Source: Galbibacter orientalis DSM 19592
GTDB lineage: Bacteria; Bacteroidota; Bacteroidia; Flavobacteriales; Flavobacteriaceae
Length of the DNA: 64,000 bases
Assembly (NCBI RefSeq): GCF_000260115.1
Contig: NZ_JH651379.1
Location: 1,616,501-1,680,500 of the forward strand
Direction: 5' to 3'
Part shown: one piece after another, positions 1 to 64,000 of the stretch
Numbering within the stretch: the stretch's first letter is position 1
How the letters are laid out: every line of letters starts with the position of its first letter
Notes under the pieces: generated by a model
Seen by the model: the letters and a program-made list of their open reading frames with translations, nothing else
Database searches by the model: none
Told to the model about the DNA's origin: nothing
Made by a program: the position numbers and the translations under genes

Positions 1-747
1 ATTTAAAGTGTTGTTGAGGGAGTCATTCGCTACAGCAATTCCGTTTAACTTGATATAATCTTGAGCAATGCTGGTATCAAAAGAAGTCCAATCGTTAAAT
101 TCCGTGAGATTGTTAGCTAGGCTTTTGGAAAGCACTCTTTTAAAAAAGCTAGCTCCTTTTTTATGATTAATAAAAATATTAGCAGGAACATTGTTTTGAG
201 CTACTTGATATAATTTAGAAAGCTTTGGATTAGCTTTTAGGTGGTCTGAGTTTCTAATGATGTTTTCAATAATTAGACGAGAAGAAGAACCTATAAAGTG
301 ATTCCCAACATTGGTACTAAATAATTTCTTTCCTCCAATACTCAGTATTTTGATGGAAGCCCCTTCATAAGTAATGGTTTCTATTTTACGATTAACTGTA
401 GAATCAATACTGAATAAGTTATTATGATTTTTACTTATAAAGGTGTAGTTAAACTCTTCTTTTCCAATTTCATTAAAAGCAAGAATAGAAGTGCCTTTAG
501 GATTGATATATTTTAAGGTAGTTACTAAGGAGGCAGAATTCTTATAAGAAGTACTTTCTTGAAGCAACTTGAGAAAGTCGTTATTAATTATTTCACTTTT
601 AAAAGCTTGATAGTCGTTTATTTTAATAACAGCGGTAGCATGTCTTGGAGTATATGAAACTAAATCTTCCGTTTGAACGGTTTCTTTTTTTGCACAAGAA
701 AGGGTTATAAGTAGCGATAAAAATAGAATCTTAACAACAAACTTCAT
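1..747 (-). CDS. Lipoprotein of unknown function (3' end cut off by the window)
   Basis: The frame opens at an ATG (complement of 745-747) and runs 249 codons to the window edge without a stop, so the C-terminus is missing. It starts MKFVVKILFLSLLITLSCAK, a type II signal peptide with lipobox LSC, so the protein should be a lipid-anchored envelope protein. The rest is hydrophilic, with repeated Asn/Lys/Ser stretches and no motif I recognise. A TAnnTTTG -7 box lies just upstream. In related bacteria a large lipoprotein often sits near rnhB; here two SusC/SusD operons lie between them. That comparison is from memory. Confidence 0.8.
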   Translation of the reverse strand, partial: MKFVVKILFLSLLITLSCAKKETVQTEDLVSYTPRHATAVIKINDYQAFKSEIINNDFLKLLQESTSYKNSASLVTTLKYINPKGTSILAFNEIGKEEFNYTFISKNHNNLFSIDSTVNRKIETITYEGASIKILSIGGKKLFSTNVGNHFIGSSSRLIIENIIRNSDHLKANPKLSKLYQVAQNNVPANIFINHKKGASFFKRVLSKSLANNLTEFNDWTSFDTSIAQDYIKLNGIAVANDSLNNTLN

Positions 748-766
748 GGATACTTTAATTTTTTAG

Positions 767-774
767 CAAAAATA
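767..774 (-). promoter_or_regulatory. -7 promoter box for the lipoprotein gene
   Basis: On the minus strand this reads TATTTTTG, matching the Bacteroidota -7 consensus TAnnTTTG, 19 bases before the ATG. A TTTG (complement of 797-800) lies 22 bp further upstream and could be the -33 element, slightly wide of the usual 19-21 bp. Confidence 0.5.
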
Positions 775-963
775 GAGTTTAACGATAAAAAAAGTACAAA
801 AATATGTTAAGACTTGATTTTTTGGATTTATAAAAAAAACTTTTTCTGACTAATTTTTTTGATAATCAGACACTATTGTAAGTTTTTTCTCTTAATAATG
901 AAGAATTATGAATAATTGTGTTGTGTAAAATCTTTTAAATACGTAATATTTTATATGCATTTT

Positions 964-1023
964 TTTGTTTTTATTAAGAAAAAATTATGATATTGTAAGA
1001 CGCTAAATTCAAATTAATTAAAT
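964..1023 (+). promoter_or_regulatory. Leader and probable promoter of the first susC gene
   Basis: A TTTG at 964-967 followed by an A/T-rich spacer and a TATTG-containing block (991-995) is a plausible promoter. The last 23 bases before the ATG (CGCTAAATTC then AAATTAATTA) are almost identical to those before the second susC gene (5711-5734), so the 5' untranslated region is shared by both operons. Confidence 0.45.
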
Positions 1024-4000
1024 ATGAGATCAAAGTTTACTTGGATGCTAACGTTTTTTATGGCGTTAGTTTTACAGTTCTCCTATGCGCAGGAGAAGAC
1101 AATTACAGGTATGGTGACAGACCAAGATGGTTTGCCGTTACCTGGAGCAAATGTAACTGTTAAGGGTACGTCCACAGGTACTCAAACAGATTTTGATGGA
1201 AATTATTCAATTTCTACAGCTGTGGGGAGTAAATTAGTTTATTCGTATGTTGGTCAGAAAACTGTTGAGAAAACAGTTGGAGCAGCAAGTACAATCAACG
1301 TAGTTTTAGAGCAAGATGCTCAGGCACTAGATGAGGTAGTTGTATTAGGATATGCTACTTCTAGTAAAGCCGAATTAACAGGATCAACTGTTCAAGTTGA
1401 TGCTGCAGATATTGAGCAAGTTCCAGTAGCCTCTGTAGATCAGGTGTTACAAGGTAAAGTTGCTGGTTTAGTAATGAATAACTCTTCTGGTACACCGGGT
1501 TCTACTGCAGATATCCGTATTAGAGGTGTTAGTTCTATTACAGCAGGGAATAATCCTTTATATGTTATTGATGGGGTTCCTGTAGCAAATACAGATAATG
1601 CTGATAATCAAAATTCTGGTTCTTCATTGTCTCCTTTAGCAAGTATTAGTAGTAACAATATTGAAAGTATTACAGTGCTTAAAGATGCTTCTGCTACTGC
1701 TGCTTATGGTGCACGTGGTGCTAATGGGGTTATTGTAATTACTACTAAAAAAGGTAGAGAAGGAAAAACAGCTATTAGTTTTAACACTTCATATGGTTTT
1801 TCTAATGATGCTGTAGATGGACCAGACGTATTAACAGGGGCAGAAAGAGAAATGTTATTTTATGAGTCTTTATACAACTCTTATGGGGTTAGTGATGGTT
1901 TTTCTAGAGATGGAGCGAAACAACATTATGAAGATAATTTAGGATTATATGGTTCTGCATACTATGATTGGAATCAAGCAGGGAGACCTGAAGCAAATTG
2001 GGACGAAGTAGTAACAAATAAAGATGCAGCTTTTAGAGAGTATAACCTTTCAGCTAGTGGAGGTAATGAAAATCATAATTTCTATGCTTCATTAGGATAT
2101 TTTAATCAAGAAGCAACTGTTATTGGTTCTGAATTTGAAAGAATTTCTGGACAGTTAAATTTTCAGAAATCATTAAATAGCAAATTAAAGTTTTCAACAA
2201 ACAATAGTGCATCACATTCTTATCAAGATGGATTGTTAGAAACGAGTTCATATTTCTCTTCGCCTAGAACAGTTAAGTTTTTTGCTCCTCCAATAGAGCA
2301 ACCATATGATGAAGATGGAGAAATCAACTTAAATACAACATTGCCTAACCCGTTATGGATTGCGCAAGAAGACATTGATGATTCTCAGTTAGTTAGAATT
2401 TTATCTAATAACTCATTAGAATGGGAAACACCTGTAGAGAATTTAAGATTTACTACACGTACAAATATTGATTATCAAGTATATAACTATAAACGTTACC
2501 GTAATAGAATTGATGGTGATGGAGCTAGTACAAATGGCTATGGTTGGCAATCTCATAGTAGTAGAGCTAACTATGTATTCCAGAACTATTTAGATTATAC
2601 TTGGAATGTGTCAGATGAGCATTCTATTGACTTTAAAGCATTACAAGAGTATCAAAAAAATAGATATTATTATTTAGAGGCAGATGGAGATTCATTCTCT
2701 GATGATGGATTAACTAATTTAAACTCATCAGGTAATCCAACTACTGCTAATTCTTATTTTACAGATTGGTCAATTGCTTCATACATGGGACTTCTACACT
2801 ATAGTGGTTTTAATGGACGTTATGTTTTTGATGCTACCTATAGAAGAGAAGGAAACTCTCGTTTCGCCGATGATAATAGATGGGGGAACTTCTGGTCTGT
2901 TGGTGGAGCTTGGAACATTCATAGAGAAGCTTTTCTTGCAGATAGTAATGTAATAAGTAATTTAAAATTAAGAGCTTCTTATGGAGTTACTGGTAATGCT
3001 AACATTGACTTGAATTTGTATCAATCGTTATTAAATTACGATTCAGATTATGCAGGTACTGGAGCATCTTATCCTGGAACTTTTGGGAATCAGAATCTTT
3101 CTTGGGAGACCTCTCATACTTATGATATAGGCGCGGATTTCGGTTTCTTTAACAATAGAATTACAGCTAATGTTGGTTATTACTATAGAGAGTCAAAAGA
3201 TTTATTGCTTGAGGTTCCACTTTCTTTGACAACCAGTTTTGAAGAGCAAACACAGAATGTTGGTAGAATGGAGAATAAAGGTTTAGAGTTAGAAGTAAAC
3301 TTTGATATTATCCGTTCACAAAACTTCAATTTATCTCTTGGAGGTAATATGGCAACTAACGAGAATAAAGTGTTAGAAACGGCAACAGATGGAACAGGAG
3401 AGCCAATTAATATAACTACAGGAACACGTAGAGTTGAGGCTGGACATCCAGTTTATGGATGGTATATGGTTTCTTACGCAGGAGTTAATCCAGATACTGG
3501 AGTTGACGAGTGGTATACAGATGGAGAAGGGAGTGCTACTACTACAACTTGGTCTCAAGCTAATCAAGTATGGCAAGGAGAAAGTGCTTTACCAACGCTT
3601 ACGGCAGGTTTGAATTTGCATATTGATGCTTATGGTTTTTTCTTAGATGCTAATGGATATTATGCAGGTGGACACAAAGTATTTGAAGATTGGACACGTT
3701 ATACCAATGGTACAGATAGATTTTCATTAGATCTTTACAATGGAGTAGATGCATTGCTTGACAGATGGCAAGAACCAGGAGATATAGCTAGATTTCCTAA
3801 AATGGAGTATACTGCAAAACCATGGCAAAACAGTAATAAGTTTTTATATGAAGGAGATTTTATTCGTCTAAGAAATTTAACTTTTGGTTATGACTTTAAT
3901 CAAAAAATTACTGAAACTATTGGAATAGATGGATTAAGGTTATTCTTAAGAGGAACTAATCTTTACACATGGGTGAAAGATGATCGTTTAAAATACGATC

Positions 4001-4083
4001 CAGAGACAGCAGCAGATGGATTTACAAGTTTGACAACACCACCTGTTAAATCATTCATTTTTGGATTAAACGTTAAATTTTAA
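1024..4083 (+). CDS. SusC/RagA-family TonB-linked outer-membrane transporter
   Basis: A 1019-residue outer-membrane barrel that, with a SusD lipoprotein, imports oligomeric nutrients using TonB energy. Signal peptide at residues 1-22 (ending FSYAQ), carboxypeptidase-like regulatory domain about 26-110, plug domain about 115-235 (IRIRG, PLYVIDGVPV, LKDASATAAYGARGANGVIVITTKKG), then the barrel, ending in the Phe typical of barrels (GLNVKF). The partner susD starts 6 bases after the stop. The substrate cannot be read from the sequence: no glycoside hydrolase, peptidase or sigma/anti-sigma pair is adjacent. The first ~110 residues nearly match the next SusC, whereas the barrels differ. Confidence 0.95.
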   Translation: MRSKFTWMLTFFMALVLQFSYAQEKTITGMVTDQDGLPLPGANVTVKGTSTGTQTDFDGNYSISTAVGSKLVYSYVGQKTVEKTVGAASTINVVLEQDAQALDEVVVLGYATSSKAELTGSTVQVDAADIEQVPVASVDQVLQGKVAGLVMNNSSGTPGSTADIRIRGVSSITAGNNPLYVIDGVPVANTDNADNQNSGSSLSPLASISSNNIESITVLKDASATAAYGARGANGVIVITTKKGREGKTAISFNTSYGFSNDAVDGPDVLTGAEREMLFYESLYNSYGVSDGFSRDGAKQHYEDNLGLYGSAYYDWNQAGRPEANWDEVVTNKDAAFREYNLSASGGNENHNFYASLGYFNQEATVIGSEFERISGQLNFQKSLNSKLKFSTNNSASHSYQDGLLETSSYFSSPRTVKFFAPPIEQPYDEDGEINLNTTLPNPLWIAQEDIDDSQLVRILSNNSLEWETPVENLRFTTRTNIDYQVYNYKRYRNRIDGDGASTNGYGWQSHSSRANYVFQNYLDYTWNVSDEHSIDFKALQEYQKNRYYYLEADGDSFSDDGLTNLNSSGNPTTANSYFTDWSIASYMGLLHYSGFNGRYVFDATYRREGNSRFADDNRWGNFWSVGGAWNIHREAFLADSNVISNLKLRASYGVTGNANIDLNLYQSLLNYDSDYAGTGASYPGTFGNQNLSWETSHTYDIGADFGFFNNRITANVGYYYRESKDLLLEVPLSLTTSFEEQTQNVGRMENKGLELEVNFDIIRSQNFNLSLGGNMATNENKVLETATDGTGEPINITTGTRRVEAGHPVYGWYMVSYAGVNPDTGVDEWYTDGEGSATTTTWSQANQVWQGESALPTLTAGLNLHIDAYGFFLDANGYYAGGHKVFEDWTRYTNGTDRFSLDLYNGVDALLDRWQEPGDIARFPKMEYTAKPWQNSNKFLYEGDFIRLRNLTFGYDFNQKITETIGIDGLRLFLRGTNLYTWVKDDRLKYDPETAADGFTSLTTPPVKSFIFGLNVKF

Positions 4084-4089
4084 AAAATT

Positions 4090-5490
4090 ATGAAGAGAAT
4101 TAATTTTATATATAAAGTAGCATTTGTAGCGGTATCCCTAGTTGGGTTGAACTCGTGTACTACAGATGACTTAGATCCTTCTACCGAACAGAATAAACCT
4201 GTAGAAGGGGGAATAACTACGGTAAGTAACCTTGAAGGAATTATTAAAGGAGCTTATAGCGCAATGACCTCAAGTGAATATTATGGTAGAGACTATATCA
4301 TAACAAATGAGGTAAGAACAGATAACTGTTTTGCTAATGGTAGTTCTGGGCGTTTTACTACAGAAGCTCAAATGGCATATAATGAGAACAATGATTATAT
4401 CTGGGATAATGCTTATGATGTGATAGCATCTGCAAATATTGTTATTAATCAGGATGTTAGTGTGCTTGAAGGGGATTTAGATTATGCAAAACACCTTCAA
4501 GGTCAAGCATATACCCTTAGAGCTTTAGCGCATTTCGATTTGTTGAAGTCATATGGTCAAATGCATGCTGGAGGAACACTTGGAGTTCCATATGTAACTG
4601 AATTTAAAGGAGAGGATTTATTTCCTAGTAGAAATACAATTGAAGAAAACAAAACAGCAATTGCAGCAGACTTTCAAGCTGGATTTGATATGATGAGCAC
4701 TGCTTATAATGATTCTTCAAAAGAATTCTTAAATAAATATGCTGCAAAAGCTTTACAATCTAGATTTAATGTATATTTTGGAATGTGGCCAGAAGCTAAG
4801 ACCGCGGCAGAAGCTGTAATTAACTCAAAGTTATATTCAGTTTTATCTGCTAGTGATTTTGTAGGATCTTGGACACAAGATGGATCTTCAAATTCAATCT
4901 TTGAATTAGCTTATAGTGCAACAGATAACCAAGGAATTAATGGACTTGCTTATATCTATAGATTAGGTCCAGCAGGTAGTTATGGAGATATTCAGGTTAT
5001 TGATGAGGTTGCAACCCTTTTTGAAGATACAGATGTTAGAGGACTCTTACCAGATGACGATGATGAGCCAACAGGAATTTTAGGATATGAAGATAATATG
5101 TTGAGAAACATAGGGAAGTATCCAGACAATAGAGGGTATGATAATGTTCCTGTAATTCGTTATGAAGAAGTAATCCTTAACTATGCTGAGGCATTATTAG
5201 AAACAGGTGGAGATGCTTTAACGCAATTAAATATGATTCCTTCAAATAGAGGAGCTACTCCTTATACTTCTGCAACAAAGGAAAACATCCTTTTGGAGAG
5301 AAGAAAAGAATTGATGTTTGAAGGTTTCCGTTTTGATGATTTTGTACGAAATGGAATGGGAGTGGAGAAAGTTTCACCTCAACAAAATTTATTAAGTACA
5401 GTTCCTTATGGGGATTATAGATTAGCATACCCTATCACAAATGCAGAAACAAATGCTAACTCTAATATTGTTCAAAATGACCAATATTAA
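4090..5490 (+). CDS. RagB/SusD-family nutrient-binding lipoprotein
   Basis: A 466-residue surface lipoprotein partnering the SusC encoded 6 bases upstream. Signal peptide with lipobox LNSC at residues 20-23. The helical SusD core is visible as tetratricopeptide-like segments (for example GQAYTLRALAHFDLLKSYG), and the C-terminal family signature is present (PVIRYEEVILNYAEALLE, then ERRKELMFEGFRFDDFVR). Length is normal to slightly short. It is the last gene of its operon, since a strong terminator follows at 5531-5558. The ligand is unknown. Confidence 0.94.
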   Translation: MKRINFIYKVAFVAVSLVGLNSCTTDDLDPSTEQNKPVEGGITTVSNLEGIIKGAYSAMTSSEYYGRDYIITNEVRTDNCFANGSSGRFTTEAQMAYNENNDYIWDNAYDVIASANIVINQDVSVLEGDLDYAKHLQGQAYTLRALAHFDLLKSYGQMHAGGTLGVPYVTEFKGEDLFPSRNTIEENKTAIAADFQAGFDMMSTAYNDSSKEFLNKYAAKALQSRFNVYFGMWPEAKTAAEAVINSKLYSVLSASDFVGSWTQDGSSNSIFELAYSATDNQGINGLAYIYRLGPAGSYGDIQVIDEVATLFEDTDVRGLLPDDDDEPTGILGYEDNMLRNIGKYPDNRGYDNVPVIRYEEVILNYAEALLETGGDALTQLNMIPSNRGATPYTSATKENILLERRKELMFEGFRFDDFVRNGMGVEKVSPQQNLLSTVPYGDYRLAYPITNAETNANSNIVQNDQY

Positions 5491-5530
5491 ATAAACTTTT
5501 TATTTGAATTAATTGCTAATTAATTCCAAA

Positions 5531-5558
5531 CCCACCAGATTCACTGGTGGGTTTTTTT
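5531..5558 (+). terminator. Intrinsic terminator after susD
   Basis: CCCACCAG (5531-5538), loop ATTCA, CTGGTGGG (5544-5551), then seven T residues. It ends the first SusC/SusD operon. Confidence 0.9.
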
Positions 5559-5672
5559 ACTTCTACTTTTTTTCTCTTCCCATAGTTTTGTAATCATTAC
5601 TTCTAGGTAGGTGTAGTCTGTCTTATAATTTAAGTAAGTTGATACGTGTTATATTCTATATTTTGTAGAATA

Positions 5673-5734
5673 TTTGTTTTTATTTAAGAAATATTTCACA
5701 TATTAGTGCACGCTAAATTCAAATTAATTAAAAT
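5673..5734 (+). promoter_or_regulatory. Leader and probable promoter of the second susC gene
   Basis: TTTG (5673-5676), an A/T-rich spacer, a TATTAG block (5701-5706) and a 5' untranslated segment that matches the leader at 964-1023 over its last 23 bases apart from one extra A. The stretch upstream of this (5559-5672) shows no other recognisable signal. Confidence 0.45.
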
Positions 5735-8700
5735 ATGAGATCAAAATTTACTTGGATGCTAACGCTATTTATTGCGTTAGTTTTACAGTTTTCCTATGCG
5801 CAGGAAAAAACTATTACAGGGGTGGTATTAGACCAAGATGGTTTGCCATTGCCTGGAGCAAATGTTACTGTTAAAGGTACAACCAACGGTACTCAAACAG
5901 ATTTTGATGGCTATTATTCTATCGATGTTTCTGTAGGTAAGGTAGTAGTGTATTCTTTTATTGGACAAAAAACAGTTGAAAAAACTGTTGGTTCACAAAA
6001 TGTTTTAAACATAACTTTAGAGCAGGATGCACAAGCATTGGATGAGGTAATAGTGACGGCCTTAGGTATTGAAAAGAAAAAGGATGATGACTTAAGTTCA
6101 TCAACAACTGTTAACACAGAGGCGGTATCAAGAGCTGCGGAATCTGGTGTGATTCAGAGTATGGCAGGTAAAACCTCTGGACTTAAAATCACCAGAAACT
6201 CAGGTGACCCTGGAGCAGGTGCCTATATCCAAATTAGGGGGCAGAATACCATTAATGGTAATTCAAATCCATTAATTATTCTTGATGGGGTTCCTATTTC
6301 TAACACAAGTGTTGGTGGAGAAGTAGATGGTGTAACTCAACAGTCACGTTTAAATGATATTAATTCTGAAGACATCGAAAGTGTTACCGTTTTAAAAGGT
6401 GCTGCAGCTGCAGCTGTTTGGGGTACTGGTGCTGCAAATGGGGTGCTTATTATAAAGACAAAGTCGGGTAGGACTGGTGTTGAAAGACGGGTAGATGTTA
6501 ATGTGAAGTCTTCTGTAATTGTAGATAAAATTAATGTTGAATTTGATAAACAAGGGAAGTTTGGTCAAGGAAGCAATGGAGTCTGGAATCCTTTTACAGG
6601 TAACTCTTGGGGAGATAAAATTTCTGATAGATTAGGTGGTGCAGACCAAGTAACTATTGGAAATGAGAGATTTGAATCTGAAACAGGAAATGTATATTAC
6701 CCAATTACTTCAAAAAACTCAAGAGAAGTGTATAACCAAACTAATCGTGATCAAATATTTGGTACAGGATTTACTTTTGATAATTCGGTGTCTGTTTCTT
6801 TTAGTGGGAATAATAGCAACACTTTTTTAAGCTATTCAGACTGGAATCAAGATGGAATAATTAAAGGAAATTCATCTTATAGAAGACAAACATTTAGAAT
6901 TAATAATGGAGTTAACCTAACCGATAATATTACAGCTAAAATTACTGTAGGTTATACTAGAATTAATGCGTCTAGAATACAACAGGGGTCTAATTTAGCA
7001 GGGCTTTATTTGGGGTATTTAAGAACTTCTCCAGATTTTGATAATAGAGATTATATAGGAACATATTATGATGAAAATAATATTCCATCACAATACTCGC
7101 ATAGAGGATATAGAGATTATTTAGGTTCTAGTGCTCCTATTTATAATAATCCAGGATGGACAATTAATGAACAGGAAAATCCAAATGAGGTGGAAAGATT
7201 TATTATTTCTCCACAAATAAACTGGCAATTAAGAGATAATCTTACTTTAACTGCTAGATATGGATTAGATTATTATTCAGATAATAGAAAGACATTTTTC
7301 CCTGTAAATTCTGCTGCTGATTTTGCACCTGGATTTTATTCTGAGTCAACTATTCAGGAAAAAACACAAAATATAAATGTTTTTTTACAGTCTAATTATG
7401 ATGTGTCTGATAATTTTAATTTTGGTTGGATAGTAGGAACCAGTTTAGATAGAAATGAATATAGTAGACTTACAGGAGAATCTAGACAGTTTACCAATCC
7501 AGAGGTAGGCGACTTAAGACTATTTGGAAATGCAGAAACTATAAATGAAAAGCCAGAGAATTTTAAAGAAGAAACAAGAAAATCTGGAGCCTATGCTGTA
7601 ATAAATGCAGAATTGTTTAATCAATTATTTTTTGAATTTTCAGGAAGGTATGAAAGGCCGTCTACAATCGAGAAAAATATATTTTATCCAAGTGCTTCAA
7701 TAGGTTGGAAGTTTTCTGAGTTAATTAAAGAAAATAACTTTTTCTCTTTTGGCAAGTTTAGAGCATCATATGGAGAAGTTGGTATTGAACCAGATGCATA
7801 TTCTACTAATACGTTATATAGTCCAAGAGGAATTAGTTCTTCATGGGGAGATGAGCTTACTGCAGGTGCTTATGGGAATCCTTTTACTCGTAATTTTACA
7901 CTAGGAAATTCTGATATTAAAGAGGAGCGAGTTAAAGAATTTGAGGTAGGAGGAGATTTTAGATTTTTTAAAAATGCAGTAACATTAGGAATTACATATT
8001 ATGATAGAGTTACTGAAGATGCAATTTTAAAATTAGACCTGCCTTCGCCTACTGGATTTAGTGAAGTAATAGCAAATGCAGCCGAAATTACCAACAAAGG
8101 TTTAGAGGTAGATTTGGGAGTGAAGTTACTTACAGAAGGGAATTTTAAGTGGTCTATGAATGCAAACTATTCTCATAATAGAAATGAAGTTACCGATTTA
8201 AGTGATGTTAAGTCAGTATTTTTAGCTGGTTTTACAGGAACATCTTCTAGAGTGGTAGAAGGAGAGGCTATAGGAACTTTATGGGGGAATAAATTTTTAA
8301 GAGATGAGAGTAATAATTATGTATTAAATGAATTCGGATTTCCTGAAGTATCAGGGGAAGAAGGCGTAATAGGTGATCCTAACCCAAATTGGATAGGAGG
8401 TATAGGTACGGTTTTTACTTACAAAGGAATATCATTATCTGCTCAGTTCGAGACTTCACAAGGGAATGACCATTGGGAAGGAACTAAAGGAGTGTTAAAC
8501 ACTTTTGGAATCTCTCCAGAAACTGCAAATGAAACATTAGCTACGCAAGATCTTACAGCAGCTAACGGAAGTGTTATTCCGGCAGGAACTGTTTTTAGAG
8601 GTAATATTGGAGATTTTGGAGCTGGACCAGTTGCATTAGATCAATCTTGGTATACTACAAATGGTGGTGGTTTTGGAAATCAAAGTGAAACGTTTATAAG

Positions 8701-8947
8701 TGATGCCTCATGGACTAGATTGAGAGAATTGTCTTTAGGGTATGAATTCCCAAAAACAATGTTAGATAAAGTTGGTTTTTCAAATATGTCAATTACTCTA
8801 TCAGGTAGAAATTTATTTTTATGGACTGATATTGAAGGATTTGATCCTGATCTAAACTTGACAGGAGCATCGCTAGGTAGAGGGTTAGATTACTTTACTA
8901 ATCCAGCAACTCAATCTTATGTATTCACACTTAAATTTGGATTTTAA
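5735..8947 (+). CDS. SusC/RagA-family TonB-linked outer-membrane transporter (second copy)
   Basis: A 1070-residue SusC-type barrel. Signal peptide 1-22, carboxypeptidase-like regulatory domain about 26-110, a TonB-box-like region (ALDEVIVTALG) near 105-115, plug domain (IQIRGQNTINGNSNPLIILD, LKGAAAAAVWGTGAANGVLI) and a barrel ending LKFGF. The N-terminal part is nearly identical to the first SusC, but plug and barrel diverge widely, so the two should take different substrates. The partner susD-like gene follows after 11 bases. Confidence 0.95.
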   Translation: MRSKFTWMLTLFIALVLQFSYAQEKTITGVVLDQDGLPLPGANVTVKGTTNGTQTDFDGYYSIDVSVGKVVVYSFIGQKTVEKTVGSQNVLNITLEQDAQALDEVIVTALGIEKKKDDDLSSSTTVNTEAVSRAAESGVIQSMAGKTSGLKITRNSGDPGAGAYIQIRGQNTINGNSNPLIILDGVPISNTSVGGEVDGVTQQSRLNDINSEDIESVTVLKGAAAAAVWGTGAANGVLIIKTKSGRTGVERRVDVNVKSSVIVDKINVEFDKQGKFGQGSNGVWNPFTGNSWGDKISDRLGGADQVTIGNERFESETGNVYYPITSKNSREVYNQTNRDQIFGTGFTFDNSVSVSFSGNNSNTFLSYSDWNQDGIIKGNSSYRRQTFRINNGVNLTDNITAKITVGYTRINASRIQQGSNLAGLYLGYLRTSPDFDNRDYIGTYYDENNIPSQYSHRGYRDYLGSSAPIYNNPGWTINEQENPNEVERFIISPQINWQLRDNLTLTARYGLDYYSDNRKTFFPVNSAADFAPGFYSESTIQEKTQNINVFLQSNYDVSDNFNFGWIVGTSLDRNEYSRLTGESRQFTNPEVGDLRLFGNAETINEKPENFKEETRKSGAYAVINAELFNQLFFEFSGRYERPSTIEKNIFYPSASIGWKFSELIKENNFFSFGKFRASYGEVGIEPDAYSTNTLYSPRGISSSWGDELTAGAYGNPFTRNFTLGNSDIKEERVKEFEVGGDFRFFKNAVTLGITYYDRVTEDAILKLDLPSPTGFSEVIANAAEITNKGLEVDLGVKLLTEGNFKWSMNANYSHNRNEVTDLSDVKSVFLAGFTGTSSRVVEGEAIGTLWGNKFLRDESNNYVLNEFGFPEVSGEEGVIGDPNPNWIGGIGTVFTYKGISLSAQFETSQGNDHWEGTKGVLNTFGISPETANETLATQDLTAANGSVIPAGTVFRGNIGDFGAGPVALDQSWYTTNGGGFGNQSETFISDASWTRLRELSLGYEFPKTMLDKVGFSNMSITLSGRNLFLWTDIEGFDPDLNLTGASLGRGLDYFTNPATQSYVFTLKFGF

Positions 8948-8958
8948 TAAAAGTAAAT

Positions 8959-10275
8959 ATGAAAACAATAAATAAAATAATAACATTATGTTTTGGGATA
9001 GCTTTATTAATCTCTTGTAATCAATACACTGATGGAATTAATGAAGACCCAAATAATTTTCAAAATGCCCCAGCAGAATTATTAATTGGTCAGGGTAACT
9101 TAGCCGTAATTAAGTTGTCAGAAAGTCAGTCATCTAGAGTAGCTGGGATTTGGGTGGATCATTTTACAGGTAGTGATAGGCAATATGAATTATTACAAAT
9201 TTATGGAACAACAGCATCAGATTATGATGATGATTGGGATGATATTTATACAAATGGATTAGCTCAAGCTAAATTAGCAGAAGATGGAGCGGTAGAAATT
9301 GAAAATCCAATTTTAGAAGGTGTTGCGCAAATACAGCAGGCCATTCTCTTAGGTGAGGCTGCAGCTTTATGGGGAGATGTACCAAATACAGAGGCTCTTG
9401 ATAATGTTACTTATCCTAATCCAAATTATGATAATCAATTAGAAGTTTTAAGTTATGTGCAAAACTTGCTAACTAAAGCTATATCAAATCTAGGAGGAGT
9501 TAAAGTAAGTGATTTCTATAATAATGGTTATGTTTTAAATGAGGCAACATGGAAAGAGGTAGCACACTCTTTAAAAGCTCGTTATTATATGATTGTGAAA
9601 AATTATCCAATGGCTTTACTGGAAGCAAAAATGGGTGTTTCTTCTCCAGAAGCAAGCTTGATGGCTTTTCATAGTAACGCTGAAGGTTCTAAAAATTTAT
9701 ATTATCAGTTCCAAGTAGAACTTCGAGGCGGATATTTAACTGCGGCTGGTCCAAGCCATCTTTACAATTTGTTAAATGGAACTACAGCTAGGTTGTTAGA
9801 TACTCCTGGAGATTCAAAAAGACTTGCTTTTTATTTTAATGGAACTAATATTAACACAACAGAGGAAGGATATTTTGCTGTTGATGCTTCTTTTCCAGTT
9901 GTTTCCTGGATTGAAACTAAACTTATTGAAGCTGAGGCTGAACAAAGAGTTAATATGGGAACTGCTGGAGAGCCAGCTTTTACCGAAGTAAGAAATTATT
10001 TAGCAACTGCTTATGGAGATGTTTTTCCAACATCAACCTCATCAGGAGATCAATTACTTAATGAAATTTTAGAGGAGAAATATGTGTCTCTTCCAGGATC
10101 TTTACAAGTATTTCATGATGCTAGAAGAACTAAAAATGTATTAGGAATTCCTATTAAGAAACCTAATGGTACTTTATTACCGCAAAGATTTTTATATCCT
10201 CAAACAGAAATTAACTCTAACGATAATTTCCCTGGGTTAATAGATTTGTTTACACCTACAGAAGTAAACAAATAA
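8959..10275 (+). CDS. SusD-like lipoprotein (SusD-like_2 type)
   Basis: A 438-residue lipoprotein with lipobox LISC (residues 17-20). The N-terminal pattern (GINEDPNNFQNAP, then IWVDHFTGSDRQYE and WGDVPNTEALD) resembles the SusD-like_2 group, which differs from classical RagB/SusD of the preceding operon. It should cap the second SusC barrel on the cell surface. The C-terminal half contains the usual ILEEKYVSL helix and ends RFLYPQTEINSN. The cargo is unknown. Confidence 0.9.
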   Translation: MKTINKIITLCFGIALLISCNQYTDGINEDPNNFQNAPAELLIGQGNLAVIKLSESQSSRVAGIWVDHFTGSDRQYELLQIYGTTASDYDDDWDDIYTNGLAQAKLAEDGAVEIENPILEGVAQIQQAILLGEAAALWGDVPNTEALDNVTYPNPNYDNQLEVLSYVQNLLTKAISNLGGVKVSDFYNNGYVLNEATWKEVAHSLKARYYMIVKNYPMALLEAKMGVSSPEASLMAFHSNAEGSKNLYYQFQVELRGGYLTAAGPSHLYNLLNGTTARLLDTPGDSKRLAFYFNGTNINTTEEGYFAVDASFPVVSWIETKLIEAEAEQRVNMGTAGEPAFTEVRNYLATAYGDVFPTSTSSGDQLLNEILEEKYVSLPGSLQVFHDARRTKNVLGIPIKKPNGTLLPQRFLYPQTEINSNDNFPGLIDLFTPTEVNK

Positions 10276-10300
10276 TTTTAATACGCAATAAATTCAATAC

Positions 10301-10330
10301 AAAAACCCACCAACTTCGGTGGGTTTTTTT
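10301..10330. terminator. Bidirectional terminator between susD and rnhB
   Basis: Five A residues, CCCACC (10306-10311), loop AACTTC, GGTGGG (10318-10323) and seven T residues. The A tract on one side and T tract on the other let it serve both the plus-strand susD-like gene and the converging minus-strand rnhB. Confidence 0.88.
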
Positions 10331-10925
10331 ATAAATCTAATTTTAGTTGCTCTGGCAGTAGTCTAAAAGATAGACGATGGTATTTTGTAGTACCATATTT
10401 TTTTATGGCTTCTCGGTGCTCTTTAGTTGGATAACCTTTATTTTTTTTCCAATTGTACATCGGGTATTCTTCATGGATTTCTTCCATATAAGCATCGCGG
10501 TAAGTTTTTGCAAGGATGGAAGCTGCAGCAATACTTAAATATTTACTATCGCCTTTAATAATACATTCATATGGAATATCTTTAAAAGGTTTAAATCTAT
10601 TTCCGTCTACAATAATATGTTCAATCTCACTATTTAGTTTATCTAGTGCATTATGCATGGCCAAAATAGATGCATTTAAAATATTTATTTCATCAATTTT
10701 AATAGGATAAATATGAGCAACGCCAAAACAAGTAGCTCCTTCTTCAATTATTGGTTTTAAGATGCTCCGTTTTAATGCTGTTAATTGTTTGGAGTCGTTA
10801 ATAATTTTATTTTTAAAATTTTCAGGAAGAATAACTGCAGCTGCCGTTACTGGTCCTGCAAGGCATCCACGTCCAGCTTCGTCAGTTCCAGCTTCTAAAG
10901 AGAATTCACTATACGATTTATACAT
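10329..10925 (-). CDS. rnhB: Ribonuclease HII
   Basis: Cleaves the RNA strand of RNA-DNA hybrids and starts removal of misincorporated ribonucleotides; cytoplasmic. 198 residues, the usual length. The family motif DEAGRG is at residues 15-20, with Asp15 and Glu16 as metal ligands; the other acidic ligands fall in HIIVDGNRF and in the SILAKTYRD helix. It converges with the susD-like gene on a shared terminator and diverges from the porin gene. Confidence 0.96.
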
Positions 10926-11054
10926 TTTAATCGTTATTTAGGAGCCTATATATGGCTAATTCAAAAAAGTCAAAGTTAAAAATAGATACGGTATTTTGTC
11001 TTTTTTCAGTGTAAAAATAATAAATCCACTTATATGGATTTCGTTCAAATAATA

Positions 11055-11062
11055 TACCTTTG
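11055..11062 (+). promoter_or_regulatory. -7 promoter box of the porin gene
   Basis: TACCTTTG matches TAnnTTTG exactly and lies 17 bases before the ATG at 11080. I do not see a clear -33 TTG at 19-21 bp. Confidence 0.5.
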
Positions 11063-11079
11063 TTTTTAAATCAAAATGG

Positions 11080-13059
11080 ATGAGATATTTTAATTTTTTG
11101 TTTTTCTTTTTAGTATTATGTCTTGGAGTGGCAAATGCTCAAGTTGAACAAGAATCTAATGTTGTTAAGGATACTACAATTGTTCTTACTAAAAAGGAAA
11201 ATCCAACTAAAAAGAAAGGTGATGATTTTCCTATTGAAGATTATAAAATAATCTCCTATGCAAGAGATACTACCACTTTTGATACAACCCTAACCATTTA
11301 TAAGGAATACAAATATAATTACCTTAGAAAAGACGATTTTGAGTTGCTCCCTTTTGCAAATGTTGGTCAGACATACAATATATTAGGGGCAGCTACCAAG
11401 GAGAAGAGTTTCTATCCAAGAATGGGAGAAGAAGCTAAGCATAATAATTATATGGAAGTTAGTGATATTGATTATTACCGAGTGCCAACTCCTACTACAG
11501 AGCTTTTTTATAAAACAGTAATGGAGCAAGGGCAAATTCTAGATGCATTAATTACCTTAAATACCTCTCCACAGCTAAATATGTCTATTGCCTATAAAGG
11601 GATGCGCTCTTTAGGGAAATATCAACATATTTTATCAAGTACTGGAAATTTTAGATTTACAACTAATTATCAAACTAAAAGTGGACGTTATTTATTGAGA
11701 GGCCATTATACTTCTCAAGATATTTTAAATGAAGAAAATGGCGGACTGGGAGTTCCAGAGCAGTTTACTTCTGGAGACGATGAGTTTACAGATCGTTCTA
11801 GAATTGATGTAAGATTTGAAGATGCAGAAAACTTCTTATTAGGGAAAAGATATTTTTTGGACCATGAGTTTTTTCTGTTTAAAGAAAAAGATTCTTTAAG
11901 AAATTACGGACTTTCCGTTGGACATCAATTAAATTATGAAACTAAAACGTACGAATTTAGACAGACTACAGCTAATTCATATTTTGGGGAATCTTACCAA
12001 GCATCTAATTTAGAGGATAGAGCTAAGCTAAAAACTTTTAACAATCAGCTTAATTTAAATTATAATAATAAAATAATAGGGCAAGCAACTTTCCTAGTAA
12101 ACTATTATAAATACAATTATTATTTTAATAGTTTGGTGGTAAACGACAGCGCTACAATTACAAATCAACTACGAGATAATGAAATCTCCATTGGAGGAAA
12201 ATTTAAAAAGCAAATTGGAGGTTTTTCTTTAGGGGGAGATTTTACGCAGAATATTGTAGGAGACTTAGGTGGAACTACATTTAATGCTGAAATGAATTAC
12301 CAAATTACCGATGATATTGATGTAGATGCTAGTTTACATGCTTCGTCTCGTATGCCAAACTTTAATTTTTTATTGTATCAAAGTGATTATAAAGATTATA
12401 ATTGGCAAAATACTGACACTTTTGAAAAGCAAAAATTAAGCACCATTCAAGGAACTCTTAATTCTAAAAAGTGGGGAAGTCTTAGTGTTGCTTATACTGT
12501 AAGAGATAAATATGCCTATTTTGAAGAAAATTTAGATACTGGAGATTCAATTTCTTCTGTTTTGGATGATGTACAAAGGGTTACGCCAACTCAATTTGAT
12601 GGTTCTATAAATTCAATAAAAGTAAAATTGAGTAACGATTTACATTTTTTGCGTAAATGGGGACTAGCAAATACAATTATGTATCAAAATGTGAGTCAGA
12701 GTGAAGACATTATTAATGTACCGCAAATTGTAACTAGAAACACACTTTATTACTCAAATCATCTTTTCAAGAAAGCTCTTTATTTACAGGTAGGAGTTAC
12801 TGCCAAATATTTTAGTGAATATTATATGAATTCATACAGTCCTGTTCTTGGGGAATTATTAATTCAGAATAGAGAAAAAATAGGAGGGTATCCAATGATG
12901 GATTTCTTTATAAATGCAAAAGTTCGTCGTACTCGTATTTATTTAAAAGCAGAACATTTTAACTCTCCCTTTGGAGATAATAATTATTATACAGCGCCAA
13001 ATTATCCATATCGAGATTTTATCGTTCGTTTTGGAGTGGTTTGGAATTTCTTTACATAA
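11080..13059 (+). CDS. Putative outer-membrane porin (Porin_10-like)
   Basis: A 659-residue protein with a signal peptide (residues 1-20, ending GVANAQ) and alternating hydrophobic/polar strands typical of a beta-barrel, ending in FGVVWNFFT. It resembles the 'putative porin' family often encoded next to rnhB in Flavobacteriaceae (from memory). An ATG four bases upstream (11076) opens only a five-codon frame, so 11080 is the start. What it conducts is unknown. Confidence 0.8.
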   Translation: MRYFNFLFFFLVLCLGVANAQVEQESNVVKDTTIVLTKKENPTKKKGDDFPIEDYKIISYARDTTTFDTTLTIYKEYKYNYLRKDDFELLPFANVGQTYNILGAATKEKSFYPRMGEEAKHNNYMEVSDIDYYRVPTPTTELFYKTVMEQGQILDALITLNTSPQLNMSIAYKGMRSLGKYQHILSSTGNFRFTTNYQTKSGRYLLRGHYTSQDILNEENGGLGVPEQFTSGDDEFTDRSRIDVRFEDAENFLLGKRYFLDHEFFLFKEKDSLRNYGLSVGHQLNYETKTYEFRQTTANSYFGESYQASNLEDRAKLKTFNNQLNLNYNNKIIGQATFLVNYYKYNYYFNSLVVNDSATITNQLRDNEISIGGKFKKQIGGFSLGGDFTQNIVGDLGGTTFNAEMNYQITDDIDVDASLHASSRMPNFNFLLYQSDYKDYNWQNTDTFEKQKLSTIQGTLNSKKWGSLSVAYTVRDKYAYFEENLDTGDSISSVLDDVQRVTPTQFDGSINSIKVKLSNDLHFLRKWGLANTIMYQNVSQSEDIINVPQIVTRNTLYYSNHLFKKALYLQVGVTAKYFSEYYMNSYSPVLGELLIQNREKIGGYPMMDFFINAKVRRTRIYLKAEHFNSPFGDNNYYTAPNYPYRDFIVRFGVVWNFFT

Positions 13060-13118
13060 AAGCTATTTTTCAAGGAGACGCATAACTTTAGTGCGTATAA
13101 CTTTTTAATTGAATTGAA

Positions 13119-14207
13119 ATGACGATAGATAATTTTTCAAAGGATTTTCCTTTAATTAGTCAATATACTTATGCTAATACGGCAGCTTCCGGACTTATGT
13201 ATGAAAGTTTGATGGAATGGCGACAAGGACATGATATTGATTTCCTTATTGGAGGGAGTAAGTTTAGAGAGTCTTTAGATGTTCAGCTTGCTGAAATTCG
13301 TACTGCAGTTGCCAATTTTTTCGATTCAGAGTTTGAAAATACACTTTTAACACCAAATTTTTCTTTTGCACTAAAAGTGTTTATCAATGGAATTGATAAA
13401 GACAAAAGTGTATTGCTTTTGGAAGACGATTATCCCTCTGTAAATTGGCCTTTCAGTAGCAGTGGTTTTAAATCTGTTTCTTTTGCTGAAGTAAATCAGC
13501 ATTTAGAGCAAAATATAAAAGAAGCATTTGCAAAGCAGCAACCAGATATTTTTGCATTTAGTATTGTTCAATATCTAAATGGAATCAAATTAGATTTAAA
13601 TTTTATAAAAGATCTAAAGAAAGAATATCCTGATACTATTTTTGTTGCAGATGGAACTCAATATAGTGGTACCGAGAAATTTTCTTTTAAAGAATCTGGG
13701 ATTGATGTTTTTGGTGGTAGCGGTTATAAATGGATGTTGTCAGGTTATGGAAATGGTTATATGCTCTTTAATAAAGAAATAGTTTCTCAACTATATCCTG
13801 TTTCAGTAGAATTTGAACCGCAAAAAGAAGCTTTTCAGAAGGGAAAAAATCATTTAATGTGTCATTTTGAACCTGGACATATAGACACCTTAAACTTTGG
13901 AAGTTTATTATATTCTATAGAACAATTTAATGAAATTGGAATGGATGCTATTGAAGCTCATTTAGCGTCATTGGCAAAACATGCTAAAGAAAAATTTACT
14001 GGTTTAGAGTTGCTTTCGGAAACAGTTACAGAGAGAAAAGAACATTCTACAATTTTTAATTTAAAGGTTACTCCTAAAATAATGGAGGCTCTAAAAGAGA
14101 GAAATGTGCTGTTTTCCTTACGTGGTTCTGGAATAAGAGTAAGTTTTCATATTTACAATACAATAAAGGATATTGATAAAATAGCAAACATCCTTAAACA
14201 TAAATAG
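13119..14207 (+). CDS. Class V aminotransferase-fold PLP enzyme
   Basis: A 362-residue cytoplasmic PLP enzyme of the cysteine desulfurase / kynureninase / C-S lyase fold. The cofactor Asp is in FVADGTQYSG and the Schiff-base Lys in GGSGYKWMLSGYGNGYM. There is no cysteine-desulfurase active-site loop that I can recognise, so desulfurase activity is doubtful. It stands alone, 59 bases after the porin gene. The ergothioneine C-S lyase EgtE belongs to this fold and the egt genes lie about 0.6 kb away on the other strand, so an EgtE-like role is possible but unproven. Confidence 0.8.
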   Translation: MTIDNFSKDFPLISQYTYANTAASGLMYESLMEWRQGHDIDFLIGGSKFRESLDVQLAEIRTAVANFFDSEFENTLLTPNFSFALKVFINGIDKDKSVLLLEDDYPSVNWPFSSSGFKSVSFAEVNQHLEQNIKEAFAKQQPDIFAFSIVQYLNGIKLDLNFIKDLKKEYPDTIFVADGTQYSGTEKFSFKESGIDVFGGSGYKWMLSGYGNGYMLFNKEIVSQLYPVSVEFEPQKEAFQKGKNHLMCHFEPGHIDTLNFGSLLYSIEQFNEIGMDAIEAHLASLAKHAKEKFTGLELLSETVTERKEHSTIFNLKVTPKIMEALKERNVLFSLRGSGIRVSFHIYNTIKDIDKIANILKHK

Positions 14208-14359
14208 TTCTTTTTCTTTATTTTTATATAGTAAATTTTACATATTTCATTATTTCGTTAAGACTGTTTTATTAAAACGATAAATGTTTGGATGCTAGTT
14301 GTTTATTATGATTTAAATGTATTCTTTTGATACAAATTAATCATTAAATTTTATCAACT

Positions 14360-14656
14360 ATGTCAGTTTCAAAACAATATTTAAAGTCTAGACCAGTTTG
14401 TAAGGTAACTTTTGTAGTTTCTGCAGCAGAAGCAAATGAGGTGGTAGTTGTAGGAGATTTTAACGAATGGAATCCAGAAGCAACAGCCTTAAAAAAACTA
14501 AAAAACGGTAATTTTAAAGGTACATGCGAAATTCCAAAAGATAACTCCTACGAATTCCGATATATTATAGATGGAAATTACACAAACGAACAAGAAGCAG
14601 ATGGATTTCAATGGAATGATTTTGCTGGTACAGAAAACGCTATTTTATACGTATAA
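14360..14656 (+). CDS. Small isoamylase N-terminal / CBM48-like protein
   Basis: A 98-residue single-domain protein of the glycogen-binding, early-set beta-sandwich type: CKVTFVVSAAEANEVVVVGDFNEWNP at residues 15-40 and YEFRYIIDGNYTNEQEAD at 63-80 match the AMPK-beta / branching-enzyme N-domain pattern. No catalytic domain is attached. It may bind alpha-glucan, but no glycogen gene is nearby. It has no signal peptide and is monocistronic. Confidence 0.85.
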   Translation: MSVSKQYLKSRPVCKVTFVVSAAEANEVVVVGDFNEWNPEATALKKLKNGNFKGTCEIPKDNSYEFRYIIDGNYTNEQEADGFQWNDFAGTENAILYV

Positions 14657-14819
14657 ATAAACTACCTTAAAATCCTGTCTAAGCAAAAGGCTCAAGTCAA
14701 AAAGTTGTGGGATTTTAAAGATTGGAAGGTAAACCCATAAAATAAATTTAATTTATTTGGAAGCAGTGTTCTTTAATGAGTAAGGATACTACTTAAGGGC
14801 TTGAAATCTCTTTGAAGGG

Positions 14820-15590
14820 TTAAATACGTTTTATTAGAATAGTACTAAAATCTATATAGAAATTTTCAATGGTGTTTAAATCGTAATTATCTTCCACGGA
14901 AATAATAGCACCATTCCAATTTCCTAATACCCAATTCCCATTTTTTAAATTGGGTAATTGAGCGTAATTAATAGTGTTGTTGCTCCAAGCATACGCATAG
15001 TAATATGGAAGTTTGTTGACCTCCGTATCTGCAATAGCGTATCCTAAACCTATATCTTTTTCTTTATCAATATTTATAAGCATTCCTGTGTCAAAATGGT
15101 GTGGCCAAACATATATTGTGGTGGCATTATTATAGTTACTTTTTAGTTTTTCTAAGGCACGCTGTGCTATATTGCGTTCTTCTATTAACTGAAAAATAAT
15201 TTTTTCATCATCAGTATCTAAAGCAACAAACGTATCAAAGTCTGTTTCTAGTTTAAATCCTAAGTTATAATGGAAGTTACCTGCCGATAATCCGTAATCT
15301 GAAATAGTTTCGCGGATCCAAGAATCAATACCGCTGTGAGTAAGACCAAGTAAATCGAGTTCTTTATATTCACTTTCTCGATAGATTCTCAATACTATGT
15401 CTTTGTAATTTAACTCAATATAAAAATCTTTTACTTTTTGAGATTGGAGAGCACTTTTTTCAATGGACCATATAAGTGCAGACTGACTATCATCTTCTTT
15501 TTTAGTAAGAAAACTGTTGGAAAAAGCAGCTAGGTATTGAGATAAATGATGAAATTTGTTTTGAATAGTATTTATGTGGAATTGATCCAT
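14820..15590 (-). CDS. Conserved-looking protein of unknown function in the ergothioneine operon
   Basis: A 256-residue soluble protein without signal peptide or membrane segment. I recognise no family. Visible features are an Asn/Trp/Tyr-rich C-terminal half, a WPHHFDTGM motif near residue 163 that could be a metal or ligand site, and GYAIADTEVNKLPYYYAYAW. It starts 4 bases after egtD, so the two are probably translationally coupled and it likely acts in or beside ergothioneine-type metabolism. It is the last gene of the operon. Confidence 0.75.
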   Translation of the reverse strand: MDQFHINTIQNKFHHLSQYLAAFSNSFLTKKEDDSQSALIWSIEKSALQSQKVKDFYIELNYKDIVLRIYRESEYKELDLLGLTHSGIDSWIRETISDYGLSAGNFHYNLGFKLETDFDTFVALDTDDEKIIFQLIEERNIAQRALEKLKSNYNNATTIYVWPHHFDTGMLINIDKEKDIGLGYAIADTEVNKLPYYYAYAWSNNTINYAQLPNLKNGNWVLGNWNGAIISVEDNYDLNTIENFYIDFSTILIKRI

Positions 15591-15594
15591 AGTT

Positions 15595-16554
15595 TTATGC
15601 TTTTATGGTTAGTAAGAAATCTTTAAAAAGATTTTCAGAATCAACATACTGATCTATAACTTTTAAATTAGCTTGCTCGGCAAGCCAATTTACAGTAAGA
15701 TCATCATATTTTTGAGAAATCTCTGTATGGATGGTTTCCCATGCTTTAAAATTTATTTCTAAATCTATTTTCTGAAGCCTAACTTTTAAATCTTCTTTTG
15801 CAACTAAATAGCTTTTTGCAGTCCCAGTCTCAGGGTCGTAAGTTTCCCAATGTAAGAATTTATCAAGATCAAAATCGGCATTCATTTCTCTGTTTATCCG
15901 CAACAATAAATTCTTATTAAAAGCTTCAGTTATTCCAGTTTTATCACTGTAAGCATCTATAATTTGTTGAGGGTTTTTCTTCATATCAAACCCCATAAAT
16001 AGCAAATCTCCTTTATTCATGCTTGCTTGAATATTTTGTAAGAATTCAATAGCTTTTTCTTGTACCAAGTTCCCAATGTTTGATCCTAAAACTAAAATCA
16101 CTTTTTTACGACTCTTATATTCAGCTAAACGATTTAAAACTTTAAAATACATTCCTTCTTGTGGAATTACTTTTAAATTTGGGAGTTCATTTTCTAGAGA
16201 CTCTTTTAATTCTTTTAACGCATACTTGCTAATATCAATGGGTTGATAAGAGAAATTAAATTTATTTTCATTTAAATAACGTAACAGAACTTTTGTTTTT
16301 TTGCCATCTCCAGCTCCTAATTCTATTATATCAAAACCATTTTCATCATTAAAAGCTGCGGCTATTTTTTCAGTATAACTTTCAATAATACTGTATTCTG
16401 CATCTGTTAAATAATATTCTGGCATATTCATTATCTGCTGAAATATTTTATCACCTTTTTCATCATAAAAATATTTAGAAGATAACTTTTTAGGATATGA
16501 AGTTAGACCCTTGTAAACGTCTTCTTCAAAGGCATTTGTATATATTGTTGGCAT
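15595..16554 (-). CDS. egtD: L-histidine N-alpha-methyltransferase (EgtD family)
   Basis: Adds three methyl groups from SAM to the alpha-amino group of histidine, giving hercynine, the first ergothioneine step. 319 residues, the usual length. SAM site ELGAGDG at residues 78-84, PIDIS near 105, LGSNIGNL near 156-163. The pair Glu278/Ser280 in IHTEISQKY corresponds to residues known to hold the histidine imidazole in mycobacterial EgtD, which supports histidine as substrate. Lies 18 bases after egtB and 4 bases before the unknown gene. Confidence 0.9.
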   Translation of the reverse strand: MPTIYTNAFEEDVYKGLTSYPKKLSSKYFYDEKGDKIFQQIMNMPEYYLTDAEYSIIESYTEKIAAAFNDENGFDIIELGAGDGKKTKVLLRYLNENKFNFSYQPIDISKYALKELKESLENELPNLKVIPQEGMYFKVLNRLAEYKSRKKVILVLGSNIGNLVQEKAIEFLQNIQASMNKGDLLFMGFDMKKNPQQIIDAYSDKTGITEAFNKNLLLRINREMNADFDLDKFLHWETYDPETGTAKSYLVAKEDLKVRLQKIDLEINFKAWETIHTEISQKYDDLTVNWLAEQANLKVIDQYVDSENLFKDFLLTIKA

Positions 16555-16572
16555 AGTTTTTCTAGATATAGT

Positions 16573-17736
16573 TTATCTTTTGGCTAGTCTAATTCCAGTA
16601 AATTGCCATCTTAAATGCGGATGAAAAAAGTTTCGATATGTATAACGAGTATGATCTTTGGAAGTTACCACAGATCCACCTCTAAGTACTTTTTGATTTA
16701 CCATAAACTTGCCATTATACTCGCCTAAAGCTCCTGCTGCTTTTTTGTAGTAAGGATAGGGGAGGTAGGCGCTTTCTGTCCACTCCCATCGTTTCCCCCA
16801 GTCAAAATAATCTTGAGCAACTTCCCATTCAAATTCTGTTGGCAAGCGTAATCCTCTCCATTCAGCATATGCAAAAGCTTCGTAGTAAGAAACGTGTGTT
16901 ATGGGAGCTTCAAGGTTAATTGGTTTTAATCCTTTAAAGGTGTATTGATGCCATTCGTTATCAATTTTATGCCAATATAGAGGTGCTTTTATAGTGTTAG
17001 CTCGAATCCAATCCCAGCCTTCGGCATGCCAAAAATTAAAGTTGTTATATCCACCATCATTTATAAATTCAAGGTATTCTTCGTTGGTAATAAGTTTGTT
17101 TGAGATTTTATAGTTATGGAGAAAAACCTTATGTTTTCCTAATTCATTATCAAAACAAAAATCGTTTGTAGCGTGACCAATTTCATAAGTGCCTTCTGGA
17201 ATTTTAATCCACTTAGATTTCTGTTTTTCAATTAGATTTTCTTCAAAAGTTTCAGAATAATGTGGTAAAAGCGGATTGTTTCCTAAAATATACTTTATAT
17301 CTGTAAACAGTAATTCCTGATGTTGTTTTTCATGATGAATTCCTATGGTTACCAAACTGCTAATCTCTTCTGTTAGATTATCATCTAAAAATTCAGAGAG
17401 ACAATTGGTAACATAATCTCGATATTTATAAACCTCTTCTACAGATGGACGTGTAAGATTACCACGGTCTGTTCTTAAAATTTTATCACCTACACTTTCG
17501 TAATAGCTGTTAAATATATAGCTAAATTGCGAATCAAATTCTTTATAATCAGGATTGTATTGTTTTAAAATAAACTCTTCAAAAAACCATGTTGTATGTC
17601 CTAAATGCCATTTTGGAGGAGATACATTTTCAATAGGTTGCACAACATAATCTTCTTGAGTTAATGGTGCACAAATTTCTTCCGTAGCGATTCTTGTTTG
17701 AAGAAAATTGCTAATAATTTCATTGGTTATTAACAT
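16573..17736 (-). CDS. egtB: Ergothioneine synthase EgtB-type non-haem iron sulfoxide synthase
   Basis: Joins a thiol (cysteine or gamma-glutamylcysteine) to hercynine with O2. 387 residues: N-terminal DinB-like helical domain with the iron ligands His47 (WHLGHTTW) and His135/His139 (HEKQH), then a formylglycine-generating-enzyme-like domain (THVSYYEAFAYAEWRGLRLPTE, LRGGSVVT, YRNFFHPHLRW). First gene of a three-gene operon. No egtA or egtC lies nearby, so free cysteine may be the thiol donor, as in the egtC-free type; this is inference. OvoA is less likely, as it is longer and fused to a methyltransferase. Confidence 0.88.
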   Translation of the reverse strand: MLITNEIISNFLQTRIATEEICAPLTQEDYVVQPIENVSPPKWHLGHTTWFFEEFILKQYNPDYKEFDSQFSYIFNSYYESVGDKILRTDRGNLTRPSVEEVYKYRDYVTNCLSEFLDDNLTEEISSLVTIGIHHEKQHQELLFTDIKYILGNNPLLPHYSETFEENLIEKQKSKWIKIPEGTYEIGHATNDFCFDNELGKHKVFLHNYKISNKLITNEEYLEFINDGGYNNFNFWHAEGWDWIRANTIKAPLYWHKIDNEWHQYTFKGLKPINLEAPITHVSYYEAFAYAEWRGLRLPTEFEWEVAQDYFDWGKRWEWTESAYLPYPYYKKAAGALGEYNGKFMVNQKVLRGGSVVTSKDHTRYTYRNFFHPHLRWQFTGIRLAKR

Positions 17737-17859
17737 TTAGTAACTTTTTCCTTTGTTTTTTTATTAAAAATAAGGATTTTAACGTATGCATTGCAAGATG
17801 CTTAGTTAAAAGTTGTTAAAAACCAATTTAACGATTAAAAAATGAATGTAATTTAAGAA

Positions 17860-18684
17860 TTACACCGCAACAGCTCCTTTAATATGCGGATGGTGCTCGT
17901 AATTTTCTAAAGTAAAATCTTCAAACTTAAAGCTAAAAATATCTTTTACTTCGGGGTTAAGCTTCATTGTAGGCAAGGGTTTTGGCTCTCTAGATAGCTG
18001 TAGTTCTAATTGCTCTAAATGGTTGTTGTAGATATGAGCATCTCCAAAAGTATGGATAAAATCGCCAGCTTTATAACCACAAACTTGTGCCATCATCATT
18101 GTAAATAAAGCATAAGAAGCTATGTTGAAGGGCACCCCTAAAAAAATATCGGCACTTCGTTGGTATAATTGGCAAGAAAGTTTTCCATCGGCAACATAAA
18201 ACTGAAAAAAAGCATGGCAGGGAGGTAAAGCCGCCTTTCCATTAGCAACATTTTCAGAAAACGAAACAGAAGTATCTGGCAAAACACTTGGATTCCAAGC
18301 GGAAACTAACATCCTTCTACTATTTGGATTGTTTTTTAAAGTCTCCACAACCTCCTTTATTTGGTCTATTTCTTCACTGTTCCAATTTCTCCATTGATGA
18401 CCGTAAACGGGACCTAAATCTCCATTTTCGTCTGCCCATTCGTTCCAAATACGTACCCCATTATCTTGTAAGTATTTTACATTTGTATCGCCATTTAGAA
18501 ACCATAACAGTTCATAAATAATAGATTTTAAATGCAGTTTTTTGGTTGTTACCATAGGGAAACCTTCACTTAAATCGAAACGCATTTGGTAGCCAAAAAC
18601 ACTTTTGGTTCCCGTTCCTGTTCTATCTCCTTTTTCATTTCCGTTTGCTAATACGTGCTTAACAAGGTCGTGGTACTGCTTCAT
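17860..18684 (-). CDS. thyA: Thymidylate synthase
   Basis: Converts dUMP to dTMP using methylene-tetrahydrofolate. 274 residues against 264 in E. coli; the difference is an insertion at about residues 133-150, just before the catalytic Cys156 (LPPCHAFF). Phosphate-binding Arg21 (DRTGTGT), [11 protein letters not shown] and the C-terminal IKGAVAV are intact. Folate supply ties it to metF elsewhere in the window, but there is no operon link. A structured repeat lies 28 bases upstream. Confidence 0.97.
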
Positions 18685-18711
18685 TTGTTATATAATCTAA
18701 GTGAGAATTTT

Positions 18712-18786
18712 CTGGGCGTTCCCCAACAAAAAGGTTGGGGCGGGCTTTTCGCGGTACACGGTACCTTGCTTCAATCCCTAACGCAA
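18712..18786 (+). repeat. Multi-hairpin REP-like element upstream of thyA
   Basis: GCGTT (18716-18720) can pair with AACGC (18780-18784) and encloses two inner hairpins: CCCCAAC/GTTGGGG (18721-18740, loop AAAAAG) and GGTAC/GTACC (18753-18765). The frame TGGGCGTTCCC ... AATCCCTAACGC resembles a dispersed element I recall from many Flavobacteria genomes. Only this copy is in the window. Confidence 0.6.
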
Positions 18787-18916
18787 ACTTTTACGAAAAT
18801 AGAAAAAGCCTCTCAATAATTAATGTAGGAACTTCTTAATTTATTAAAAGGTTATTAACGGTTTTGGGTCTTGAGATTAATGAGCCAGAAGTCGGTCCTG
18901 AGTTTTTTCGTACTTT

Positions 18917-18957
18917 GGACTTTGCAGCTCTACAAATTCGCAATTTCGCCTCTTAAA
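18917..18957 (+). repeat. 41-bp direct repeat, copy 1
   Basis: Runs from GGACTTTGCAGC to CGCCTCTTAAA and matches 19032-19072 with one mismatch. It contains the small palindrome AAATTCGCAATTT. A second shared segment (GTTACGTTGT, then GAAGAAA) follows each copy, so the real duplicated unit is longer, with a 115-bp period. Confidence 0.8.
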
Positions 18958-19031
18958 GAGTTACGATTTTACAAGGTTACGTTGTTACGAAGAAAGAAAC
19001 CGCTAACTGAGTACTGAACACTCCTGACTTA

Positions 19032-19072
19032 GGACTTTGCAACTCTACAAATTCGCAATTTCGCCTCTTAAA
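19032..19072 (+). repeat. 41-bp direct repeat, copy 2
   Basis: Same as 18917-18957 except A for G at the 12th base. Followed after about 10 bases by GTTACGTTGTCATGAAGAAA, matching the sequence after copy 1. Confidence 0.8.
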
Positions 19073-19159
19073 AAAGCTATGAAGTTACGTTGTCATGAAG
19101 AAATATACAGAGCACTACCTACTGAATTTGCCTCTTTACCTCTTCACAACACATTTGAC

Positions 19160-20839
19160 TTACCCAATAATCATTCCTGCAATTGTGGCCGATAATAATG
19201 AGGCTATAGAACCTCCAATAACGGCTTTCATTCCAAATTCTGATAAATTTTTACGTTGCCCTGGTGCTAATGAACCAATTCCGCCAATTTGAATTCCAAT
19301 AGAAGCAAAATTTGCAAATCCACATAACATATAGGTAGCCATAATAACAGATTTATTGTAAGTAAAATGTGTAAGGCTTGTTATGTCTTTTAAGCTAGCC
19401 AATTGTACGTACCCTACAAACTCACTAGCTGCAAGTTTAATACCCAGTAATTGCCCCATAAGCATCATATCTTCTTTAGCAACCCCAATTAACCACATAA
19501 GAGGAGCAAAAATAAAACCTAAAATAGATTCCAATGAAAATGATTCATAAGGTGTATTATCAGCTAAAACGGTATTTAAAGTTGTAAGATCTCCAATCCA
19601 GCCTAAAACATAATTTATCATTGCAATAAACGCAATAAAAACTAAAAGCATAGCGCCAACATTGGCGGCTAATTTTAAACCTTCGGTGGTACCATTTGCT
19701 ATGGCATCAAGTATGTTGGAACCAATTTTATCGGTAGAAACTTCTACATCTGTATTAACTTTTTCCTGTTGTGGATATAGCATTTTTGAAATTACTATTG
19801 CTCCTGGAGCTGCCATTACCGAGGCTGCTAACAAATGTTTTGCAAATTGAAGTCTAAGTTCTGGGTCATCGCCCCCTAAAAATCCAATATAGGCAGCTAA
19901 CACACCACCAGCAACAGTAGCCATTCCACCAACCATAACAAGTAAGATTTCAGAACGAGTCATGCGCTCTAAATATGCCTTAATCATTAGTGGAGCTTCT
20001 GTTTGTCCTAAAAAAATATTTCCAGCAACCGATAAACTTTCGGCTCCAGAAATTCCTAATAATTTAGAAAGCACAATTGCCATCCCTTTTACTACTATTT
20101 GAATAACCCCTAAATAGAATAAAACAGAGGTAAGTGCCGAAAAGAATACAATAGTTGGAAGCACTTGAAATAAGAAAATAAATCCGAAACTGTCGGCATT
20201 CATTAAATCTCCTAGCAGAAATTCACTCCCTGCGGCTGTAAAATCTAGGATTAAAACAAAAATACTACCAATCCATTCAAAAGTATTTTGGACAAAAGAA
20301 ATTTCTAAAACTCCAATAGCTAGTATTAATTGAGCTGCGAGTCCTATTCCTACTGTTTTCCAATTAATAGCTTTTCTGTTGCTGCTAAACAAAAAAGCTA
20401 TGAATAGTAAAGATGCCATTCCTAATACACCTCTCCATAAGCTGTTAAAGCTAAAGCCTTGGTTTGGAATTAATTCTTGGTATTCTTGTTCAGAAACAAG
20501 AACATTATCTTGAGAAGGAGTTGCTATTAGTTGGTAGGAGTTTGTTTTATTTCCAAAAACCAAAGTAGAATCTGTTAGTTCGGTTACTTTATACCTTTCT
20601 AAACTATCGGTTGGAGCATCAAAATAAAATATGAGATTGTTATTCTGAAAGATATAACTCCCTTTATAGTTGTTGTTTTTTTGAGTGAAATTAAAGTCGC
20701 CTTCATTGAAATTCAATTTACTTATTGCAGATTTTGAAGTGGTATTTTCAGAAGAAGACCATTTTTTTTCAATGTCTTGTGCTACCAATGTACCGGTAAA
20801 ACAAATTGCTAATAGTAGTAATAGTATTTTTTTCAACAC
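19160..20839 (-). CDS. nupC: Concentrative nucleoside transporter with periplasmic N-terminal domain
   Basis: Imports nucleosides with Na+ or H+. 559 residues: signal peptide 1-20 (ending GTLVAQ), a beta-rich lipocalin-like domain about 22-120 (KLNFNEGDFNFTQKNNNYKG), then the CNT-family membrane domain from about residue 135, with GQTEAPLMIKAYL near the nucleoside-binding hairpin and SLAPGQRKNLSEFGMKA near the end. Ordinary NupC proteins are about 400 residues without the extra domain. Nearby thyA and, further off, a deoxynucleoside kinase suggest nucleoside use. Substrate range cannot be read. Confidence 0.9.
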   Translation of the reverse strand: MLKKILLLLLAICFTGTLVAQDIEKKWSSSENTTSKSAISKLNFNEGDFNFTQKNNNYKGSYIFQNNNLIFYFDAPTDSLERYKVTELTDSTLVFGNKTNSYQLIATPSQDNVLVSEQEYQELIPNQGFSFNSLWRGVLGMASLLFIAFLFSSNRKAINWKTVGIGLAAQLILAIGVLEISFVQNTFEWIGSIFVLILDFTAAGSEFLLGDLMNADSFGFIFLFQVLPTIVFFSALTSVLFYLGVIQIVVKGMAIVLSKLLGISGAESLSVAGNIFLGQTEAPLMIKAYLERMTRSEILLVMVGGMATVAGGVLAAYIGFLGGDDPELRLQFAKHLLAASVMAAPGAIVISKMLYPQQEKVNTDVEVSTDKIGSNILDAIANGTTEGLKLAANVGAMLLVFIAFIAMINYVLGWIGDLTTLNTVLADNTPYESFSLESILGFIFAPLMWLIGVAKEDMMLMGQLLGIKLAASEFVGYVQLASLKDITSLTHFTYNKSVIMATYMLCGFANFASIGIQIGGIGSLAPGQRKNLSEFGMKAVIGGSIASLLSATIAGMIIG

Positions 20840-20971
20840 GTTTTTATTTGTATCCTTATTTTAGGTAAATTTCTTTAAAATAACATTTATAATACTACTG
20901 TTATTTCCCTTATTAGGTGTTTAGCTTGGCGGGTTAATTCTGTTTTTTGTCTTAATTAGTTTTTTTAAAAC

Positions 20972-21595
20972 TTAATTGTTTTCTCTTTTAGAAATTTCAT
21001 CTCTAATTTTAGCAGCCTTCTCATAATCTTCATTAGCAACAGCACCGTCGAGCATGGTGTATAATTCTTGAAGAGAATATGTTTTATAGGATGTATCACT
21101 AGCTTTTGGAGCAGATTCTCCACTTAAAATTTCATCAACAATAATGCTTTCTTTTTCTTCTTCTCCTTCTTCTTTAGGCGAAAATTTGAGAAAAATTCCA
21201 GCTTTATCTAAAATGTTTTTATAGGTAAATATAGGTGCATTAAAACGTAATGCTAGGGCAATAGCATCGCTTGTTCTGGCATCTATTATTTCTTCAATTT
21301 TATCGCGTTCACAAATAATGCTCGAATAAAAAACACCATCCACCAATTTATGAATAATAACCTGTTTAACAACAATTTCAAAGCGATCTGCAAAGCTCTT
21401 AAATAAGTCGTGTGTTAAAGGTCTTGGTGGTTTTATTTCTTTTTCAAGCGCTATGGCAATTGATTGTGCTTCAAAGGCACCAATTACAATAGGGAGCTTT
21501 CTTTCTCCTTCCACTTCATTTAATATCAAAGCGTAAGCTCCATTTTGGGTCTGACTATATGAAATCCCCTTTATGTTTAATTTTACTAAACTCAT
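20972..21595 (-). CDS. Bifunctional nuclease-family (DUF151) protein with C-terminal UVR motif
   Basis: 207 residues. The DUF151 domain covers about 1-130 (LPIVIGAFEAQSIAIALE, DARTSDAIALALR), followed by an acidic linker (EEGEEEKES) and a C-terminal UvrB/UvrC-type motif (LDGAVANEDYEKAAKIRDEISKRE). Related proteins are reported as dual DNase/RNase enzymes; the role in this organism is unknown. It follows etfA by 86 bases and lies 132 bases upstream of nupC on the same strand. Confidence 0.9.
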   Translation of the reverse strand: MSLVKLNIKGISYSQTQNGAYALILNEVEGERKLPIVIGAFEAQSIAIALEKEIKPPRPLTHDLFKSFADRFEIVVKQVIIHKLVDGVFYSSIICERDKIEEIIDARTSDAIALALRFNAPIFTYKNILDKAGIFLKFSPKEEGEEEKESIIVDEILSGESAPKASDTSYKTYSLQELYTMLDGAVANEDYEKAAKIRDEISKRENN

Positions 21596-21681
21596 ACATC
21601 ATTTAAAATAGCAAAGGCTGTCTAAACAATGGGCAAATCCCAAAATTTAGACAGCCCTTTAGGGGCACAATTTAACAAAAA

Positions 21682-22650
21682 TTATGCGTTATTCGCTTTA
21701 AATTCTTTCAATTTTTCGATTAACTGAGGAACCACTTCGAAAGCATCCCCTACAACCCCGTAGTCTGCAGCCTTAAAGAAGGGAGCTTCTGGGTCATTAT
21801 TAATAACCACTTTTACTTTTGAAGCATTAATCCCTGCCAAATGTTGTATAGCTCCAGAGATTCCTACAGCAATATAAAGATTGGCAGCTACTGGTTTCCC
21901 TGTTTGTCCAACATGTTCTCCATGTGGACGCCATCCCATATCGGAAACTGGTTTTGAACAAGCAGTTGCAGCACCTAGAACATCGGCTAATTCTTCAATC
22001 ATTCCCCAATTTTCAGGTCCTTTTAATCCACGACCAGCAGATACTACAATTTCAGCATCAGCAATAGTTACTTTTCCAGTTACTTTGTCTACAGAAGTTA
22101 CTTCCGTAGAGAAATCTCCTTCATTTAATTCAGGAGTAAAATCTTCCGTAGTAGCTGCAGCATCACTTTCTTTTAAACCGAAAGCATTTTTAGATAATCC
22201 TACTAATTTTACATCTGTAGAAATTTCTGTAATATTGAATGCTTTATTGGTAAAAGCGGTGCGTTTTACTTTAAAAGGACTTTCACTTTCTGGTAATGCA
22301 ACAACATTTGAGGCATATCCTGCATTGAGATTAATAGCTAAAATAGGTGCTAAAAATTTAGCATTTGCACTAGAACTTATTACAATTACCTTGCTATTTT
22401 CTTTAGCAGCAGCTTGTTTTAAAACATCAGCATATGCTTTTGCATTAAAATTATTTAATTTATCATTTGTAACGGTTAAAACTTTTTCAACCCCGTATTT
22501 TCCTAATTCAGCGGTATCGGTTGCATTTACAGTTACAGCAGTAAGGCTGGTTCCAAGCATATCGGCAACGCCTTTTGCGTAAGAAGCAACTTCTAGAGCT
22601 GTTTTTTTAAGTTTTCCGTTTTCCGTTTCAGTATAAACAAGAACAGACAT
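21682..22650 (-). CDS. etfA: Electron transfer flavoprotein, alpha subunit
   Basis: 322 residues. Carries electrons from acyl-CoA dehydrogenases to the quinone pool via ETF-QO; cytoplasmic, binds FAD with EtfB. The FAD domain is intact: VVSAGRGLKGPENWGMIEELAD near 203, SDMGWRPHGEHVGQTGKPVAANLYIAVGISGAIQH near 240-275. It follows etfB after an unusually long 140-base gap containing a low-complexity tract, rather than the few bases usual in etf operons. Confidence 0.96.
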   Translation of the reverse strand: MSVLVYTETENGKLKKTALEVASYAKGVADMLGTSLTAVTVNATDTAELGKYGVEKVLTVTNDKLNNFNAKAYADVLKQAAAKENSKVIVISSSANAKFLAPILAINLNAGYASNVVALPESESPFKVKRTAFTNKAFNITEISTDVKLVGLSKNAFGLKESDAAATTEDFTPELNEGDFSTEVTSVDKVTGKVTIADAEIVVSAGRGLKGPENWGMIEELADVLGAATACSKPVSDMGWRPHGEHVGQTGKPVAANLYIAVGISGAIQHLAGINASKVKVVINNDPEAPFFKAADYGVVGDAFEVVPQLIEKLKEFKANNA

Positions 22651-22658
22651 ATGTTTTT

Positions 22659-22717
22659 AGTTAAAAGTTAAAAAGTTAAAAAGTTAAAAAGTTGAAGGTT
22701 GAAAAAGTTGAAAGTTT
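22659..22717 (+). repeat. Low-complexity 7-8 bp-period tract between etfB and etfA
   Basis: About seven degenerate copies of GTTAAAAA/GTTGAAAA in a row, inside what should be an etfBA operon. On the transcribed strand it reads as CAACTTTTTAAC-type repeats. Similar tracts lie at 38170, 46090, 48890, 49200 and 62170. Confidence 0.75.
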
Positions 22718-22790
22718 AGTATTTCTCTATGTAGAAAGAAATTTAATTTCTATTCAACTACCTACTTTTATCTTTTTACTTTGTATTTTG

Positions 22791-23531
22791 TTATATTACT
22801 TTAGCTTCGTTATGTAAAAGACTTACTAGTTCGTCCAAATTGTCTGGAGGTACTAATTTTATAGCGCCTTTAGCAGCGGGTTTTTCAAAGGCTACAGCCT
22901 TTGTGTTTGTACTAGCGTCTACTGGCTCAACAACATTAAGGGCTTTTTTACGGGCCATCATAATACCTCTCATATTAGGTATTTTTAGGTCGCTTTCTTC
23001 CACAAGACCTTTTTGTCCTCCAATAACTAATGGGAATGTAGTTTTTAAGGTTTCTTTTCCACCGTCAATTTCTCGAATTGCTGTTGCATTTTCTCCTTCA
23101 ACCTCTAAACTGATACAATTATTTACAAAATTAGCATCAATTAAGGTAGCTAGCATTCCAGGAACCATTCCTCCATTATAGTCGATAGATTCTCTTCCTG
23201 CAATTATTAAATCAAAATCTTTAGCAACATTGGCTAATTGTTTTGCAACAAAAAAACCATCGGTTGGGTTTGTATTTATTCTTATGGCTTCATCTGCACC
23301 AATAGCTAATGCTTTTCTCAGTGTAGGTTCGGTCTCTGTTCCTCCAACATTCACTACTGTTACGGTAGCTCCTTGTTTTTCTTTGAACCACATGGCACGT
23401 GTTAATCCAAACTCGTCATTCGGATTTATAACAAATTGCACACCATTTGTATCAAACTTTGAATCTCCGTCAGTAAAATTTATTTTTGACGTAGTGTCTG
23501 GTACGTGGCTTATACACACTAATATCTTCAT
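22791..23531 (-). CDS. etfB: Electron transfer flavoprotein, beta subunit
   Basis: 246 residues, AMP-binding partner of EtfA. Starts MKILVCISHVPDT; the family pattern is visible at FVINPNDEFGLTRAMWFKEK, DLIIAGRESIDYNGGMVPGMLA, and the recognition loop IPNMRGIMMARKKALNVVEP that docks dehydrogenases. First gene of the etf operon, divergent from pdhB with 177 bases between. Confidence 0.96.
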   Translation of the reverse strand: MKILVCISHVPDTTSKINFTDGDSKFDTNGVQFVINPNDEFGLTRAMWFKEKQGATVTVVNVGGTETEPTLRKALAIGADEAIRINTNPTDGFFVAKQLANVAKDFDLIIAGRESIDYNGGMVPGMLATLIDANFVNNCISLEVEGENATAIREIDGGKETLKTTFPLVIGGQKGLVEESDLKIPNMRGIMMARKKALNVVEPVDASTNTKAVAFEKPAAKGAIKLVPPDNLDELVSLLHNEAKVI

Positions 23532-23656
23532 ATTTTAGGTAATTTTTTGTGATTTTACTATATGTGTTACGAAGATACTGATAATTTACAAAATATGCTA
23601 TGCATGCATAATATTTTTTTATTAAAATCTTATGGAGATAGTTCTCATAGAATTAC

Positions 23657-23664
23657 TATTTTTG
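23657..23664 (+). promoter_or_regulatory. -7 promoter box of pdhB
   Basis: TATTTTTG matches TAnnTTTG, 44 bases before the pdhB ATG. No clear -33 element. Confidence 0.4.
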
Positions 23665-23708
23665 CTATGCTTAAATAAAATAGACTTTAATAATATCAAA
23701 TAAAATAG

Positions 23709-24686
23709 ATGAAAACAATTCAGTTTAGAGAAGCGGTATGCGAGGCAATGAGCGAGGAGATGCGTAGAGATGAATCGATTTACCTTATGGGGGAAGAGGT
23801 TGCAGAATACAATGGTGCATACAAGGCTTCTAAAGGGATGTTAGACGAATTTGGTCCTGAGCGCGTATTGGACACACCAATTTCTGAACTTGGTTTTGCT
23901 GGAATCGGTGTTGGTTCTGCAATGAATGGAAATAGACCAATTATTGAGTTTATGACCTTTAACTTTGCTTTGGTAGGGATTGACCAGATTATTAATAACG
24001 CAGCAAAAATCCGCCAGATGTCGGGGGGGCAATTAAATTGTCCAATCGTTTTTCGTGGTCCTACAGCTTCTGCTGGTCAGTTAGGAGCAACACACTCTCA
24101 GGCTTTTGAAAGTTGGTTTGCTAACTGTCCTGGTTTAAAAGTAGTAGTTCCATCAAATCCAAACGATGCAAAAGGGTTATTAAAGGCAGCTATTAGAGAT
24201 GATGATCCAGTTATTTTTATGGAATCTGAACAGATGTATGGAGATAAAGGAGAAGTTCCAGAAGGAGATTATACTATTCCATTAGGAGTTGCAGATATAA
24301 AAAGAGAAGGAAGTGATGTTACCATTGTTTCTTTTGGGAAAATTATTAAAGAAGCATACAAAGCTGCAGACGAATTAGAAAAAGATGGCATTAGTTGTGA
24401 AATTATCGACCTTAGAACTGTAAGACCGATGGATCATGAAACTATTTTGAAATCTGTTAAGAAAACAAATCGTTTGGTTATTCTTGAAGAGGCTTGGCCT
24501 TTCGGAAATATCGCTACAGAGATAACGTATCAAGTTCAATCACAAGCATTTGATTATTTAGATGCACCAATTATTAAAATTAATACAGCAGATACACCTG
24601 CTCCTTATTCTCCTGTTCTTTTAGAAGAATGGTTGCCAAATGCAGGGGATGTTGTGAAGGCTGTAAAAAAAGTTTTATACAAATAA
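23709..24686 (+). CDS. pdhB: Pyruvate dehydrogenase E1 component, beta subunit
   Basis: 325 residues. With an alpha subunit encoded elsewhere it decarboxylates pyruvate on thiamine diphosphate for acetyl-CoA formation. Typical segments: MGEEVAEYNGAYKASKGM, DTPISELGFAGIGVGSAM (with the Glu that activates the thiazolium), FRGPTASAGQLGATHSQAFE, and the C-terminal LEEAWPFGNIATEI. Alone on its transcript, with a terminator at 24707-24743. A branched-chain 2-oxoacid E1 beta is the main alternative, but the sequence is closer to PdhB. Confidence 0.92.
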   Translation: MKTIQFREAVCEAMSEEMRRDESIYLMGEEVAEYNGAYKASKGMLDEFGPERVLDTPISELGFAGIGVGSAMNGNRPIIEFMTFNFALVGIDQIINNAAKIRQMSGGQLNCPIVFRGPTASAGQLGATHSQAFESWFANCPGLKVVVPSNPNDAKGLLKAAIRDDDPVIFMESEQMYGDKGEVPEGDYTIPLGVADIKREGSDVTIVSFGKIIKEAYKAADELEKDGISCEIIDLRTVRPMDHETILKSVKKTNRLVILEEAWPFGNIATEITYQVQSQAFDYLDAPIIKINTADTPAPYSPVLLEEWLPNAGDVVKAVKKVLYK

Positions 24687-24706
24687 GCGAAATTTTTCGT
24701 TAATAT

Positions 24707-24743
24707 AACTTCACTGACTATCTTTAGCCAGTGAAGTTTTTTT
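24707..24743 (+). terminator. Intrinsic terminator after pdhB
   Basis: AACTTCACTG (24707-24716) pairs with CAGTGAAGTT (24729-24738), extended inside by CTA/TAG, and is followed by a T tract to 24743. Confidence 0.9.
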
Positions 24744-24749
24744 ATTTAT

Positions 24750-27242
24750 ATGAAGTACATACTATCCCTATTTATAATATTTTTTTCAATTACAGTAGCT
24801 GCTCAAACTAAAGTGAGCGGTATTGTTGTAGACAGTGAAGGGATAGAAATTCCTTACGCAAATGTAATGTTCCCAAATTCTTCTGAAGGGACTATTACTA
24901 ATGAAGAAGGACGTTTTTATTTAGAATCCGACTCTACCTATGATATTTTGTCGGTTACTTTAATTGGGTACGCCTCAGAGGAAATAAAATTAGAAAAGAA
25001 AGTAAACTACGATTTAAAAGTAGTATTAAATGAAGGGGAGGAGCTAGATGAAGTAGTGCTTTATGTAGGAAAGCAGCCTAAAAAGGGGAATCCAGCCATC
25101 GAAATTCTTAAAAAAGTATGGGCAAAAAAACGTCAAAACGGAATTTATCTTTTCGATCAATATAAATATGATAAATACGAAAAAATAGAATTCGACTTTA
25201 ATACTATTGACAGTGCTTTTATGAGCAAAAATATTTTCAAAGGGATGGAATTTATTTTTGATCAAGTAGATACTTCAAATGTTACCGGGAAAACATACCT
25301 CCCAATCTTTATAAATGAGGCCGTTTCGGAAGTTTATGGAGATAATAAAATGAACGAAAAGGTTGAAAGATTAGTCGGAAATAAAAATTCTGGATTCAAT
25401 ACAAATCAAAGCGTAATATCTTTTGTAAAAGACCTTTATGCAGATTATAATATTTACAATAACTATATAAAACTTTTTAATAAAAGTTTTGTGAGTCCGC
25501 TTTCAAAAACGGGAGTAGATGTGTATAATTATGTGCTAACCGATAGTTCTTATGTAGATAATAAATGGTGCTATAACATTGTTTATTATCCTCGAAGAAA
25601 AAATGAAATGACCTTTAAAGGGAATTTTTGGGTAAACGATACCACATTTGCAGTGAAAGATATAAATATGCAAGTCTCAAAAAGCGCCAATGTAAACTGG
25701 GTGAAGGAGCTTTATATTGAACAAGAGTTTGAGGTGTTAAGCGACTCTGTTTTTCTGCTGAAAAGAGATTATTTATTGAGCGATTTTAGTTTGCGTAAAA
25801 AGGAAGAGTCTCGTGGACTATACGGAAAAAGAACTACTGTTTACAATAATTATGAGTTTGATAAAGAGAAACCTAAAAGTTTTTATAATAAACGGGTAGA
25901 TCCATATAATGAATTAATTTATAATCGAGATAGTACTTTTTGGGATCAAAATCGTTTAGAAAGTTTAAATGATGACGAAAAGGGAGTTTACAAAATGTTA
26001 GACACCTTAAAAACAGTTCCAAAATTTAAACGTTTATACGATTTAACAACCATTTTAGTTTCTGGATATGTAGAAATACCAAAACTTAATCTGGATTTCG
26101 GACCTATATATTCCAGTTTTGGGTATAACGAAGCAGAAGGAATACGCCTGAGGGCAGGAGGAAGAACGTACTTCGGACCAAACGACCCATGGCGATTGCA
26201 AGGGTATACAGCCTACGGTTTTAAAGATAAAAAGTTTAAATACGGGTTTTCAGGAAAGTGGCTTTTAGATAGAAAAAACCGACTCATAATCTCTGGTGGG
26301 ACTAGAAGAGATGTAGAACAACTCGGAACAAGTTTAACATCTTCTTCCGATGTTTTAGGAAGAAGTTTTGCTTCTTCAGCAATTTTTACCGCAGGAAGTA
26401 ATAATACGTTAACCGATTTAAACCTTACTACTTTCGGAATAGAATATGAGCCTGTAAAAAATTTAGTTTTAAAAACAGAAACCAATTTTAGAACCTTGCG
26501 TTCTGCCTTACCAGAAGATTTTAATTTAGATTATGTAGATCCAGATGCTCCAGGAGGAATCTCTAGTGAGACCAAGCAGTATGATGTTAATGTTTCTCTT
26601 GATTTTACCCCAGGAAGAAAAACTACAGGCTATGGAGTAGAGAGAAGTAATGTAAACAGTAATTTTGCACGTTTATATTTGGTATATACAGCAGGCCTAA
26701 AAGGCTTTTTGGAGAGTGATTTTAATTACGAGAAACTTCAGTTTTATTACCGTCAACCATTTCAATTAGGCGGTATAGGTCGTACTATAACCACAGTAGA
26801 AGCTGGGAAAACTTTTGGGGAAGTTCCGTTGAGTTTATTAAGCCCAATTCCTGGTAACCAAACGTATTTTTCTATATTTAATACCTTTCCTAACCTTAAT
26901 TTCTACGAATTTGTAACCGATACGTATGTGTCTGGGCAGATAGAACATAATTTTAATGGTCGTTTATTTTCAAAAATTCCATTTCTTAAAAAATTAGATC
27001 TACGAGAAATTGTTGGTTTAAGAGCTGTTTGGGGAGAGATTTCTGATGCAAATATTGCTTTAAGTGCCCCCGCAGGTGCAATCCTTCGTGCACCAACCGA
27101 TGAAGTGTATTACGAATACTCTTTTGGAATAGCCAATATCTTTAAAATTATCCGTATCGATTTTAATTTCCGAGGGAATTACTTAGATATTCCAGATGCC
27201 CGTCCTTTCTCAATTACTGGGAATTTGGAGTTTGTGTTTTAA
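24750..27242 (+). CDS. DUF5686 and carboxypeptidase-regulatory-like domain outer-membrane protein
   Basis: 830 residues. Signal peptide 1-18 (ending TVAAQ), carboxypeptidase-regulatory-like beta-sandwich about 20-105 (VSGIVVDSEGIEIPYANVMF, ISVTLIGYASEEIK-type strand), then a DUF5686 region and a probable C-terminal barrel ending NLEFVF. This architecture is common in Bacteroidota and of unknown function; the N-terminal domain resembles that of SusC proteins, but no plug domain follows. It starts 6 bases after the pdhB terminator's T tract, so its own promoter must lie in or before that hairpin. Confidence 0.88.
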   Translation: MKYILSLFIIFFSITVAAQTKVSGIVVDSEGIEIPYANVMFPNSSEGTITNEEGRFYLESDSTYDILSVTLIGYASEEIKLEKKVNYDLKVVLNEGEELDEVVLYVGKQPKKGNPAIEILKKVWAKKRQNGIYLFDQYKYDKYEKIEFDFNTIDSAFMSKNIFKGMEFIFDQVDTSNVTGKTYLPIFINEAVSEVYGDNKMNEKVERLVGNKNSGFNTNQSVISFVKDLYADYNIYNNYIKLFNKSFVSPLSKTGVDVYNYVLTDSSYVDNKWCYNIVYYPRRKNEMTFKGNFWVNDTTFAVKDINMQVSKSANVNWVKELYIEQEFEVLSDSVFLLKRDYLLSDFSLRKKEESRGLYGKRTTVYNNYEFDKEKPKSFYNKRVDPYNELIYNRDSTFWDQNRLESLNDDEKGVYKMLDTLKTVPKFKRLYDLTTILVSGYVEIPKLNLDFGPIYSSFGYNEAEGIRLRAGGRTYFGPNDPWRLQGYTAYGFKDKKFKYGFSGKWLLDRKNRLIISGGTRRDVEQLGTSLTSSSDVLGRSFASSAIFTAGSNNTLTDLNLTTFGIEYEPVKNLVLKTETNFRTLRSALPEDFNLDYVDPDAPGGISSETKQYDVNVSLDFTPGRKTTGYGVERSNVNSNFARLYLVYTAGLKGFLESDFNYEKLQFYYRQPFQLGGIGRTITTVEAGKTFGEVPLSLLSPIPGNQTYFSIFNTFPNLNFYEFVTDTYVSGQIEHNFNGRLFSKIPFLKKLDLREIVGLRAVWGEISDANIALSAPAGAILRAPTDEVYYEYSFGIANIFKIIRIDFNFRGNYLDIPDARPFSITGNLEFVF

Positions 27243-27280
27243 TCCACGTAGTGGTTTTTTGGTGGGTAGGTTGCCTTATT

Positions 27281-27407
27281 TAATCCTTCATGGAGTGTCT
27301 AATTCCTCCAGAGCCAATTCTGAGTATATTGAAGGGCTGTGCGTCGAGATGAGTTAAATTTGTTTTCTTTGAACAGCTTGTGAGCTTGCAACGAGATAGT
27401 TGATTAA
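27281..27407 (+). repeat. Structured ~125-bp element, copy A
   Basis: Begins TAATCCTTCATGGAG and ends ATAGTTGATTAA. It is the most diverged long copy; the central GAAGGGCTGTGCGTCGAGATGAG block and the CTTG/CGAG stem of the last hairpin remain. Lies 38 bases after the DUF5686 gene, same orientation. Together with the ppa promoter it accounts for most of the 27243-27557 gap. Confidence 0.8.
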
Positions 27408-27450
27408 GGAGTTAAATAATAGTTGGTGTTAATAGAACTATACATTTCTT

Positions 27451-27484
27451 TTGTTGCTTTTAATATTGGTTTTCATTACTTTTG
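27451..27484 (+). promoter_or_regulatory. Promoter of ppa
   Basis: TTGTTG (27451-27456), 20-bp spacer, TACTTTTG (27477-27484): a full match to the Bacteroidota -33/-7 consensus. The ATG is 73 bases downstream. Confidence 0.75.
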
Positions 27485-27557
27485 CACTCCATTTTAAAGA
27501 ATATATAACGAGTTTTGAGTTCATTATCTGAATTCAAAATTTATAATTTAAAAATAG

Positions 27558-28085
27558 ATGAGTTCAGATCAAATAAAGACTTTCGATGTTTTAATCGAAA
27601 TTCCTAAGGGAAGTAGAAACAAATACGAGTACGATTTTAAATTGAAAAAAATACGTTACGATCGTATGATTTTCTCTTCAATGATGTATCCTGCTGATTA
27701 TGGTTTTATTCCTGAAACACTAGCGTTAGATGGAGATCCTTTAGATGTTTTAGTCTTGGTTACAGAGCCAACCTTCCCTGGTTGTGTTATGGAGGTAAAA
27801 CCAATTGGCGTTTTCCATATGGAAGATGAAAAAGGACCAGATGAGAAAGTAATTTGTGTGCCAGTTTCAGATCCAATTTGGAATCGTGTAAATGATTTAA
27901 GCGAATTGAATCCACATTTAATAAAAGAAATCGAACACTTCTTTCAAGTATATAAAGACTTAGAGAAAAAGAAAGTTTCTATCGGAGGATGGGGAGCTTT
28001 AGAAGACGCAAAAGATATCGTTGCTAAATGTATCAACCGTTTTCAAGATAGCGACGTTCCTAGAGAAGAAGTTAGTATCGACTAA
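27558..28085 (+). CDS. ppa: Soluble inorganic pyrophosphatase (family I)
   Basis: 175 residues. Hydrolyses pyrophosphate to phosphate with Mg2+. Active-site segments: KGSRNKYEYDFK, the metal-binding ALDGDPLDVLVL, and VEHFFQVYKDLEKKKV-type C-terminal helix (here IEHFFQVYKDLEKKKVSIGG). It is followed by its own terminator and then by hppA, so the organism has both a heat-releasing and an energy-conserving pyrophosphatase side by side. Confidence 0.96.
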   Translation: MSSDQIKTFDVLIEIPKGSRNKYEYDFKLKKIRYDRMIFSSMMYPADYGFIPETLALDGDPLDVLVLVTEPTFPGCVMEVKPIGVFHMEDEKGPDEKVICVPVSDPIWNRVNDLSELNPHLIKEIEHFFQVYKDLEKKKVSIGGWGALEDAKDIVAKCINRFQDSDVPREEVSID

Positions 28086-28110
28086 AAATAATCTTAGTTT
28101 TAAGATATTA

Positions 28111-28141
28111 AAAGCAACAACTGCAAAGTTGTTGCTTTTTT
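28111..28141 (+). terminator. Intrinsic terminator after ppa
   Basis: AAAGCAACAAC (28111-28121), loop TGCAAA, GTTGTTGCTTT (28128-28138), T tract. An 11-bp perfect stem. Confidence 0.9.
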
Positions 28142-28197
28142 TATTCTATTGATTTCCTTACATTTATAAGAATATAATTACTAACTAACTTATAAAT

Positions 28198-30549
28198 ATG
28201 GAATCCAATATTATTTATGTACCTATCCTTATGGCCATTCTTGGCCTTATTTTTATGGGGATAAAAGCTGTTTGGGTGAAGCGCCAACCTGCAGGAAATG
28301 AGAAAATGAAATCTATCTCTAAGAGTATCCAAGAAGGAGCGCTTGCCTTTTTAAATGCTGAATATAGACTGCTATTAATTTTTGTTATTATCGCCTCAGT
28401 CGCTTTATTCGGAATTTCTTTAGTGGTAGACACTACAAGTTGGATGATTGTTCCTGCTTTTGTAATTGGAGCTATTTTTTCTGCCTTAGCAGGAAATATA
28501 GGGATGAGAATTGCTACAGAAGCAAATACTAGAACTACAGAAGCGGCAAAAACTAGCTTGCCGCAAGCATTACAGGTTTCTTTTGGCGGGGGTACCGTAA
28601 TGGGACTAGGAGTGGCAGGATTAGCAGTTTTAGGACTCAGTTTGTTCTTTTTAATCTTTACGGGTCAGTTTTTAGATGGAGCAGGGTCTTTTTATGAAAA
28701 TATGACGGTTGTTTTAGAAGCGCTTGCAGGCTTTTCTTTAGGAGCAGAATCGATTGCGCTATTTGCTCGTGTTGGAGGAGGTATTTATACCAAAGCAGCA
28801 GATGTAGGAGCAGATTTGGTGGGGAAAGTAGAAGCGGGAATTCCAGAAGATGATCCTAGAAATCCAGCAACTATAGCAGATAACGTAGGAGATAATGTAG
28901 GAGATGTAGCAGGAATGGGAGCCGATTTATTTGGGTCTTATGTAGCTACAGTTTTAGCGGCTATGGTTTTAGGAAATTATGTTATTCGAGACATGAGTAT
29001 TAGTGCTCCTTTTACGGATGATTTTAATAATATGGGACCAATTCTTTTGCCGTTGGTAATTGCTGGAATTGGAATTTTAGCTTCTATAATAGGTACTTTC
29101 TTAGTAAAAATAGTTAATAATGATGCTAGAGAACCGCAAGTTCAAAAAGCGCTTGATACTGGTAATTGGACAGCTATTTTTTTGATGTTGCTAGCAAGTT
29201 ATTTTTTAATAAAGTTCATGCTTCCTGAGGCAATGGATATGAAATTCTTTGGAAACGATTATACCGTGGCTATCCCATCTATAAATGTTTTCTGGTCGGC
29301 TTGTATTGGATTGGCAGTTGGGGCACTTATTTCTTATGTAACCTCTTATTATACAAGTCTAGGAAAAAAACCAGTACTAGATATAGTTCAAAATAGTTCT
29401 ACAGGGGCGGGGACAAATATTATAGCAGGACTCGCTGTAGGGATGATGTCTACGTTTTGGTCGGTGTTATTATTTGCAGCAGCTATTTATGGGTCTTATG
29501 AATTTGCAGGATTTTATGGGGTTGCTATTGCGGCTTCGGCAATGATGGCAACTACGGCAATGCAATTAGCAATAGATGCCTTTGGGCCAATTGCCGATAA
29601 TGCTGGTGGAATTGCAGAAATGAGTGAATTAGAGCCAGAAGTACGAGAGCGTACCGATATATTAGATTCTGTAGGAAATACAACGGCTGCCGTTGGGAAG
29701 GGGTTTGCTATTGCTTCGGCAGCTTTAACTGCCTTGGCATTATTTGCAGCTTATGTTACTTTTACAGGAATTGACGGAATTAATATTTTTAAAGCAGATG
29801 TTTTAGCGGCCTTATTTGTTGGGGGAATGATTCCTGTTGTTTTTTCCGCTTTAGCAATGAAGTCTGTAGGGAAAGCAGCTATGGAAATGGTGCAAGAAGT
29901 AAGGAGGCAGTTTAGAGAAATTCCAGGTATTTTAGAAGGAACGGGAAGACCAGATTATAGTAAATGTGTTGAAATTTCTACTAAGGCTGCTCTAAAAGAA
30001 ATGTTATTACCTGGGTTATTAACCATTATAACTCCTATTGTAATAGGGTTGGTATTTGGTGCAGAACCTTTAGGTGGATATATGGCTGGAGTTTGTGTGT
30101 CTGGTGTAATGTGGGCAATTTTTCAAAATAATGCAGGTGGTGCTTGGGACAATGCAAAAAAATCTTTTGAAGCTGGGGTAGAAATAAATGGAGAGATGAC
30201 GTACAAAGGATCAGATGCTCATAAAGCGGCTGTTACTGGAGATACAGTTGGAGATCCATTTAAAGATACTTCTGGACCTTCCATGAATATTTTAATTAAA
30301 CTTACTTGTTTAGTAGGATTGGTAATTGCGCCTATTTTAGGAGGGCACTCTTCGGAAGTTATAATGACGTCTAAAGAGGTTATCCAAAAGGAGATTCGTG
30401 TAAATGTTGGGAGTGCGGATTTAGAACCAGCAAAAGCGGTAATAACTACCACTAAAACAGTAAATGGTAAAATTGTTACTGAAGAAAAAATTATTGAAGG
30501 AACTCCAGAAGAAATAGAACAACAAGTGAAGGATTTAAAAGAAAAGTAA
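28198..30549 (+). CDS. hppA: Membrane-bound pyrophosphatase, K+-dependent type (H+ and/or Na+ pump)
   Basis: 783 residues, about 16 membrane segments. Uses pyrophosphate hydrolysis to pump ions across the inner membrane. The pyrophosphate site is intact ([21 protein letters not shown], then [21 protein letters not shown]). [16 protein letters not shown] carries Ala where K+-independent pumps have Lys (GNTTKA), which places it in the K+-dependent group, many of which move Na+. The C-terminus has a charged extra tail ([22 protein letters not shown]). The stop codon abuts a repeat fragment. Confidence 0.93.
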
Positions 30550-30585
30550 TTTGAATACCTCGTGGACTTGCTTCGAGGTAGTTGA
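30550..30585 (+). repeat. Structured ~125-bp element, 3' fragment (copy B)
   Basis: Only the last hairpin of the element: TTTGAATACCTCG, then CTTCGAGGTAGTTGA. TACCTCG pairs with CGAGGTA. It begins at the base after the hppA stop codon. Confidence 0.8.
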
Positions 30586-30697
30586 AAACTATATTTTTTA
30601 ATTGTAATCTATTGTAAATCAAAAAAATATAATTAAATTTACACTGAACTGTTGCTCGTAGTTTGAGTAGGATGCGAGTAACTTGGGGTAGTTTTGA

Positions 30698-30739
30698 GAA
30701 GCTAAAAATATTAATTGTAATATTTTTAGCTTCTTTATT
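30698..30739 (+). terminator. Strong hairpin terminator of hppA
   Basis: GAAGCTAAAAATATTA (30698-30713), loop ATTG, and its perfect 16-bp complement (30718-30733), then TTTATTTTT. It lies about 150 bases after the stop, leaving a long 3' untranslated region that contains repeat fragment B and a weaker hairpin (GTTGCTCG with CGAGTAAC). Confidence 0.85.
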
Positions 30740-30801
30740 TTTACTCACTCACTACTCCCAAGGGAGAATTAGATGCTAAAGTTTCTGCTGAGAAAAAGTC
30801 T

Positions 30802-31416
30802 TTAAAAGAGTCCGTTGATTTCGGCGTCAATTTTATTGATAATTTCTCCTAAATCTTCTGGATTGTCAACAAAGTTATACTTGTCAACATCTATAATTAG
30901 TAGTTTTCCTTTGTCGTATTGATGAATAAATGCTTCGTAGCGTTCATTTAACCTACTTAGATAGTCAATAGAAATAGAGTTTTCATATTCTCTTCCTCTT
31001 TTATGAATTTGATTTACCAAGTTAGGGATAGAACTTCTTAAATAAATTAATAAATCTGGAGATTGTACTAGGCTTTCCATTAATTGAAAAAGAGAAGAGT
31101 AATTTTTAAAATCCCTATTAGTCATCAAGCCCATGGAATGTAAATTGGGAGCAAAAATATAGGCATCTTCATATATTGTTCTGTCTTGAATAATTTTTTT
31201 TCCGCTTTCGCGAATTTCTAGAATTTGTCTAAAACGACTATTTAAGAAATAGATTTGCAAGTTAAAACTCCAACGCTCCATTTGTGTGTAGAAATCGTCT
31301 AAATACGGGTTGTCTACCACATCTTCAAAATGAGCTTCCCATTTGAAATGTTTAGAGAGTAATCTTGTTAATGTAGTTTTTCCTGCGCCTATATTACCTG
31401 CAATTGCAACGTGCAT
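30802..31416 (-). CDS. Deoxynucleoside kinase
   Basis: 204 residues. Phosphorylates deoxynucleosides for salvage. P-loop GNIGAGKTT at residues 7-15, the DRT motif (IIQDRTIYEDAYIFA) of the deoxynucleoside kinase family, and an Arg-rich lid near QIHKRGREYENSI. It is the bacterial dAK/dGK-like group; the preferred base cannot be told. Lone minus-strand gene between hppA and metK. Confidence 0.9.
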   Translation of the reverse strand: MHVAIAGNIGAGKTTLTRLLSKHFKWEAHFEDVVDNPYLDDFYTQMERWSFNLQIYFLNSRFRQILEIRESGKKIIQDRTIYEDAYIFAPNLHSMGLMTNRDFKNYSSLFQLMESLVQSPDLLIYLRSSIPNLVNQIHKRGREYENSISIDYLSRLNERYEAFIHQYDKGKLLIIDVDKYNFVDNPEDLGEIINKIDAEINGLF

Positions 31417-31537
31417 GGGGTCTATTTTTTTATATTGATAAATAACTTTGGTAAAGATACAAGAATAAGCCGCTTTGATAAAAAATAATTTTCTTTACGA
31501 TGAGAAAAATAAATTATTTAAAGAGACGCAAACGATT

Positions 31538-31591
31538 GCTGCTAGCCCCGATTGCGCTAACTACCATGTAGTAGCAAAAGCGGGTAACAGC
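31538..31591 (+). repeat. Degenerate two-stem structured repeat
   Basis: GCTGCTAGCCC (31538-31548) can pair imperfectly with GGGTAACAGC (31582-31591); inside, GCTAACTAC (31556-31564) and GTAGTAGC (31568-31575) form a hairpin with loop CAT. The TAGCCCCGATTG start and AGCGGGTAACAGC end resemble a dispersed family I recall from Flavobacteria genomes. Only copy in the window. Confidence 0.5.
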
Positions 31592-31665
31592 GAAAGGGAA
31601 TAAGAAATTAAAAAAGGGCTCCAAATAAAAAAGTGTTAAACATTTTTCAGTTTCAATCTTATTCT

Positions 31666-31673
31666 TACATTTG
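31666..31673 (+). promoter_or_regulatory. -7 promoter box of metK
   Basis: TACATTTG matches TAnnTTTG. Transcription would start near 31679, exactly where the base-paired leader begins. Confidence 0.6.
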
Positions 31674-31678
31674 TACCC

Positions 31679-31799
31679 AGAATTTTGAGGAAAGATTTGA
31701 CTGATTGCCACCTCGTAAAAAAAGAGCTAAAGCAGTGATGAACTCCTTTAGACGCACCTGTCAAAATTCTTTCCCATTTAGAAGTTTAGAAATTACATT
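31679..31799 (+). promoter_or_regulatory. SAM-II-like riboswitch leader of metK
   Basis: The aptamer order matches SAM-II: P1 GAGG (31687-31690), GATTTG (31694-31699), P2 ACTG (31700-31703), ATTGC (31704-31708), P1' CCTC (31711-31714), GTAAAAA loop, GCTAAAG (31726-31732), P2' CAGT (31733-31736). GATTTG, TTGC and GCTAAAG are the SAM-II conserved blocks. An outer 10-bp stem, AGAATTTTGA (31679-31688) with TCAAAATTCT (31761-31770), overlaps the P1 strand and could be the alternative fold that switches metK. Confidence 0.82.
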
Positions 31800-33056
31800 A
31801 TGGCATATTTATTTACATCGGAGTCTGTTAGTGAAGGACATCCAGATAAAATTGCAGATCAAATAAGCGATGCGCTTTTAGACAACTTTTTGGCTTTTGA
31901 TCCAGAGAGTAAAGTTGCTTGCGAAACTTTAGTAACTACTGGGCAAGTAGTGCTTGCCGGAGAGGTAAAAAGCGCTACGTATTTAGACGTACAGTCTATT
32001 GCTCGTGAGGTTATTAATAAAATTGGATACACTAAAGGAGCGTATCAATTTAGTGGAGATTCTTGTGGAGTTATTTCGTTAATTCATGAGCAGTCTCAAG
32101 ACATTAACCAAGGGGTAGACAGGGCATCGAAAGAGGAGCAGGGTGCTGGAGACCAAGGGATGATGTTTGGGTATGCTACCAATGAAACCGAAAACTATAT
32201 GCCTTTGGCGTTAGATATTTCTCACAAATTATTAATGGGACTTGCAGATTTGCGTCGGGAAGAAAAGGAGATTACCTATTTACGTCCAGATGCAAAAGCA
32301 CAGGTTACTATTGAGTATTCAGATGATAATGTGCCGCAAAGAATAGATACCATTGTACTTTCTACGCAGCACGATCAATTTGATGCTGACGATGAGAAGA
32401 TGCTAACTCAAATTAAGAAAGACATTTTAGAAATCTTAATTCCAAGAGTAGTTAAGCAGTTGCCAAAATATGTTCAGGAGTTGTTTAATGATACTATTAA
32501 ATATCATATCAATCCAACCGGAAAATTTGTAATTGGTGGTCCTCATGGAGATAGCGGACTTACAGGAAGGAAAATTATTGTAGATACTTACGGTGGTAAA
32601 GGAGCTCATGGAGGCGGTGCTTTTAGTGGAAAAGATCCAAGTAAAGTAGACCGTAGTGCAGCATATGCTTCTCGCCATATTGCTAAAAACTTGGTGGCAG
32701 CAGGAGTTGCAGATGAGGTTTTAGTACAGGTAAGTTATGCTATTGGCGTGGTAGAGCCGACTTCTATTTTTGTAAATACGTATGGTACTTCTAAAGTAGG
32801 ATTGAGTGATGGGGAGATAGCCAAAAAAGTAGCTCAGTTGTTCGATATGCGTCCGTTTGCAATTGAAGAGCGTTTAAAATTGCGCAATCCAATATACTTA
32901 GAGTCTGCTGCATATGGGCATATGGGAAAACAACCTCGTACAGTTACAAAGGTTTTTGAATCTCCATACAACGGTAGAATTGAAAGAGAAGTTGAGCTTT
33001 TTACATGGGAAAAGTTGGACTTTATAGATAAAGTAAAAGAGAGTTTTTCGTTATAA
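31800..33056 (+). CDS. metK: S-adenosylmethionine synthetase
   Basis: 418 residues. Makes SAM from methionine and ATP; cytoplasmic. Motifs: [21 protein letters not shown] at the N-terminus, [12 protein letters not shown] (ATP-binding), and [20 protein letters not shown] (active-site loop). Slightly longer than the 384 of E. coli. Its product is the probable ligand of the leader upstream and of the two S-box leaders downstream, so the gene sits at the centre of the local feedback. Confidence 0.98.
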
Positions 33057-33108
33057 ATAGATTTTTTAGTGATGATTTGGAAAAATGAATATATTTTCTG
33101 AATCTTTG

Positions 33109-33205
33109 AATCCCTCATAGAGGGTTTAATTTCAAGACGTTCTGCGTTGAAACGAGTAAAATTGTTTCATTTGATTGCTTTGTGGATTTGCTCCCGAAGT
33201 AGAAG
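33109..33205 (+). repeat. Structured ~125-bp element, shortened copy C
   Basis: CCCTCATAGAGGG hairpin at the 5' end, then TTCTGCGTTGAAACGAG and a decayed last hairpin. About 25 bases of the central part are missing. Lies between metK and the metY riboswitch. Confidence 0.7.
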
Positions 33206-33248
33206 ATATAAAGCTTCATTAATATTATGAGGCGAGATTAAAGTTAAT

Positions 33249-33261
33249 CCCACAATGTGGG
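33249..33261 (+). repeat. Small perfect hairpin before the metY leader
   Basis: CCCAC AAT GTGGG. A related sequence, AATCCCATAACG ... GGGGAAAG, occurs at 43604-43629 before the ferredoxin reductase gene. Confidence 0.4.
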
Positions 33262-33284
33262 AAAGTAGTTCAAATACATTTTGT

Positions 33285-33402
33285 AGATGTTATCAAGAAA
33301 GGCGGAAGGAATAGACCTGAAGATGCCTTAGCAACCCTTTGTCTCGAGGAAACTCAGATTGAGAAGGTGCTACATTCTACCACGTAAGTGGATAGATAAC
33401 AA
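33285..33402 (+). promoter_or_regulatory. SAM-I (S-box) riboswitch before metY
   Basis: P1 is GTTATC (33289-33294) with GATAAC (33395-33400). Between them are the conserved S-box blocks: AAGAAAGGCGGAAGGA, GATGCCTTAGCAACC and AAGGTGCTACATTCTACC. A TACATTTTG near-match to the -7 box is at 33275-33283. Downstream, TAACAAGAA (33397-33405) pairs with TTCTTGTTA (33430-33438) and shares bases with P1, so it is a likely switching helix; no T tract follows it. Confidence 0.92.
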
Positions 33403-33487
33403 GAATTTAATTCTTACGCGTTTACGCTTTTCTTGTTAACACCTTAACAGTACTATTTTAAGTAGTACAAATTAAATTTTAAAAGAA

Positions 33488-34768
33488 ATGAGTAAACAAA
33501 AATTTTCAACGGATGCACTTCATGCTGGGCATGATGTAAAAGCAAATGGTGGTACAAGAGCTGTGCCGATATACCAAACGTCTTCTTATGTTTTTAATAA
33601 CGCAGACCATGCTGCAAATTTATTCAACTTATCAGAGGCTGGATATATTTACACGAGGTTAAACAACCCAACAAACGATGTGTTGGAGCAACGTTTGGCT
33701 GCTTTAGATGATGGAATTGCCTCTGTGGTAACAGCCTCAGGAACGGCGGCTATTTCTACTGCTTTGTTGGTGTTGTTAAAGGCGGGAGACCATATTGTAG
33801 CTTCTAGTAGCTTGTATGGAGGAACGTATAATTTATTGAGCAACACACTTCCTAGGTTAGGTATTACAACCACATTTGTAGACCCAGATGATGCGGCAAA
33901 TTTTACAAATGCCGTACAAGAGAATACACGAGCCTTTTTTATAGAATCTTTGGGGAATCCAAAATTGGACGTGTTAGATATTAAATCGATTTCTGCGGAA
34001 GCAAAAAAAGCAGCACTGCCATTAATAGTAGATAATACAGTAGCTACCTCTTATTTGGTAAAACCTATAGAGCATGGAGCAAATATTGTTATTCATTCGC
34101 TAACTAAATATATCTGCGGTAATGGAACTTCACTTGGTGGAGTTATTGTAGATGCGGGTACTTTTAATTGGGGGAATGGTAAATTTCCAGAATTTACAGA
34201 GCCTTCTCCAAGTTATCATGGGTTAATTTATCATGATGTATTAAAAGAGGCTGCTTTTATAGCAAAAGTAAGAATAGAAGGTTTAAGAGATTTTGGAGGC
34301 GCGTTGAGTCCGTTAAATGCATTTCAAATTTTACAAGGATTAGAAACACTTCCTTTAAGAATAAAGAAACATAGCGAAAATGCATTGGAATTAGCGCAAT
34401 GGTTAGAAAAACAAGCAGCAGTAACTTGGGTAAATTATCCTGGGCTTGAAAATAATAAATATAAAAAATTAGCAGAAGTGTATCTTCCAGAAGGACAAAG
34501 CGGACTCGTAACTTTTGGAGTTAAGGGAGGTTTTGAATCGGCTAAAAAAGTAGCAGATAACACAAAAATATTTTCCCTACTTGCTAATATTGGCGATACA
34601 AAATCGCTAATTATTCATCCTTCAAGTACAACGCATCAGCAGTTAAATGAAGAGGAGCAGTTAGCGGCTGGAGTAACTACAGATTTAATTAGACTCTCAG
34701 TAGGATTAGAAGATATAGAAGACTTAAAGTCGGATTTAAAAGAAGCATTTAAACAGATAAAAGCATAA
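33488..34768 (+). CDS. metY: O-acetylhomoserine sulfhydrylase
   Basis: 426 residues. Makes homocysteine from O-acetylhomoserine and sulfide with PLP. The Schiff-base Lys is in HSLTKYICGNGTSLGG, and the N-terminal TDALHAGHD and YIYTRLNNPTNDVLEQRLA are typical of the Cys/Met metabolism family, MetY subgroup. It is the first gene after the S-box leader, and the fusion gene starts 4 bases after its stop, so both should fall under SAM control. Confidence 0.95.
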   Translation: MSKQKFSTDALHAGHDVKANGGTRAVPIYQTSSYVFNNADHAANLFNLSEAGYIYTRLNNPTNDVLEQRLAALDDGIASVVTASGTAAISTALLVLLKAGDHIVASSSLYGGTYNLLSNTLPRLGITTTFVDPDDAANFTNAVQENTRAFFIESLGNPKLDVLDIKSISAEAKKAALPLIVDNTVATSYLVKPIEHGANIVIHSLTKYICGNGTSLGGVIVDAGTFNWGNGKFPEFTEPSPSYHGLIYHDVLKEAAFIAKVRIEGLRDFGGALSPLNAFQILQGLETLPLRIKKHSENALELAQWLEKQAAVTWVNYPGLENNKYKKLAEVYLPEGQSGLVTFGVKGGFESAKKVADNTKIFSLLANIGDTKSLIIHPSSTTHQQLNEEEQLAAGVTTDLIRLSVGLEDIEDLKSDLKEAFKQIKA

Positions 34769-34772
34769 AACG

Positions 34773-37700
34773 TTGAAAAACGAATTGTTACATATTACAC
34801 TCAATCAGTACACAACGCTAAGCGGAGTTACGCAAGATTTAAATTTATCATACCAATTGTTTGGTAAGCCATTACATACAGCGCCTATTGTAATGGTGAA
34901 TCATGCACTTACAGGGAATTCTGATGTTAGTGGAGAGAACGGTTGGTGGAAAGATTTAATAGGAGACGGAAAAGCTATTGATACAAATAATTATACGGTA
35001 TTATCATTTAATATTCCAGGGAATGGTTATGATGGTTTTGTGATCGATAATTATAAAGATTTTGTGGCTAGAGATGTGGCAAACATCTTTTTGTTAGGTC
35101 TTGAAGTCTTAAAAATAGATGAATTGTATGCCTTGATTGGAGGTTCTCTAGGTGGCGGAATTGCATGGGAAATGGTGGCGTTAAAACCTGCTATTACCGA
35201 ACATTTTATTCCTGTGGCAACCGATTGGAAGTCGACAGATTGGCTTATTGCAAATTGCCAAATTCAGGAGCAATTTTTGGTGAATTCTAAAAATCCTGTC
35301 CACGATGCTCGAATGCACGCTATGTTGTGTTACCGAACGCCAGAATCTTTTAAATCGCGTTTCCAACGAAGCACTAATGAAGAATTGCAAGTGTTTAATG
35401 TGGAAAGTTGGTTGTTGCATCATGGAAATAAACTTCAAGAGCGATTTCAGCTTTCGGCTTATAAATTAATGAATCAGTTACTAAAAACTATTGATGTTAC
35501 CCGAGGAAGACCAGAGCATTTTAGTGTATTAGAAGCTATAGATGCTAATGTACATATTGTAGGGGTGAGCTCAGATTTGTTTTTTACTGCTGAAGAAAAT
35601 AGAGAAACGTATAAGCAATTGGCGCAATCTAGCGACCGTGTGCGCTATGGAGAAGTAGTTTCGGTACACGGGCACGATGCATTTTTGATAGAATATGAAC
35701 AATTAGAAAAAATAATAGGGGGCATTTTTGAATCTGCTCTTAAAGATAATAAGATGAAAGTATTAAAGTTTGGAGGGAAATCCTTAGCCAATGGTAAAGG
35801 AATCAATAATGTAGTTGAAATAATTGAAAACAAGGTAAAAGAAGGAGAGAAAATCACCGTAGTAGTTTCTGCTAGGAATAACGCAACCAATGAGTTGGAG
35901 AGTATTTTGGAAACGGCGGCAGATGGGCAGGATTACGAGCATTTATTTGATGCCTTTAAGAAATATCAAACAGAAGATTATAAAAATGCCAATTTATCTG
36001 CTGAGTTTGATAGATTAGAAAAACTGTTCTCGGGAGTGAGTTTGCTTGGAGATTATAGTGTAAAAATTAAAGATGAGGTTTTAGCACAAGGCGAAATTAT
36101 TTCTGCTAAATTAATCACCAATATTTTAAAAGAAAAAGGAGTCAATGCCAATTTTACAGACTCTCGGGAGCTTATAAAAACAGATGAGAAATTTGGTGAC
36201 GCACAACCCTTAGAAAAAATTTCAAAAGAAAATGTTTTAAAACATTTTGCAAAACATAATGGAACAACCGTTAATATTGTTACTGGATTTATTGGCTCTA
36301 ATAAAAATAACGAAACCACTACTTTAGGAAGAAATGGAAGTAATTATACAGCTTCTTTATTGGCTAATTTTTTAGATGCTGGAGAATTGCAAAGTTTTAC
36401 GCATGTAGATGGTATTTTTACTGCCAATCCAGATTTGGTGCCAAGTGCACAACGCATCGAAGAATTGTCGTTTAATGAGGCTAATGAGCTAGCAAATTTT
36501 GGTGCTACTATTTTACATGCAAAAACAATTATTCCGTTAATTGAAAAAAATATTCCACTTCGAATTTTAAATACTTTTAATCACGATAATAAAGGAACGC
36601 TTATTACTGCTAATCCTAAAAAGGAAGGAATAAAATCACTTTCAGTTTTAGAAAACGTAGCCTTAGTAAATTTAGAAGGACGCGGACTATTAGGAAAAGC
36701 AGGAGTAGATGCTAGAATTTTTAATGCTCTAGGGAAAAAAGACATCAGTGTAAGTATTATTTCACAAGGGTCTTCCGAGCGTGGAATTGGTTTGGTAGTA
36801 AATGCAAAAGATGCTACCGAAGCTATGATTTCTTTGGAGAAAGAATTTGAAAATGATTTTTACTCTAAAGACGTTAATAAAATTTCTGTGGTAGATGATG
36901 TTTCTGTAATTTCTATCATAGGTCAAGATTTGAGTACGTTCCATAAGCCTTATAATGCGTTGATTAAAAACCAGGTAATTCCTATCCTTTTTAATAATAC
37001 GGTAACAGGGAAAAATGTGAGTTTAGTAGTTAAAAAATCTGAACTTCATAAAGCATTAAATGTTATTCATGGAGAGATTTTTGAAATCTGTAAGAAAATA
37101 AACATAGCTATTTTCGGACATGGATTGGTAGGAGGAACTTTAATCGATCAAATTCTTACTTCAGCAGCTAATATAGAAGAGCGTAAACATTTAAAACTGA
37201 ATATTTTTGCAGTTTCTAATTCAAGAAAATTAGTACTTTCAAAAGAAGGCATTAATTCAGATTGGAAAAAAGAAATAGAGAATAGTAACCAACCTGCAAC
37301 TATTAAAGATGTAATTGCATTTACGAAAGCAAATCATCTAGAAAATTTAATTGCTATAGATAATACGGCAAGTAAAGATTTTGTTGCAAATTATACCACT
37401 TTGGTGGAAAATGGCTTTGATTTAGTGTCGTCTAACAAAATTGCAAATACCCTCGATTTTAAATTTTATAAAGAGTTGAGAAGTTTACTTGATAAAAATC
37501 AGAAGCAATATTTATATGAAACTAATGTTGGAGCTGGGCTTCCTTTAATAGATACAATTCGTATTTTACATTTATCAGGAGAAAATATCACTAGAATTAG
37601 AGGTGTATTTTCTGGAACTTTAAGTTATTTATTCAATCAATTTTCTTCAGAAGAAAAAACTTTTAATGAGATTCTAAAAGATACTATTGATAAAGGATTT

Positions 37701-38168
37701 ACAGAGCCAGACCCAAGAGAAGACCTTAACGGAAACGATGTTGGTAGGAAGTTGTTAATTTTAGCTCGTGAATTGGATTTGAAAAATGAATTTGAAGATG
37801 TTAATATTCAGAATTTAGTGCCCGATGGATTAAGAGATAAAGAAGTGCCAGAATTTTTACAGAGTTTAGAGGCGTTTAACGCTCCATACCAAGAAATTAA
37901 AGATAATCAAGAAGAAGGAAATGTACTTCGTTATGTTGGAGATTTACATGGAGATTTGCAGCAAGATAAAGGAATTTTAGATGTTAAGTTGGTGTCTGTC
38001 CCAGCAGACAGTGTTTTAGGACAAGTAAAAGGGGCTGATTCTATTTTTGAAATTTATACAGAATCTTACGGAGACCGGCCAATTGTAATTCAAGGAGCAG
38101 GAGCAGGAGCAGCAGTTACCGCTAGAGGTGTTTTTGGAGATATTCTTAAATTAGCCGAAAGAGGGTAA
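34773..38168 (+). CDS. Three-part fusion: homoserine O-acetyltransferase, aspartokinase and homoserine dehydrogenase
   Basis: 1131 residues in one uninterrupted frame. Residues 1-325 are a MetX-type alpha/beta hydrolase with a visible triad: Ser125 (GGSLGGG), Asp268 (VSSDLFF) and His301 (GHDAFL). From Met328 it is a ThrA-type enzyme: aspartokinase (KFGGKSLANGKG), ACT regulatory repeats about 630-760, and homoserine dehydrogenase from about 770 (IFGHGLVGG, SSNKIAN, ETNVGAGLPLIDTI). It would phosphorylate aspartate, reduce aspartate semialdehyde to homoserine and acetylate homoserine, feeding metY directly upstream. The MetX part is shorter than stand-alone MetX (about 350). Confidence 0.93.
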   Translation: MKNELLHITLNQYTTLSGVTQDLNLSYQLFGKPLHTAPIVMVNHALTGNSDVSGENGWWKDLIGDGKAIDTNNYTVLSFNIPGNGYDGFVIDNYKDFVARDVANIFLLGLEVLKIDELYALIGGSLGGGIAWEMVALKPAITEHFIPVATDWKSTDWLIANCQIQEQFLVNSKNPVHDARMHAMLCYRTPESFKSRFQRSTNEELQVFNVESWLLHHGNKLQERFQLSAYKLMNQLLKTIDVTRGRPEHFSVLEAIDANVHIVGVSSDLFFTAEENRETYKQLAQSSDRVRYGEVVSVHGHDAFLIEYEQLEKIIGGIFESALKDNKMKVLKFGGKSLANGKGINNVVEIIENKVKEGEKITVVVSARNNATNELESILETAADGQDYEHLFDAFKKYQTEDYKNANLSAEFDRLEKLFSGVSLLGDYSVKIKDEVLAQGEIISAKLITNILKEKGVNANFTDSRELIKTDEKFGDAQPLEKISKENVLKHFAKHNGTTVNIVTGFIGSNKNNETTTLGRNGSNYTASLLANFLDAGELQSFTHVDGIFTANPDLVPSAQRIEELSFNEANELANFGATILHAKTIIPLIEKNIPLRILNTFNHDNKGTLITANPKKEGIKSLSVLENVALVNLEGRGLLGKAGVDARIFNALGKKDISVSIISQGSSERGIGLVVNAKDATEAMISLEKEFENDFYSKDVNKISVVDDVSVISIIGQDLSTFHKPYNALIKNQVIPILFNNTVTGKNVSLVVKKSELHKALNVIHGEIFEICKKINIAIFGHGLVGGTLIDQILTSAANIEERKHLKLNIFAVSNSRKLVLSKEGINSDWKKEIENSNQPATIKDVIAFTKANHLENLIAIDNTASKDFVANYTTLVENGFDLVSSNKIANTLDFKFYKELRSLLDKNQKQYLYETNVGAGLPLIDTIRILHLSGENITRIRGVFSGTLSYLFNQFSSEEKTFNEILKDTIDKGFTEPDPREDLNGNDVGRKLLILARELDLKNEFEDVNIQNLVPDGLRDKEVPEFLQSLEAFNAPYQEIKDNQEEGNVLRYVGDLHGDLQQDKGILDVKLVSVPADSVLGQVKGADSIFEIYTESYGDRPIVIQGAGAGAAVTARGVFGDILKLAERG

Positions 38169-38169
38169 G

Positions 38170-38420
38170 TTAGATAGAGAGTTAAAAAGTTGAACGTAAA
38201 AAATTGAAGAATTGAAAGATTGAAAGATTGAAAGATTGAAAGATTGAATTATTGAAATAAGTTAAGTTATACAATTAACGACTAACAACTATTAACGAAC
38301 AACTGTTAACTAATAACAATTAACGAATAACGAATAACAATTAACCAATAACTATTAACAAACAAACAACAAAACACAGGGAAGAGTTGAACTTTAAAAC
38401 CATCAACTTTTCAACTTTAA
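38170..38420 (+). repeat. Low-complexity repeat block between the fusion gene and metZ
   Basis: Contains four perfect tandem copies of ATTGAAAG (38211-38242), then a long degenerate 7-bp-period stretch of TAACGAA/TAACAAT units (about 38270-38370). The edges are inverted: AAAAAGTTGAA near 38184 and TCAACTTTTCAACTTT near 38402. It fills the 261-base gap. Confidence 0.8.
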
Positions 38421-38429
38421 ACATATATT

Positions 38430-39596
38430 ATGAGTAAAAAGCATTTTGAAACGGAGGCAATCCGAACACAGATAGAACGAACCGAATTTTTAGAGCATTC
38501 AGCACCTTTGTACTTATCTTCTAGTTTTGTATTTGAAGATGCTGAAGATATGAGAGCGTCTTTTGCAGAAGAAAAAGACCGCAATTTATACAGTCGTTTT
38601 ACAAATCCGAATACTACAGAATTTGTAGATAAAATCTGTAAAATGGAAGGAGCAGAAGCAGGTTATGCATTTGCTACAGGGATGTCGGCTGTGTTTTCAA
38701 CCTTTGCAGCATTATTAAATAGTGGAGATCATGTGGTTTCTGCACGTTCTGTATTTGGTTCTACGCATGCTTTATTTACTAAGTTTCTTCCTAAGTGGAA
38801 TATAGAAACTTCTTATTTTAAGGTGGATGAAGTTGCTTCAATTGAAAAATTGATTCAGCCAAATACAAAAATTCTTTTTGCAGAAACACCTACAAATCCT
38901 GCTGTAGATGTACTGGACTTAGAATTTTTAGGAGAAATAGCAAAAAAGCATAATTTAATATTGATAATAGATAACTGTTTTGCAACTCCCTATTTACAAA
39001 AGCCAATAGATTTTGGAGCGCATATTGTGGTGCATTCTGCTACCAAATTAATAGATGGACAAGGGCGTGTTTTAGGAGGAGTTGCCGTAGGACCAAAAGA
39101 TTTAATAAGAGAAATTTATCTATTTTCAAGAAATACGGGGCCAGCCTTATCTCCTTTTAATGCTTGGGTGCTTTCAAAAAGTTTGGAAACTTTAGCAGTT
39201 CGTGTGGATCGCCATTGTGAAAATGCTTTAAAAGTAGCAGAATTTTTAGAGTCGCATTCCAATGTTAATTTTGTAAAATACCCTTTTTTAAAGTCGCATC
39301 CCCAATACGAAGTGGCAAAAAAACAAATGAAACAAGGAGGAAGCATTGTAGCTTTTGAGATTAAAGGCGGTGTAGAAGCAGGAAGAGAATTCTTAAACGC
39401 TATAAAAATGTGTTCGCTATCTGCTAACTTGGGAGATACTAGAACCATTGTAACACATCCTGCGTCTACCACACACAGTAAATTATCTGAGGAAGACAGA
39501 TTGGAAGTTGGAATTTCGGATGGATTGGTTCGTGTATCTGTAGGATTAGAAAATGTAGAAGATATTATTGAAGATTTGAAACAGGCTTTGAGATAA
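38430..39596 (+). CDS. metZ: O-succinylhomoserine/O-acetylhomoserine sulfhydrylase-like PLP enzyme (MetZ/MetB family)
   Basis: 388 residues of the same family as MetY but a different subgroup: SRFTNPNTTEFVDKICKMEGAE, the PLP-phosphate region FATGMSAVFSTFAALL, and the Schiff-base Lys in VVHSATKLIDGQGRVLGG. It resembles MetZ, a sulfhydrylase, more than cystathionine synthase. Because the cell makes O-acetylhomoserine (MetX) and has MetY, this second enzyme may be redundant or handle another thiol. It ends the transcript at the 39633-39663 terminator. Confidence 0.85.
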   Translation: MSKKHFETEAIRTQIERTEFLEHSAPLYLSSSFVFEDAEDMRASFAEEKDRNLYSRFTNPNTTEFVDKICKMEGAEAGYAFATGMSAVFSTFAALLNSGDHVVSARSVFGSTHALFTKFLPKWNIETSYFKVDEVASIEKLIQPNTKILFAETPTNPAVDVLDLEFLGEIAKKHNLILIIDNCFATPYLQKPIDFGAHIVVHSATKLIDGQGRVLGGVAVGPKDLIREIYLFSRNTGPALSPFNAWVLSKSLETLAVRVDRHCENALKVAEFLESHSNVNFVKYPFLKSHPQYEVAKKQMKQGGSIVAFEIKGGVEAGREFLNAIKMCSLSANLGDTRTIVTHPASTTHSKLSEEDRLEVGISDGLVRVSVGLENVEDIIEDLKQALR

Positions 39597-39632
39597 ATAC
39601 AAACTCAAGTCCTTAATAAATAAATAATTACT

Positions 39633-39663
39633 AAAGGTTACAATTTAATGTAGCCTTTTTTTT
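39633..39663 (+). terminator. Intrinsic terminator after metZ
   Basis: AAAGGTTAC (39633-39641), loop AATTTAAT, GTAGCCTTT (39650-39658; one G-U pair), T tract to 39663. Confidence 0.85.
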
Positions 39664-39792
39664 GTGTCTTTTTTTAAGGATTTGATATTCTTTAGTTAAA
39701 AATACCCAAAAACGTTGGGATTTCTCGAATTATGTATTACTTTCGCTTTTAAATTCTATTAACCTATCGATTAACTAGAGTAATAAGAAAGA

Positions 39793-40071
39793 TTGACGAT
39801 GATTTTAGATAAAGTATTACAAGGAAATAGCTTTAAAGGGCGTTCGGAGATTACAGATAAAGATAAAGTTTCGAGTGATAAACTAAGTAGAAGTATAGCA
39901 AAATCGATAAGCTGGAGGGTTGTTGGAACATTAGATACTATATTAATATCTTGGTTTGTTACCGGAACTATAGAATTAGCATTATCAATTGGGTTTATAG
40001 AGTTAGTAACTAAAATGACACTGTATTTTTTTCATGAGCGCCTTTGGGAGCGAATTAAATGGGGAAAATAA
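39793..40071 (+). CDS. DUF2061 small membrane protein
   Basis: 92 residues with two probable membrane helices (SISWRVVGTLDTILISWFVTG and ELALSIGFIELVTKMTLYFF) and the closing FFHERLWERIKWG typical of DUF2061. Such genes often sit beside sulfate-assimilation genes (cysH/D/N) in related bacteria, and it precedes a sulfite reductase here. Function unknown. Confidence 0.88.
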   Translation: MTMILDKVLQGNSFKGRSEITDKDKVSSDKLSRSIAKSISWRVVGTLDTILISWFVTGTIELALSIGFIELVTKMTLYFFHERLWERIKWGK

Positions 40072-40127
40072 AAGACCACGAACAAACTCACTTTGTGAGG
40101 AATTATGAATAACGGAAAATAGAAAAC

Positions 40128-42233
40128 ATGCAAAGTTTTAGAACAGAGATAGAAAATCCCGTTGTCGAAAGAGACATTATAGAATTAGAAAAGAAAATTC
40201 GACTTTTTAGAGAAGGGAAAGTAGATGAAGAACGCTTTAGAAGCTTACGATTGGCTCGTGGAGTCTATGGTCAGCGTCAAGAGGGAGTGCAAATGGTTCG
40301 AATAAAGTTGCCTTATGGAAAGGTTACTGGGAATCAATTGTTACGTATTTGTGATGTTTCGGATGAATATTCTAGAGGAAGATTACATATTACCACCCGT
40401 CAGGATATTCAAATTCATTATGTAAGTTTAGATAGAACTCCAGAATTATGGGCAGAGCTTGAACAAAGCGATGTAACAATTAGAGAAGCTTGTGGAAATA
40501 CGGTACGTAATATTACTGCAAGTCCGGAAGCGGGAGTCGATCCAAACGAACCTTTTGATGTTACTCCTTATGCGCATGCAGCTTTTCAGTTTTTCTTGAG
40601 AAACCCTATTTGTCAAGAAATGGGACGTAAATTTAAGATGTCGTTTTCTTCTACAGATAAGGATTCGGCTTTATCTTATATTCACGATTTAGGTTTTATT
40701 GCAAAAGTAAAAGACGGTCAAAAAGGTTTTAAAGTAATGTTGGGAGGTGGGTTAGGCTCACAGCCTCGTCATGCAGATTTAATGTATGAGTTTATACCAA
40801 CAGACCAAATTATTCCTTTAATAGAAAGTGTATTAAGAATTTTTGATCGCCATGGAGAGCGTGCAAAACGTTTAAAAGCGAGAATGAAATTCTTACTTAA
40901 AGATGTAGGATTAGATGGATTTTTACAATTAATAGAAGAAGAAAAGTTAGCACTTTCTTATCATTCATACCCTATAAGTGAAGAAGGTTTTGAATTTGAT
41001 CGTTCTGTAGTAGATTCAATTTCGGTTCCAAAAGTAGATTTAAAAGATGTTGATGGATATGAGAAATGGAGAAACTCTAATGTATATCAGCAAAAACAAG
41101 AAGGCTTATTTTCAATCGGAATAAAAGTTCGTTTAGGCGATTTTTATACAGATAAAGCTAGAAAACTAGCAAGTTTAATTCAACGTTATGCGGCAGATGA
41201 GTTACGTTTAACTTTACGTCAAGATATTTTAATCCGTCATGTAAAAGCAGATTTATTACCGCTGTTTTATTTAGAGTTAAAAGAACTTGGATTTACAGAT
41301 TTAGGGTATAATTCTACTGCAGATATTACTGCTTGCCCAGGTACAGATACGTGTAATTTAGGGATAGCGAGCAGCACAGGAATTGCAGAAGTGTTGGAGA
41401 AAGTTTTAGAAGAAGAGTATCCTCAGTATAGAGATAACAGAGAAGTTGCTATTAAAATTAGTGGCTGTATGAATGCTTGTGGACAACACAATATGGCGCA
41501 TATTGGTTTTCAAGGGATGTCAATTCGTACAAAAGAAAAATTAGTAGCTCCTGCGCTTCAAATATTATTAGGTGGTGGTGTTGTAGGAAATGGAGAAGGT
41601 AGATTTGCAGATAAAGTTATTAAAATTCCTTCAAAAAGAGGACCTCAGGCACTGCGTTTAATTTTAGATGATTATCAGCAACATAAAGAAAATGGAGAAG
41701 ATTTTTTGGCGTATTACGACAGAAAAGAGCAAATGTATTTCTATGATTTTTTAAAACCTTTATCAGATACAGATAATTTAAATGAAGATGATTTTGTAGA
41801 TTGGGGGCATGATAAAGCGTATGTTCAGGAAGTAGGAGTTGGAGAATGTGCTGGAGTAGTTATAGATTTGGTTGCTACACTTTTATTTGAAAGTGAAGAA
41901 AAAATAGAAAAAGCGCAGTTTTCTTTAGAAGAGAAAAAATGGGCAGATAGTATTTACCAATCGTATACCTCATTAATAAATACTGCAAAAGCATTATTAA
42001 TAGGAGAAAATAAAAAGACCAATACCCAAGCGGGGATAATAAATCAGTTTGACGAAGTGTTTGTCGCACCCGGAAAGATTTCACTAAACACCACTTTCCA
42101 TGATCTCGTTTATCAAATTAAAATTAATAAACCATCTGAAACATTTGCAAAATCGTTTTTAGAAGACGCGCAAGCTTTTTACAAAAAAGCAGATGCTTTC
42201 AGAAGATTAGAATTAGCTAATGCAGACAAATAA
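40128..42233 (+). CDS. Ferredoxin-type sulfite (nitrite/sulfite) reductase haemoprotein fused to a C-terminal HEPN-like domain
   Basis: 701 residues. Reduces sulfite to sulfide on a coupled 4Fe-4S/sirohaem centre, ligated by Cys403/Cys409 (ACPGTDTCNLG) and Cys447/Cys451 (SGCMNACGQH). Sirohaem-contact Arg and Lys residues lie in RLHITTRQDIQIHYV and RLTLRQDILIRHV. Residues about 590-701 are an added helical domain (EEKKWADSIYQSYTSLINTAKALL ... AFYKKADAFRRLE) of the HEPN type. The next genes make sirohaem and a flavin reductase that could supply electrons. Its stop overlaps cobA by 14 bases. Confidence 0.88.
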   Translation: MQSFRTEIENPVVERDIIELEKKIRLFREGKVDEERFRSLRLARGVYGQRQEGVQMVRIKLPYGKVTGNQLLRICDVSDEYSRGRLHITTRQDIQIHYVSLDRTPELWAELEQSDVTIREACGNTVRNITASPEAGVDPNEPFDVTPYAHAAFQFFLRNPICQEMGRKFKMSFSSTDKDSALSYIHDLGFIAKVKDGQKGFKVMLGGGLGSQPRHADLMYEFIPTDQIIPLIESVLRIFDRHGERAKRLKARMKFLLKDVGLDGFLQLIEEEKLALSYHSYPISEEGFEFDRSVVDSISVPKVDLKDVDGYEKWRNSNVYQQKQEGLFSIGIKVRLGDFYTDKARKLASLIQRYAADELRLTLRQDILIRHVKADLLPLFYLELKELGFTDLGYNSTADITACPGTDTCNLGIASSTGIAEVLEKVLEEEYPQYRDNREVAIKISGCMNACGQHNMAHIGFQGMSIRTKEKLVAPALQILLGGGVVGNGEGRFADKVIKIPSKRGPQALRLILDDYQQHKENGEDFLAYYDRKEQMYFYDFLKPLSDTDNLNEDDFVDWGHDKAYVQEVGVGECAGVVIDLVATLLFESEEKIEKAQFSLEEKKWADSIYQSYTSLINTAKALLIGENKKTNTQAGIINQFDEVFVAPGKISLNTTFHDLVYQIKINKPSETFAKSFLEDAQAFYKKADAFRRLELANADK

Positions 42234-42981
42234 CCAACCAAAACTGACTTTAATAGGGGCAGGTCCGGGAGATCCGGATTTGCTTACTATTAAGGGTATG
42301 AAAACTTTACAAGCTGCCAATGTTGTTTTATACGACGCATTGGTGAATCCACAATTATTGGATCATGCGCCAAATGCGGAGCATATTTTTGTGGGAAAAA
42401 GAAAAGGATGCTATGCATACCAACAAGAACAAATAAACGAACTTATTGTAAGTAGCGCTAAAGCTCATGGACATGTAGTGCGTTTAAAAGGAGGCGATCC
42501 TTTTGTTTTTGGAAGAGGATCTGAAGAAATGGAGTATGCAATTGCTCATGGAATTGAAACTGATTTTGTGCCTGGAATTTCTTCTGCTTTGGCAGTACCA
42601 GCATATCAAAATATTCCGTTGACAAAAAGAGGAAGTTCAGAAAGTTTTTGGGTAATTACGGGCACCACCAAAGCTCATAAACTATCAAATGATGTTGTTT
42701 TAGCTTCAAAATCATCTGCAACTGTGGTGATTTTAATGGGAATGAGTAAGCTTTCAGAAATAACAACTTTATTTAAAAATGAAAGTAAACACGAAGTGCC
42801 TGTTGCTATTATTCAGAGTGGAACAACACCAGAAGAAAAAATAGGAATCGGAACAATAGCTACTATAGAAACTGTGGTTGAGCAACAAAAACTTACCAAT
42901 CCAGCAATTATTGTAATTGGGGAGGTGGTAAACCATAGAGAAAAGATATTGGAAATTAGTAGCCAAGTTGCTACAGTATAA
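42220..42981 (+). CDS. cobA: Uroporphyrinogen-III C-methyltransferase
   Basis: 253 residues. Methylates uroporphyrinogen III twice with SAM to give precorrin-2 for sirohaem. Motifs: TLIGAGPGDPDLLTIKG at the N-terminus, VRLKGGDPFVFGRGSEE, VVPGISSALAVPAYQNIPLT-type loop. It overlaps the sulfite reductase stop by 14 bases, so it is translationally coupled to the enzyme that needs sirohaem. Confidence 0.96.
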   Translation: MQTNNQPKLTLIGAGPGDPDLLTIKGMKTLQAANVVLYDALVNPQLLDHAPNAEHIFVGKRKGCYAYQQEQINELIVSSAKAHGHVVRLKGGDPFVFGRGSEEMEYAIAHGIETDFVPGISSALAVPAYQNIPLTKRGSSESFWVITGTTKAHKLSNDVVLASKSSATVVILMGMSKLSEITTLFKNESKHEVPVAIIQSGTTPEEKIGIGTIATIETVVEQQKLTNPAIIVIGEVVNHREKILEISSQVATV

Positions 42982-42990
42982 TTGAAGAGG

Positions 42991-43575
42991 ATGGAAACGG
43001 GAGAACGGAATGAATTATATCCAGTTTTTTTAAAAGTAAATAACCTTAATATACTAATTGTTGGAGGAGGAAATGTTGCTTTAGAGAAGCTTACTTTTTT
43101 ACTAAAGTCAAGTCCAAATGCAAAAGTGCAAATGGTGGCGCCACACTTTAGAGAAGAAACTATTAGTAAGGCAAAGGCTCATAATGTAGAAATGATTACA
43201 GATGTGTATGCTGAAAATTATTTAACAGCTAAGCATATTGTTATAGCTACAACAGATAAAGAAGAAGTAAACGTTAAGGTTTATAAAGATTGTAAGGAAC
43301 AAAATATTTTGGTAAATGTAGCCGATAATCCGCCATATTGCGATTTCTATATGGGGGGGATTGTAACCAAAGGAAATGTGAAAATAGCCATTTCTACTAA
43401 TGGGAAATCTCCTACTACAGCCAAAAGATTACGTCAGTTTTTTGAAGAAGTGATTCCAGAGAATATCGATGATCTTGTTCAGAACTTAAATGAATATAGA
43501 AAAACCATCAAGGGGAATTTTGAGGAAAAAGTTGAGAAACTAAACGAATTTACCAAGAGTTTAGTGGAAAAATAG
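42991..43575 (+). CDS. Precorrin-2 dehydrogenase / sirohydrochlorin ferrochelatase (Met8p/CysG N-domain type)
   Basis: About 194 residues. Oxidises precorrin-2 with NAD+ and inserts iron to finish sirohaem. NAD-binding IVGGGNVALEKLTFLL near the N-terminus, NVADNPPYCDFYMGGIV and ISTNGKSPTTAKRLRQFFE are family segments; the Asp in ADNP is near the expected catalytic Asp. A TTG at 42982, one base after cobA, would add three residues; I chose the ATG at 42991 because the family sequence begins shortly after it. Third gene of the sirohaem operon. Confidence 0.9.
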   Translation: METGERNELYPVFLKVNNLNILIVGGGNVALEKLTFLLKSSPNAKVQMVAPHFREETISKAKAHNVEMITDVYAENYLTAKHIVIATTDKEEVNVKVYKDCKEQNILVNVADNPPYCDFYMGGIVTKGNVKIAISTNGKSPTTAKRLRQFFEEVIPENIDDLVQNLNEYRKTIKGNFEEKVEKLNEFTKSLVEK

Positions 43576-43638
43576 AAAAAGAAAAAGTTAGAAATGTTAT
43601 TGTAAATCCCATAACGTAAATGGGGAAAGTTAAAAGTC

Positions 43639-44694
43639 ATGATTAAAACAGATATACTAATAATAGGAGCAGGGCCAACGGGATTATTCACTGTTTTTGA
43701 AGCGGGATTATTAAAATTGAAGTGCCATTTAATTGATGCCTTACCACAACCAGGAGGGCAATGTTCTGAGATTTATCCAAAAAAACCAATTTATGATATT
43801 CCTGGTTTTCCAGAGATTTTGGCTGGCGATTTGGTAAAAAATCTTTTAGAGCAAATTAAATCTTTTGAACCTACTTATACCTTGGGAGAAAGAGCGGAAA
43901 CGATTGAAAAATTAGAAGACGAAAGCTTTATTGTAACCACCAATAAGGGAACAAAACACCATGCGCCAGTAGTTGTAATTGCTGGAGGATTAGGAAGTTT
44001 TGAGCCTAGAAAGCCACAGTTAGAAAATATAGATAAGTATGAAGATAATGGGGTTTCTTACATTATAAAAGACCCAGAAGTTTACAGAGATAAAAAAGTA
44101 TTGATAGCTGGGGGTGGAGATTCTGCCTTGGATTGGTCTATTTATTTAGCCGATGTTGCTTCGGAAGTTTATTTAGTACACCGCAGAAATGAATTTAGAG
44201 GTGCCTTAGATTCTGTTGAAAAAGTAGCAGAACTTTCTAAAAAAGGAAAAGTAGAGTTAATTACCGAAGCAGAGGTAACGCAGCTACATGGAGAAGATAC
44301 ATTGGAAGCGGTAACCGTAAAACATCTTAAAAATGGCGAATCTCATGTGGAGGTAGATAATTTTATTCCACTTTTTGGATTGTCACCAAAGTTAGGACCA
44401 ATTGCAAATTGGGGCTTGGAGATAGAAAAGAATGCTATAAAGGTGAATAATGCGTATGATTATTCTACCAATATTCCGGGGGTTTATGCTATTGGCGATG
44501 TAAATACATACCCTGGGAAATTAAAGTTAATTCTTTCTGGTTTCCATGAAGCAGCAGTAATGTGTCAGAGTGCTTACCAACGTATTTTTCCAGACAAAAA
44601 ATATGTAATGAAATATACAACTGTTGGTGGAGTTCAAGGATTTGATGGAACTAAAAAAGAAGCTAAAAAAGAAGTGATTAAAAGTATTGTTTAA
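43639..44694 (+). CDS. Thioredoxin reductase-like ferredoxin-NADP+ reductase
   Basis: 351 residues. FAD site IIGAGPTGLFTVFEAG, NADPH site IAGGGDSALDWSIYLAD, and C-terminal YAIGDVNTYPGKLKLILSGFHEAA. The redox Cys pair of thioredoxin reductase (CxxC) is absent, and GGQCSEIYPKKPIYDIPGFP is typical of the type 2 ferredoxin-NADP+ reductases. Last gene of the sulfite reductase operon, so it probably reduces the ferredoxin feeding that enzyme. A terminator follows. Confidence 0.92.
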   Translation: MIKTDILIIGAGPTGLFTVFEAGLLKLKCHLIDALPQPGGQCSEIYPKKPIYDIPGFPEILAGDLVKNLLEQIKSFEPTYTLGERAETIEKLEDESFIVTTNKGTKHHAPVVVIAGGLGSFEPRKPQLENIDKYEDNGVSYIIKDPEVYRDKKVLIAGGGDSALDWSIYLADVASEVYLVHRRNEFRGALDSVEKVAELSKKGKVELITEAEVTQLHGEDTLEAVTVKHLKNGESHVEVDNFIPLFGLSPKLGPIANWGLEIEKNAIKVNNAYDYSTNIPGVYAIGDVNTYPGKLKLILSGFHEAAVMCQSAYQRIFPDKKYVMKYTTVGGVQGFDGTKKEAKKEVIKSIV

Positions 44695-44718
44695 GAGCAA
44701 TTTCTTTTAGAATTTATA

Positions 44719-44760
44719 AAAAGCAAATCCGTTGAAAGATACAGATTTGCTTTTGTTTTT
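44719..44760 (+). terminator. Intrinsic terminator after the ferredoxin reductase gene
   Basis: AAAAGCAAATC (44719-44729) pairs with GATTTGCTTTT (44744-44754), loop of 14 bases, followed by GTTTTTT. Confidence 0.85.
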
Positions 44761-44798
44761 TAGAGACATTTTTTTCAGAATAAATTAAACAAGAGGCA

Positions 44799-44830
44799 TT
44801 TGCTTAACAGTAAAATGTGCGCTATATTTG
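44799..44830 (+). promoter_or_regulatory. Promoter of the metH leader
   Basis: TTTG (44799-44802), 20-bp spacer, TATATTTG (44823-44830): exact Bacteroidota consensus. The aptamer starts about 28 bases downstream. Confidence 0.85.
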
Positions 44831-44857
44831 CATCAAAATTGTTCATAATTTTATTGA

Positions 44858-45005
44858 ACGTTATCAAGAAAGGTGTAGGGATTAGACCCGCAGAAGCCTT
44901 AGCAACCCTTTATGTACTTCAATTAACAAGGAAGTTTTCTTAGAGAAGGTGCTACGTTCTACCGTAGATAATACGGACAGATAACAAAAAGACTTCCTTT
45001 TTTTT
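44858..45005 (+). promoter_or_regulatory. SAM-I (S-box) riboswitch with terminator platform before metH
   Basis: P1 is GTTATC (44860-44865) with GATAAC (44980-44985), enclosing S-box blocks AAGAAAGGTGTAGGGA, GAAGCCTTAGCAACC and AGAAGGTGCTACGTTCTACC. Downstream, ACTTCCTT (44992-44999), followed by a run of eight T (44998-45005), can pair with AAGGAAGT (44928-44935), which is also needed for the aptamer's P3 stem (ACTTC with GAAGT). This looks like a terminator-type expression platform. Confidence 0.92.
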
Positions 45006-45038
45006 ATTTCACACCCTCTTGATATACATATTACAAAT

Positions 45039-45080
45039 TACGCTTTGAAGCGTATAATTATTTTATACTATTTTAAGTAG
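45039..45080 (+). other. Leader hairpin and conserved motif before metH
   Basis: TACGCT/AGCGTA hairpin (45039-45054, loop TTGA), then TACTATTTTAAGTAG (45066-45080), which is identical to 33451-33465 in the metY leader. It lies 6 bases before the ATG. Confidence 0.6.
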
Positions 45081-45086
45081 AACTGA

Positions 45087-46094
45087 ATGAAGGATATTAG
45101 AAAAGAACTCGAAAAGAGAATTTTAGTGCTCGATGGAGCTATGGGAACGATGTTGCAGCGCTATAAATTTACTGAAGAAGATTTTCGTGGAGAGCGTTTC
45201 AAGGACTTTGAACACCCTTTGCAAGGGAATAATGACCTGTTGTCTTTAACCCAACCAAAGGCAATTGCAGAAGTTCATGCAAAATATTTTGAGGCTGGAG
45301 CAGATATTATAGAGACCAATACATTTTCTGGGACTACTATTGCAATGGCCGATTATCATTTAGAAGACATTGTTTACGAATTAAATTACGAATCTGCTAA
45401 AATTGCTAAGCAAGTAGCGGATAAATTTACTGCAGAGAATCCTGAGAAACCTCGTTTTGTAGCAGGTGCTATGGGACCTACAAATAGAACAGCAAGTATG
45501 TCTCCAGATGTTAACGACCCAGGGTATCGAGCAGTTACTTTTGATGAACTTCGTATTGCATACAAGCAACAAGTAGAAGGGTTGGTAGATGGTGGAGTGG
45601 ATGTTTTATTAGTAGAAACTATTTTTGACACTCTAAATGCTAAAGCAGCTTTATTTGCAATTGAAGAAGTAAAAGAAGAGCGAGGAATTGATATTCCAAT
45701 TATGGTAAGTGGTACAATTACGGATGCTTCGGGGAGAACTCTATCAGGACAAACTGCAGAGGCTTTTTTAATAAGTATATCTCATATTCCACTTTTAAGT
45801 GTAGGTTTTAATTGTGCCCTTGGAGCCGATCAATTATTGCCATATGTAAAACGATTATCGCAGCAATCGCCTTTCTATATTTCAGCTTATCCAAACGCAG
45901 GCTTACCAAATCATTTTGGAGAATATGATCAAACAGCTAAAGAAATGCAAAAATTGGTGCGTAATTATATGGAAGAATATGTGGTGAATATTGTAGGAGG
46001 ATGCTGTGGAACTACTCCAGATCATATAAGGTTATTGTCGGAAATAGCTTCGGAATTTGAGCCAAGAAAAGTAGTAGTTGAGAGCTATAATTAA
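45087..46094 (+). CDS. Methionine synthase, homocysteine-binding module (separate MetH N-terminal part)
   Basis: 335 residues, the homocysteine S-methyltransferase barrel alone. Zinc ligands: Cys243 (GFNCALGAD), Cys306 and Cys307 (GGCCGTTPDH). Start segment LVLDGAMGTMLQ is canonical. The rest of MetH is encoded 71 bases downstream as a separate protein, so the two polypeptides must associate. Directly behind the S-box leader. Confidence 0.95.
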   Translation: MKDIRKELEKRILVLDGAMGTMLQRYKFTEEDFRGERFKDFEHPLQGNNDLLSLTQPKAIAEVHAKYFEAGADIIETNTFSGTTIAMADYHLEDIVYELNYESAKIAKQVADKFTAENPEKPRFVAGAMGPTNRTASMSPDVNDPGYRAVTFDELRIAYKQQVEGLVDGGVDVLLVETIFDTLNAKAALFAIEEVKEERGIDIPIMVSGTITDASGRTLSGQTAEAFLISISHIPLLSVGFNCALGADQLLPYVKRLSQQSPFYISAYPNAGLPNHFGEYDQTAKEMQKLVRNYMEEYVVNIVGGCCGTTPDHIRLLSEIASEFEPRKVVVESYN

Positions 46095-46228
46095 ATGAAT
46101 AATTGTCATGCTGAGCTTGTCGAAGCATAGGGTCATGAATAAAGAATAAGGAAGGACTATAAACGATGAACGACGAACGAATAACGAATAACGATAAACG
46201 AAAACCGAAAAGCGAAAAACGAAAACCG
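46095..46228 (+). repeat. Repeat-rich junction between the two metH genes, running into the second
   Basis: 46109-46129 holds CATGCTGAGCTTGTCGAAGCA, a widespread REP-like palindromic motif. From about 46160 an AACGAATAACGAATAACGAT / AAACGAAAACCG tract with a period of about 7 begins and continues across the start codon to about 46228. Confidence 0.7.
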
Positions 46229-48883
46229 CTAGTTTTATCTGGTTTAGAACCTTTGGTAATTGATGGGAACACCAATTTTGTAAATGTTGGAGAGCGAACT
46301 AATGTTACAGGTTCTCGAAAATTTCTTCGGTTAATTAAAGAAGAAAATTTTGACGAAGCATTAGAAGTAGCAAGAGCTCAGGTGGAAGGAGGAGCACAGA
46401 TCATCGATGTAAATATGGATGAAGGGATGCTCGATGGGAAATGGGCAATGGTGAAGTTTTTAAATTTGATTGCTGCGGAGCCAGATATTGCACGTGTTCC
46501 AATTATGATAGATAGTTCTAAATGGGACATCATAGAAGCTGGACTTCAAGTTACGCAAGGTAAAGGGATAGTAAATTCTATCAGTTTAAAAGAAGGAGAG
46601 CCAGAGTTTATAGAGCGAGCAAAATTGATAAAACGTTACGGAGCAGCTGTAATTGTAATGGCATTTGATGAAGTTGGTCAAGCAGATTCTTACGAAAGAC
46701 GAATTGAAATTTGTAAGCGTTCTTACGATATTTTAGTTGAGAAAGTTAAGTTTTCTCCTCAGGACATTATCTTCGATCCAAATATATTTCCAGTAGGAAC
46801 AGGGATGGAAGAGCACCGTCAAAATGCGGTAGATTTCTTTCGTGCTACTAAATGGATTCGGGAAAACCTTCCTCATGCGCATATTAGTGGAGGGGTGAGT
46901 AATGTGTCCTTTTCCTTCCGTGGAAATAATACAGTAAGAGAAGCAATGAATGCTGCCTTTTTGTATCATGGAATACAGCATGGAATGACTATGGGGATTG
47001 TAAATCCTGAAATGTTAGAGATTTATGATGAGATAAATAAAGAATTATTAGTTTACATTGAAGATGTACTCCTTGATCGAAGAGAGGATGCTACAGAGCG
47101 TTTACTTGATTATGCTGAAACGGTAAAAGGCAATGGAAAAGTAAACGAAAAGCAAGCGCAAGAATGGCGTAGTGGTACTTTACAGGAACGAATTACGCAC
47201 TCCTTAGTAAAAGGAGTTTTAGAATTTGTAGAGGATGATGCAGAAGAGGCTCGCCAAGCAGTAGATAAACCCATTGAGGTTATCGAAGGGTATTTAATGA
47301 ATGGAATGAATGTAGTTGGAGACCTCTTTGGAAGTGGGAAAATGTTTCTGCCACAGGTAGTAAAATCTGCTCGTGTAATGAAGAAAGCAGTAGCTTATTT
47401 ATTACCATATATCGAAGCAGAAAAAGATGAGAGGTCTCGATCAGCCGGAAAGGTTTTAATGGCAACCGTAAAAGGAGATGTTCATGACATAGGAAAAAAT
47501 ATTGTAAGCGTTGTTTTAGGTTGTAATAATTATGAAATTGTAGACCTTGGAGTGATGGTGCCGCCAGAAAAAATAATTCAAGCGGCTATAGACCAAGAGG
47601 TAGATATTATAGGGCTTAGCGGACTTATAACGCCATCGTTGGATGAAATGGTTTATCTGGCTAAAGAGTTAGAGAAATTAAATTTAAATATTCCAGTAAT
47701 GATAGGTGGGGCTACAACTTCACGTGCGCATACGGCTGTAAAAATTGCTCCTGAATATTCTAAAACTGTAGTCCATGTAAACGATGCTTCTCGTGCTGTA
47801 AATGTAGCAGGAAGCCTAATGAATCCGAAGCTGAAAGAAGCTTATGGTGTTTCATTAAGAAGTGAATATGATAAACTTAGAGAAGGATTTTTGAATCGTT
47901 CTCGTGAGAAGAACTTCTTAACCATTGAACAGGCTAGAAAGAATAAATTACAATTAAATTGGGAGGAATTTACGCCTGAAAAACCAAATTTTATTGGGGT
48001 GAAACAGGTGGAAATTTCTTTAGATAAATTAAGACCATATATAGATTGGACTCCTTTTTTTAGATCGTGGGAATTACATGGAAAGTATCCTGCTATTTTA
48101 GAAGATGAGGTAGTTGGTACCGAAGCTACAAAACTATTTGCAGAGGCTACAACAATGCTAAATAGTATTATTGATGAAAAGTGGCTTACCGCAAAAGGGA
48201 TTTTAGGGATTTTTCCTGCAAATCAAGTAGATGATGACGATATACAGTTGTATGACGAAGCAGGGAAAGAGTTGAATAAATTCCTAACCTTACGTCAGCA
48301 ATCAGAAAAAAATAAGCGTGCTTCTAATATAGCATTGGCAGATTTTATAGCACCAAAAGAAATTGGAAAACAAGATTATGTGGGAGCTTTCTGTGTTACA
48401 ACTGGTTTTGGAGTAGACGAAATATCTGATAAATATGTTAAAGATTTAGACGATTATAATTCGATAATGATTAAAGCACTTGCCGACCGATTAGCAGAAG
48501 CCTTTGCAGAGTATTTGCACGAGCAAGTTCGTAAAGAAATTTGGGGGTATGATTCTGATGAGAAGTTGTCTAATGAAGAGCTTATTAAAGAGAATTATAA
48601 AGGGATTCGTCCGGCTCCAGGATATCCTGCTTGTCCAGATCACTTGGAGAAAAAAGTAATTTGGGAAGTTCTAAATGTAGAAGAGGAAATAGGAGTGAAG
48701 TTAACAGATAGCCTTGCCATGTGGCCAGCATCATCAGTATCAGGGTACTATTTTGCTAATCCTGAAAGTAAATATTTTGGTTTAGGGAAAATTAAAGAAG
48801 ACCAAGTTGCCGATTATGCAAAGCGTAGAAATATTAGTATTGAAGAGGCTACAAAATGGCTAAATCCTAATATTGCGGATTAG
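46166..48883 (+). CDS. metH: Methionine synthase, folate-, B12- and activation-domain module (separate MetH C-terminal part)
   Basis: 905 residues: pterin-binding barrel about 25-300 ([16 protein letters not shown]), B12 cap and Rossmann domain about 330-570 with the lower ligand His440 (GDVHDIGKN), [11 protein letters not shown] and [10 protein letters not shown], then the SAM-binding reactivation domain about 610-905 ([12 protein letters not shown]). Transfers methyl from methyl-THF via cobalamin to homocysteine. The first ~21 residues ([20 protein letters not shown]) come from a low-complexity DNA tract; no other in-frame start lies before the conserved LSGLEPL, so I keep the ATG at 46166. 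Confidence 0.95.
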
Positions 48884-48885
48884 AA

Positions 48886-48956
48886 AAAGTTAAAAAGTAG
48901 AAAGTTTATAGTTTCTAAAATTAGAAAGTAAAAACTATGAAGCAGCAATAACCAGG
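48886..48956 (+). repeat. Low-complexity tract after metH
   Basis: AAAAAGTTAAAAAGTAGAAAG-type repeats (period 7-8), filling the gap to the next small gene. A matching short tract (TAAAGTTGTAAAGTTGAAAG) follows that gene at 49199-49230. Confidence 0.65.
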
Positions 48957-48958
48957 AT

Positions 48959-49198
48959 ATGAAACCAAAATTTATAGAGTTAGCTTTAGGGAGTCATCTT
49001 ATATCTCATGGCTATGATGAAAATAATAGAGAAATTACTGAAGTAGTTTCAATAGAAGGATTTTCAAAAAAGCTGGTTTCAGTTTCAAGAGTAAAATCTT
49101 TGAGTGAAAAATATATTTTAACAGATTATCTTGATGGGCGATGGATTTATTGGGAATATGAAGGAGATTTTGAAGATGTTAAGAAGCTATTGCTGTAA
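48959..49198 (+). CDS. Small protein of unknown function between metH and metF
   Basis: 79 residues, soluble, no signal peptide. Rich in hydrophobic/charged alternation, with a C-terminal LDGRWIYWEYEGDFEDVKKLL. I recognise no family. Codon use looks like its neighbours and the frame fills the gap exactly between two low-complexity tracts, so I think it is a real gene in the methionine operon. A role in one-carbon metabolism is only suggested by position. Confidence 0.65.
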   Translation: MKPKFIELALGSHLISHGYDENNREITEVVSIEGFSKKLVSVSRVKSLSEKYILTDYLDGRWIYWEYEGDFEDVKKLLL

Positions 49199-49298
49199 TA
49201 AAGTTGTAAAGTTGAAAGTAATAAAGTAAAAAAACACTAAAATATGTTAATCTGAATTTGCTTCAGGTTCGTATAAAATAAAACCTATTTAGTAAAAA

Positions 49299-50252
49299 AT
49301 GAAAGTAACCGATCATATAAAAAAAGCCAACGGGAAAACAATGTTTTCTTTTGAAATTATCCCACCTCAAAAGGGTAAAAATATTCAGGAATTATATAAT
49401 AATATAGATCCATTAATGGAGTTTAATCCTCCTTTTATAGATGTAACAACCTCTAGAGAAGAATTTGTTTACATTGAAAGAGATGGGCTTTTTGATCGTA
49501 AGGTTACTCGTATGCGTCCTGGAACTGTAGGAATTTGCGCTGCTTTAAAACATAAATACAATGTAGATACCATTCCACATGTACTTTGTGGTGGATTTAC
49601 AAAGGAAGAAACGGAGTATTTATTGGTAGATTGCCAGTATTTAGGAATAGAAAATGTTATGGCACTTCGGGGAGATGCAATGAAACATCAACGCTATTTT
49701 GAACCAACAGATGGCGGACATACCTACGCTACCGAATTGGTTACGCAAATAAGAAATATGTGTGAAGGAAAATACCTTCATGAAACTATAGAAGCAAGTA
49801 ATTGCTCAGATTTTTGCATCGGGGTAGCAGGGTATCCTGAAAAACACTTGGAAGCTCCTTCATTAGATTTTGATCTTAAAAAATTAAAAGAAAAGGTAGA
49901 TGCGGGTGCAGATTATATTGTAACACAAATGTTTTTTGATAATAGTAAGTTTTTTGAGTTTCTAGAAAAAGCTAAATCCGCAGGAATTAATGTGCCAATT
50001 ATTCCTGGAATCAAGCCTATTGCTGTTAAAAAGCACTTGCAATTATTGCCTCAGGTTTTTAAAATAGATTTACCTGAAGATTTAGTGAATGCTGTAGATA
50101 GCTGTAAGAACAATAAAGAGGTTCGCCAAGTAGGAATTGAATGGTGTATTCAACAATCTAAAGAACTTAAAGACGCAGGTGTTCCATTATTGCATTATTA
50201 TTCTATGGGAAAATCGGACAATATTAAGGCTATTGCCTCCGCTTTATTTTAA
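49299..50252 (+). CDS. metF: Methylenetetrahydrofolate reductase
   Basis: 317 residues. Reduces 5,10-methylene-THF to 5-methyl-THF with FAD, supplying MetH. TIM-barrel segments: FSFEIIPPQKGKN (catalytic Glu), PFIDVTTSREEF, NVMALRGDAMKHQ, DYIVTQMFFDNSKFFEF and IPIIPGIKPI-type strand (here VPIIPGIKPIAV). Last gene of the metH-metF group, probably under the same S-box. Confidence 0.97.
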   Translation: MKVTDHIKKANGKTMFSFEIIPPQKGKNIQELYNNIDPLMEFNPPFIDVTTSREEFVYIERDGLFDRKVTRMRPGTVGICAALKHKYNVDTIPHVLCGGFTKEETEYLLVDCQYLGIENVMALRGDAMKHQRYFEPTDGGHTYATELVTQIRNMCEGKYLHETIEASNCSDFCIGVAGYPEKHLEAPSLDFDLKKLKEKVDAGADYIVTQMFFDNSKFFEFLEKAKSAGINVPIIPGIKPIAVKKHLQLLPQVFKIDLPEDLVNAVDSCKNNKEVRQVGIEWCIQQSKELKDAGVPLLHYYSMGKSDNIKAIASALF

Positions 50253-50261
50253 AAATAAGGT

Positions 50262-50269
50262 TACTTTTG
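50262..50269 (+). promoter_or_regulatory. -7 promoter box of the deacylase-like gene
   Basis: TACTTTTG matches TAnnTTTG, 16 bases before the ATG at 50286. No well-spaced -33 element. Confidence 0.4.
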
Positions 50270-50285
50270 TTGCGAAATAAATTTT

Positions 50286-51386
50286 ATGCAAAGAGTAGTT
50301 GTCATTCTTTTAGTAGCCCTTTCCGTTGTTTGTAATGCTCAGGAAAAGCCAAATTCATCCTATGTAGATCTGAGTTATTTCTATGGAAATATTTCTAGAC
50401 ATAATAACGATATTCTACATCTTATTACAGGTCATCCTGAAGGTTTTATTCTGAGTTGGAATAAAAAAACATATGGAAATAAAGAATGGGAGCAATTGTA
50501 TAATTATCCAGATTATGGTGTCTCCTTAAGTTTTCAAGACTTTAAAAATGAATACATGGGAGATAACCTCGCCATTTATGGGCATTATAATTTTTATTTT
50601 TTTAATAGAAATTTGATGTTGAGAATTGGTCAAGGTATTGCTTTAGCAGGAAAACCATATGATAAAGAAGAGAACTACAGAAATGTAGCTTTTGGTTCAA
50701 AAGTACTTAGCAGTACTTATTTAATGCTGAATTATAAAAAAGAACGCATTTTTAATCGACTTGGAGTGCAGGGGGGATTGTCTCTTATTCATTATTCCAA
50801 CGGAAATACCAAAGCGCCAAATACTAGTATCAATTCAATTACACTAAATATTGGGATTAATTATCAGTTAGAAACAATAGAGCCAGAATACAAAGTAACC
50901 GAAGGTTTAACTAATAGATTTAATGAGCCTGTTCGATATAATTTTGTGTTTAGAACTGGTGTTAACCAAAGTGATGTTATCGATAGCGGGCAATTTCCTT
51001 TCTATATTTTTTCTTTTTATGCTGATAAGCGAATCAATAAAAAAAGTGCCATACAATTAGGAACCGATGTTTTCTATTCTAATTTTTTAAAGGAATATAT
51101 AAAATATAGTAGTATTGCCTACCCTGAAAGGGGCTTGGATGGAACAGAAGATTATAAACGTGCTGGGATTTTTGTTGGTCACGAATTGTTTATCAATCGG
51201 CTTTCCGTGGTTACGCAAGCGGGCTATTACCTGTATTATCCTATAGATTATGAAGGCAGAATGTATTTGCGTGGCGGTGTAAAAGGATACTTAACTAAAA
51301 AGAAAAAGTTGTTTGCAGTGGTTGCAGTTAAAGCCCATGCAGCACAAGCAGAAGCTGTAGAAGTAGGAATTGGGTATAGGTTATAA
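50286..51386 (+). CDS. Acyloxyacyl hydrolase / PagL-like lipid A deacylase
   Basis: 366 residues with a signal peptide (1-18, ending VVCNAQ) and an outer-membrane barrel pattern. The catalytic His-Ser motif of PagL appears as LIHYSNGNTKAPN near residue 165. PagL removes a 3-hydroxyacyl chain from lipid A; substrate here is assumed. It is twice the length of PagL (about 170), with extra strands in the second half, so the fit is to the larger acyloxyacyl hydrolase-family proteins of Bacteroidota. Confidence 0.8.
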   Translation: MQRVVVILLVALSVVCNAQEKPNSSYVDLSYFYGNISRHNNDILHLITGHPEGFILSWNKKTYGNKEWEQLYNYPDYGVSLSFQDFKNEYMGDNLAIYGHYNFYFFNRNLMLRIGQGIALAGKPYDKEENYRNVAFGSKVLSSTYLMLNYKKERIFNRLGVQGGLSLIHYSNGNTKAPNTSINSITLNIGINYQLETIEPEYKVTEGLTNRFNEPVRYNFVFRTGVNQSDVIDSGQFPFYIFSFYADKRINKKSAIQLGTDVFYSNFLKEYIKYSSIAYPERGLDGTEDYKRAGIFVGHELFINRLSVVTQAGYYLYYPIDYEGRMYLRGGVKGYLTKKKKLFAVVAVKAHAAQAEAVEVGIGYRL

Positions 51387-51502
51387 TTTTTTAGATGAAA
51401 CTTTCGTGGAAAGATTCATTAGAACCAAATTAGATACTGTAAAAAAGGAAATGAATAGATCAAAGATTTTCAAGATAAGGCGTTTAATTTAAATTTATTC
51501 GT

Positions 51503-52273
51503 GTGAATAAAAACATACAAAATAATATAGCTTTCTTCGGTATAATTTTCTTGTTAATTTTTACTAGTTGCGATAGTAAAGATGCGAACGATTGTATTCA
51601 AGCTTCAGGAACTGTAGTTAAGGAAGAACGACCAGTAACTCCTTTTTCTAAAATTTTGGTAAATGAAGGCGTTTCCATGATTATCAAACAAGGCGATGTT
51701 TATAAAGTAGAAATTGAATCTGGAGAAAACTTATTAAACGATATCAAAGTAGAAGTAGTAGACAACCAATTAATCTTAACCGATACTAATGTTTGTAATT
51801 ATGTTAGAGAGTACGACAATACAAATATTTATGTAACCGCACCAACTATTTCTGAAATTAGAAGCGCTACTCAAAGAGAGATTTATTCTGATGGTGTAAT
51901 TGAAGGAGAAAGATTAGTAGTTTATTCTGAAAATTATCAGAATAATGAATACCTAACAAGTGCTAATATTTATTTGGATGTAAATGTTACTTCTTTTCAA
52001 ATAATATTTAATGGAATTTCTAATATTTTCATAGATGGTACAGCAACCAATTTGAATGTTAATATGGCATCGGGAAATGGTCGTTTTGAAGGGCGAAATT
52101 TTTCCGTAGAAAATGCAACTATTTACCATCGGAGTTCTAATGATGTAATTGTAAAAGCATCCAAATCCTTAAAAGGAGATATCTATAGTACAGGAGATGT
52201 TATTTCTGTTGGAACACCAGAATCTGTGCAAGTAAATGAACATTACAAAGGGAAGCTTATTTATGAAGATTAA
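51503..52273 (+). CDS. GIN-domain (DUF2807) lipoprotein
   Basis: 256 residues. Starts at a GTG; the sequence that follows is a good lipoprotein signal (IAFFGIIFLLIFTSC, lipobox FTSC near residue 24). The body has the right-handed beta-repeat character of head-GIN adhesion-like domains (KILVNEGVSMIIKQGDVYKVEIESGENLL). No upstream ATG is in frame. Probably envelope-located; function unknown. Overlaps the next gene by 11 bases. Confidence 0.82.
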   Translation: MNKNIQNNIAFFGIIFLLIFTSCDSKDANDCIQASGTVVKEERPVTPFSKILVNEGVSMIIKQGDVYKVEIESGENLLNDIKVEVVDNQLILTDTNVCNYVREYDNTNIYVTAPTISEIRSATQREIYSDGVIEGERLVVYSENYQNNEYLTSANIYLDVNVTSFQIIFNGISNIFIDGTATNLNVNMASGNGRFEGRNFSVENATIYHRSSNDVIVKASKSLKGDIYSTGDVISVGTPESVQVNEHYKGKLIYED

Positions 52274-53222
52274 TCTTAAGATTGTTGTTCTATTGGTTTT
52301 TAGTGTTGTAGCCACAGCCCAAAAGGTAACCCATCAAGAATTAGAACACTTAATTAAGGAGGGTAAAATCAAGGAATTGAAAGAAATTGTTTCTAGTAAT
52401 GAAATAAATGTAGGGACAGTTGGTGTTGAAATAGGAGAAGTGCCGCTATTATTCCCTGCTTGTAGTGGAGGGGATTTAGAGATTATTGAATACTTATTAC
52501 AACAAGGTGCAAATCCAAATTCAGTTTCAAGATATGGAATGCCTGCTAATTGGGCTGCTGAGCGTGGAAATTTAGCGACTATTAATTTATTGTTGGATTA
52601 TGGTTTTGATCCAAAAAAAGAAACATTAGCATACTGGATGAAACAATTTAATGAAAAGGATTCGCTCCCTCCATTAATGAAAAAGCTCACTAATTATGTA
52701 GCTAAAAATAAACTCCCAATTACAGACCTTCCTTATACAGCATATACAGATCCAAGTGATCCATTAATACTTACAGCCGCTATTTTTTACGACAGTATAG
52801 GAGACTTTACTCTTGCAAAGCGACTCATAACAGCGGGGACTAACGTTAATTTATCTGACAAAAAAGGGAAAACTGCTTTGCATAATGCCATAGAGAGCTT
52901 TAATATTGATGCGGTTAACTTTTTGATTAAAAATAGAGCCAACGTCAATAAGCCTATTAAAAGTGAACAAATGTTTGAATTGTTTCACCGTAAAGAATAT
53001 AATGATAATATAACTCCTTTACATTATGTGTTATATCTGGCTACTCATAATTCAGAATCTTATAATACCCATAAAAAACAAGTCTATAAAATAGCAAAAT
53101 CCCTTGTAAAGGCTGGTGCAAATCCTAATGCAATTACTATTTCTGATAGTCTTAGTGTTCTTCAAAAAGCCGATAAGCTAGGCGATCCTACCCTTATTAA
53201 AATTATTTCTCGCTCAAAATGA
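52263..53222 (+). CDS. Secreted ankyrin-repeat protein
   Basis: 319 residues from the ATG at 52263, which gives a clean signal peptide (MKINLKIVVLLVFSVVATAQ); an ATG nine codons upstream would bury it. Ankyrin repeats are visible: LLFPACSGGDLEIIEYLLQQGANP, AERGNLATINLLLDYGFDP, TALHNAIESFNIDAVNFLIKNRANV, ITPLHYVLYLATH and LVKAGANPNAI. Likely periplasmic protein-binding scaffold. Coupled to the GIN-domain gene by overlap. Confidence 0.85.
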   Translation: MKINLKIVVLLVFSVVATAQKVTHQELEHLIKEGKIKELKEIVSSNEINVGTVGVEIGEVPLLFPACSGGDLEIIEYLLQQGANPNSVSRYGMPANWAAERGNLATINLLLDYGFDPKKETLAYWMKQFNEKDSLPPLMKKLTNYVAKNKLPITDLPYTAYTDPSDPLILTAAIFYDSIGDFTLAKRLITAGTNVNLSDKKGKTALHNAIESFNIDAVNFLIKNRANVNKPIKSEQMFELFHRKEYNDNITPLHYVLYLATHNSESYNTHKKQVYKIAKSLVKAGANPNAITISDSLSVLQKADKLGDPTLIKIISRSK

Positions 53223-53758
53223 TTGTTTTTTAGAATTCAGCTTTGTTTTTAACTTCCTCTAAGGCAATGAACAGTTTTAAAAATAGATTATAGTATCAAT
53301 TTAGTATTTTATAATCTAAAAAAATCATTTATTGTAAATAATTTTCTATATTTAATCTAATTTATGAATCGGAATAATCTATCAAAGTATCAAACTCTTT
53401 TTTTAAATCCCTCATTGAGGGGTTTATTGCCCAGAGTCTGTGCTGAGTTTACCGAAGGGCTCTGCGTCGAAATGGATTAAATTATTTTTTCCTTTGAATA
53501 CCTCGTAAGCTTGCCTCGAGGTAGTTGATTTCCGAAACTACATATTTAAAAATCGTATACTTCTATTTCGAAGTTAAGCTTGATACAGTCTTAGCTATGA
53601 AGAAGAAATGGAAATAAGAGCAGAAGTGTGTTTCTTCAATAAAAGGAAGGTTAAATTATATCTTTTAGTATGAATTAATCTTAATTATAAAGAAAATACT
53701 AAAAGGTGTTGAAGTAAAAATATAAGATAATAGATTAAAATAAATAGCTTAATTAATC
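53223..53758. other. 536-base non-coding region
   Basis: Contains repeat copy D (53406-53530). The rest is A/T-rich, with no convincing frame, terminator or RNA gene; an imperfect inverted pair (TAGATTATAG near 53286 and TTTATAATCTA near 53310) could be a weak terminator of the ankyrin gene. Confidence 0.5.
53406..53530 (+). repeat. Structured ~125-bp element, copy D
   Basis: The best-formed copy: hairpin 1 CCCTCA/TGAGGG; hairpin 2 CAGAGTC/GGCTCTG around CTGAGTTTACCGAAG; hairpin 3 TACCTCG/CGAGGTA. Lies 184 bases after the ankyrin gene. Confidence 0.88.
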
Positions 53759-55012
53759 ATGAAAATAAAAAATAGAATTATAGTACTTTTATTAGCTCCA
53801 ATAGCATTGTTTTTTTTAACTGCGGGACATCATTTCGAAACCGATTTGGCAAAGAAATATCCTGAGATGGATTTGTTAGATCTATTTGTGTTTAAATCTA
53901 CAGAATCTAACAAAACAGTGTTTCTAGCAGATATAAATCCTAAATCAAAAAAAGATAGTTTTAATTTTTCGTCTAAAGGAATATATAAATTTCATATAGC
54001 TAAAAATAAAGAGTTTGACAAAGGACAGCTGTTCAGTTTTACCTTTAAAAACAATGAGGTACAGATGTACTGGGACGATCAACCAGAAAATAGTTTACAT
54101 GAAACAGGAACTTTAATTGCCGAGGGGCCAATTAATAGAGTTTTAGAATTAGATAACGGTATTAAAATATGGACTGGAACTACATATGATAATTTTCAGG
54201 GGAATGCAGTAGGAGCAGAAGCGTTTAAGCATAAAGTGCTTGAAAAAAAAGAGTATGATTTGTCTACTTTTGATGTTGGAGAAAAAGGGAATTTTTTCGG
54301 GAAAGGAAATGCTGCTGTCATAGTGTTTGAAATTCCAAATGAGTTTTTGTCAGAAGATATTTTTTATTACGCATCAACTTCGCTTGAGGAAGAACCAGGT
54401 CACTGGCATCAAGTAAACCATATTGCTAATGTATTATTCCCTCATTTTTATATGGGATATGAAGATAAATTAAGGTCTAAATATGGTTCTCAAGGAGCAG
54501 TGGTAGATGAAGAAATAAAGCAAAATGTAATAGAAAATCTAAGTAATTATGTTAATGCAGCTGGAATTCAAAAAGATACAGATGCATATTTAAAACAATT
54601 AATGGAACGAATTTATCCAGATATCGTACCCTATAAAATTGGAACCAAGGCGCATTACGGAATGGAAAAATTTAATGGAAGACCACTACATGAAGACGCA
54701 ATGAATGTTACTTTAGGACTTATGGTAGGCTCTGAAACCCCAATAGATGATAAAGTAGCTATTAAATTAGAGCGTTACCAACCCAACTTCCCTTATACCA
54801 TACCAATAGATAAAGCATATATAGATGCCTTAGATAAAAGAGTTAAGGTGGTAACGGTAAATGCAATAAAAGAGAATGAAAAAAACTATGAGTATTTACC
54901 TCAGAAAGATGCGAACGAATTAGAGGGAGAGCCTTTTAATATATGGAGTTATATTTTAATTGGGATGGTAGTGTTATTTGGGGTCTTTATACTTTTTAGT
55001 AAGAAAAAGTAA
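53759..55012 (+). CDS. DUF4331-like membrane-anchored envelope protein
   Basis: 417 residues. N-terminal signal or anchor (1-22), then HHFETDLAKKYPEMDLLDLFVFKS, which resembles the opening of DUF4331 proteins; GKGNAAVIVFEIPNEFL and FNGRPLHEDAMNVTLGLMVG match their later blocks. A C-terminal membrane helix (NIWSYILIGMVVLFGVFILF) ends in KKK, so the domain probably sits outside the inner membrane. DUF4331 has no settled function. Monocistronic with a terminator. Confidence 0.72.
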   Translation: MKIKNRIIVLLLAPIALFFLTAGHHFETDLAKKYPEMDLLDLFVFKSTESNKTVFLADINPKSKKDSFNFSSKGIYKFHIAKNKEFDKGQLFSFTFKNNEVQMYWDDQPENSLHETGTLIAEGPINRVLELDNGIKIWTGTTYDNFQGNAVGAEAFKHKVLEKKEYDLSTFDVGEKGNFFGKGNAAVIVFEIPNEFLSEDIFYYASTSLEEEPGHWHQVNHIANVLFPHFYMGYEDKLRSKYGSQGAVVDEEIKQNVIENLSNYVNAAGIQKDTDAYLKQLMERIYPDIVPYKIGTKAHYGMEKFNGRPLHEDAMNVTLGLMVGSETPIDDKVAIKLERYQPNFPYTIPIDKAYIDALDKRVKVVTVNAIKENEKNYEYLPQKDANELEGEPFNIWSYILIGMVVLFGVFILFSKKK

Positions 55013-55020
55013 TTAAAAAA

Positions 55021-55076
55021 CATTAATGTCTGAGTAAAAATACAAGACCGTGCCGTTATAAGAGTAAAGACTAAAT
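55021..55076 (+). repeat. Second dispersed repeat family, copy 1
   Basis: CATTAATGTCTGAGTAAAAA then TACAAGACCG, TATAAGA and AAAGACTAAAT. The same blocks occur on the minus strand at 59677-59739. Begins 9 bases after the DUF4331-like gene. Confidence 0.75.
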
Positions 55077-55093
55077 TATATAGATTAATAAGT

Positions 55094-55132
55094 AAATCCG
55101 GAGAGCTCGTGCTTAGTTCTTCGGATTTTTTT
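55094..55132 (+). terminator. Intrinsic terminator after the DUF4331-like gene
   Basis: AAATCCG (55094-55100) pairs with CGGATTT (55122-55128), extended inside by GAGA/TCTT, with a T tract to 55132. Confidence 0.85.
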
Positions 55133-55187
55133 ATAAAAGCACTATAAACTTATTCTAGTACACTAACTTAAATTTAATAGTTTAACC

Positions 55188-55195
55188 TAACTTTG
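55188..55195 (+). promoter_or_regulatory. -7 promoter box of the NADH dehydrogenase gene
   Basis: TAACTTTG matches TAnnTTTG, 23 bases before the ATG. No clear -33 element. Confidence 0.5.
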
Positions 55196-55218
55196 AAATA
55201 AAAAAGTTGTAGCAAGAG

Positions 55219-56496
55219 ATGGAAGTAGATAAAAAAAAGAGAATCGTAATTGTAGGAGGTGGTTTTGCAGGGATTGAACTCATTAATAAGCTAAAAAAAT
55301 CTGATGTTTATGAGGTAGTTTTAGTCGACTTAAATAATTATAATTTCTTTCCTCCTTTGCTTTATCAAGTAGCTTCTGGTTTTATGGAGCCATCTGCAAT
55401 TAGTTACCCATTTCGGAAAATATTGAGAGGGAAAGAAAATGTTAGATTCCGATTGGGAGCTTTGCAAAAAGTAGTTTCTGAAGAAAATAAAATAGTGCTT
55501 AGCAATGGGGAGTTGTTTTATGATATACTGATAATGGCAACGGGAACAGAAACCAATTTTTTTGGGAATGAGAATGTTAAAAAGCACTCATTACCAATGA
55601 AAACAATTGGGGATGCACTGGCTTTACGGAATTTACTTTTTACACGTTTAGAAAGAGCCACGCGTGTACAAGATCCATTGCACAGAAAAAAATTATTATC
55701 TTTTGTAATAGCTGGAGCTGGTCCTACAGGCGTTGAACTCTCTGGAATTTTGGCAGAGATGCGTAAACATATTATAACAAAAGATTATCCAGAACTGGTT
55801 AAAGAAGATTTAGGAGAAGTTTATTTATTAGATGGACTGGATGCAGTATTGGCTCCGATGTCTGAGAAATCCCAAAAGTATTCTCAAGAGAAATTGGAAG
55901 GTTTGGGAGTAAAAGTAAAGCTTAAAACACTTGTTACTGATTTTAAAGAGGATGTTGTTTACTTATCTGATGATACTACTATTGATTCTAAAAATTTAAT
56001 TTGGGCCGCAGGAGTATCGGCAAAAGTATTTGACGGTTTTAAGAAAGAAGACTATGGAAGAGGTCGCCGATTAAAAACAAATGAATTTAACCTTGTAGAT
56101 GGTTATACCAATATTTATGCTGTTGGAGATACAGCTATTTTGGCTGGAGATAAAAAATATCCCGACGGGCATCCTCAAGTAGCTCAAGTTGCAATACAAC
56201 AAGCGGAAAATTTAGGAGAAAACTTATTGAAAAATAAAGGAGATTGGAAGGCTTTTGAATATGCCGATAAAGGTTCAATGGCAATTATTGGACGTAATAA
56301 AGCGGTTACAGACGGTCCTAATGAAAGCTTCTTTTTGAAAGGATTTCCTGCATGGTTTATATGGATTTTTGTACATATCATGTCGCTTGTTAATTATAAA
56401 AATAGACTTCGTGCATTGTATGACTGGACAGGGTATTATTTCAAAAAAGATCAATCGTTTAGAATGATTATTAAACCTACAGATACAAAGAGTTAA
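55219..56496 (+). CDS. ndh: Type II NADH dehydrogenase
   Basis: 425 residues. Oxidises NADH and reduces quinone without pumping; peripheral on the inner membrane. FAD site IVIVGGGFAGIELINKL at the N-terminus, NADH site VIAGAGPTGVELSGILAEM, and the FAD-ribityl segment TNIYAVGDTA. The C-terminal amphipathic and hydrophobic stretch (GFPAWFIWIFVHIMSLVNYKNR) is the usual membrane contact. Its stop codon is the first three bases of repeat copy E. Confidence 0.93.
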   Translation: MEVDKKKRIVIVGGGFAGIELINKLKKSDVYEVVLVDLNNYNFFPPLLYQVASGFMEPSAISYPFRKILRGKENVRFRLGALQKVVSEENKIVLSNGELFYDILIMATGTETNFFGNENVKKHSLPMKTIGDALALRNLLFTRLERATRVQDPLHRKKLLSFVIAGAGPTGVELSGILAEMRKHIITKDYPELVKEDLGEVYLLDGLDAVLAPMSEKSQKYSQEKLEGLGVKVKLKTLVTDFKEDVVYLSDDTTIDSKNLIWAAGVSAKVFDGFKKEDYGRGRRLKTNEFNLVDGYTNIYAVGDTAILAGDKKYPDGHPQVAQVAIQQAENLGENLLKNKGDWKAFEYADKGSMAIIGRNKAVTDGPNESFFLKGFPAWFIWIFVHIMSLVNYKNRLRALYDWTGYYFKKDQSFRMIIKPTDTKS

Positions 56497-56618
56497 TCCC
56501 TTACAGGGGGCTAATTTCCCAACGCCTGCTTCTGAATTTATAGAAGGGTTTTGTGTCGAAATGAGTTAAAATCTGTTTCCTTTGACCACCTGGTGGGCTT
56601 GCTTCCTAGGTAGTTAAT
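56494..56618 (+). repeat. Structured ~125-bp element, copy E
   Basis: Starts TAATCCC, whose TAA is the stop codon of the NADH dehydrogenase gene. Hairpin 1 CCCTT/AGGGG; hairpin 3 ACCTGG with CCTAGGT, where GG/CC replaces the CG/CG of copy D, a change that keeps the pairing. Confidence 0.85.
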
Positions 56619-56659
56619 TTTAAATAAAAACAATCAAATTAATTAAACCAACCAAAAAC

Positions 56660-57124
56660 ATGAGAATAACATCATTGCTATTTATTATAGTAACAGCTTT
56701 ACTATATTCCTGTAACTCTAAAAAAGGTATAAAAAAAGAAGATAAGCTAGATTTAATAGGAACTTGGAAATTGGTTTCTGCTACAGTAATTCAGGAAAAG
56801 GATACTTCGGTAACCGATTTTACTACTGGACAAGAAATGATTAAAATTATAAACGAAACTCATTTTGCTTTTTTGCGTCACGACTTAAACCATGGTAAGG
56901 ACAGCACTGCTATATACGCAGCCGGAGGAGGTTCTTATACAGTAAACGGGAATATTTATACTGAAAACCTTGAATATTTTAATAATAGAGATTGGGAAGG
57001 ACACAGCTTTGATTTAGAATACCGAATAGAGGGAGATACACTTTATACAACTGCTATTGAAAAGATAGAAAAGTTAAATGTAAACCATCTAAATATTGAA
57101 AAATTTGTTCGAATTTCTAAATAA
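56660..57124 (+). CDS. Lipocalin-like lipoprotein
   Basis: 154 residues. Lipobox LYSC (residues 15-18) after a signal peptide. The mature part has the lipocalin-like opening LIGTWKLVSATV and alternating strands to LNIEKFVRISK. Probably an envelope ligand-binding protein; ligand unknown. It ends directly against the end of gldA on the other strand, with no base between them. Confidence 0.85.
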   Translation: MRITSLLFIIVTALLYSCNSKKGIKKEDKLDLIGTWKLVSATVIQEKDTSVTDFTTGQEMIKIINETHFAFLRHDLNHGKDSTAIYAAGGGSYTVNGNIYTENLEYFNNRDWEGHSFDLEYRIEGDTLYTTAIEKIEKLNVNHLNIEKFVRISK

Positions 57125-58021
57125 TTATTGATTAGTTAACTCTACAAATAAACTCTCTAGATTTTTATTTTTTTGATTTAGTTGTAGGGTTTTTAAACCG
57201 TTATCGTGTGCAAAATCAAAAACAGATGCGCGCATATCTTTATTGGTTTCAAAAGTAATTTCGTAAACAAAACCTATCTTGTTTTTAACGTGTTTTACAT
57301 TTGGTAATTTAAGAAGAAAAGCTTCTTCTACACGGTAATCAAATTCAACTTCAATAATTTGTTCTTTGGCTTCTCTAAGTTCCGTGAGTTTTTTATCAGC
57401 AACAATTGCTCCTTTATTAATAATTATAACACGGTCGCAAATTGCTTCCACTTCCTGCATAATATGTGTAGAAAGTAAAATAGTTTTCTCTCCACCAATA
57501 TCTTTAATCAATTTTCTAACTTCTAGCAATTGGTTAGGATCTAATCCTGTAGTAGGTTCATCTAAAATTAAAACCTCAGGATTACCAATTAGAGATGCGG
57601 CCAATCCAACGCGCTGCCTATATCCTTTTGATAAGGCACCAATTTTTTTATTAGCCTCTGGCAACAAACCGCATTGGGAAATTACAGTTGCAATAGTGTC
57701 TTTAGAAACCTTATATAGGCTTGCTGTGTAGCTTAGGTATTCTCTTACATACATATCTAAATGTAGCGGATTATGTTCTGGGAGATAGCCAACACTTTTT
57801 TGAACTCCTATTTTATGTGTTTTAATATCGTAATTATTTACTTTAGCATCTCCTTCTGTTGGAGTAAGGTAGGTGGTTAAAATCTTCATCATAGTAGATT
57901 TTCCAGCACCATTTGGGCCTAAAAAACCAACTATTTCTCCTTTTTTAATGCTGAAAGAAACATTTTTTAGAGCTTCTTGAGCTCCATATTTTTTTGTGAT
58001 ATTTAAAACTTCTATAGACAT
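57125..58021 (-). CDS. gldA: Gliding-motility ABC transporter ATP-binding protein GldA
   Basis: 298 residues. ATPase of the GldAFG transporter, which in Flavobacterium is tied to gliding. Walker A GPNGAGKST near 35-43, signature LSKGYRQRVGLA, Walker B VLILDEPTTGLDP, and a C-terminal extension of GldA type (VFDFAHDNGLKTLQLNQKNKNLESLFVELT). gldF and gldG are not adjacent, as is common. A generic ABC exporter ATPase remains possible. Confidence 0.9.
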   Translation of the reverse strand: MSIEVLNITKKYGAQEALKNVSFSIKKGEIVGFLGPNGAGKSTMMKILTTYLTPTEGDAKVNNYDIKTHKIGVQKSVGYLPEHNPLHLDMYVREYLSYTASLYKVSKDTIATVISQCGLLPEANKKIGALSKGYRQRVGLAASLIGNPEVLILDEPTTGLDPNQLLEVRKLIKDIGGEKTILLSTHIMQEVEAICDRVIIINKGAIVADKKLTELREAKEQIIEVEFDYRVEEAFLLKLPNVKHVKNKIGFVYEITFETNKDMRASVFDFAHDNGLKTLQLNQKNKNLESLFVELTNQ

Positions 58022-58124
58022 ATTTCAAATGTAGTAGTAAAGTTTGAAAGTAGAAAGGGTAATTTTTGAAAGCTTTTTTAATCTTTCATAAGGTTTAATA
58101 CCTGCGCTACTTGTAATAAAGAAA

Positions 58125-59312
58125 TTACTTTATTCGTAATAATTCTTTTGCTAGAGCTATCATTTTTGGATTACCAGTATGTTTATTAGGCTCGTCCGAC
58201 AATTTTACTGTTGGCAACCACTCTTGGTCGCTCGTCAACACATCTGTAAGCTTAATTACAATATTCATTGGTTTTAGACCTACATCGTTAGTTAAATTCG
58301 TACCTATTCCGAAGGAAAGTCCTATTTTTCCTTTGCAAGCTTTTGTAATAGATTCGACTTTTCTAGGGTTTAATCCGTCAGAAAAAATAATGTATTTGTA
58401 GAGTGGATTTATTCCATGACTTTTATAATGTGCAATAGTTTTTTCGGCAAACTCAATTGGATCGCCGCTATCATGTCTAACGCCATCAAACAGTTTAGCA
58501 AACTTGGTGTCGAATTGCTTAAAGAAAACCTCTGTAGTGTATGTATCAGAAAGCGCCACTCCTAAGTCGCCTCGGTAAACATCTACCCAATGTTCTAGAG
58601 ACATGGCGTTTGCCATTTTAAAACCATACTCCGCCGCATGGAACATAAACCACTCATGGGCGTGTGTTCCAATTGGTTTTACATTATATAGCATTGCCAT
58701 ATGCACATTACTAGAACCAATAAAGCTTTTTCCTTTGTAGGAAGAAAGTGTGTGTACCACCTCTCGGTGTGTTCTGTAGGAATGCCTTCTGCGAGTTCCA
58801 AATTCAGCAAAAGTTACTCCTAATTCATTATAGAGTTTTATTTTATCAAGTGTATTAGAAACTACCTTTTCTTTTTTCCAACCTTCTTGATGGGTCAGTT
58901 CATAAAACAATTCGCTAATCATTGCTAAAAGCGGTACTTCCCACAAAATGGTTCGATACCAATATCCAGAAACATACACTTCTAAGTCTTCCCCTGTTTG
59001 TCTAATTGATACTTCGGATGGGTCGTATCTGTATCCTTCTAAAAAATCTACATAAGCAGGGTTTAAGTATTGACAATTTTCACGTAAAAACTTTTTCTCG
59101 TCTTTCGTAAGTTGTAATAATGCCATATTATCTACAGCGGTTCGAAGCGCTTTATCAAATCCTGTAGGGAATTTATGTGCACCTCTATTTATAAACTTAT
59201 ACTTGGCCTGTGTATTTGGAAATAGTTTTACAACGGCACATTGCATTGTAAATTTATAGAAGTCGTTATCTAAAATAGAGTTGAAAACAGTATGGTTATG
59301 CTCTTTTAACAT
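58125..59312 (-). CDS. pncB: Nicotinate phosphoribosyltransferase
   Basis: 395 residues. Converts nicotinate and PRPP to nicotinate mononucleotide for NAD salvage. Signature blocks: NDFYKFTMQCAV at the N-terminus, FGTRRRHSYRTHREVV, GTHAHEWFMFHAAEYGF, and GVRHDSGDPIEFAEK. Length is normal. Monocistronic on the minus strand, with repeat copy F 37 bases upstream of its start. Confidence 0.96.
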   Translation of the reverse strand: MLKEHNHTVFNSILDNDFYKFTMQCAVVKLFPNTQAKYKFINRGAHKFPTGFDKALRTAVDNMALLQLTKDEKKFLRENCQYLNPAYVDFLEGYRYDPSEVSIRQTGEDLEVYVSGYWYRTILWEVPLLAMISELFYELTHQEGWKKEKVVSNTLDKIKLYNELGVTFAEFGTRRRHSYRTHREVVHTLSSYKGKSFIGSSNVHMAMLYNVKPIGTHAHEWFMFHAAEYGFKMANAMSLEHWVDVYRGDLGVALSDTYTTEVFFKQFDTKFAKLFDGVRHDSGDPIEFAEKTIAHYKSHGINPLYKYIIFSDGLNPRKVESITKACKGKIGLSFGIGTNLTNDVGLKPMNIVIKLTDVLTSDQEWLPTVKLSDEPNKHTGNPKMIALAKELLRIK

Positions 59313-59348
59313 ATGCTTTATTAATGCTGAAAGTTATTATATATTTTT

Positions 59349-59474
59349 TAGTCCTCATTGAGGGTCTAATTCCCCAGAACCTGTCCTGAGTTTACCGAAG
59401 GGCTCTGCGTCGAAATGAGATAAATTTGTTTCCTTTGAATACCTTGTGGGCTTGCCCTGAGGTAGTTGATTAAA
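59349..59474 (+). repeat. Structured ~125-bp element, copy F
   Basis: CCTCATTGAGG hairpin, the full central CCTGAGTTTACCGAAGG block and the last hairpin with wobble pairs (TACCTTG with CTGAGGTA), ending GTTGATTAA. Same orientation as all other copies, but here it lies upstream of, and opposite to, pncB. Confidence 0.88.
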
Positions 59475-59522
59475 CTTATTTTACCCGAGTTCTATACCAA
59501 AAATACTACATTAAAATATTGT

Positions 59523-59733
59523 TGTCCGATAAAAGTTAACGGAATTTATTGAACTCCACTTATATCAAGGTTCAAATAGGGTTTTCAAAATAGCCCCCTT
59601 GTTATTAATAAAAATAAATAAAAAGAGGATTTTTGAAATGTTATTTCTTTAAACTATTTATTTTTAGGCATTTAAGATTTAGTCTTTGTTCTTTTTTCTT
59701 ATAGCGAAGCGGTCTTGTATTTTTACTCGGACA
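59523..59733. mobile_element. Possible MITE-like element or insertion-sequence remnant
   Basis: Bounded by an imperfect inverted repeat: TGTCCGATAAAA (59523-59534) and TTTTACTCGGACA (59721-59733), one base insertion. About 211 bp, no open frame. The right end belongs to the family also found at 55021-55076, so the shared block may be a terminal sequence of a mobile element. Confidence 0.4.
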
Positions 59734-59739
59734 TTAATG
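59677..59739 (-). repeat. Second dispersed repeat family, copy 2
   Basis: Read on the minus strand: CATTAATGTCCGAGTAAAAA, TACAAGACCG, TATAAGA and AAAGACTAAAT, matching 55021-55076 except in the short segment after GACCG and an insertion of about 7 bases. Confidence 0.75.
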
Positions 59740-60048
59740 ACATTAAAAGATAAAAGCACTATTTTTCCTTAAACACAAAAACCTAAGAAGAGTATAATGT
59801 GGAGAATTATATTTAAGCTATCGTTCTAAACATTTTTTAATTTACATGGTTGTTCCCTTACATTCAATTTTTTAGGACAGAATAGATTTGTAGCCAAAAA
59901 CTGAATGGAGGATTATCAATAAAACGTGATTTTTGAAATTAAATATTGAAAAAAAGTTAAGAAATTATATTTTTTTCAAAAAAAATTAAATGAGAGGTTC
60001 TATATTTCAAATTAATAATTACATTAGCAACGTAAACGAAAAAAACAC

Positions 60049-60126
60049 ATGTTAACAAACGCTTATATCTGGAACTTTTATTTTTTCTTCTTTTATTTCT
60101 TTAATAAAGGAACGGGACAGTTATAG
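60049..60126 (+). CDS. Phe/Tyr-rich leader peptide of the pheA operon
   Basis: 25 codons, ATG to TAG. The peptide reads MLTNAYIWNFYFFFFYFFNK and then GTGQL: seven Phe, three Tyr and one Trp, with nine aromatic residues in a row (FYFFFFYFF). It is followed by a competing-hairpin terminator before pheA. This is the layout of a ribosome-stalling attenuator that senses charged tRNA-Phe and tRNA-Tyr. A weak -7 box (TACATTAG, 60020-60027) precedes it. Too short to be found by length-filtered gene calling. Confidence 0.88.
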   Translation: MLTNAYIWNFYFFFFYFFNKGTGQL

Positions 60127-60182
60127 GTTATTGTTAAAGTAAATTATATAGAGTCCCGGAATTATTTTCGGGACTTTTTTTT
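60113..60182 (+). terminator. Attenuator: antiterminator and terminator hairpins before pheA
   Basis: Terminator: AGTCCCG (60152-60158) with CGGGACT (60169-60175), extended by GAA/TTT pairs, then about eight T. Antiterminator: CGGGAC (60113-60118), at the end of the leader-peptide frame, can pair with the same GTCCCG (60153-60158). Ribosome stalling on the aromatic codons (60064-60102) would leave 60113-60118 free and block the terminator. Confidence 0.88.
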
Positions 60183-60195
60183 ATGCAAAATTTGA

Positions 60196-61023
60196 ATGAA
60201 TAATAAAGTTGCAATACAAGGAATATTAGGTTCTTTTCACCACCAAGTGGCACAGGAATATTTTGGAAAAGAGGTAATTGTAGACGAATGTTTGTCTTTT
60301 GATGCTTTGGTGGATAGCTTGCTGAACAAGCATACAAATGTGGCGGTTATGGCTATTGAAAACTCAATAGCAGGTTCTATTATACCAAATTATGCGTTGA
60401 TAGATGCTAATAATTTGCACATAATTGGAGAACACTATATTAATGTTCATCATAATTTATTGGCGCTAAAAGGGCAATCTATTGAAGATATAAAAGAGGT
60501 GTATTCACACCCAATGGCATTGCTTCAATGTAAAGTGTTTTTTAAGCAATATCCACATATTAAATTGATTGAAGATGCCGATACCGCAGAGGTTGCTAGG
60601 CGGATTCATCAAGGACAAATAAAAGGAATTGGAGCCATTGCAAGTAAGACTGCAGCGTCCATTTTTGAATTAGAGATGTTAGCTGAGGATATTCAAACGA
60701 TAAAAAATAACGAAACACGTTTTGTTATTGTAAAAACAAAAAACTCTGTTATTCCTAAGGAAGAAATTAATAAGGCTTCTCTAATGTTTGAATTGGGAAC
60801 AAAGCGAGGGAGTTTAGCAACGGTTTTAAATGTAATGAGCGATTGTAAGCTCAATCTTACTAAAATTCAGTCGTTGCCAAAAATAGAAACTCCATGGAGG
60901 TATTCCTTCTTTGTGGATTTAACTTTTGAACAATATGATGATTTTGAAAAAGCAAAATCGTTACTAGCCATTATGGCATCTCATTTTAAGGTGCATGGCG
61001 AATATAAAAATGCAAAAAAATGA
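60196..61023 (+). CDS. pheA: Prephenate dehydratase
   Basis: 275 residues. Converts prephenate to phenylpyruvate. Substrate-site segments: AIENSIAGSIIPNYALI, SHPMALLQCKVFF and NNETRFVIV (the TRF motif). A C-terminal ACT domain follows (GSLATVLNVMSDCKLNLTKIQSLP); the Phe-binding motifs are altered (GSLA and KIQSLP instead of GALA and ESRP). No chorismate mutase is fused, which fits a mutase on the DAHP synthase gene downstream. It follows the attenuator by 14 bases and overlaps the next gene by 4. Confidence 0.95.
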   Translation: MNNKVAIQGILGSFHHQVAQEYFGKEVIVDECLSFDALVDSLLNKHTNVAVMAIENSIAGSIIPNYALIDANNLHIIGEHYINVHHNLLALKGQSIEDIKEVYSHPMALLQCKVFFKQYPHIKLIEDADTAEVARRIHQGQIKGIGAIASKTAASIFELEMLAEDIQTIKNNETRFVIVKTKNSVIPKEEINKASLMFELGTKRGSLATVLNVMSDCKLNLTKIQSLPKIETPWRYSFFVDLTFEQYDDFEKAKSLLAIMASHFKVHGEYKNAKK

Positions 61024-62165
61024 TACAAGTAGCCAAGCGTTTACATAGTGTTGAAGAATATTATTTCTCAAAAAAATTAAGAGAAGTACGGGGTTTAATT
61101 GCTGAAGGGAAACCTATTATTAATATGGGAATAGGGAGTCCAGATATGGCGCCCTCTGAGGAGGTTTTGCAGGCGTTAGTTTCTTCACTTCGTGAAGATA
61201 AAGCGCATCAATATCAAAGTTATCAGGGGTTGCCAGAGTTAAGAACGGCTGCAGCTAATTTTTATCAAGAGCATTTTAATGTTGCTATAGATAGTGAAAA
61301 AGAGATTTTACCTTTAATGGGCTCTAAAGAAGGGATTATGCACATTAGTATGGCTTTTTTAAATGAAGGCGATGAGGTTTTAATTCCAAATCCTGGATAC
61401 CCAACATATACTTCGGTTACAAAATTGGTAGGGGCTAATCCTAAGTATTACAATTTGACTGAAAAGGGGAATTGGTTGCCAAATATAGAGGAGTTGGAAG
61501 CTACCGATCTTTCTAAAGTAAAAATGATGTGGCTTAGTTACCCGCATATGCCAACAGGAGCAAACGCTTCAAAACAGATTTTTAAAGATTTGGTGGCTTT
61601 TGCAAAGCGTAATAATATATTATTGGTAAACGACAATCCATATAGCTTTGTATTGAATGACAACAGATTGAGTATTCTAGAAATTGAAGGAGCAAAGGAG
61701 GTAGCTTTAGAACTTAATTCGTTGAGTAAAACTTTTAATATGGCAGGCTGGAGAGTAGGCTTTGTTTTAGGAAGTGCTCAACATTTGGATGCTGTTTTAA
61801 AAGTGAAAAGTAATATGGATAGCGGGATGTTTTATGGCTTGCAAAAAGGAGCTGTTAAGGCTTTAGAGTCTTCAATGGACTGGTATGCCGAATTAAATAA
61901 GGTTTACAAAAGACGTAGAGATTTAATTTTTCAATTAGCTGAGACTTTAAATTGTACGTATGATAAAAATGCTTCGGGGATGTTTGTATGGTCTAAATTG
62001 CCTGAAGGAGTAACTTCCGCAGAAAAATTTATTGATGATATATTGTATGATAAAAGCATATTTATAACTCCAGGAACCATTTTTGGGAGTAATGGAGAAG
62101 GATATATCCGGTTTTCACTTTGTGTAAAAGAAGACAAAATAAAGGAAGCAATAGATAGATTTTAG
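61020..62165 (+). CDS. PLP-dependent aminotransferase (class I/II), probably aromatic
   Basis: 381 residues, fold type I. The Schiff-base Lys is in ELNSLSKTFNMAGWRVGF, the cofactor Asp near VNDNPYSFVLND, and a C-terminal RFSLCVKEDKI carries the carboxylate-binding Arg. Overlaps pheA by ATGA, so it is coupled; it should transaminate phenylpyruvate and 4-hydroxyphenylpyruvate to Phe and Tyr. Specificity is inferred from the operon. Confidence 0.9.
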   Translation: MIQVAKRLHSVEEYYFSKKLREVRGLIAEGKPIINMGIGSPDMAPSEEVLQALVSSLREDKAHQYQSYQGLPELRTAAANFYQEHFNVAIDSEKEILPLMGSKEGIMHISMAFLNEGDEVLIPNPGYPTYTSVTKLVGANPKYYNLTEKGNWLPNIEELEATDLSKVKMMWLSYPHMPTGANASKQIFKDLVAFAKRNNILLVNDNPYSFVLNDNRLSILEIEGAKEVALELNSLSKTFNMAGWRVGFVLGSAQHLDAVLKVKSNMDSGMFYGLQKGAVKALESSMDWYAELNKVYKRRRDLIFQLAETLNCTYDKNASGMFVWSKLPEGVTSAEKFIDDILYDKSIFITPGTIFGSNGEGYIRFSLCVKEDKIKEAIDRF

Positions 62166-62345
62166 AGGAGGGGGAAAGAAGGTCAAAAAGATAGAGTAGA
62201 GGGAATAGAAAATAGAAAATAGAGAAGAGAGGATAGAGAAGAGAGAAGAGTGTACAGAGAGAGTAGATTGAAGAGTAATGAAAATAGAGAAGATAGAAGA
62301 TAGAAGAGAGTAAAGAGAAATGGAAAAAGAGAAAAAATGATGGAT
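62166..62345 (+). repeat. Purine-only-like low-complexity tract inside the aromatic operon
   Basis: About 180 bases made almost entirely of A and G with scattered T (GAGAAGAGAGGATAGAGAAG and similar), with loose AGAAGAT/AGAGAGA units. It separates the aminotransferase gene from tyrA. No hairpin or T tract that could stop transcription is seen in it. Confidence 0.75.
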
Positions 62346-62392
62346 TTGTTAATTCTAAATTGTGTGTCAGAACTTGTAAATAAAAATTCAAA

Positions 62393-63253
62393 ATGAATGT
62401 ATTTATAATAGGGTTAGGGCTCATAGGAGGGTCGATGGCAATCGACATGAAAGCTGCCAATAACGATATTAAAATTATTGGGTTTGATGCAGACCAAAAC
62501 CATATGGAAGAAGCCTTAGCGCTTGGTTTTATAGATGAGAAGGGAGTTTTTGAAGATGTAAAGAATGCTGATGTAGTTATAATTTCTATTCCTGTAAATG
62601 TGTCTATAGATGTAACTCCTAAGGTGTTGGACATCGTAAAAGACGATACTTTGGTTTTTGATGTTGGTTCCACAAAAGTTAATATTTGTAGTGTTATAGA
62701 AAATCATCCAAAGCGAAGAAATTTTTTAGCAACACATCCAATTGCTGGGACAGAATTTTCTGGACCTAAAGCAGCAATTAAAGGATTGTATAAAGACAAA
62801 ACAAATATTATTTGTGAGGTTGAAAAAACGGCTTTTAAGTTGCAAGAGCGTGCATTTACAATTTTTAACGATTTAGGAATGCGAATTAGGTATATGGAAC
62901 CAAAAGCACATGATAGGCACATTGCATATGTATCGCATTTATCGCACATAAGTTCATTTATGTTAGGGAAAACGGTAATTGAAAAAGAAAAAAATGAACG
63001 AGATATTTTCGATATGGCAGGCAGTGGATTTGAGAGTACAGTACGTTTAGCCAAGAGTTCGCCCGCAATGTGGAGTCCTATTTTTGAGCATAATAAAGAA
63101 AATGTAATAGAAACATTAGACGAATATATTACCAATCTTCTGAGATTTAAGCAATTGATGGAAGAAGATGATTTTGAAGCTATTTATAAAGAAATGGCAG
63201 AAACAAATAGAATAAAAGAAATATTAAAAGGAATTTCAATCAAAACTTCATAA
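62393..63253 (+). CDS. tyrA: Prephenate dehydrogenase
   Basis: 286 residues. Oxidises prephenate to 4-hydroxyphenylpyruvate with NAD+. NAD site FIIGLGLIGGSMAIDMK, prephenate-site segments ATHPIAGTEFSGP and AHDRHIAYVSHLSHISSF (catalytic His). No ACT or mutase domain. Lies 227 bases after the aminotransferase gene, across the purine tract, and 11 bases before the DAHP synthase gene. Confidence 0.96.
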   Translation: MNVFIIGLGLIGGSMAIDMKAANNDIKIIGFDADQNHMEEALALGFIDEKGVFEDVKNADVVIISIPVNVSIDVTPKVLDIVKDDTLVFDVGSTKVNICSVIENHPKRRNFLATHPIAGTEFSGPKAAIKGLYKDKTNIICEVEKTAFKLQERAFTIFNDLGMRIRYMEPKAHDRHIAYVSHLSHISSFMLGKTVIEKEKNERDIFDMAGSGFESTVRLAKSSPAMWSPIFEHNKENVIETLDEYITNLLRFKQLMEEDDFEAIYKEMAETNRIKEILKGISIKTS

Positions 63254-63264
63254 GTAAAATTAAA

Positions 63265-64000
63265 ATGGAAAATTCAGCAGGATTAAGAACATGGTTAGAC
63301 AAGATGAACTTAGATCATCCGCTAGTAATAGCAGGTCCATGTAGCGCAGAAACAGAAGAACAAGTATTAAAAATTGCTCACGAGCTTAAAGACAGCGATG
63401 TAAACTACTACCGTGCTGGAATTTGGAAGCCTAGAACTCGCCCAGGGAATTTTGAAGGTGTTGGTGCTATTGGTTTAGAGTGGTTAAAGAAAGTTAAAGA
63501 AGAAACGGGTTTAAAAACAGCTACCGAGGTTGCTAATAGAGCACACGTAGAATTAGCATTGGAGAACGATGTAGATTTATTATGGATTGGAGCACGCTCT
63601 ACCGTAAGTCCGTTTATTATTCAAGAAATTGCAGACGCACTTGAAGGAACCGATAAGATTGTATTGGTAAAAAACCCAGTTAATCCAGACCTTTCTTTAT
63701 GGTTAGGAGGGGTGGAACGTTTGTACAGCAAAAACATTAAAAACTTAGGAGTTATTCACAGAGGGTTTTCAACTTATGAGAAATCTAAATACCGTAATAA
63801 TCCAGAGTGGCAATTGGCTATTGAACTTCAGAATAAATTTCCAGATTTACCTTTAATTTTAGATCCATCTCATATTACAGGAAATAGAGAAATGATTTTT
63901 GATGTTTCTCAAACTGCTTTAGATTTAAATTATGATGGATTAATGATTGAAACTCATAATAATCCTGATAAAGCATGGAGTGATGCTGCACAACAAGTTA
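63265..64000 (+). CDS. DAHP synthase, probably fused to chorismate mutase (3' end cut off by the window)
   Basis: 245 codons from ATG to the window edge, no stop. Condenses PEP and erythrose-4-phosphate, first step of the shikimate pathway. Type I-beta segments: IAGPCSAETEEQVL, YYRAGIWKPRTRPGNFEGVG, KNPVNPDLSLWLGG, LILDPSHITGNREM. In related bacteria this type carries a C-terminal chorismate mutase, which would complete the operon, but that part lies beyond the window. Confidence 0.93.
   Translation, partial: MENSAGLRTWLDKMNLDHPLVIAGPCSAETEEQVLKIAHELKDSDVNYYRAGIWKPRTRPGNFEGVGAIGLEWLKKVKEETGLKTATEVANRAHVELALENDVDLLWIGARSTVSPFIIQEIADALEGTDKIVLVKNPVNPDLSLWLGGVERLYSKNIKNLGVIHRGFSTYEKSKYRNNPEWQLAIELQNKFPDLPLILDPSHITGNREMIFDVSQTALDLNYDGLMIETHNNPDKAWSDAAQQV

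Follow-up and report, generated by a model that had tools for sequence, protein, structure and literature searches.

A long-loop SAM-II riboswitch in front of metK in Galbibacter orientalis and a recurring leader strand antisense to its aptamer

The question that this locus raises is what kind of RNA precedes metK in this flavobacterium and by what means such an RNA would control the gene. In the window, by which we mean the whole stretch of 64,000 nucleotides of Galbibacter orientalis DSM 19592 that was analysed, metK occupies 31800-33056 on the + strand, as do all the leader features described below, and codes for an S-adenosylmethionine synthetase of 418 amino acids with the Pfam domains PF00438, PF02772, and PF02773. 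The nearest named MetK relatives, in a list that may omit the nearest records, were from flavobacteria such as Euzebyella (87% identity) and Flagellimonas (86%). When the whole window was scanned with cmscan, RF01726, the SAM-II "long loop" family, matched at 31681-31740 with 68 bits against a cut-off of 44, and because the model is matched over its full length (positions 1-60 of 60) with an E value of 5.3e-11 over the whole window, a chance match is excluded. The aptamer ends at 31740 and 59 bases lie between it and the metK start. Every block listed in the preliminary description, P1-GATTTG-P2-ATTGC-P1'-GCTAAAG-P2', was found in place: the 5' strand of P1, GAGG (31687-31690), has its partner CCTC, the 3' strand supported by covariation, at 31711-31714; the L1 segment of the conserved core, GATTTG (31694-31699), is seen both in the RF01726 match and in the leader alignment; the 5' strand of P2, ACTG (31700-31703), is followed by the ATTGC block (31704-31708), read from the sequence; and GCTAAAG (31726-31732) runs into the pseudoknot partner of ACTG, the 3' strand CAGT (31733-31736). 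The alphaproteobacterial SAM-II of RF00521 presumably shares this block order (P1, L1, P2, P1', GCTAAAG, P2'). RF00521 (SAM_alpha) had been named beforehand as the model for this RNA, and that choice failed, as it gave only 13.5 bits at the aptamer, under its cut-off of 36, and was rejected as the aptamer's family; a search of the G. orientalis genome with RF00521 gave no match and control genomes were likewise without one. With 13.5 bits for RF00521 and 68 bits for RF01726, the aptamer matches the form known from Bacteroidetes, not the alphaproteobacterial model. Judged by its sequence, the RNA before metK is a real SAM-II riboswitch of the Bacteroidota long-loop type, and SAM binding by an aptamer of this type is presumed here from its family. 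In relatives (e.g. L031, L042, and L057) the loop preceding GCTAAA is often longer by tens of bases and is partly self-complementary by eye.

Upstream of the aptamer, TACATTTG at 31666-31673 fits TAnnTTTG, which we take to be the -7 box consensus of Bacteroidota promoters, and as a candidate promoter it would place the transcript start about 10 bases before P1. TTTG boxes were seen by eye, uncounted, at a similar position in relatives. A sigma-70 scan found no promoter-like site, and the Bacteroidota promoter type is outside the model of that scan.

In the predicted fold of the window leader the aptamer itself is absent and a long hairpin takes its place, in which the aptamer stretch GGAAAGATTTGAC at 31689-31701 would be captured by a strand antisense to it, GTCAAAATTCTTTCC at 31760-31774, that consists of GTCAAA, a 2-base bulge AT, and TCTTTCC. 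For the window, a duplex energy of -16.8 kcal/mol was predicted between the leader and the aptamer 5' half, and CTTTAG at 31746-31751, the complement of CTAAAG in the aptamer (31727-31732), could possibly form the inner part of the modelled hairpin. The window leader overall was no stabler than its shuffles (z 0.16) and one sequence proves nothing, therefore the leaders of relatives were gathered. Searching 213 loci with an aptamer pattern gave 173 matches and 40 misses, the misses being three loci fetched as covariance-model matches (L197, L202, and L212) and 37 named MetK loci. The motif placed metK at most 300 bases away in 168 of the 173 matches; one of these (L104) was removed by a 160-base limit, which left 167 leaders, the window's own included, with metK 25-160 bases downstream of the aptamer; these are unique by exact sequence only and one species may recur with slightly different sequences. 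The five loci with no metK by motif were L004, L116, L119, L134, and L135, and L116 and L119 were recognised as metK by eye. Among the pattern-caught loci that had been fetched with RF01726, metK lay within 300 bases by motif in 125 of 130 and, with L116 and L119, by eye in two more. From the 167 leaders a 51-row alignment was made of those that have CAAAT in the leader or belong to six named genus members, with the third loop at most 12 bases and the leader at most 72 bases.

In these 51 aligned leaders 97.0% of the P1/P2 cells were paired, in keeping with the GAGG/CCTC and ACTG/CAGT stems proposed earlier, and both sides had changed in five of the eight pairs. The covariation score of P1/P2 was 0.141 compared to 0.061 when shuffled, a level reached by 0/500 shuffles; the compensatory changes for which the preliminary description had pointed to the metK leaders of relatives are therefore present. 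The leaders had been retrieved with the RF01726 model or by a pattern in which the inner P1/P2 letters are set (up to three substitutions being allowed). Since both favour paired inner letters, the weight lies with the outer pairs of P1 and that of P2: the two outer P1 pairs were standard in 162 and 160 of the 167 leaders, the second of them being A-T in 136 and T-A in 24, and the outer P2 pair was weaker, standard in 105 of 153. That a SAM-II-type riboswitch precedes metK in this flavobacterium is thus upheld by the RF01726 match, the MetK domains, and the covariation.

The part of the earlier interpretation that did not stand is its novelty, namely that this would be a notable extension past the Alphaproteobacteria. 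A match to RF01726 at E <= 0.001 was found in 185 of 189 Flavobacteriaceae genomes (181 above the cut-off), the individual loci being known among the matches listed, and in 7/7 genomes of the genus, 53/60 genomes of relatives, and 15 of 118 genomes sampled across the phylum (14 above the cut-off). All of these tallies count the window's own genome, and the family and phylum tallies hold genomes at least 90% complete only. The aptamer is thus near-universal in the family and sparse outside it. SAM-II in Bacteroidetes was already on record in 2007 (PMC2258182), and RF01726 itself was reported as 'SAM-II long loops' from Bacteroidetes and marine samples, including in Table 1, by Weinberg et al. 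in 2010 (PMC2864571). The aptamer is ordinary in family, phylum, and gene, one more case of a known list, and it is the recurring anti-aptamer strand that is the less expected part and worth following.

In the 167 metK leaders, the aptamer 5' half paired with the downstream leader beyond dinucleotide shuffles with a mean z of -2.16, compared to -0.09 in the reversed-query control, and the z of the window's own pairing was -3.0. Leader by leader, p<0.05 was reached in 97 and p<0.01 in 47 of the 167, and in the genus three of seven leaders (L007, L017, and L022) missed p<0.05. The mean z was -2.2 in the 125 leaders fetched with RF01726 and -2.0 in the 42 fetched through MetK. When query regions were compared, the mean z was -1.97 for the aptamer 5' half and -0.13 to -0.47 for other regions; pairing of the whole aptamer 3' segment was weakly enriched (mean z -0.72 compared to -0.23 in its reversed control). 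The same was seen at the level of short words, since CAAAT, which is complementary to ATTTG, occurred in 78 of the 167 leaders (24 expected), GCAATC, complementary to GATTGC, in 29 (1.7 expected), and TTTAG within the first 45 leader bases in 53 (11 expected in shuffles). Minimum-energy folds in which 10 or more bases of the aptamer 5' half pair with sequence downstream of the aptamer were obtained for 139/167 leaders compared to 81/167 with shuffled leaders.

The leader also fits its own aptamer better than that of another genome. The energy of own aptamer with own leader was -15.0 kcal/mol and that with permuted aptamers was -13.05 (sd 0.16), with 0/2000 permutations reaching the former. In a swap test between disjoint nearest pairs, chosen by the first part of MetK, having different aptamers, and aimed at limiting shared ancestry, the own combination was better in 24 of the 39 close pairs, worse in 14, and tied in one (p 0.0026); over all pairs it was better in 57 of 83, worse in 25, and tied in one (p 2e-7). 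In the 51-row alignment the ten-pair anti-aptamer helix was 85.9% paired compared to at most 50.2% when slid, and its covariation was 0.158 compared to 0.111 in a shuffle control that ignores kinship (0/500). As the rows were chosen mostly for CAAAT, which favours the helix, the independent columns are those outside this word, and the two strongest covarying column pairs lie there: columns 18-114 hold AU in 26 rows, GC in 11, GU in 2, UG in 1, and other combinations in 11, and columns 19-113 hold GC in 36, GU in 11, AU in 3, and another combination in 1. The Rfam consensus leaves columns 18 and 19 unpaired, and covariation there is therefore evidence for the anti-aptamer helix. The outermost pair, 17-115, was unpaired in 25 of the 51 rows. 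Where ATTTG and CAAAT are both present (78 leaders), covariation was found two positions before ATTTG (0/5000) and one position before it (5/5000), the third position out was without covariation (2782/5000), and the position after ATTTG was weak (358/5000). RNAalifold picked the aptamer hairpin from the 51-row alignment and not the anti-aptamer helix, which is compatible with two mutually exclusive states and lends no support. As far as aligned sequences can tell, these data demonstrate a leader strand that is antisense to the aptamer core, is found again in relatives, and covaries with that core.

Because this complementarity exceeds that of shuffles, fits the own aptamer better, and covaries, a toggle between the pseudoknot and an anti-aptamer helix is the most likely explanation. 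When SAM is low, the leader strand at 31760-31774 would pair with the aptamer core at 31689-31701, by which the aptamer would be dissolved and metK expressed; when SAM is high, the ligand would stabilise the pseudoknot and the leader strand would be released. In a less secure last step, repression might come about through the freed, unstructured, C-rich and G-poor strand and not through a hidden Shine-Dalgarno sequence. We give the whole explanation, that of a SAM-II long-loop switch with an anti-aptamer toggle that exerts feedback control on metK, a probability of about 0.72.

This leads to the question of the output step. An intrinsic terminator was rejected as the output since a simple consensus scan of the + strand at 31500-31900 found no terminator-like site. 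When the aptamer was masked as a stand-in for the SAM-bound state, the unpairedness of the leader, from the aptamer end to -20, rose from 0.36 to 0.60, and the leader alone was no more structured than its shuffles (mean local fold z -0.16 in 167 leaders). The excess of C over G per 50 bases was +5.26 in the 167 SAM-II metK leaders compared to +0.17 in 201 other leaders, and it was +2.47 in 36 metK leaders in which the pattern recognised no SAM-II, namely the named loci missed by it minus L037. This excess is partly a by-product, because the strand is antisense to a purine-rich aptamer. An extra GAC...GTC hairpin that would hold the freed strand is visible in L025 and L150 and was rejected as not general, given the mean z of -0.16; GAC occurred at most 25 bases before GTCAAA in 24 of 48 cases (15 expected). 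As the freed strand would be unstructured, C-rich, and G-poor, Rho-dependent termination is the first guess, and a Rho-loading site uncovered by SAM fits both the composition and the sign, SAM being expected to repress metK. Rho loading with premature termination is accordingly our first choice, at somewhat less than even odds, reduced translation initiation is the second and a serious contender, and transcript decay or something else comes third. That the Flavobacteriaceae have a SAM-II platform unlike those described elsewhere, in which an antisense strand freed by SAM is a Rho-loading site that controls metK, we propose tentatively.

A real anti-aptamer helix with a translational output, in which the SAM-released strand would pair with or crowd the start region, is possible though rather unlikely. 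According to PMC6847099, mRNA structure and upstream A-rich sequence tune translation in Flavobacterium, and the leaders studied here are rich in A from -16 to -4. Against this, the predicted unpairedness of the start region (-20 to +20) was equal between the two states, 0.548 compared to 0.551 (p 0.52, n=167), and base pairing between the leader and either the start region or the first 90 coding bases was near the level of shuffles (mean z -0.30 for the start region); on these grounds hiding of the start codon was rejected. It is improbable that, after the manner of the Sargasso Sea metX RNA, the ligand-bound pseudoknot covers the ribosome-binding site directly and the antisense strand is incidental. 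For the best-studied SAM-II RNA the published explanation is direct occlusion of the Shine-Dalgarno sequence (PMC10907184, PMC9373788), with terminators as the other output predicted for SAM-II (PMC9373788, PMC2258182). Here, however, 63 bases separate the end of the P2 3' strand (31736) from the start codon, so the ribosome-binding site is not inside the pseudoknot; this distance alone is not decisive because for a SAM-II of Sinorhizobium meliloti an effect on translation at a distance of 74 nucleotides downstream, by way of a Shine-Dalgarno sequence, has been reported (PMC9373788). Bacteroidetes mRNAs are described as lacking Shine-Dalgarno sequences (PMC6847099), so direct occlusion of such a sequence cannot apply as such, and the results of the shuffles, swaps, and covariation do not make the antisense strand look incidental. 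That the complementarity is an effect of composition or of shared ancestry, with no functional helix, likewise carries little probability: a purine-rich aptamer and a pyrimidine-rich leader are common to these related species and 70 of the 167 leaders are not significant singly, but the dinucleotide shuffles, the reversed query, and the swaps between disjoint nearest relatives were meant as controls for this. Least probable of all is a SAM-activated switch in which the anti-aptamer hairpin is a terminator or roadblock relieved by SAM, since, although the hairpin is predicted without ligand and U-rich sequence follows it in some relatives (L059, by eye), the window hairpin has no U tract after it and activation of a SAM synthetase by its own product has, from general knowledge, the wrong sign.

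Returning to the toggle between pseudoknot and anti-aptamer helix, the nearest known system is the 'SAM-II long loops' RNA, which the window aptamer resembles in its full-length 68-bit match and in its phylum; an anti-aptamer platform is absent from the main-text passages on that RNA, and the paper places details in its supplement (PMC2864571). In the titles, abstract openings, and main-text passages searched, no anti-aptamer platform is described for Bacteroidota SAM-II; the main text of a Flavobacterium psychrophilum transcriptome study (PMC9723704) has 0 occurrences of 'SAM-II' and of 'metK', and 'metK' occurs 0 times in the text of PMC7366714. The metZ and metA SAM-II RNAs of S. meliloti are alike in that an aptamer is combined with alternative downstream structures, and that of metZ is predicted to switch transcription; they differ in their reported outputs, through an intrinsic terminator for metZ and through a Shine-Dalgarno sequence for metA, neither of which was seen in the window leader (PMC9373788). 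The possible import of this concerns how riboswitches act in a phylum without Shine-Dalgarno mRNAs: the two SAM-II outputs described elsewhere, a Shine-Dalgarno sequence in the pseudoknot and an intrinsic terminator (PMC10907184, PMC9373788, PMC2258182), are not visible here, and a recurring, covarying anti-aptamer strand is a concrete and easily tested alternative. If the Rho reading is true, a phylum without Shine-Dalgarno sequences would control metK by Rho and not by a hidden ribosome-binding site.

The methionine gene cluster of the window contains a second SAM-sensing class in addition to SAM-II. SAM-I (S-box, RF00162) was found at 33287-33402 (70.9 bits), before a PLP enzyme of Cys/Met metabolism (33488), and at 44858-44987 (68 bits), before a homocysteine S-methyltransferase (45087); it is like the SAM-II RNA in sensing SAM and in its place on neighbouring methionine genes, and unlike it in aptamer and covariance model. 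Between these lies a single ORF of 1131 amino acids (34773-38168) with alpha/beta hydrolase, amino acid kinase, ACT, and homoserine dehydrogenase domains, the alpha/beta hydrolase domain of which appears to be MetX-like. As of 2007, according to PMC2258182, no one species was known with both SAM-I and SAM-II; in the 60 genomes of relatives SAM-I was found in 44, SAM-II in 53, and both in 43. In a 1.9-Mb genome (G010) SAM-I was not found, one of its SAM-II RNAs (L004, match at 1501-1560) precedes a gene whose start resembles that of the window's enzyme at 33488, and its other SAM-II (L134) precedes a gene that the motif does not identify as metK. At least 8 of the 60 genomes (G011, G015, G019, G033, G046, G049, G056, and G058) have a SAM-I and a SAM-II in divergent orientation, one on each strand, separated by no more than about 350 bases. 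Finally, directly after the second SAM-I of the window, CTTCCTTTTTTTT at 44985-45005 is by eye complementary to AAGGAAG in the loop of that aptamer and is possibly a terminator arm.
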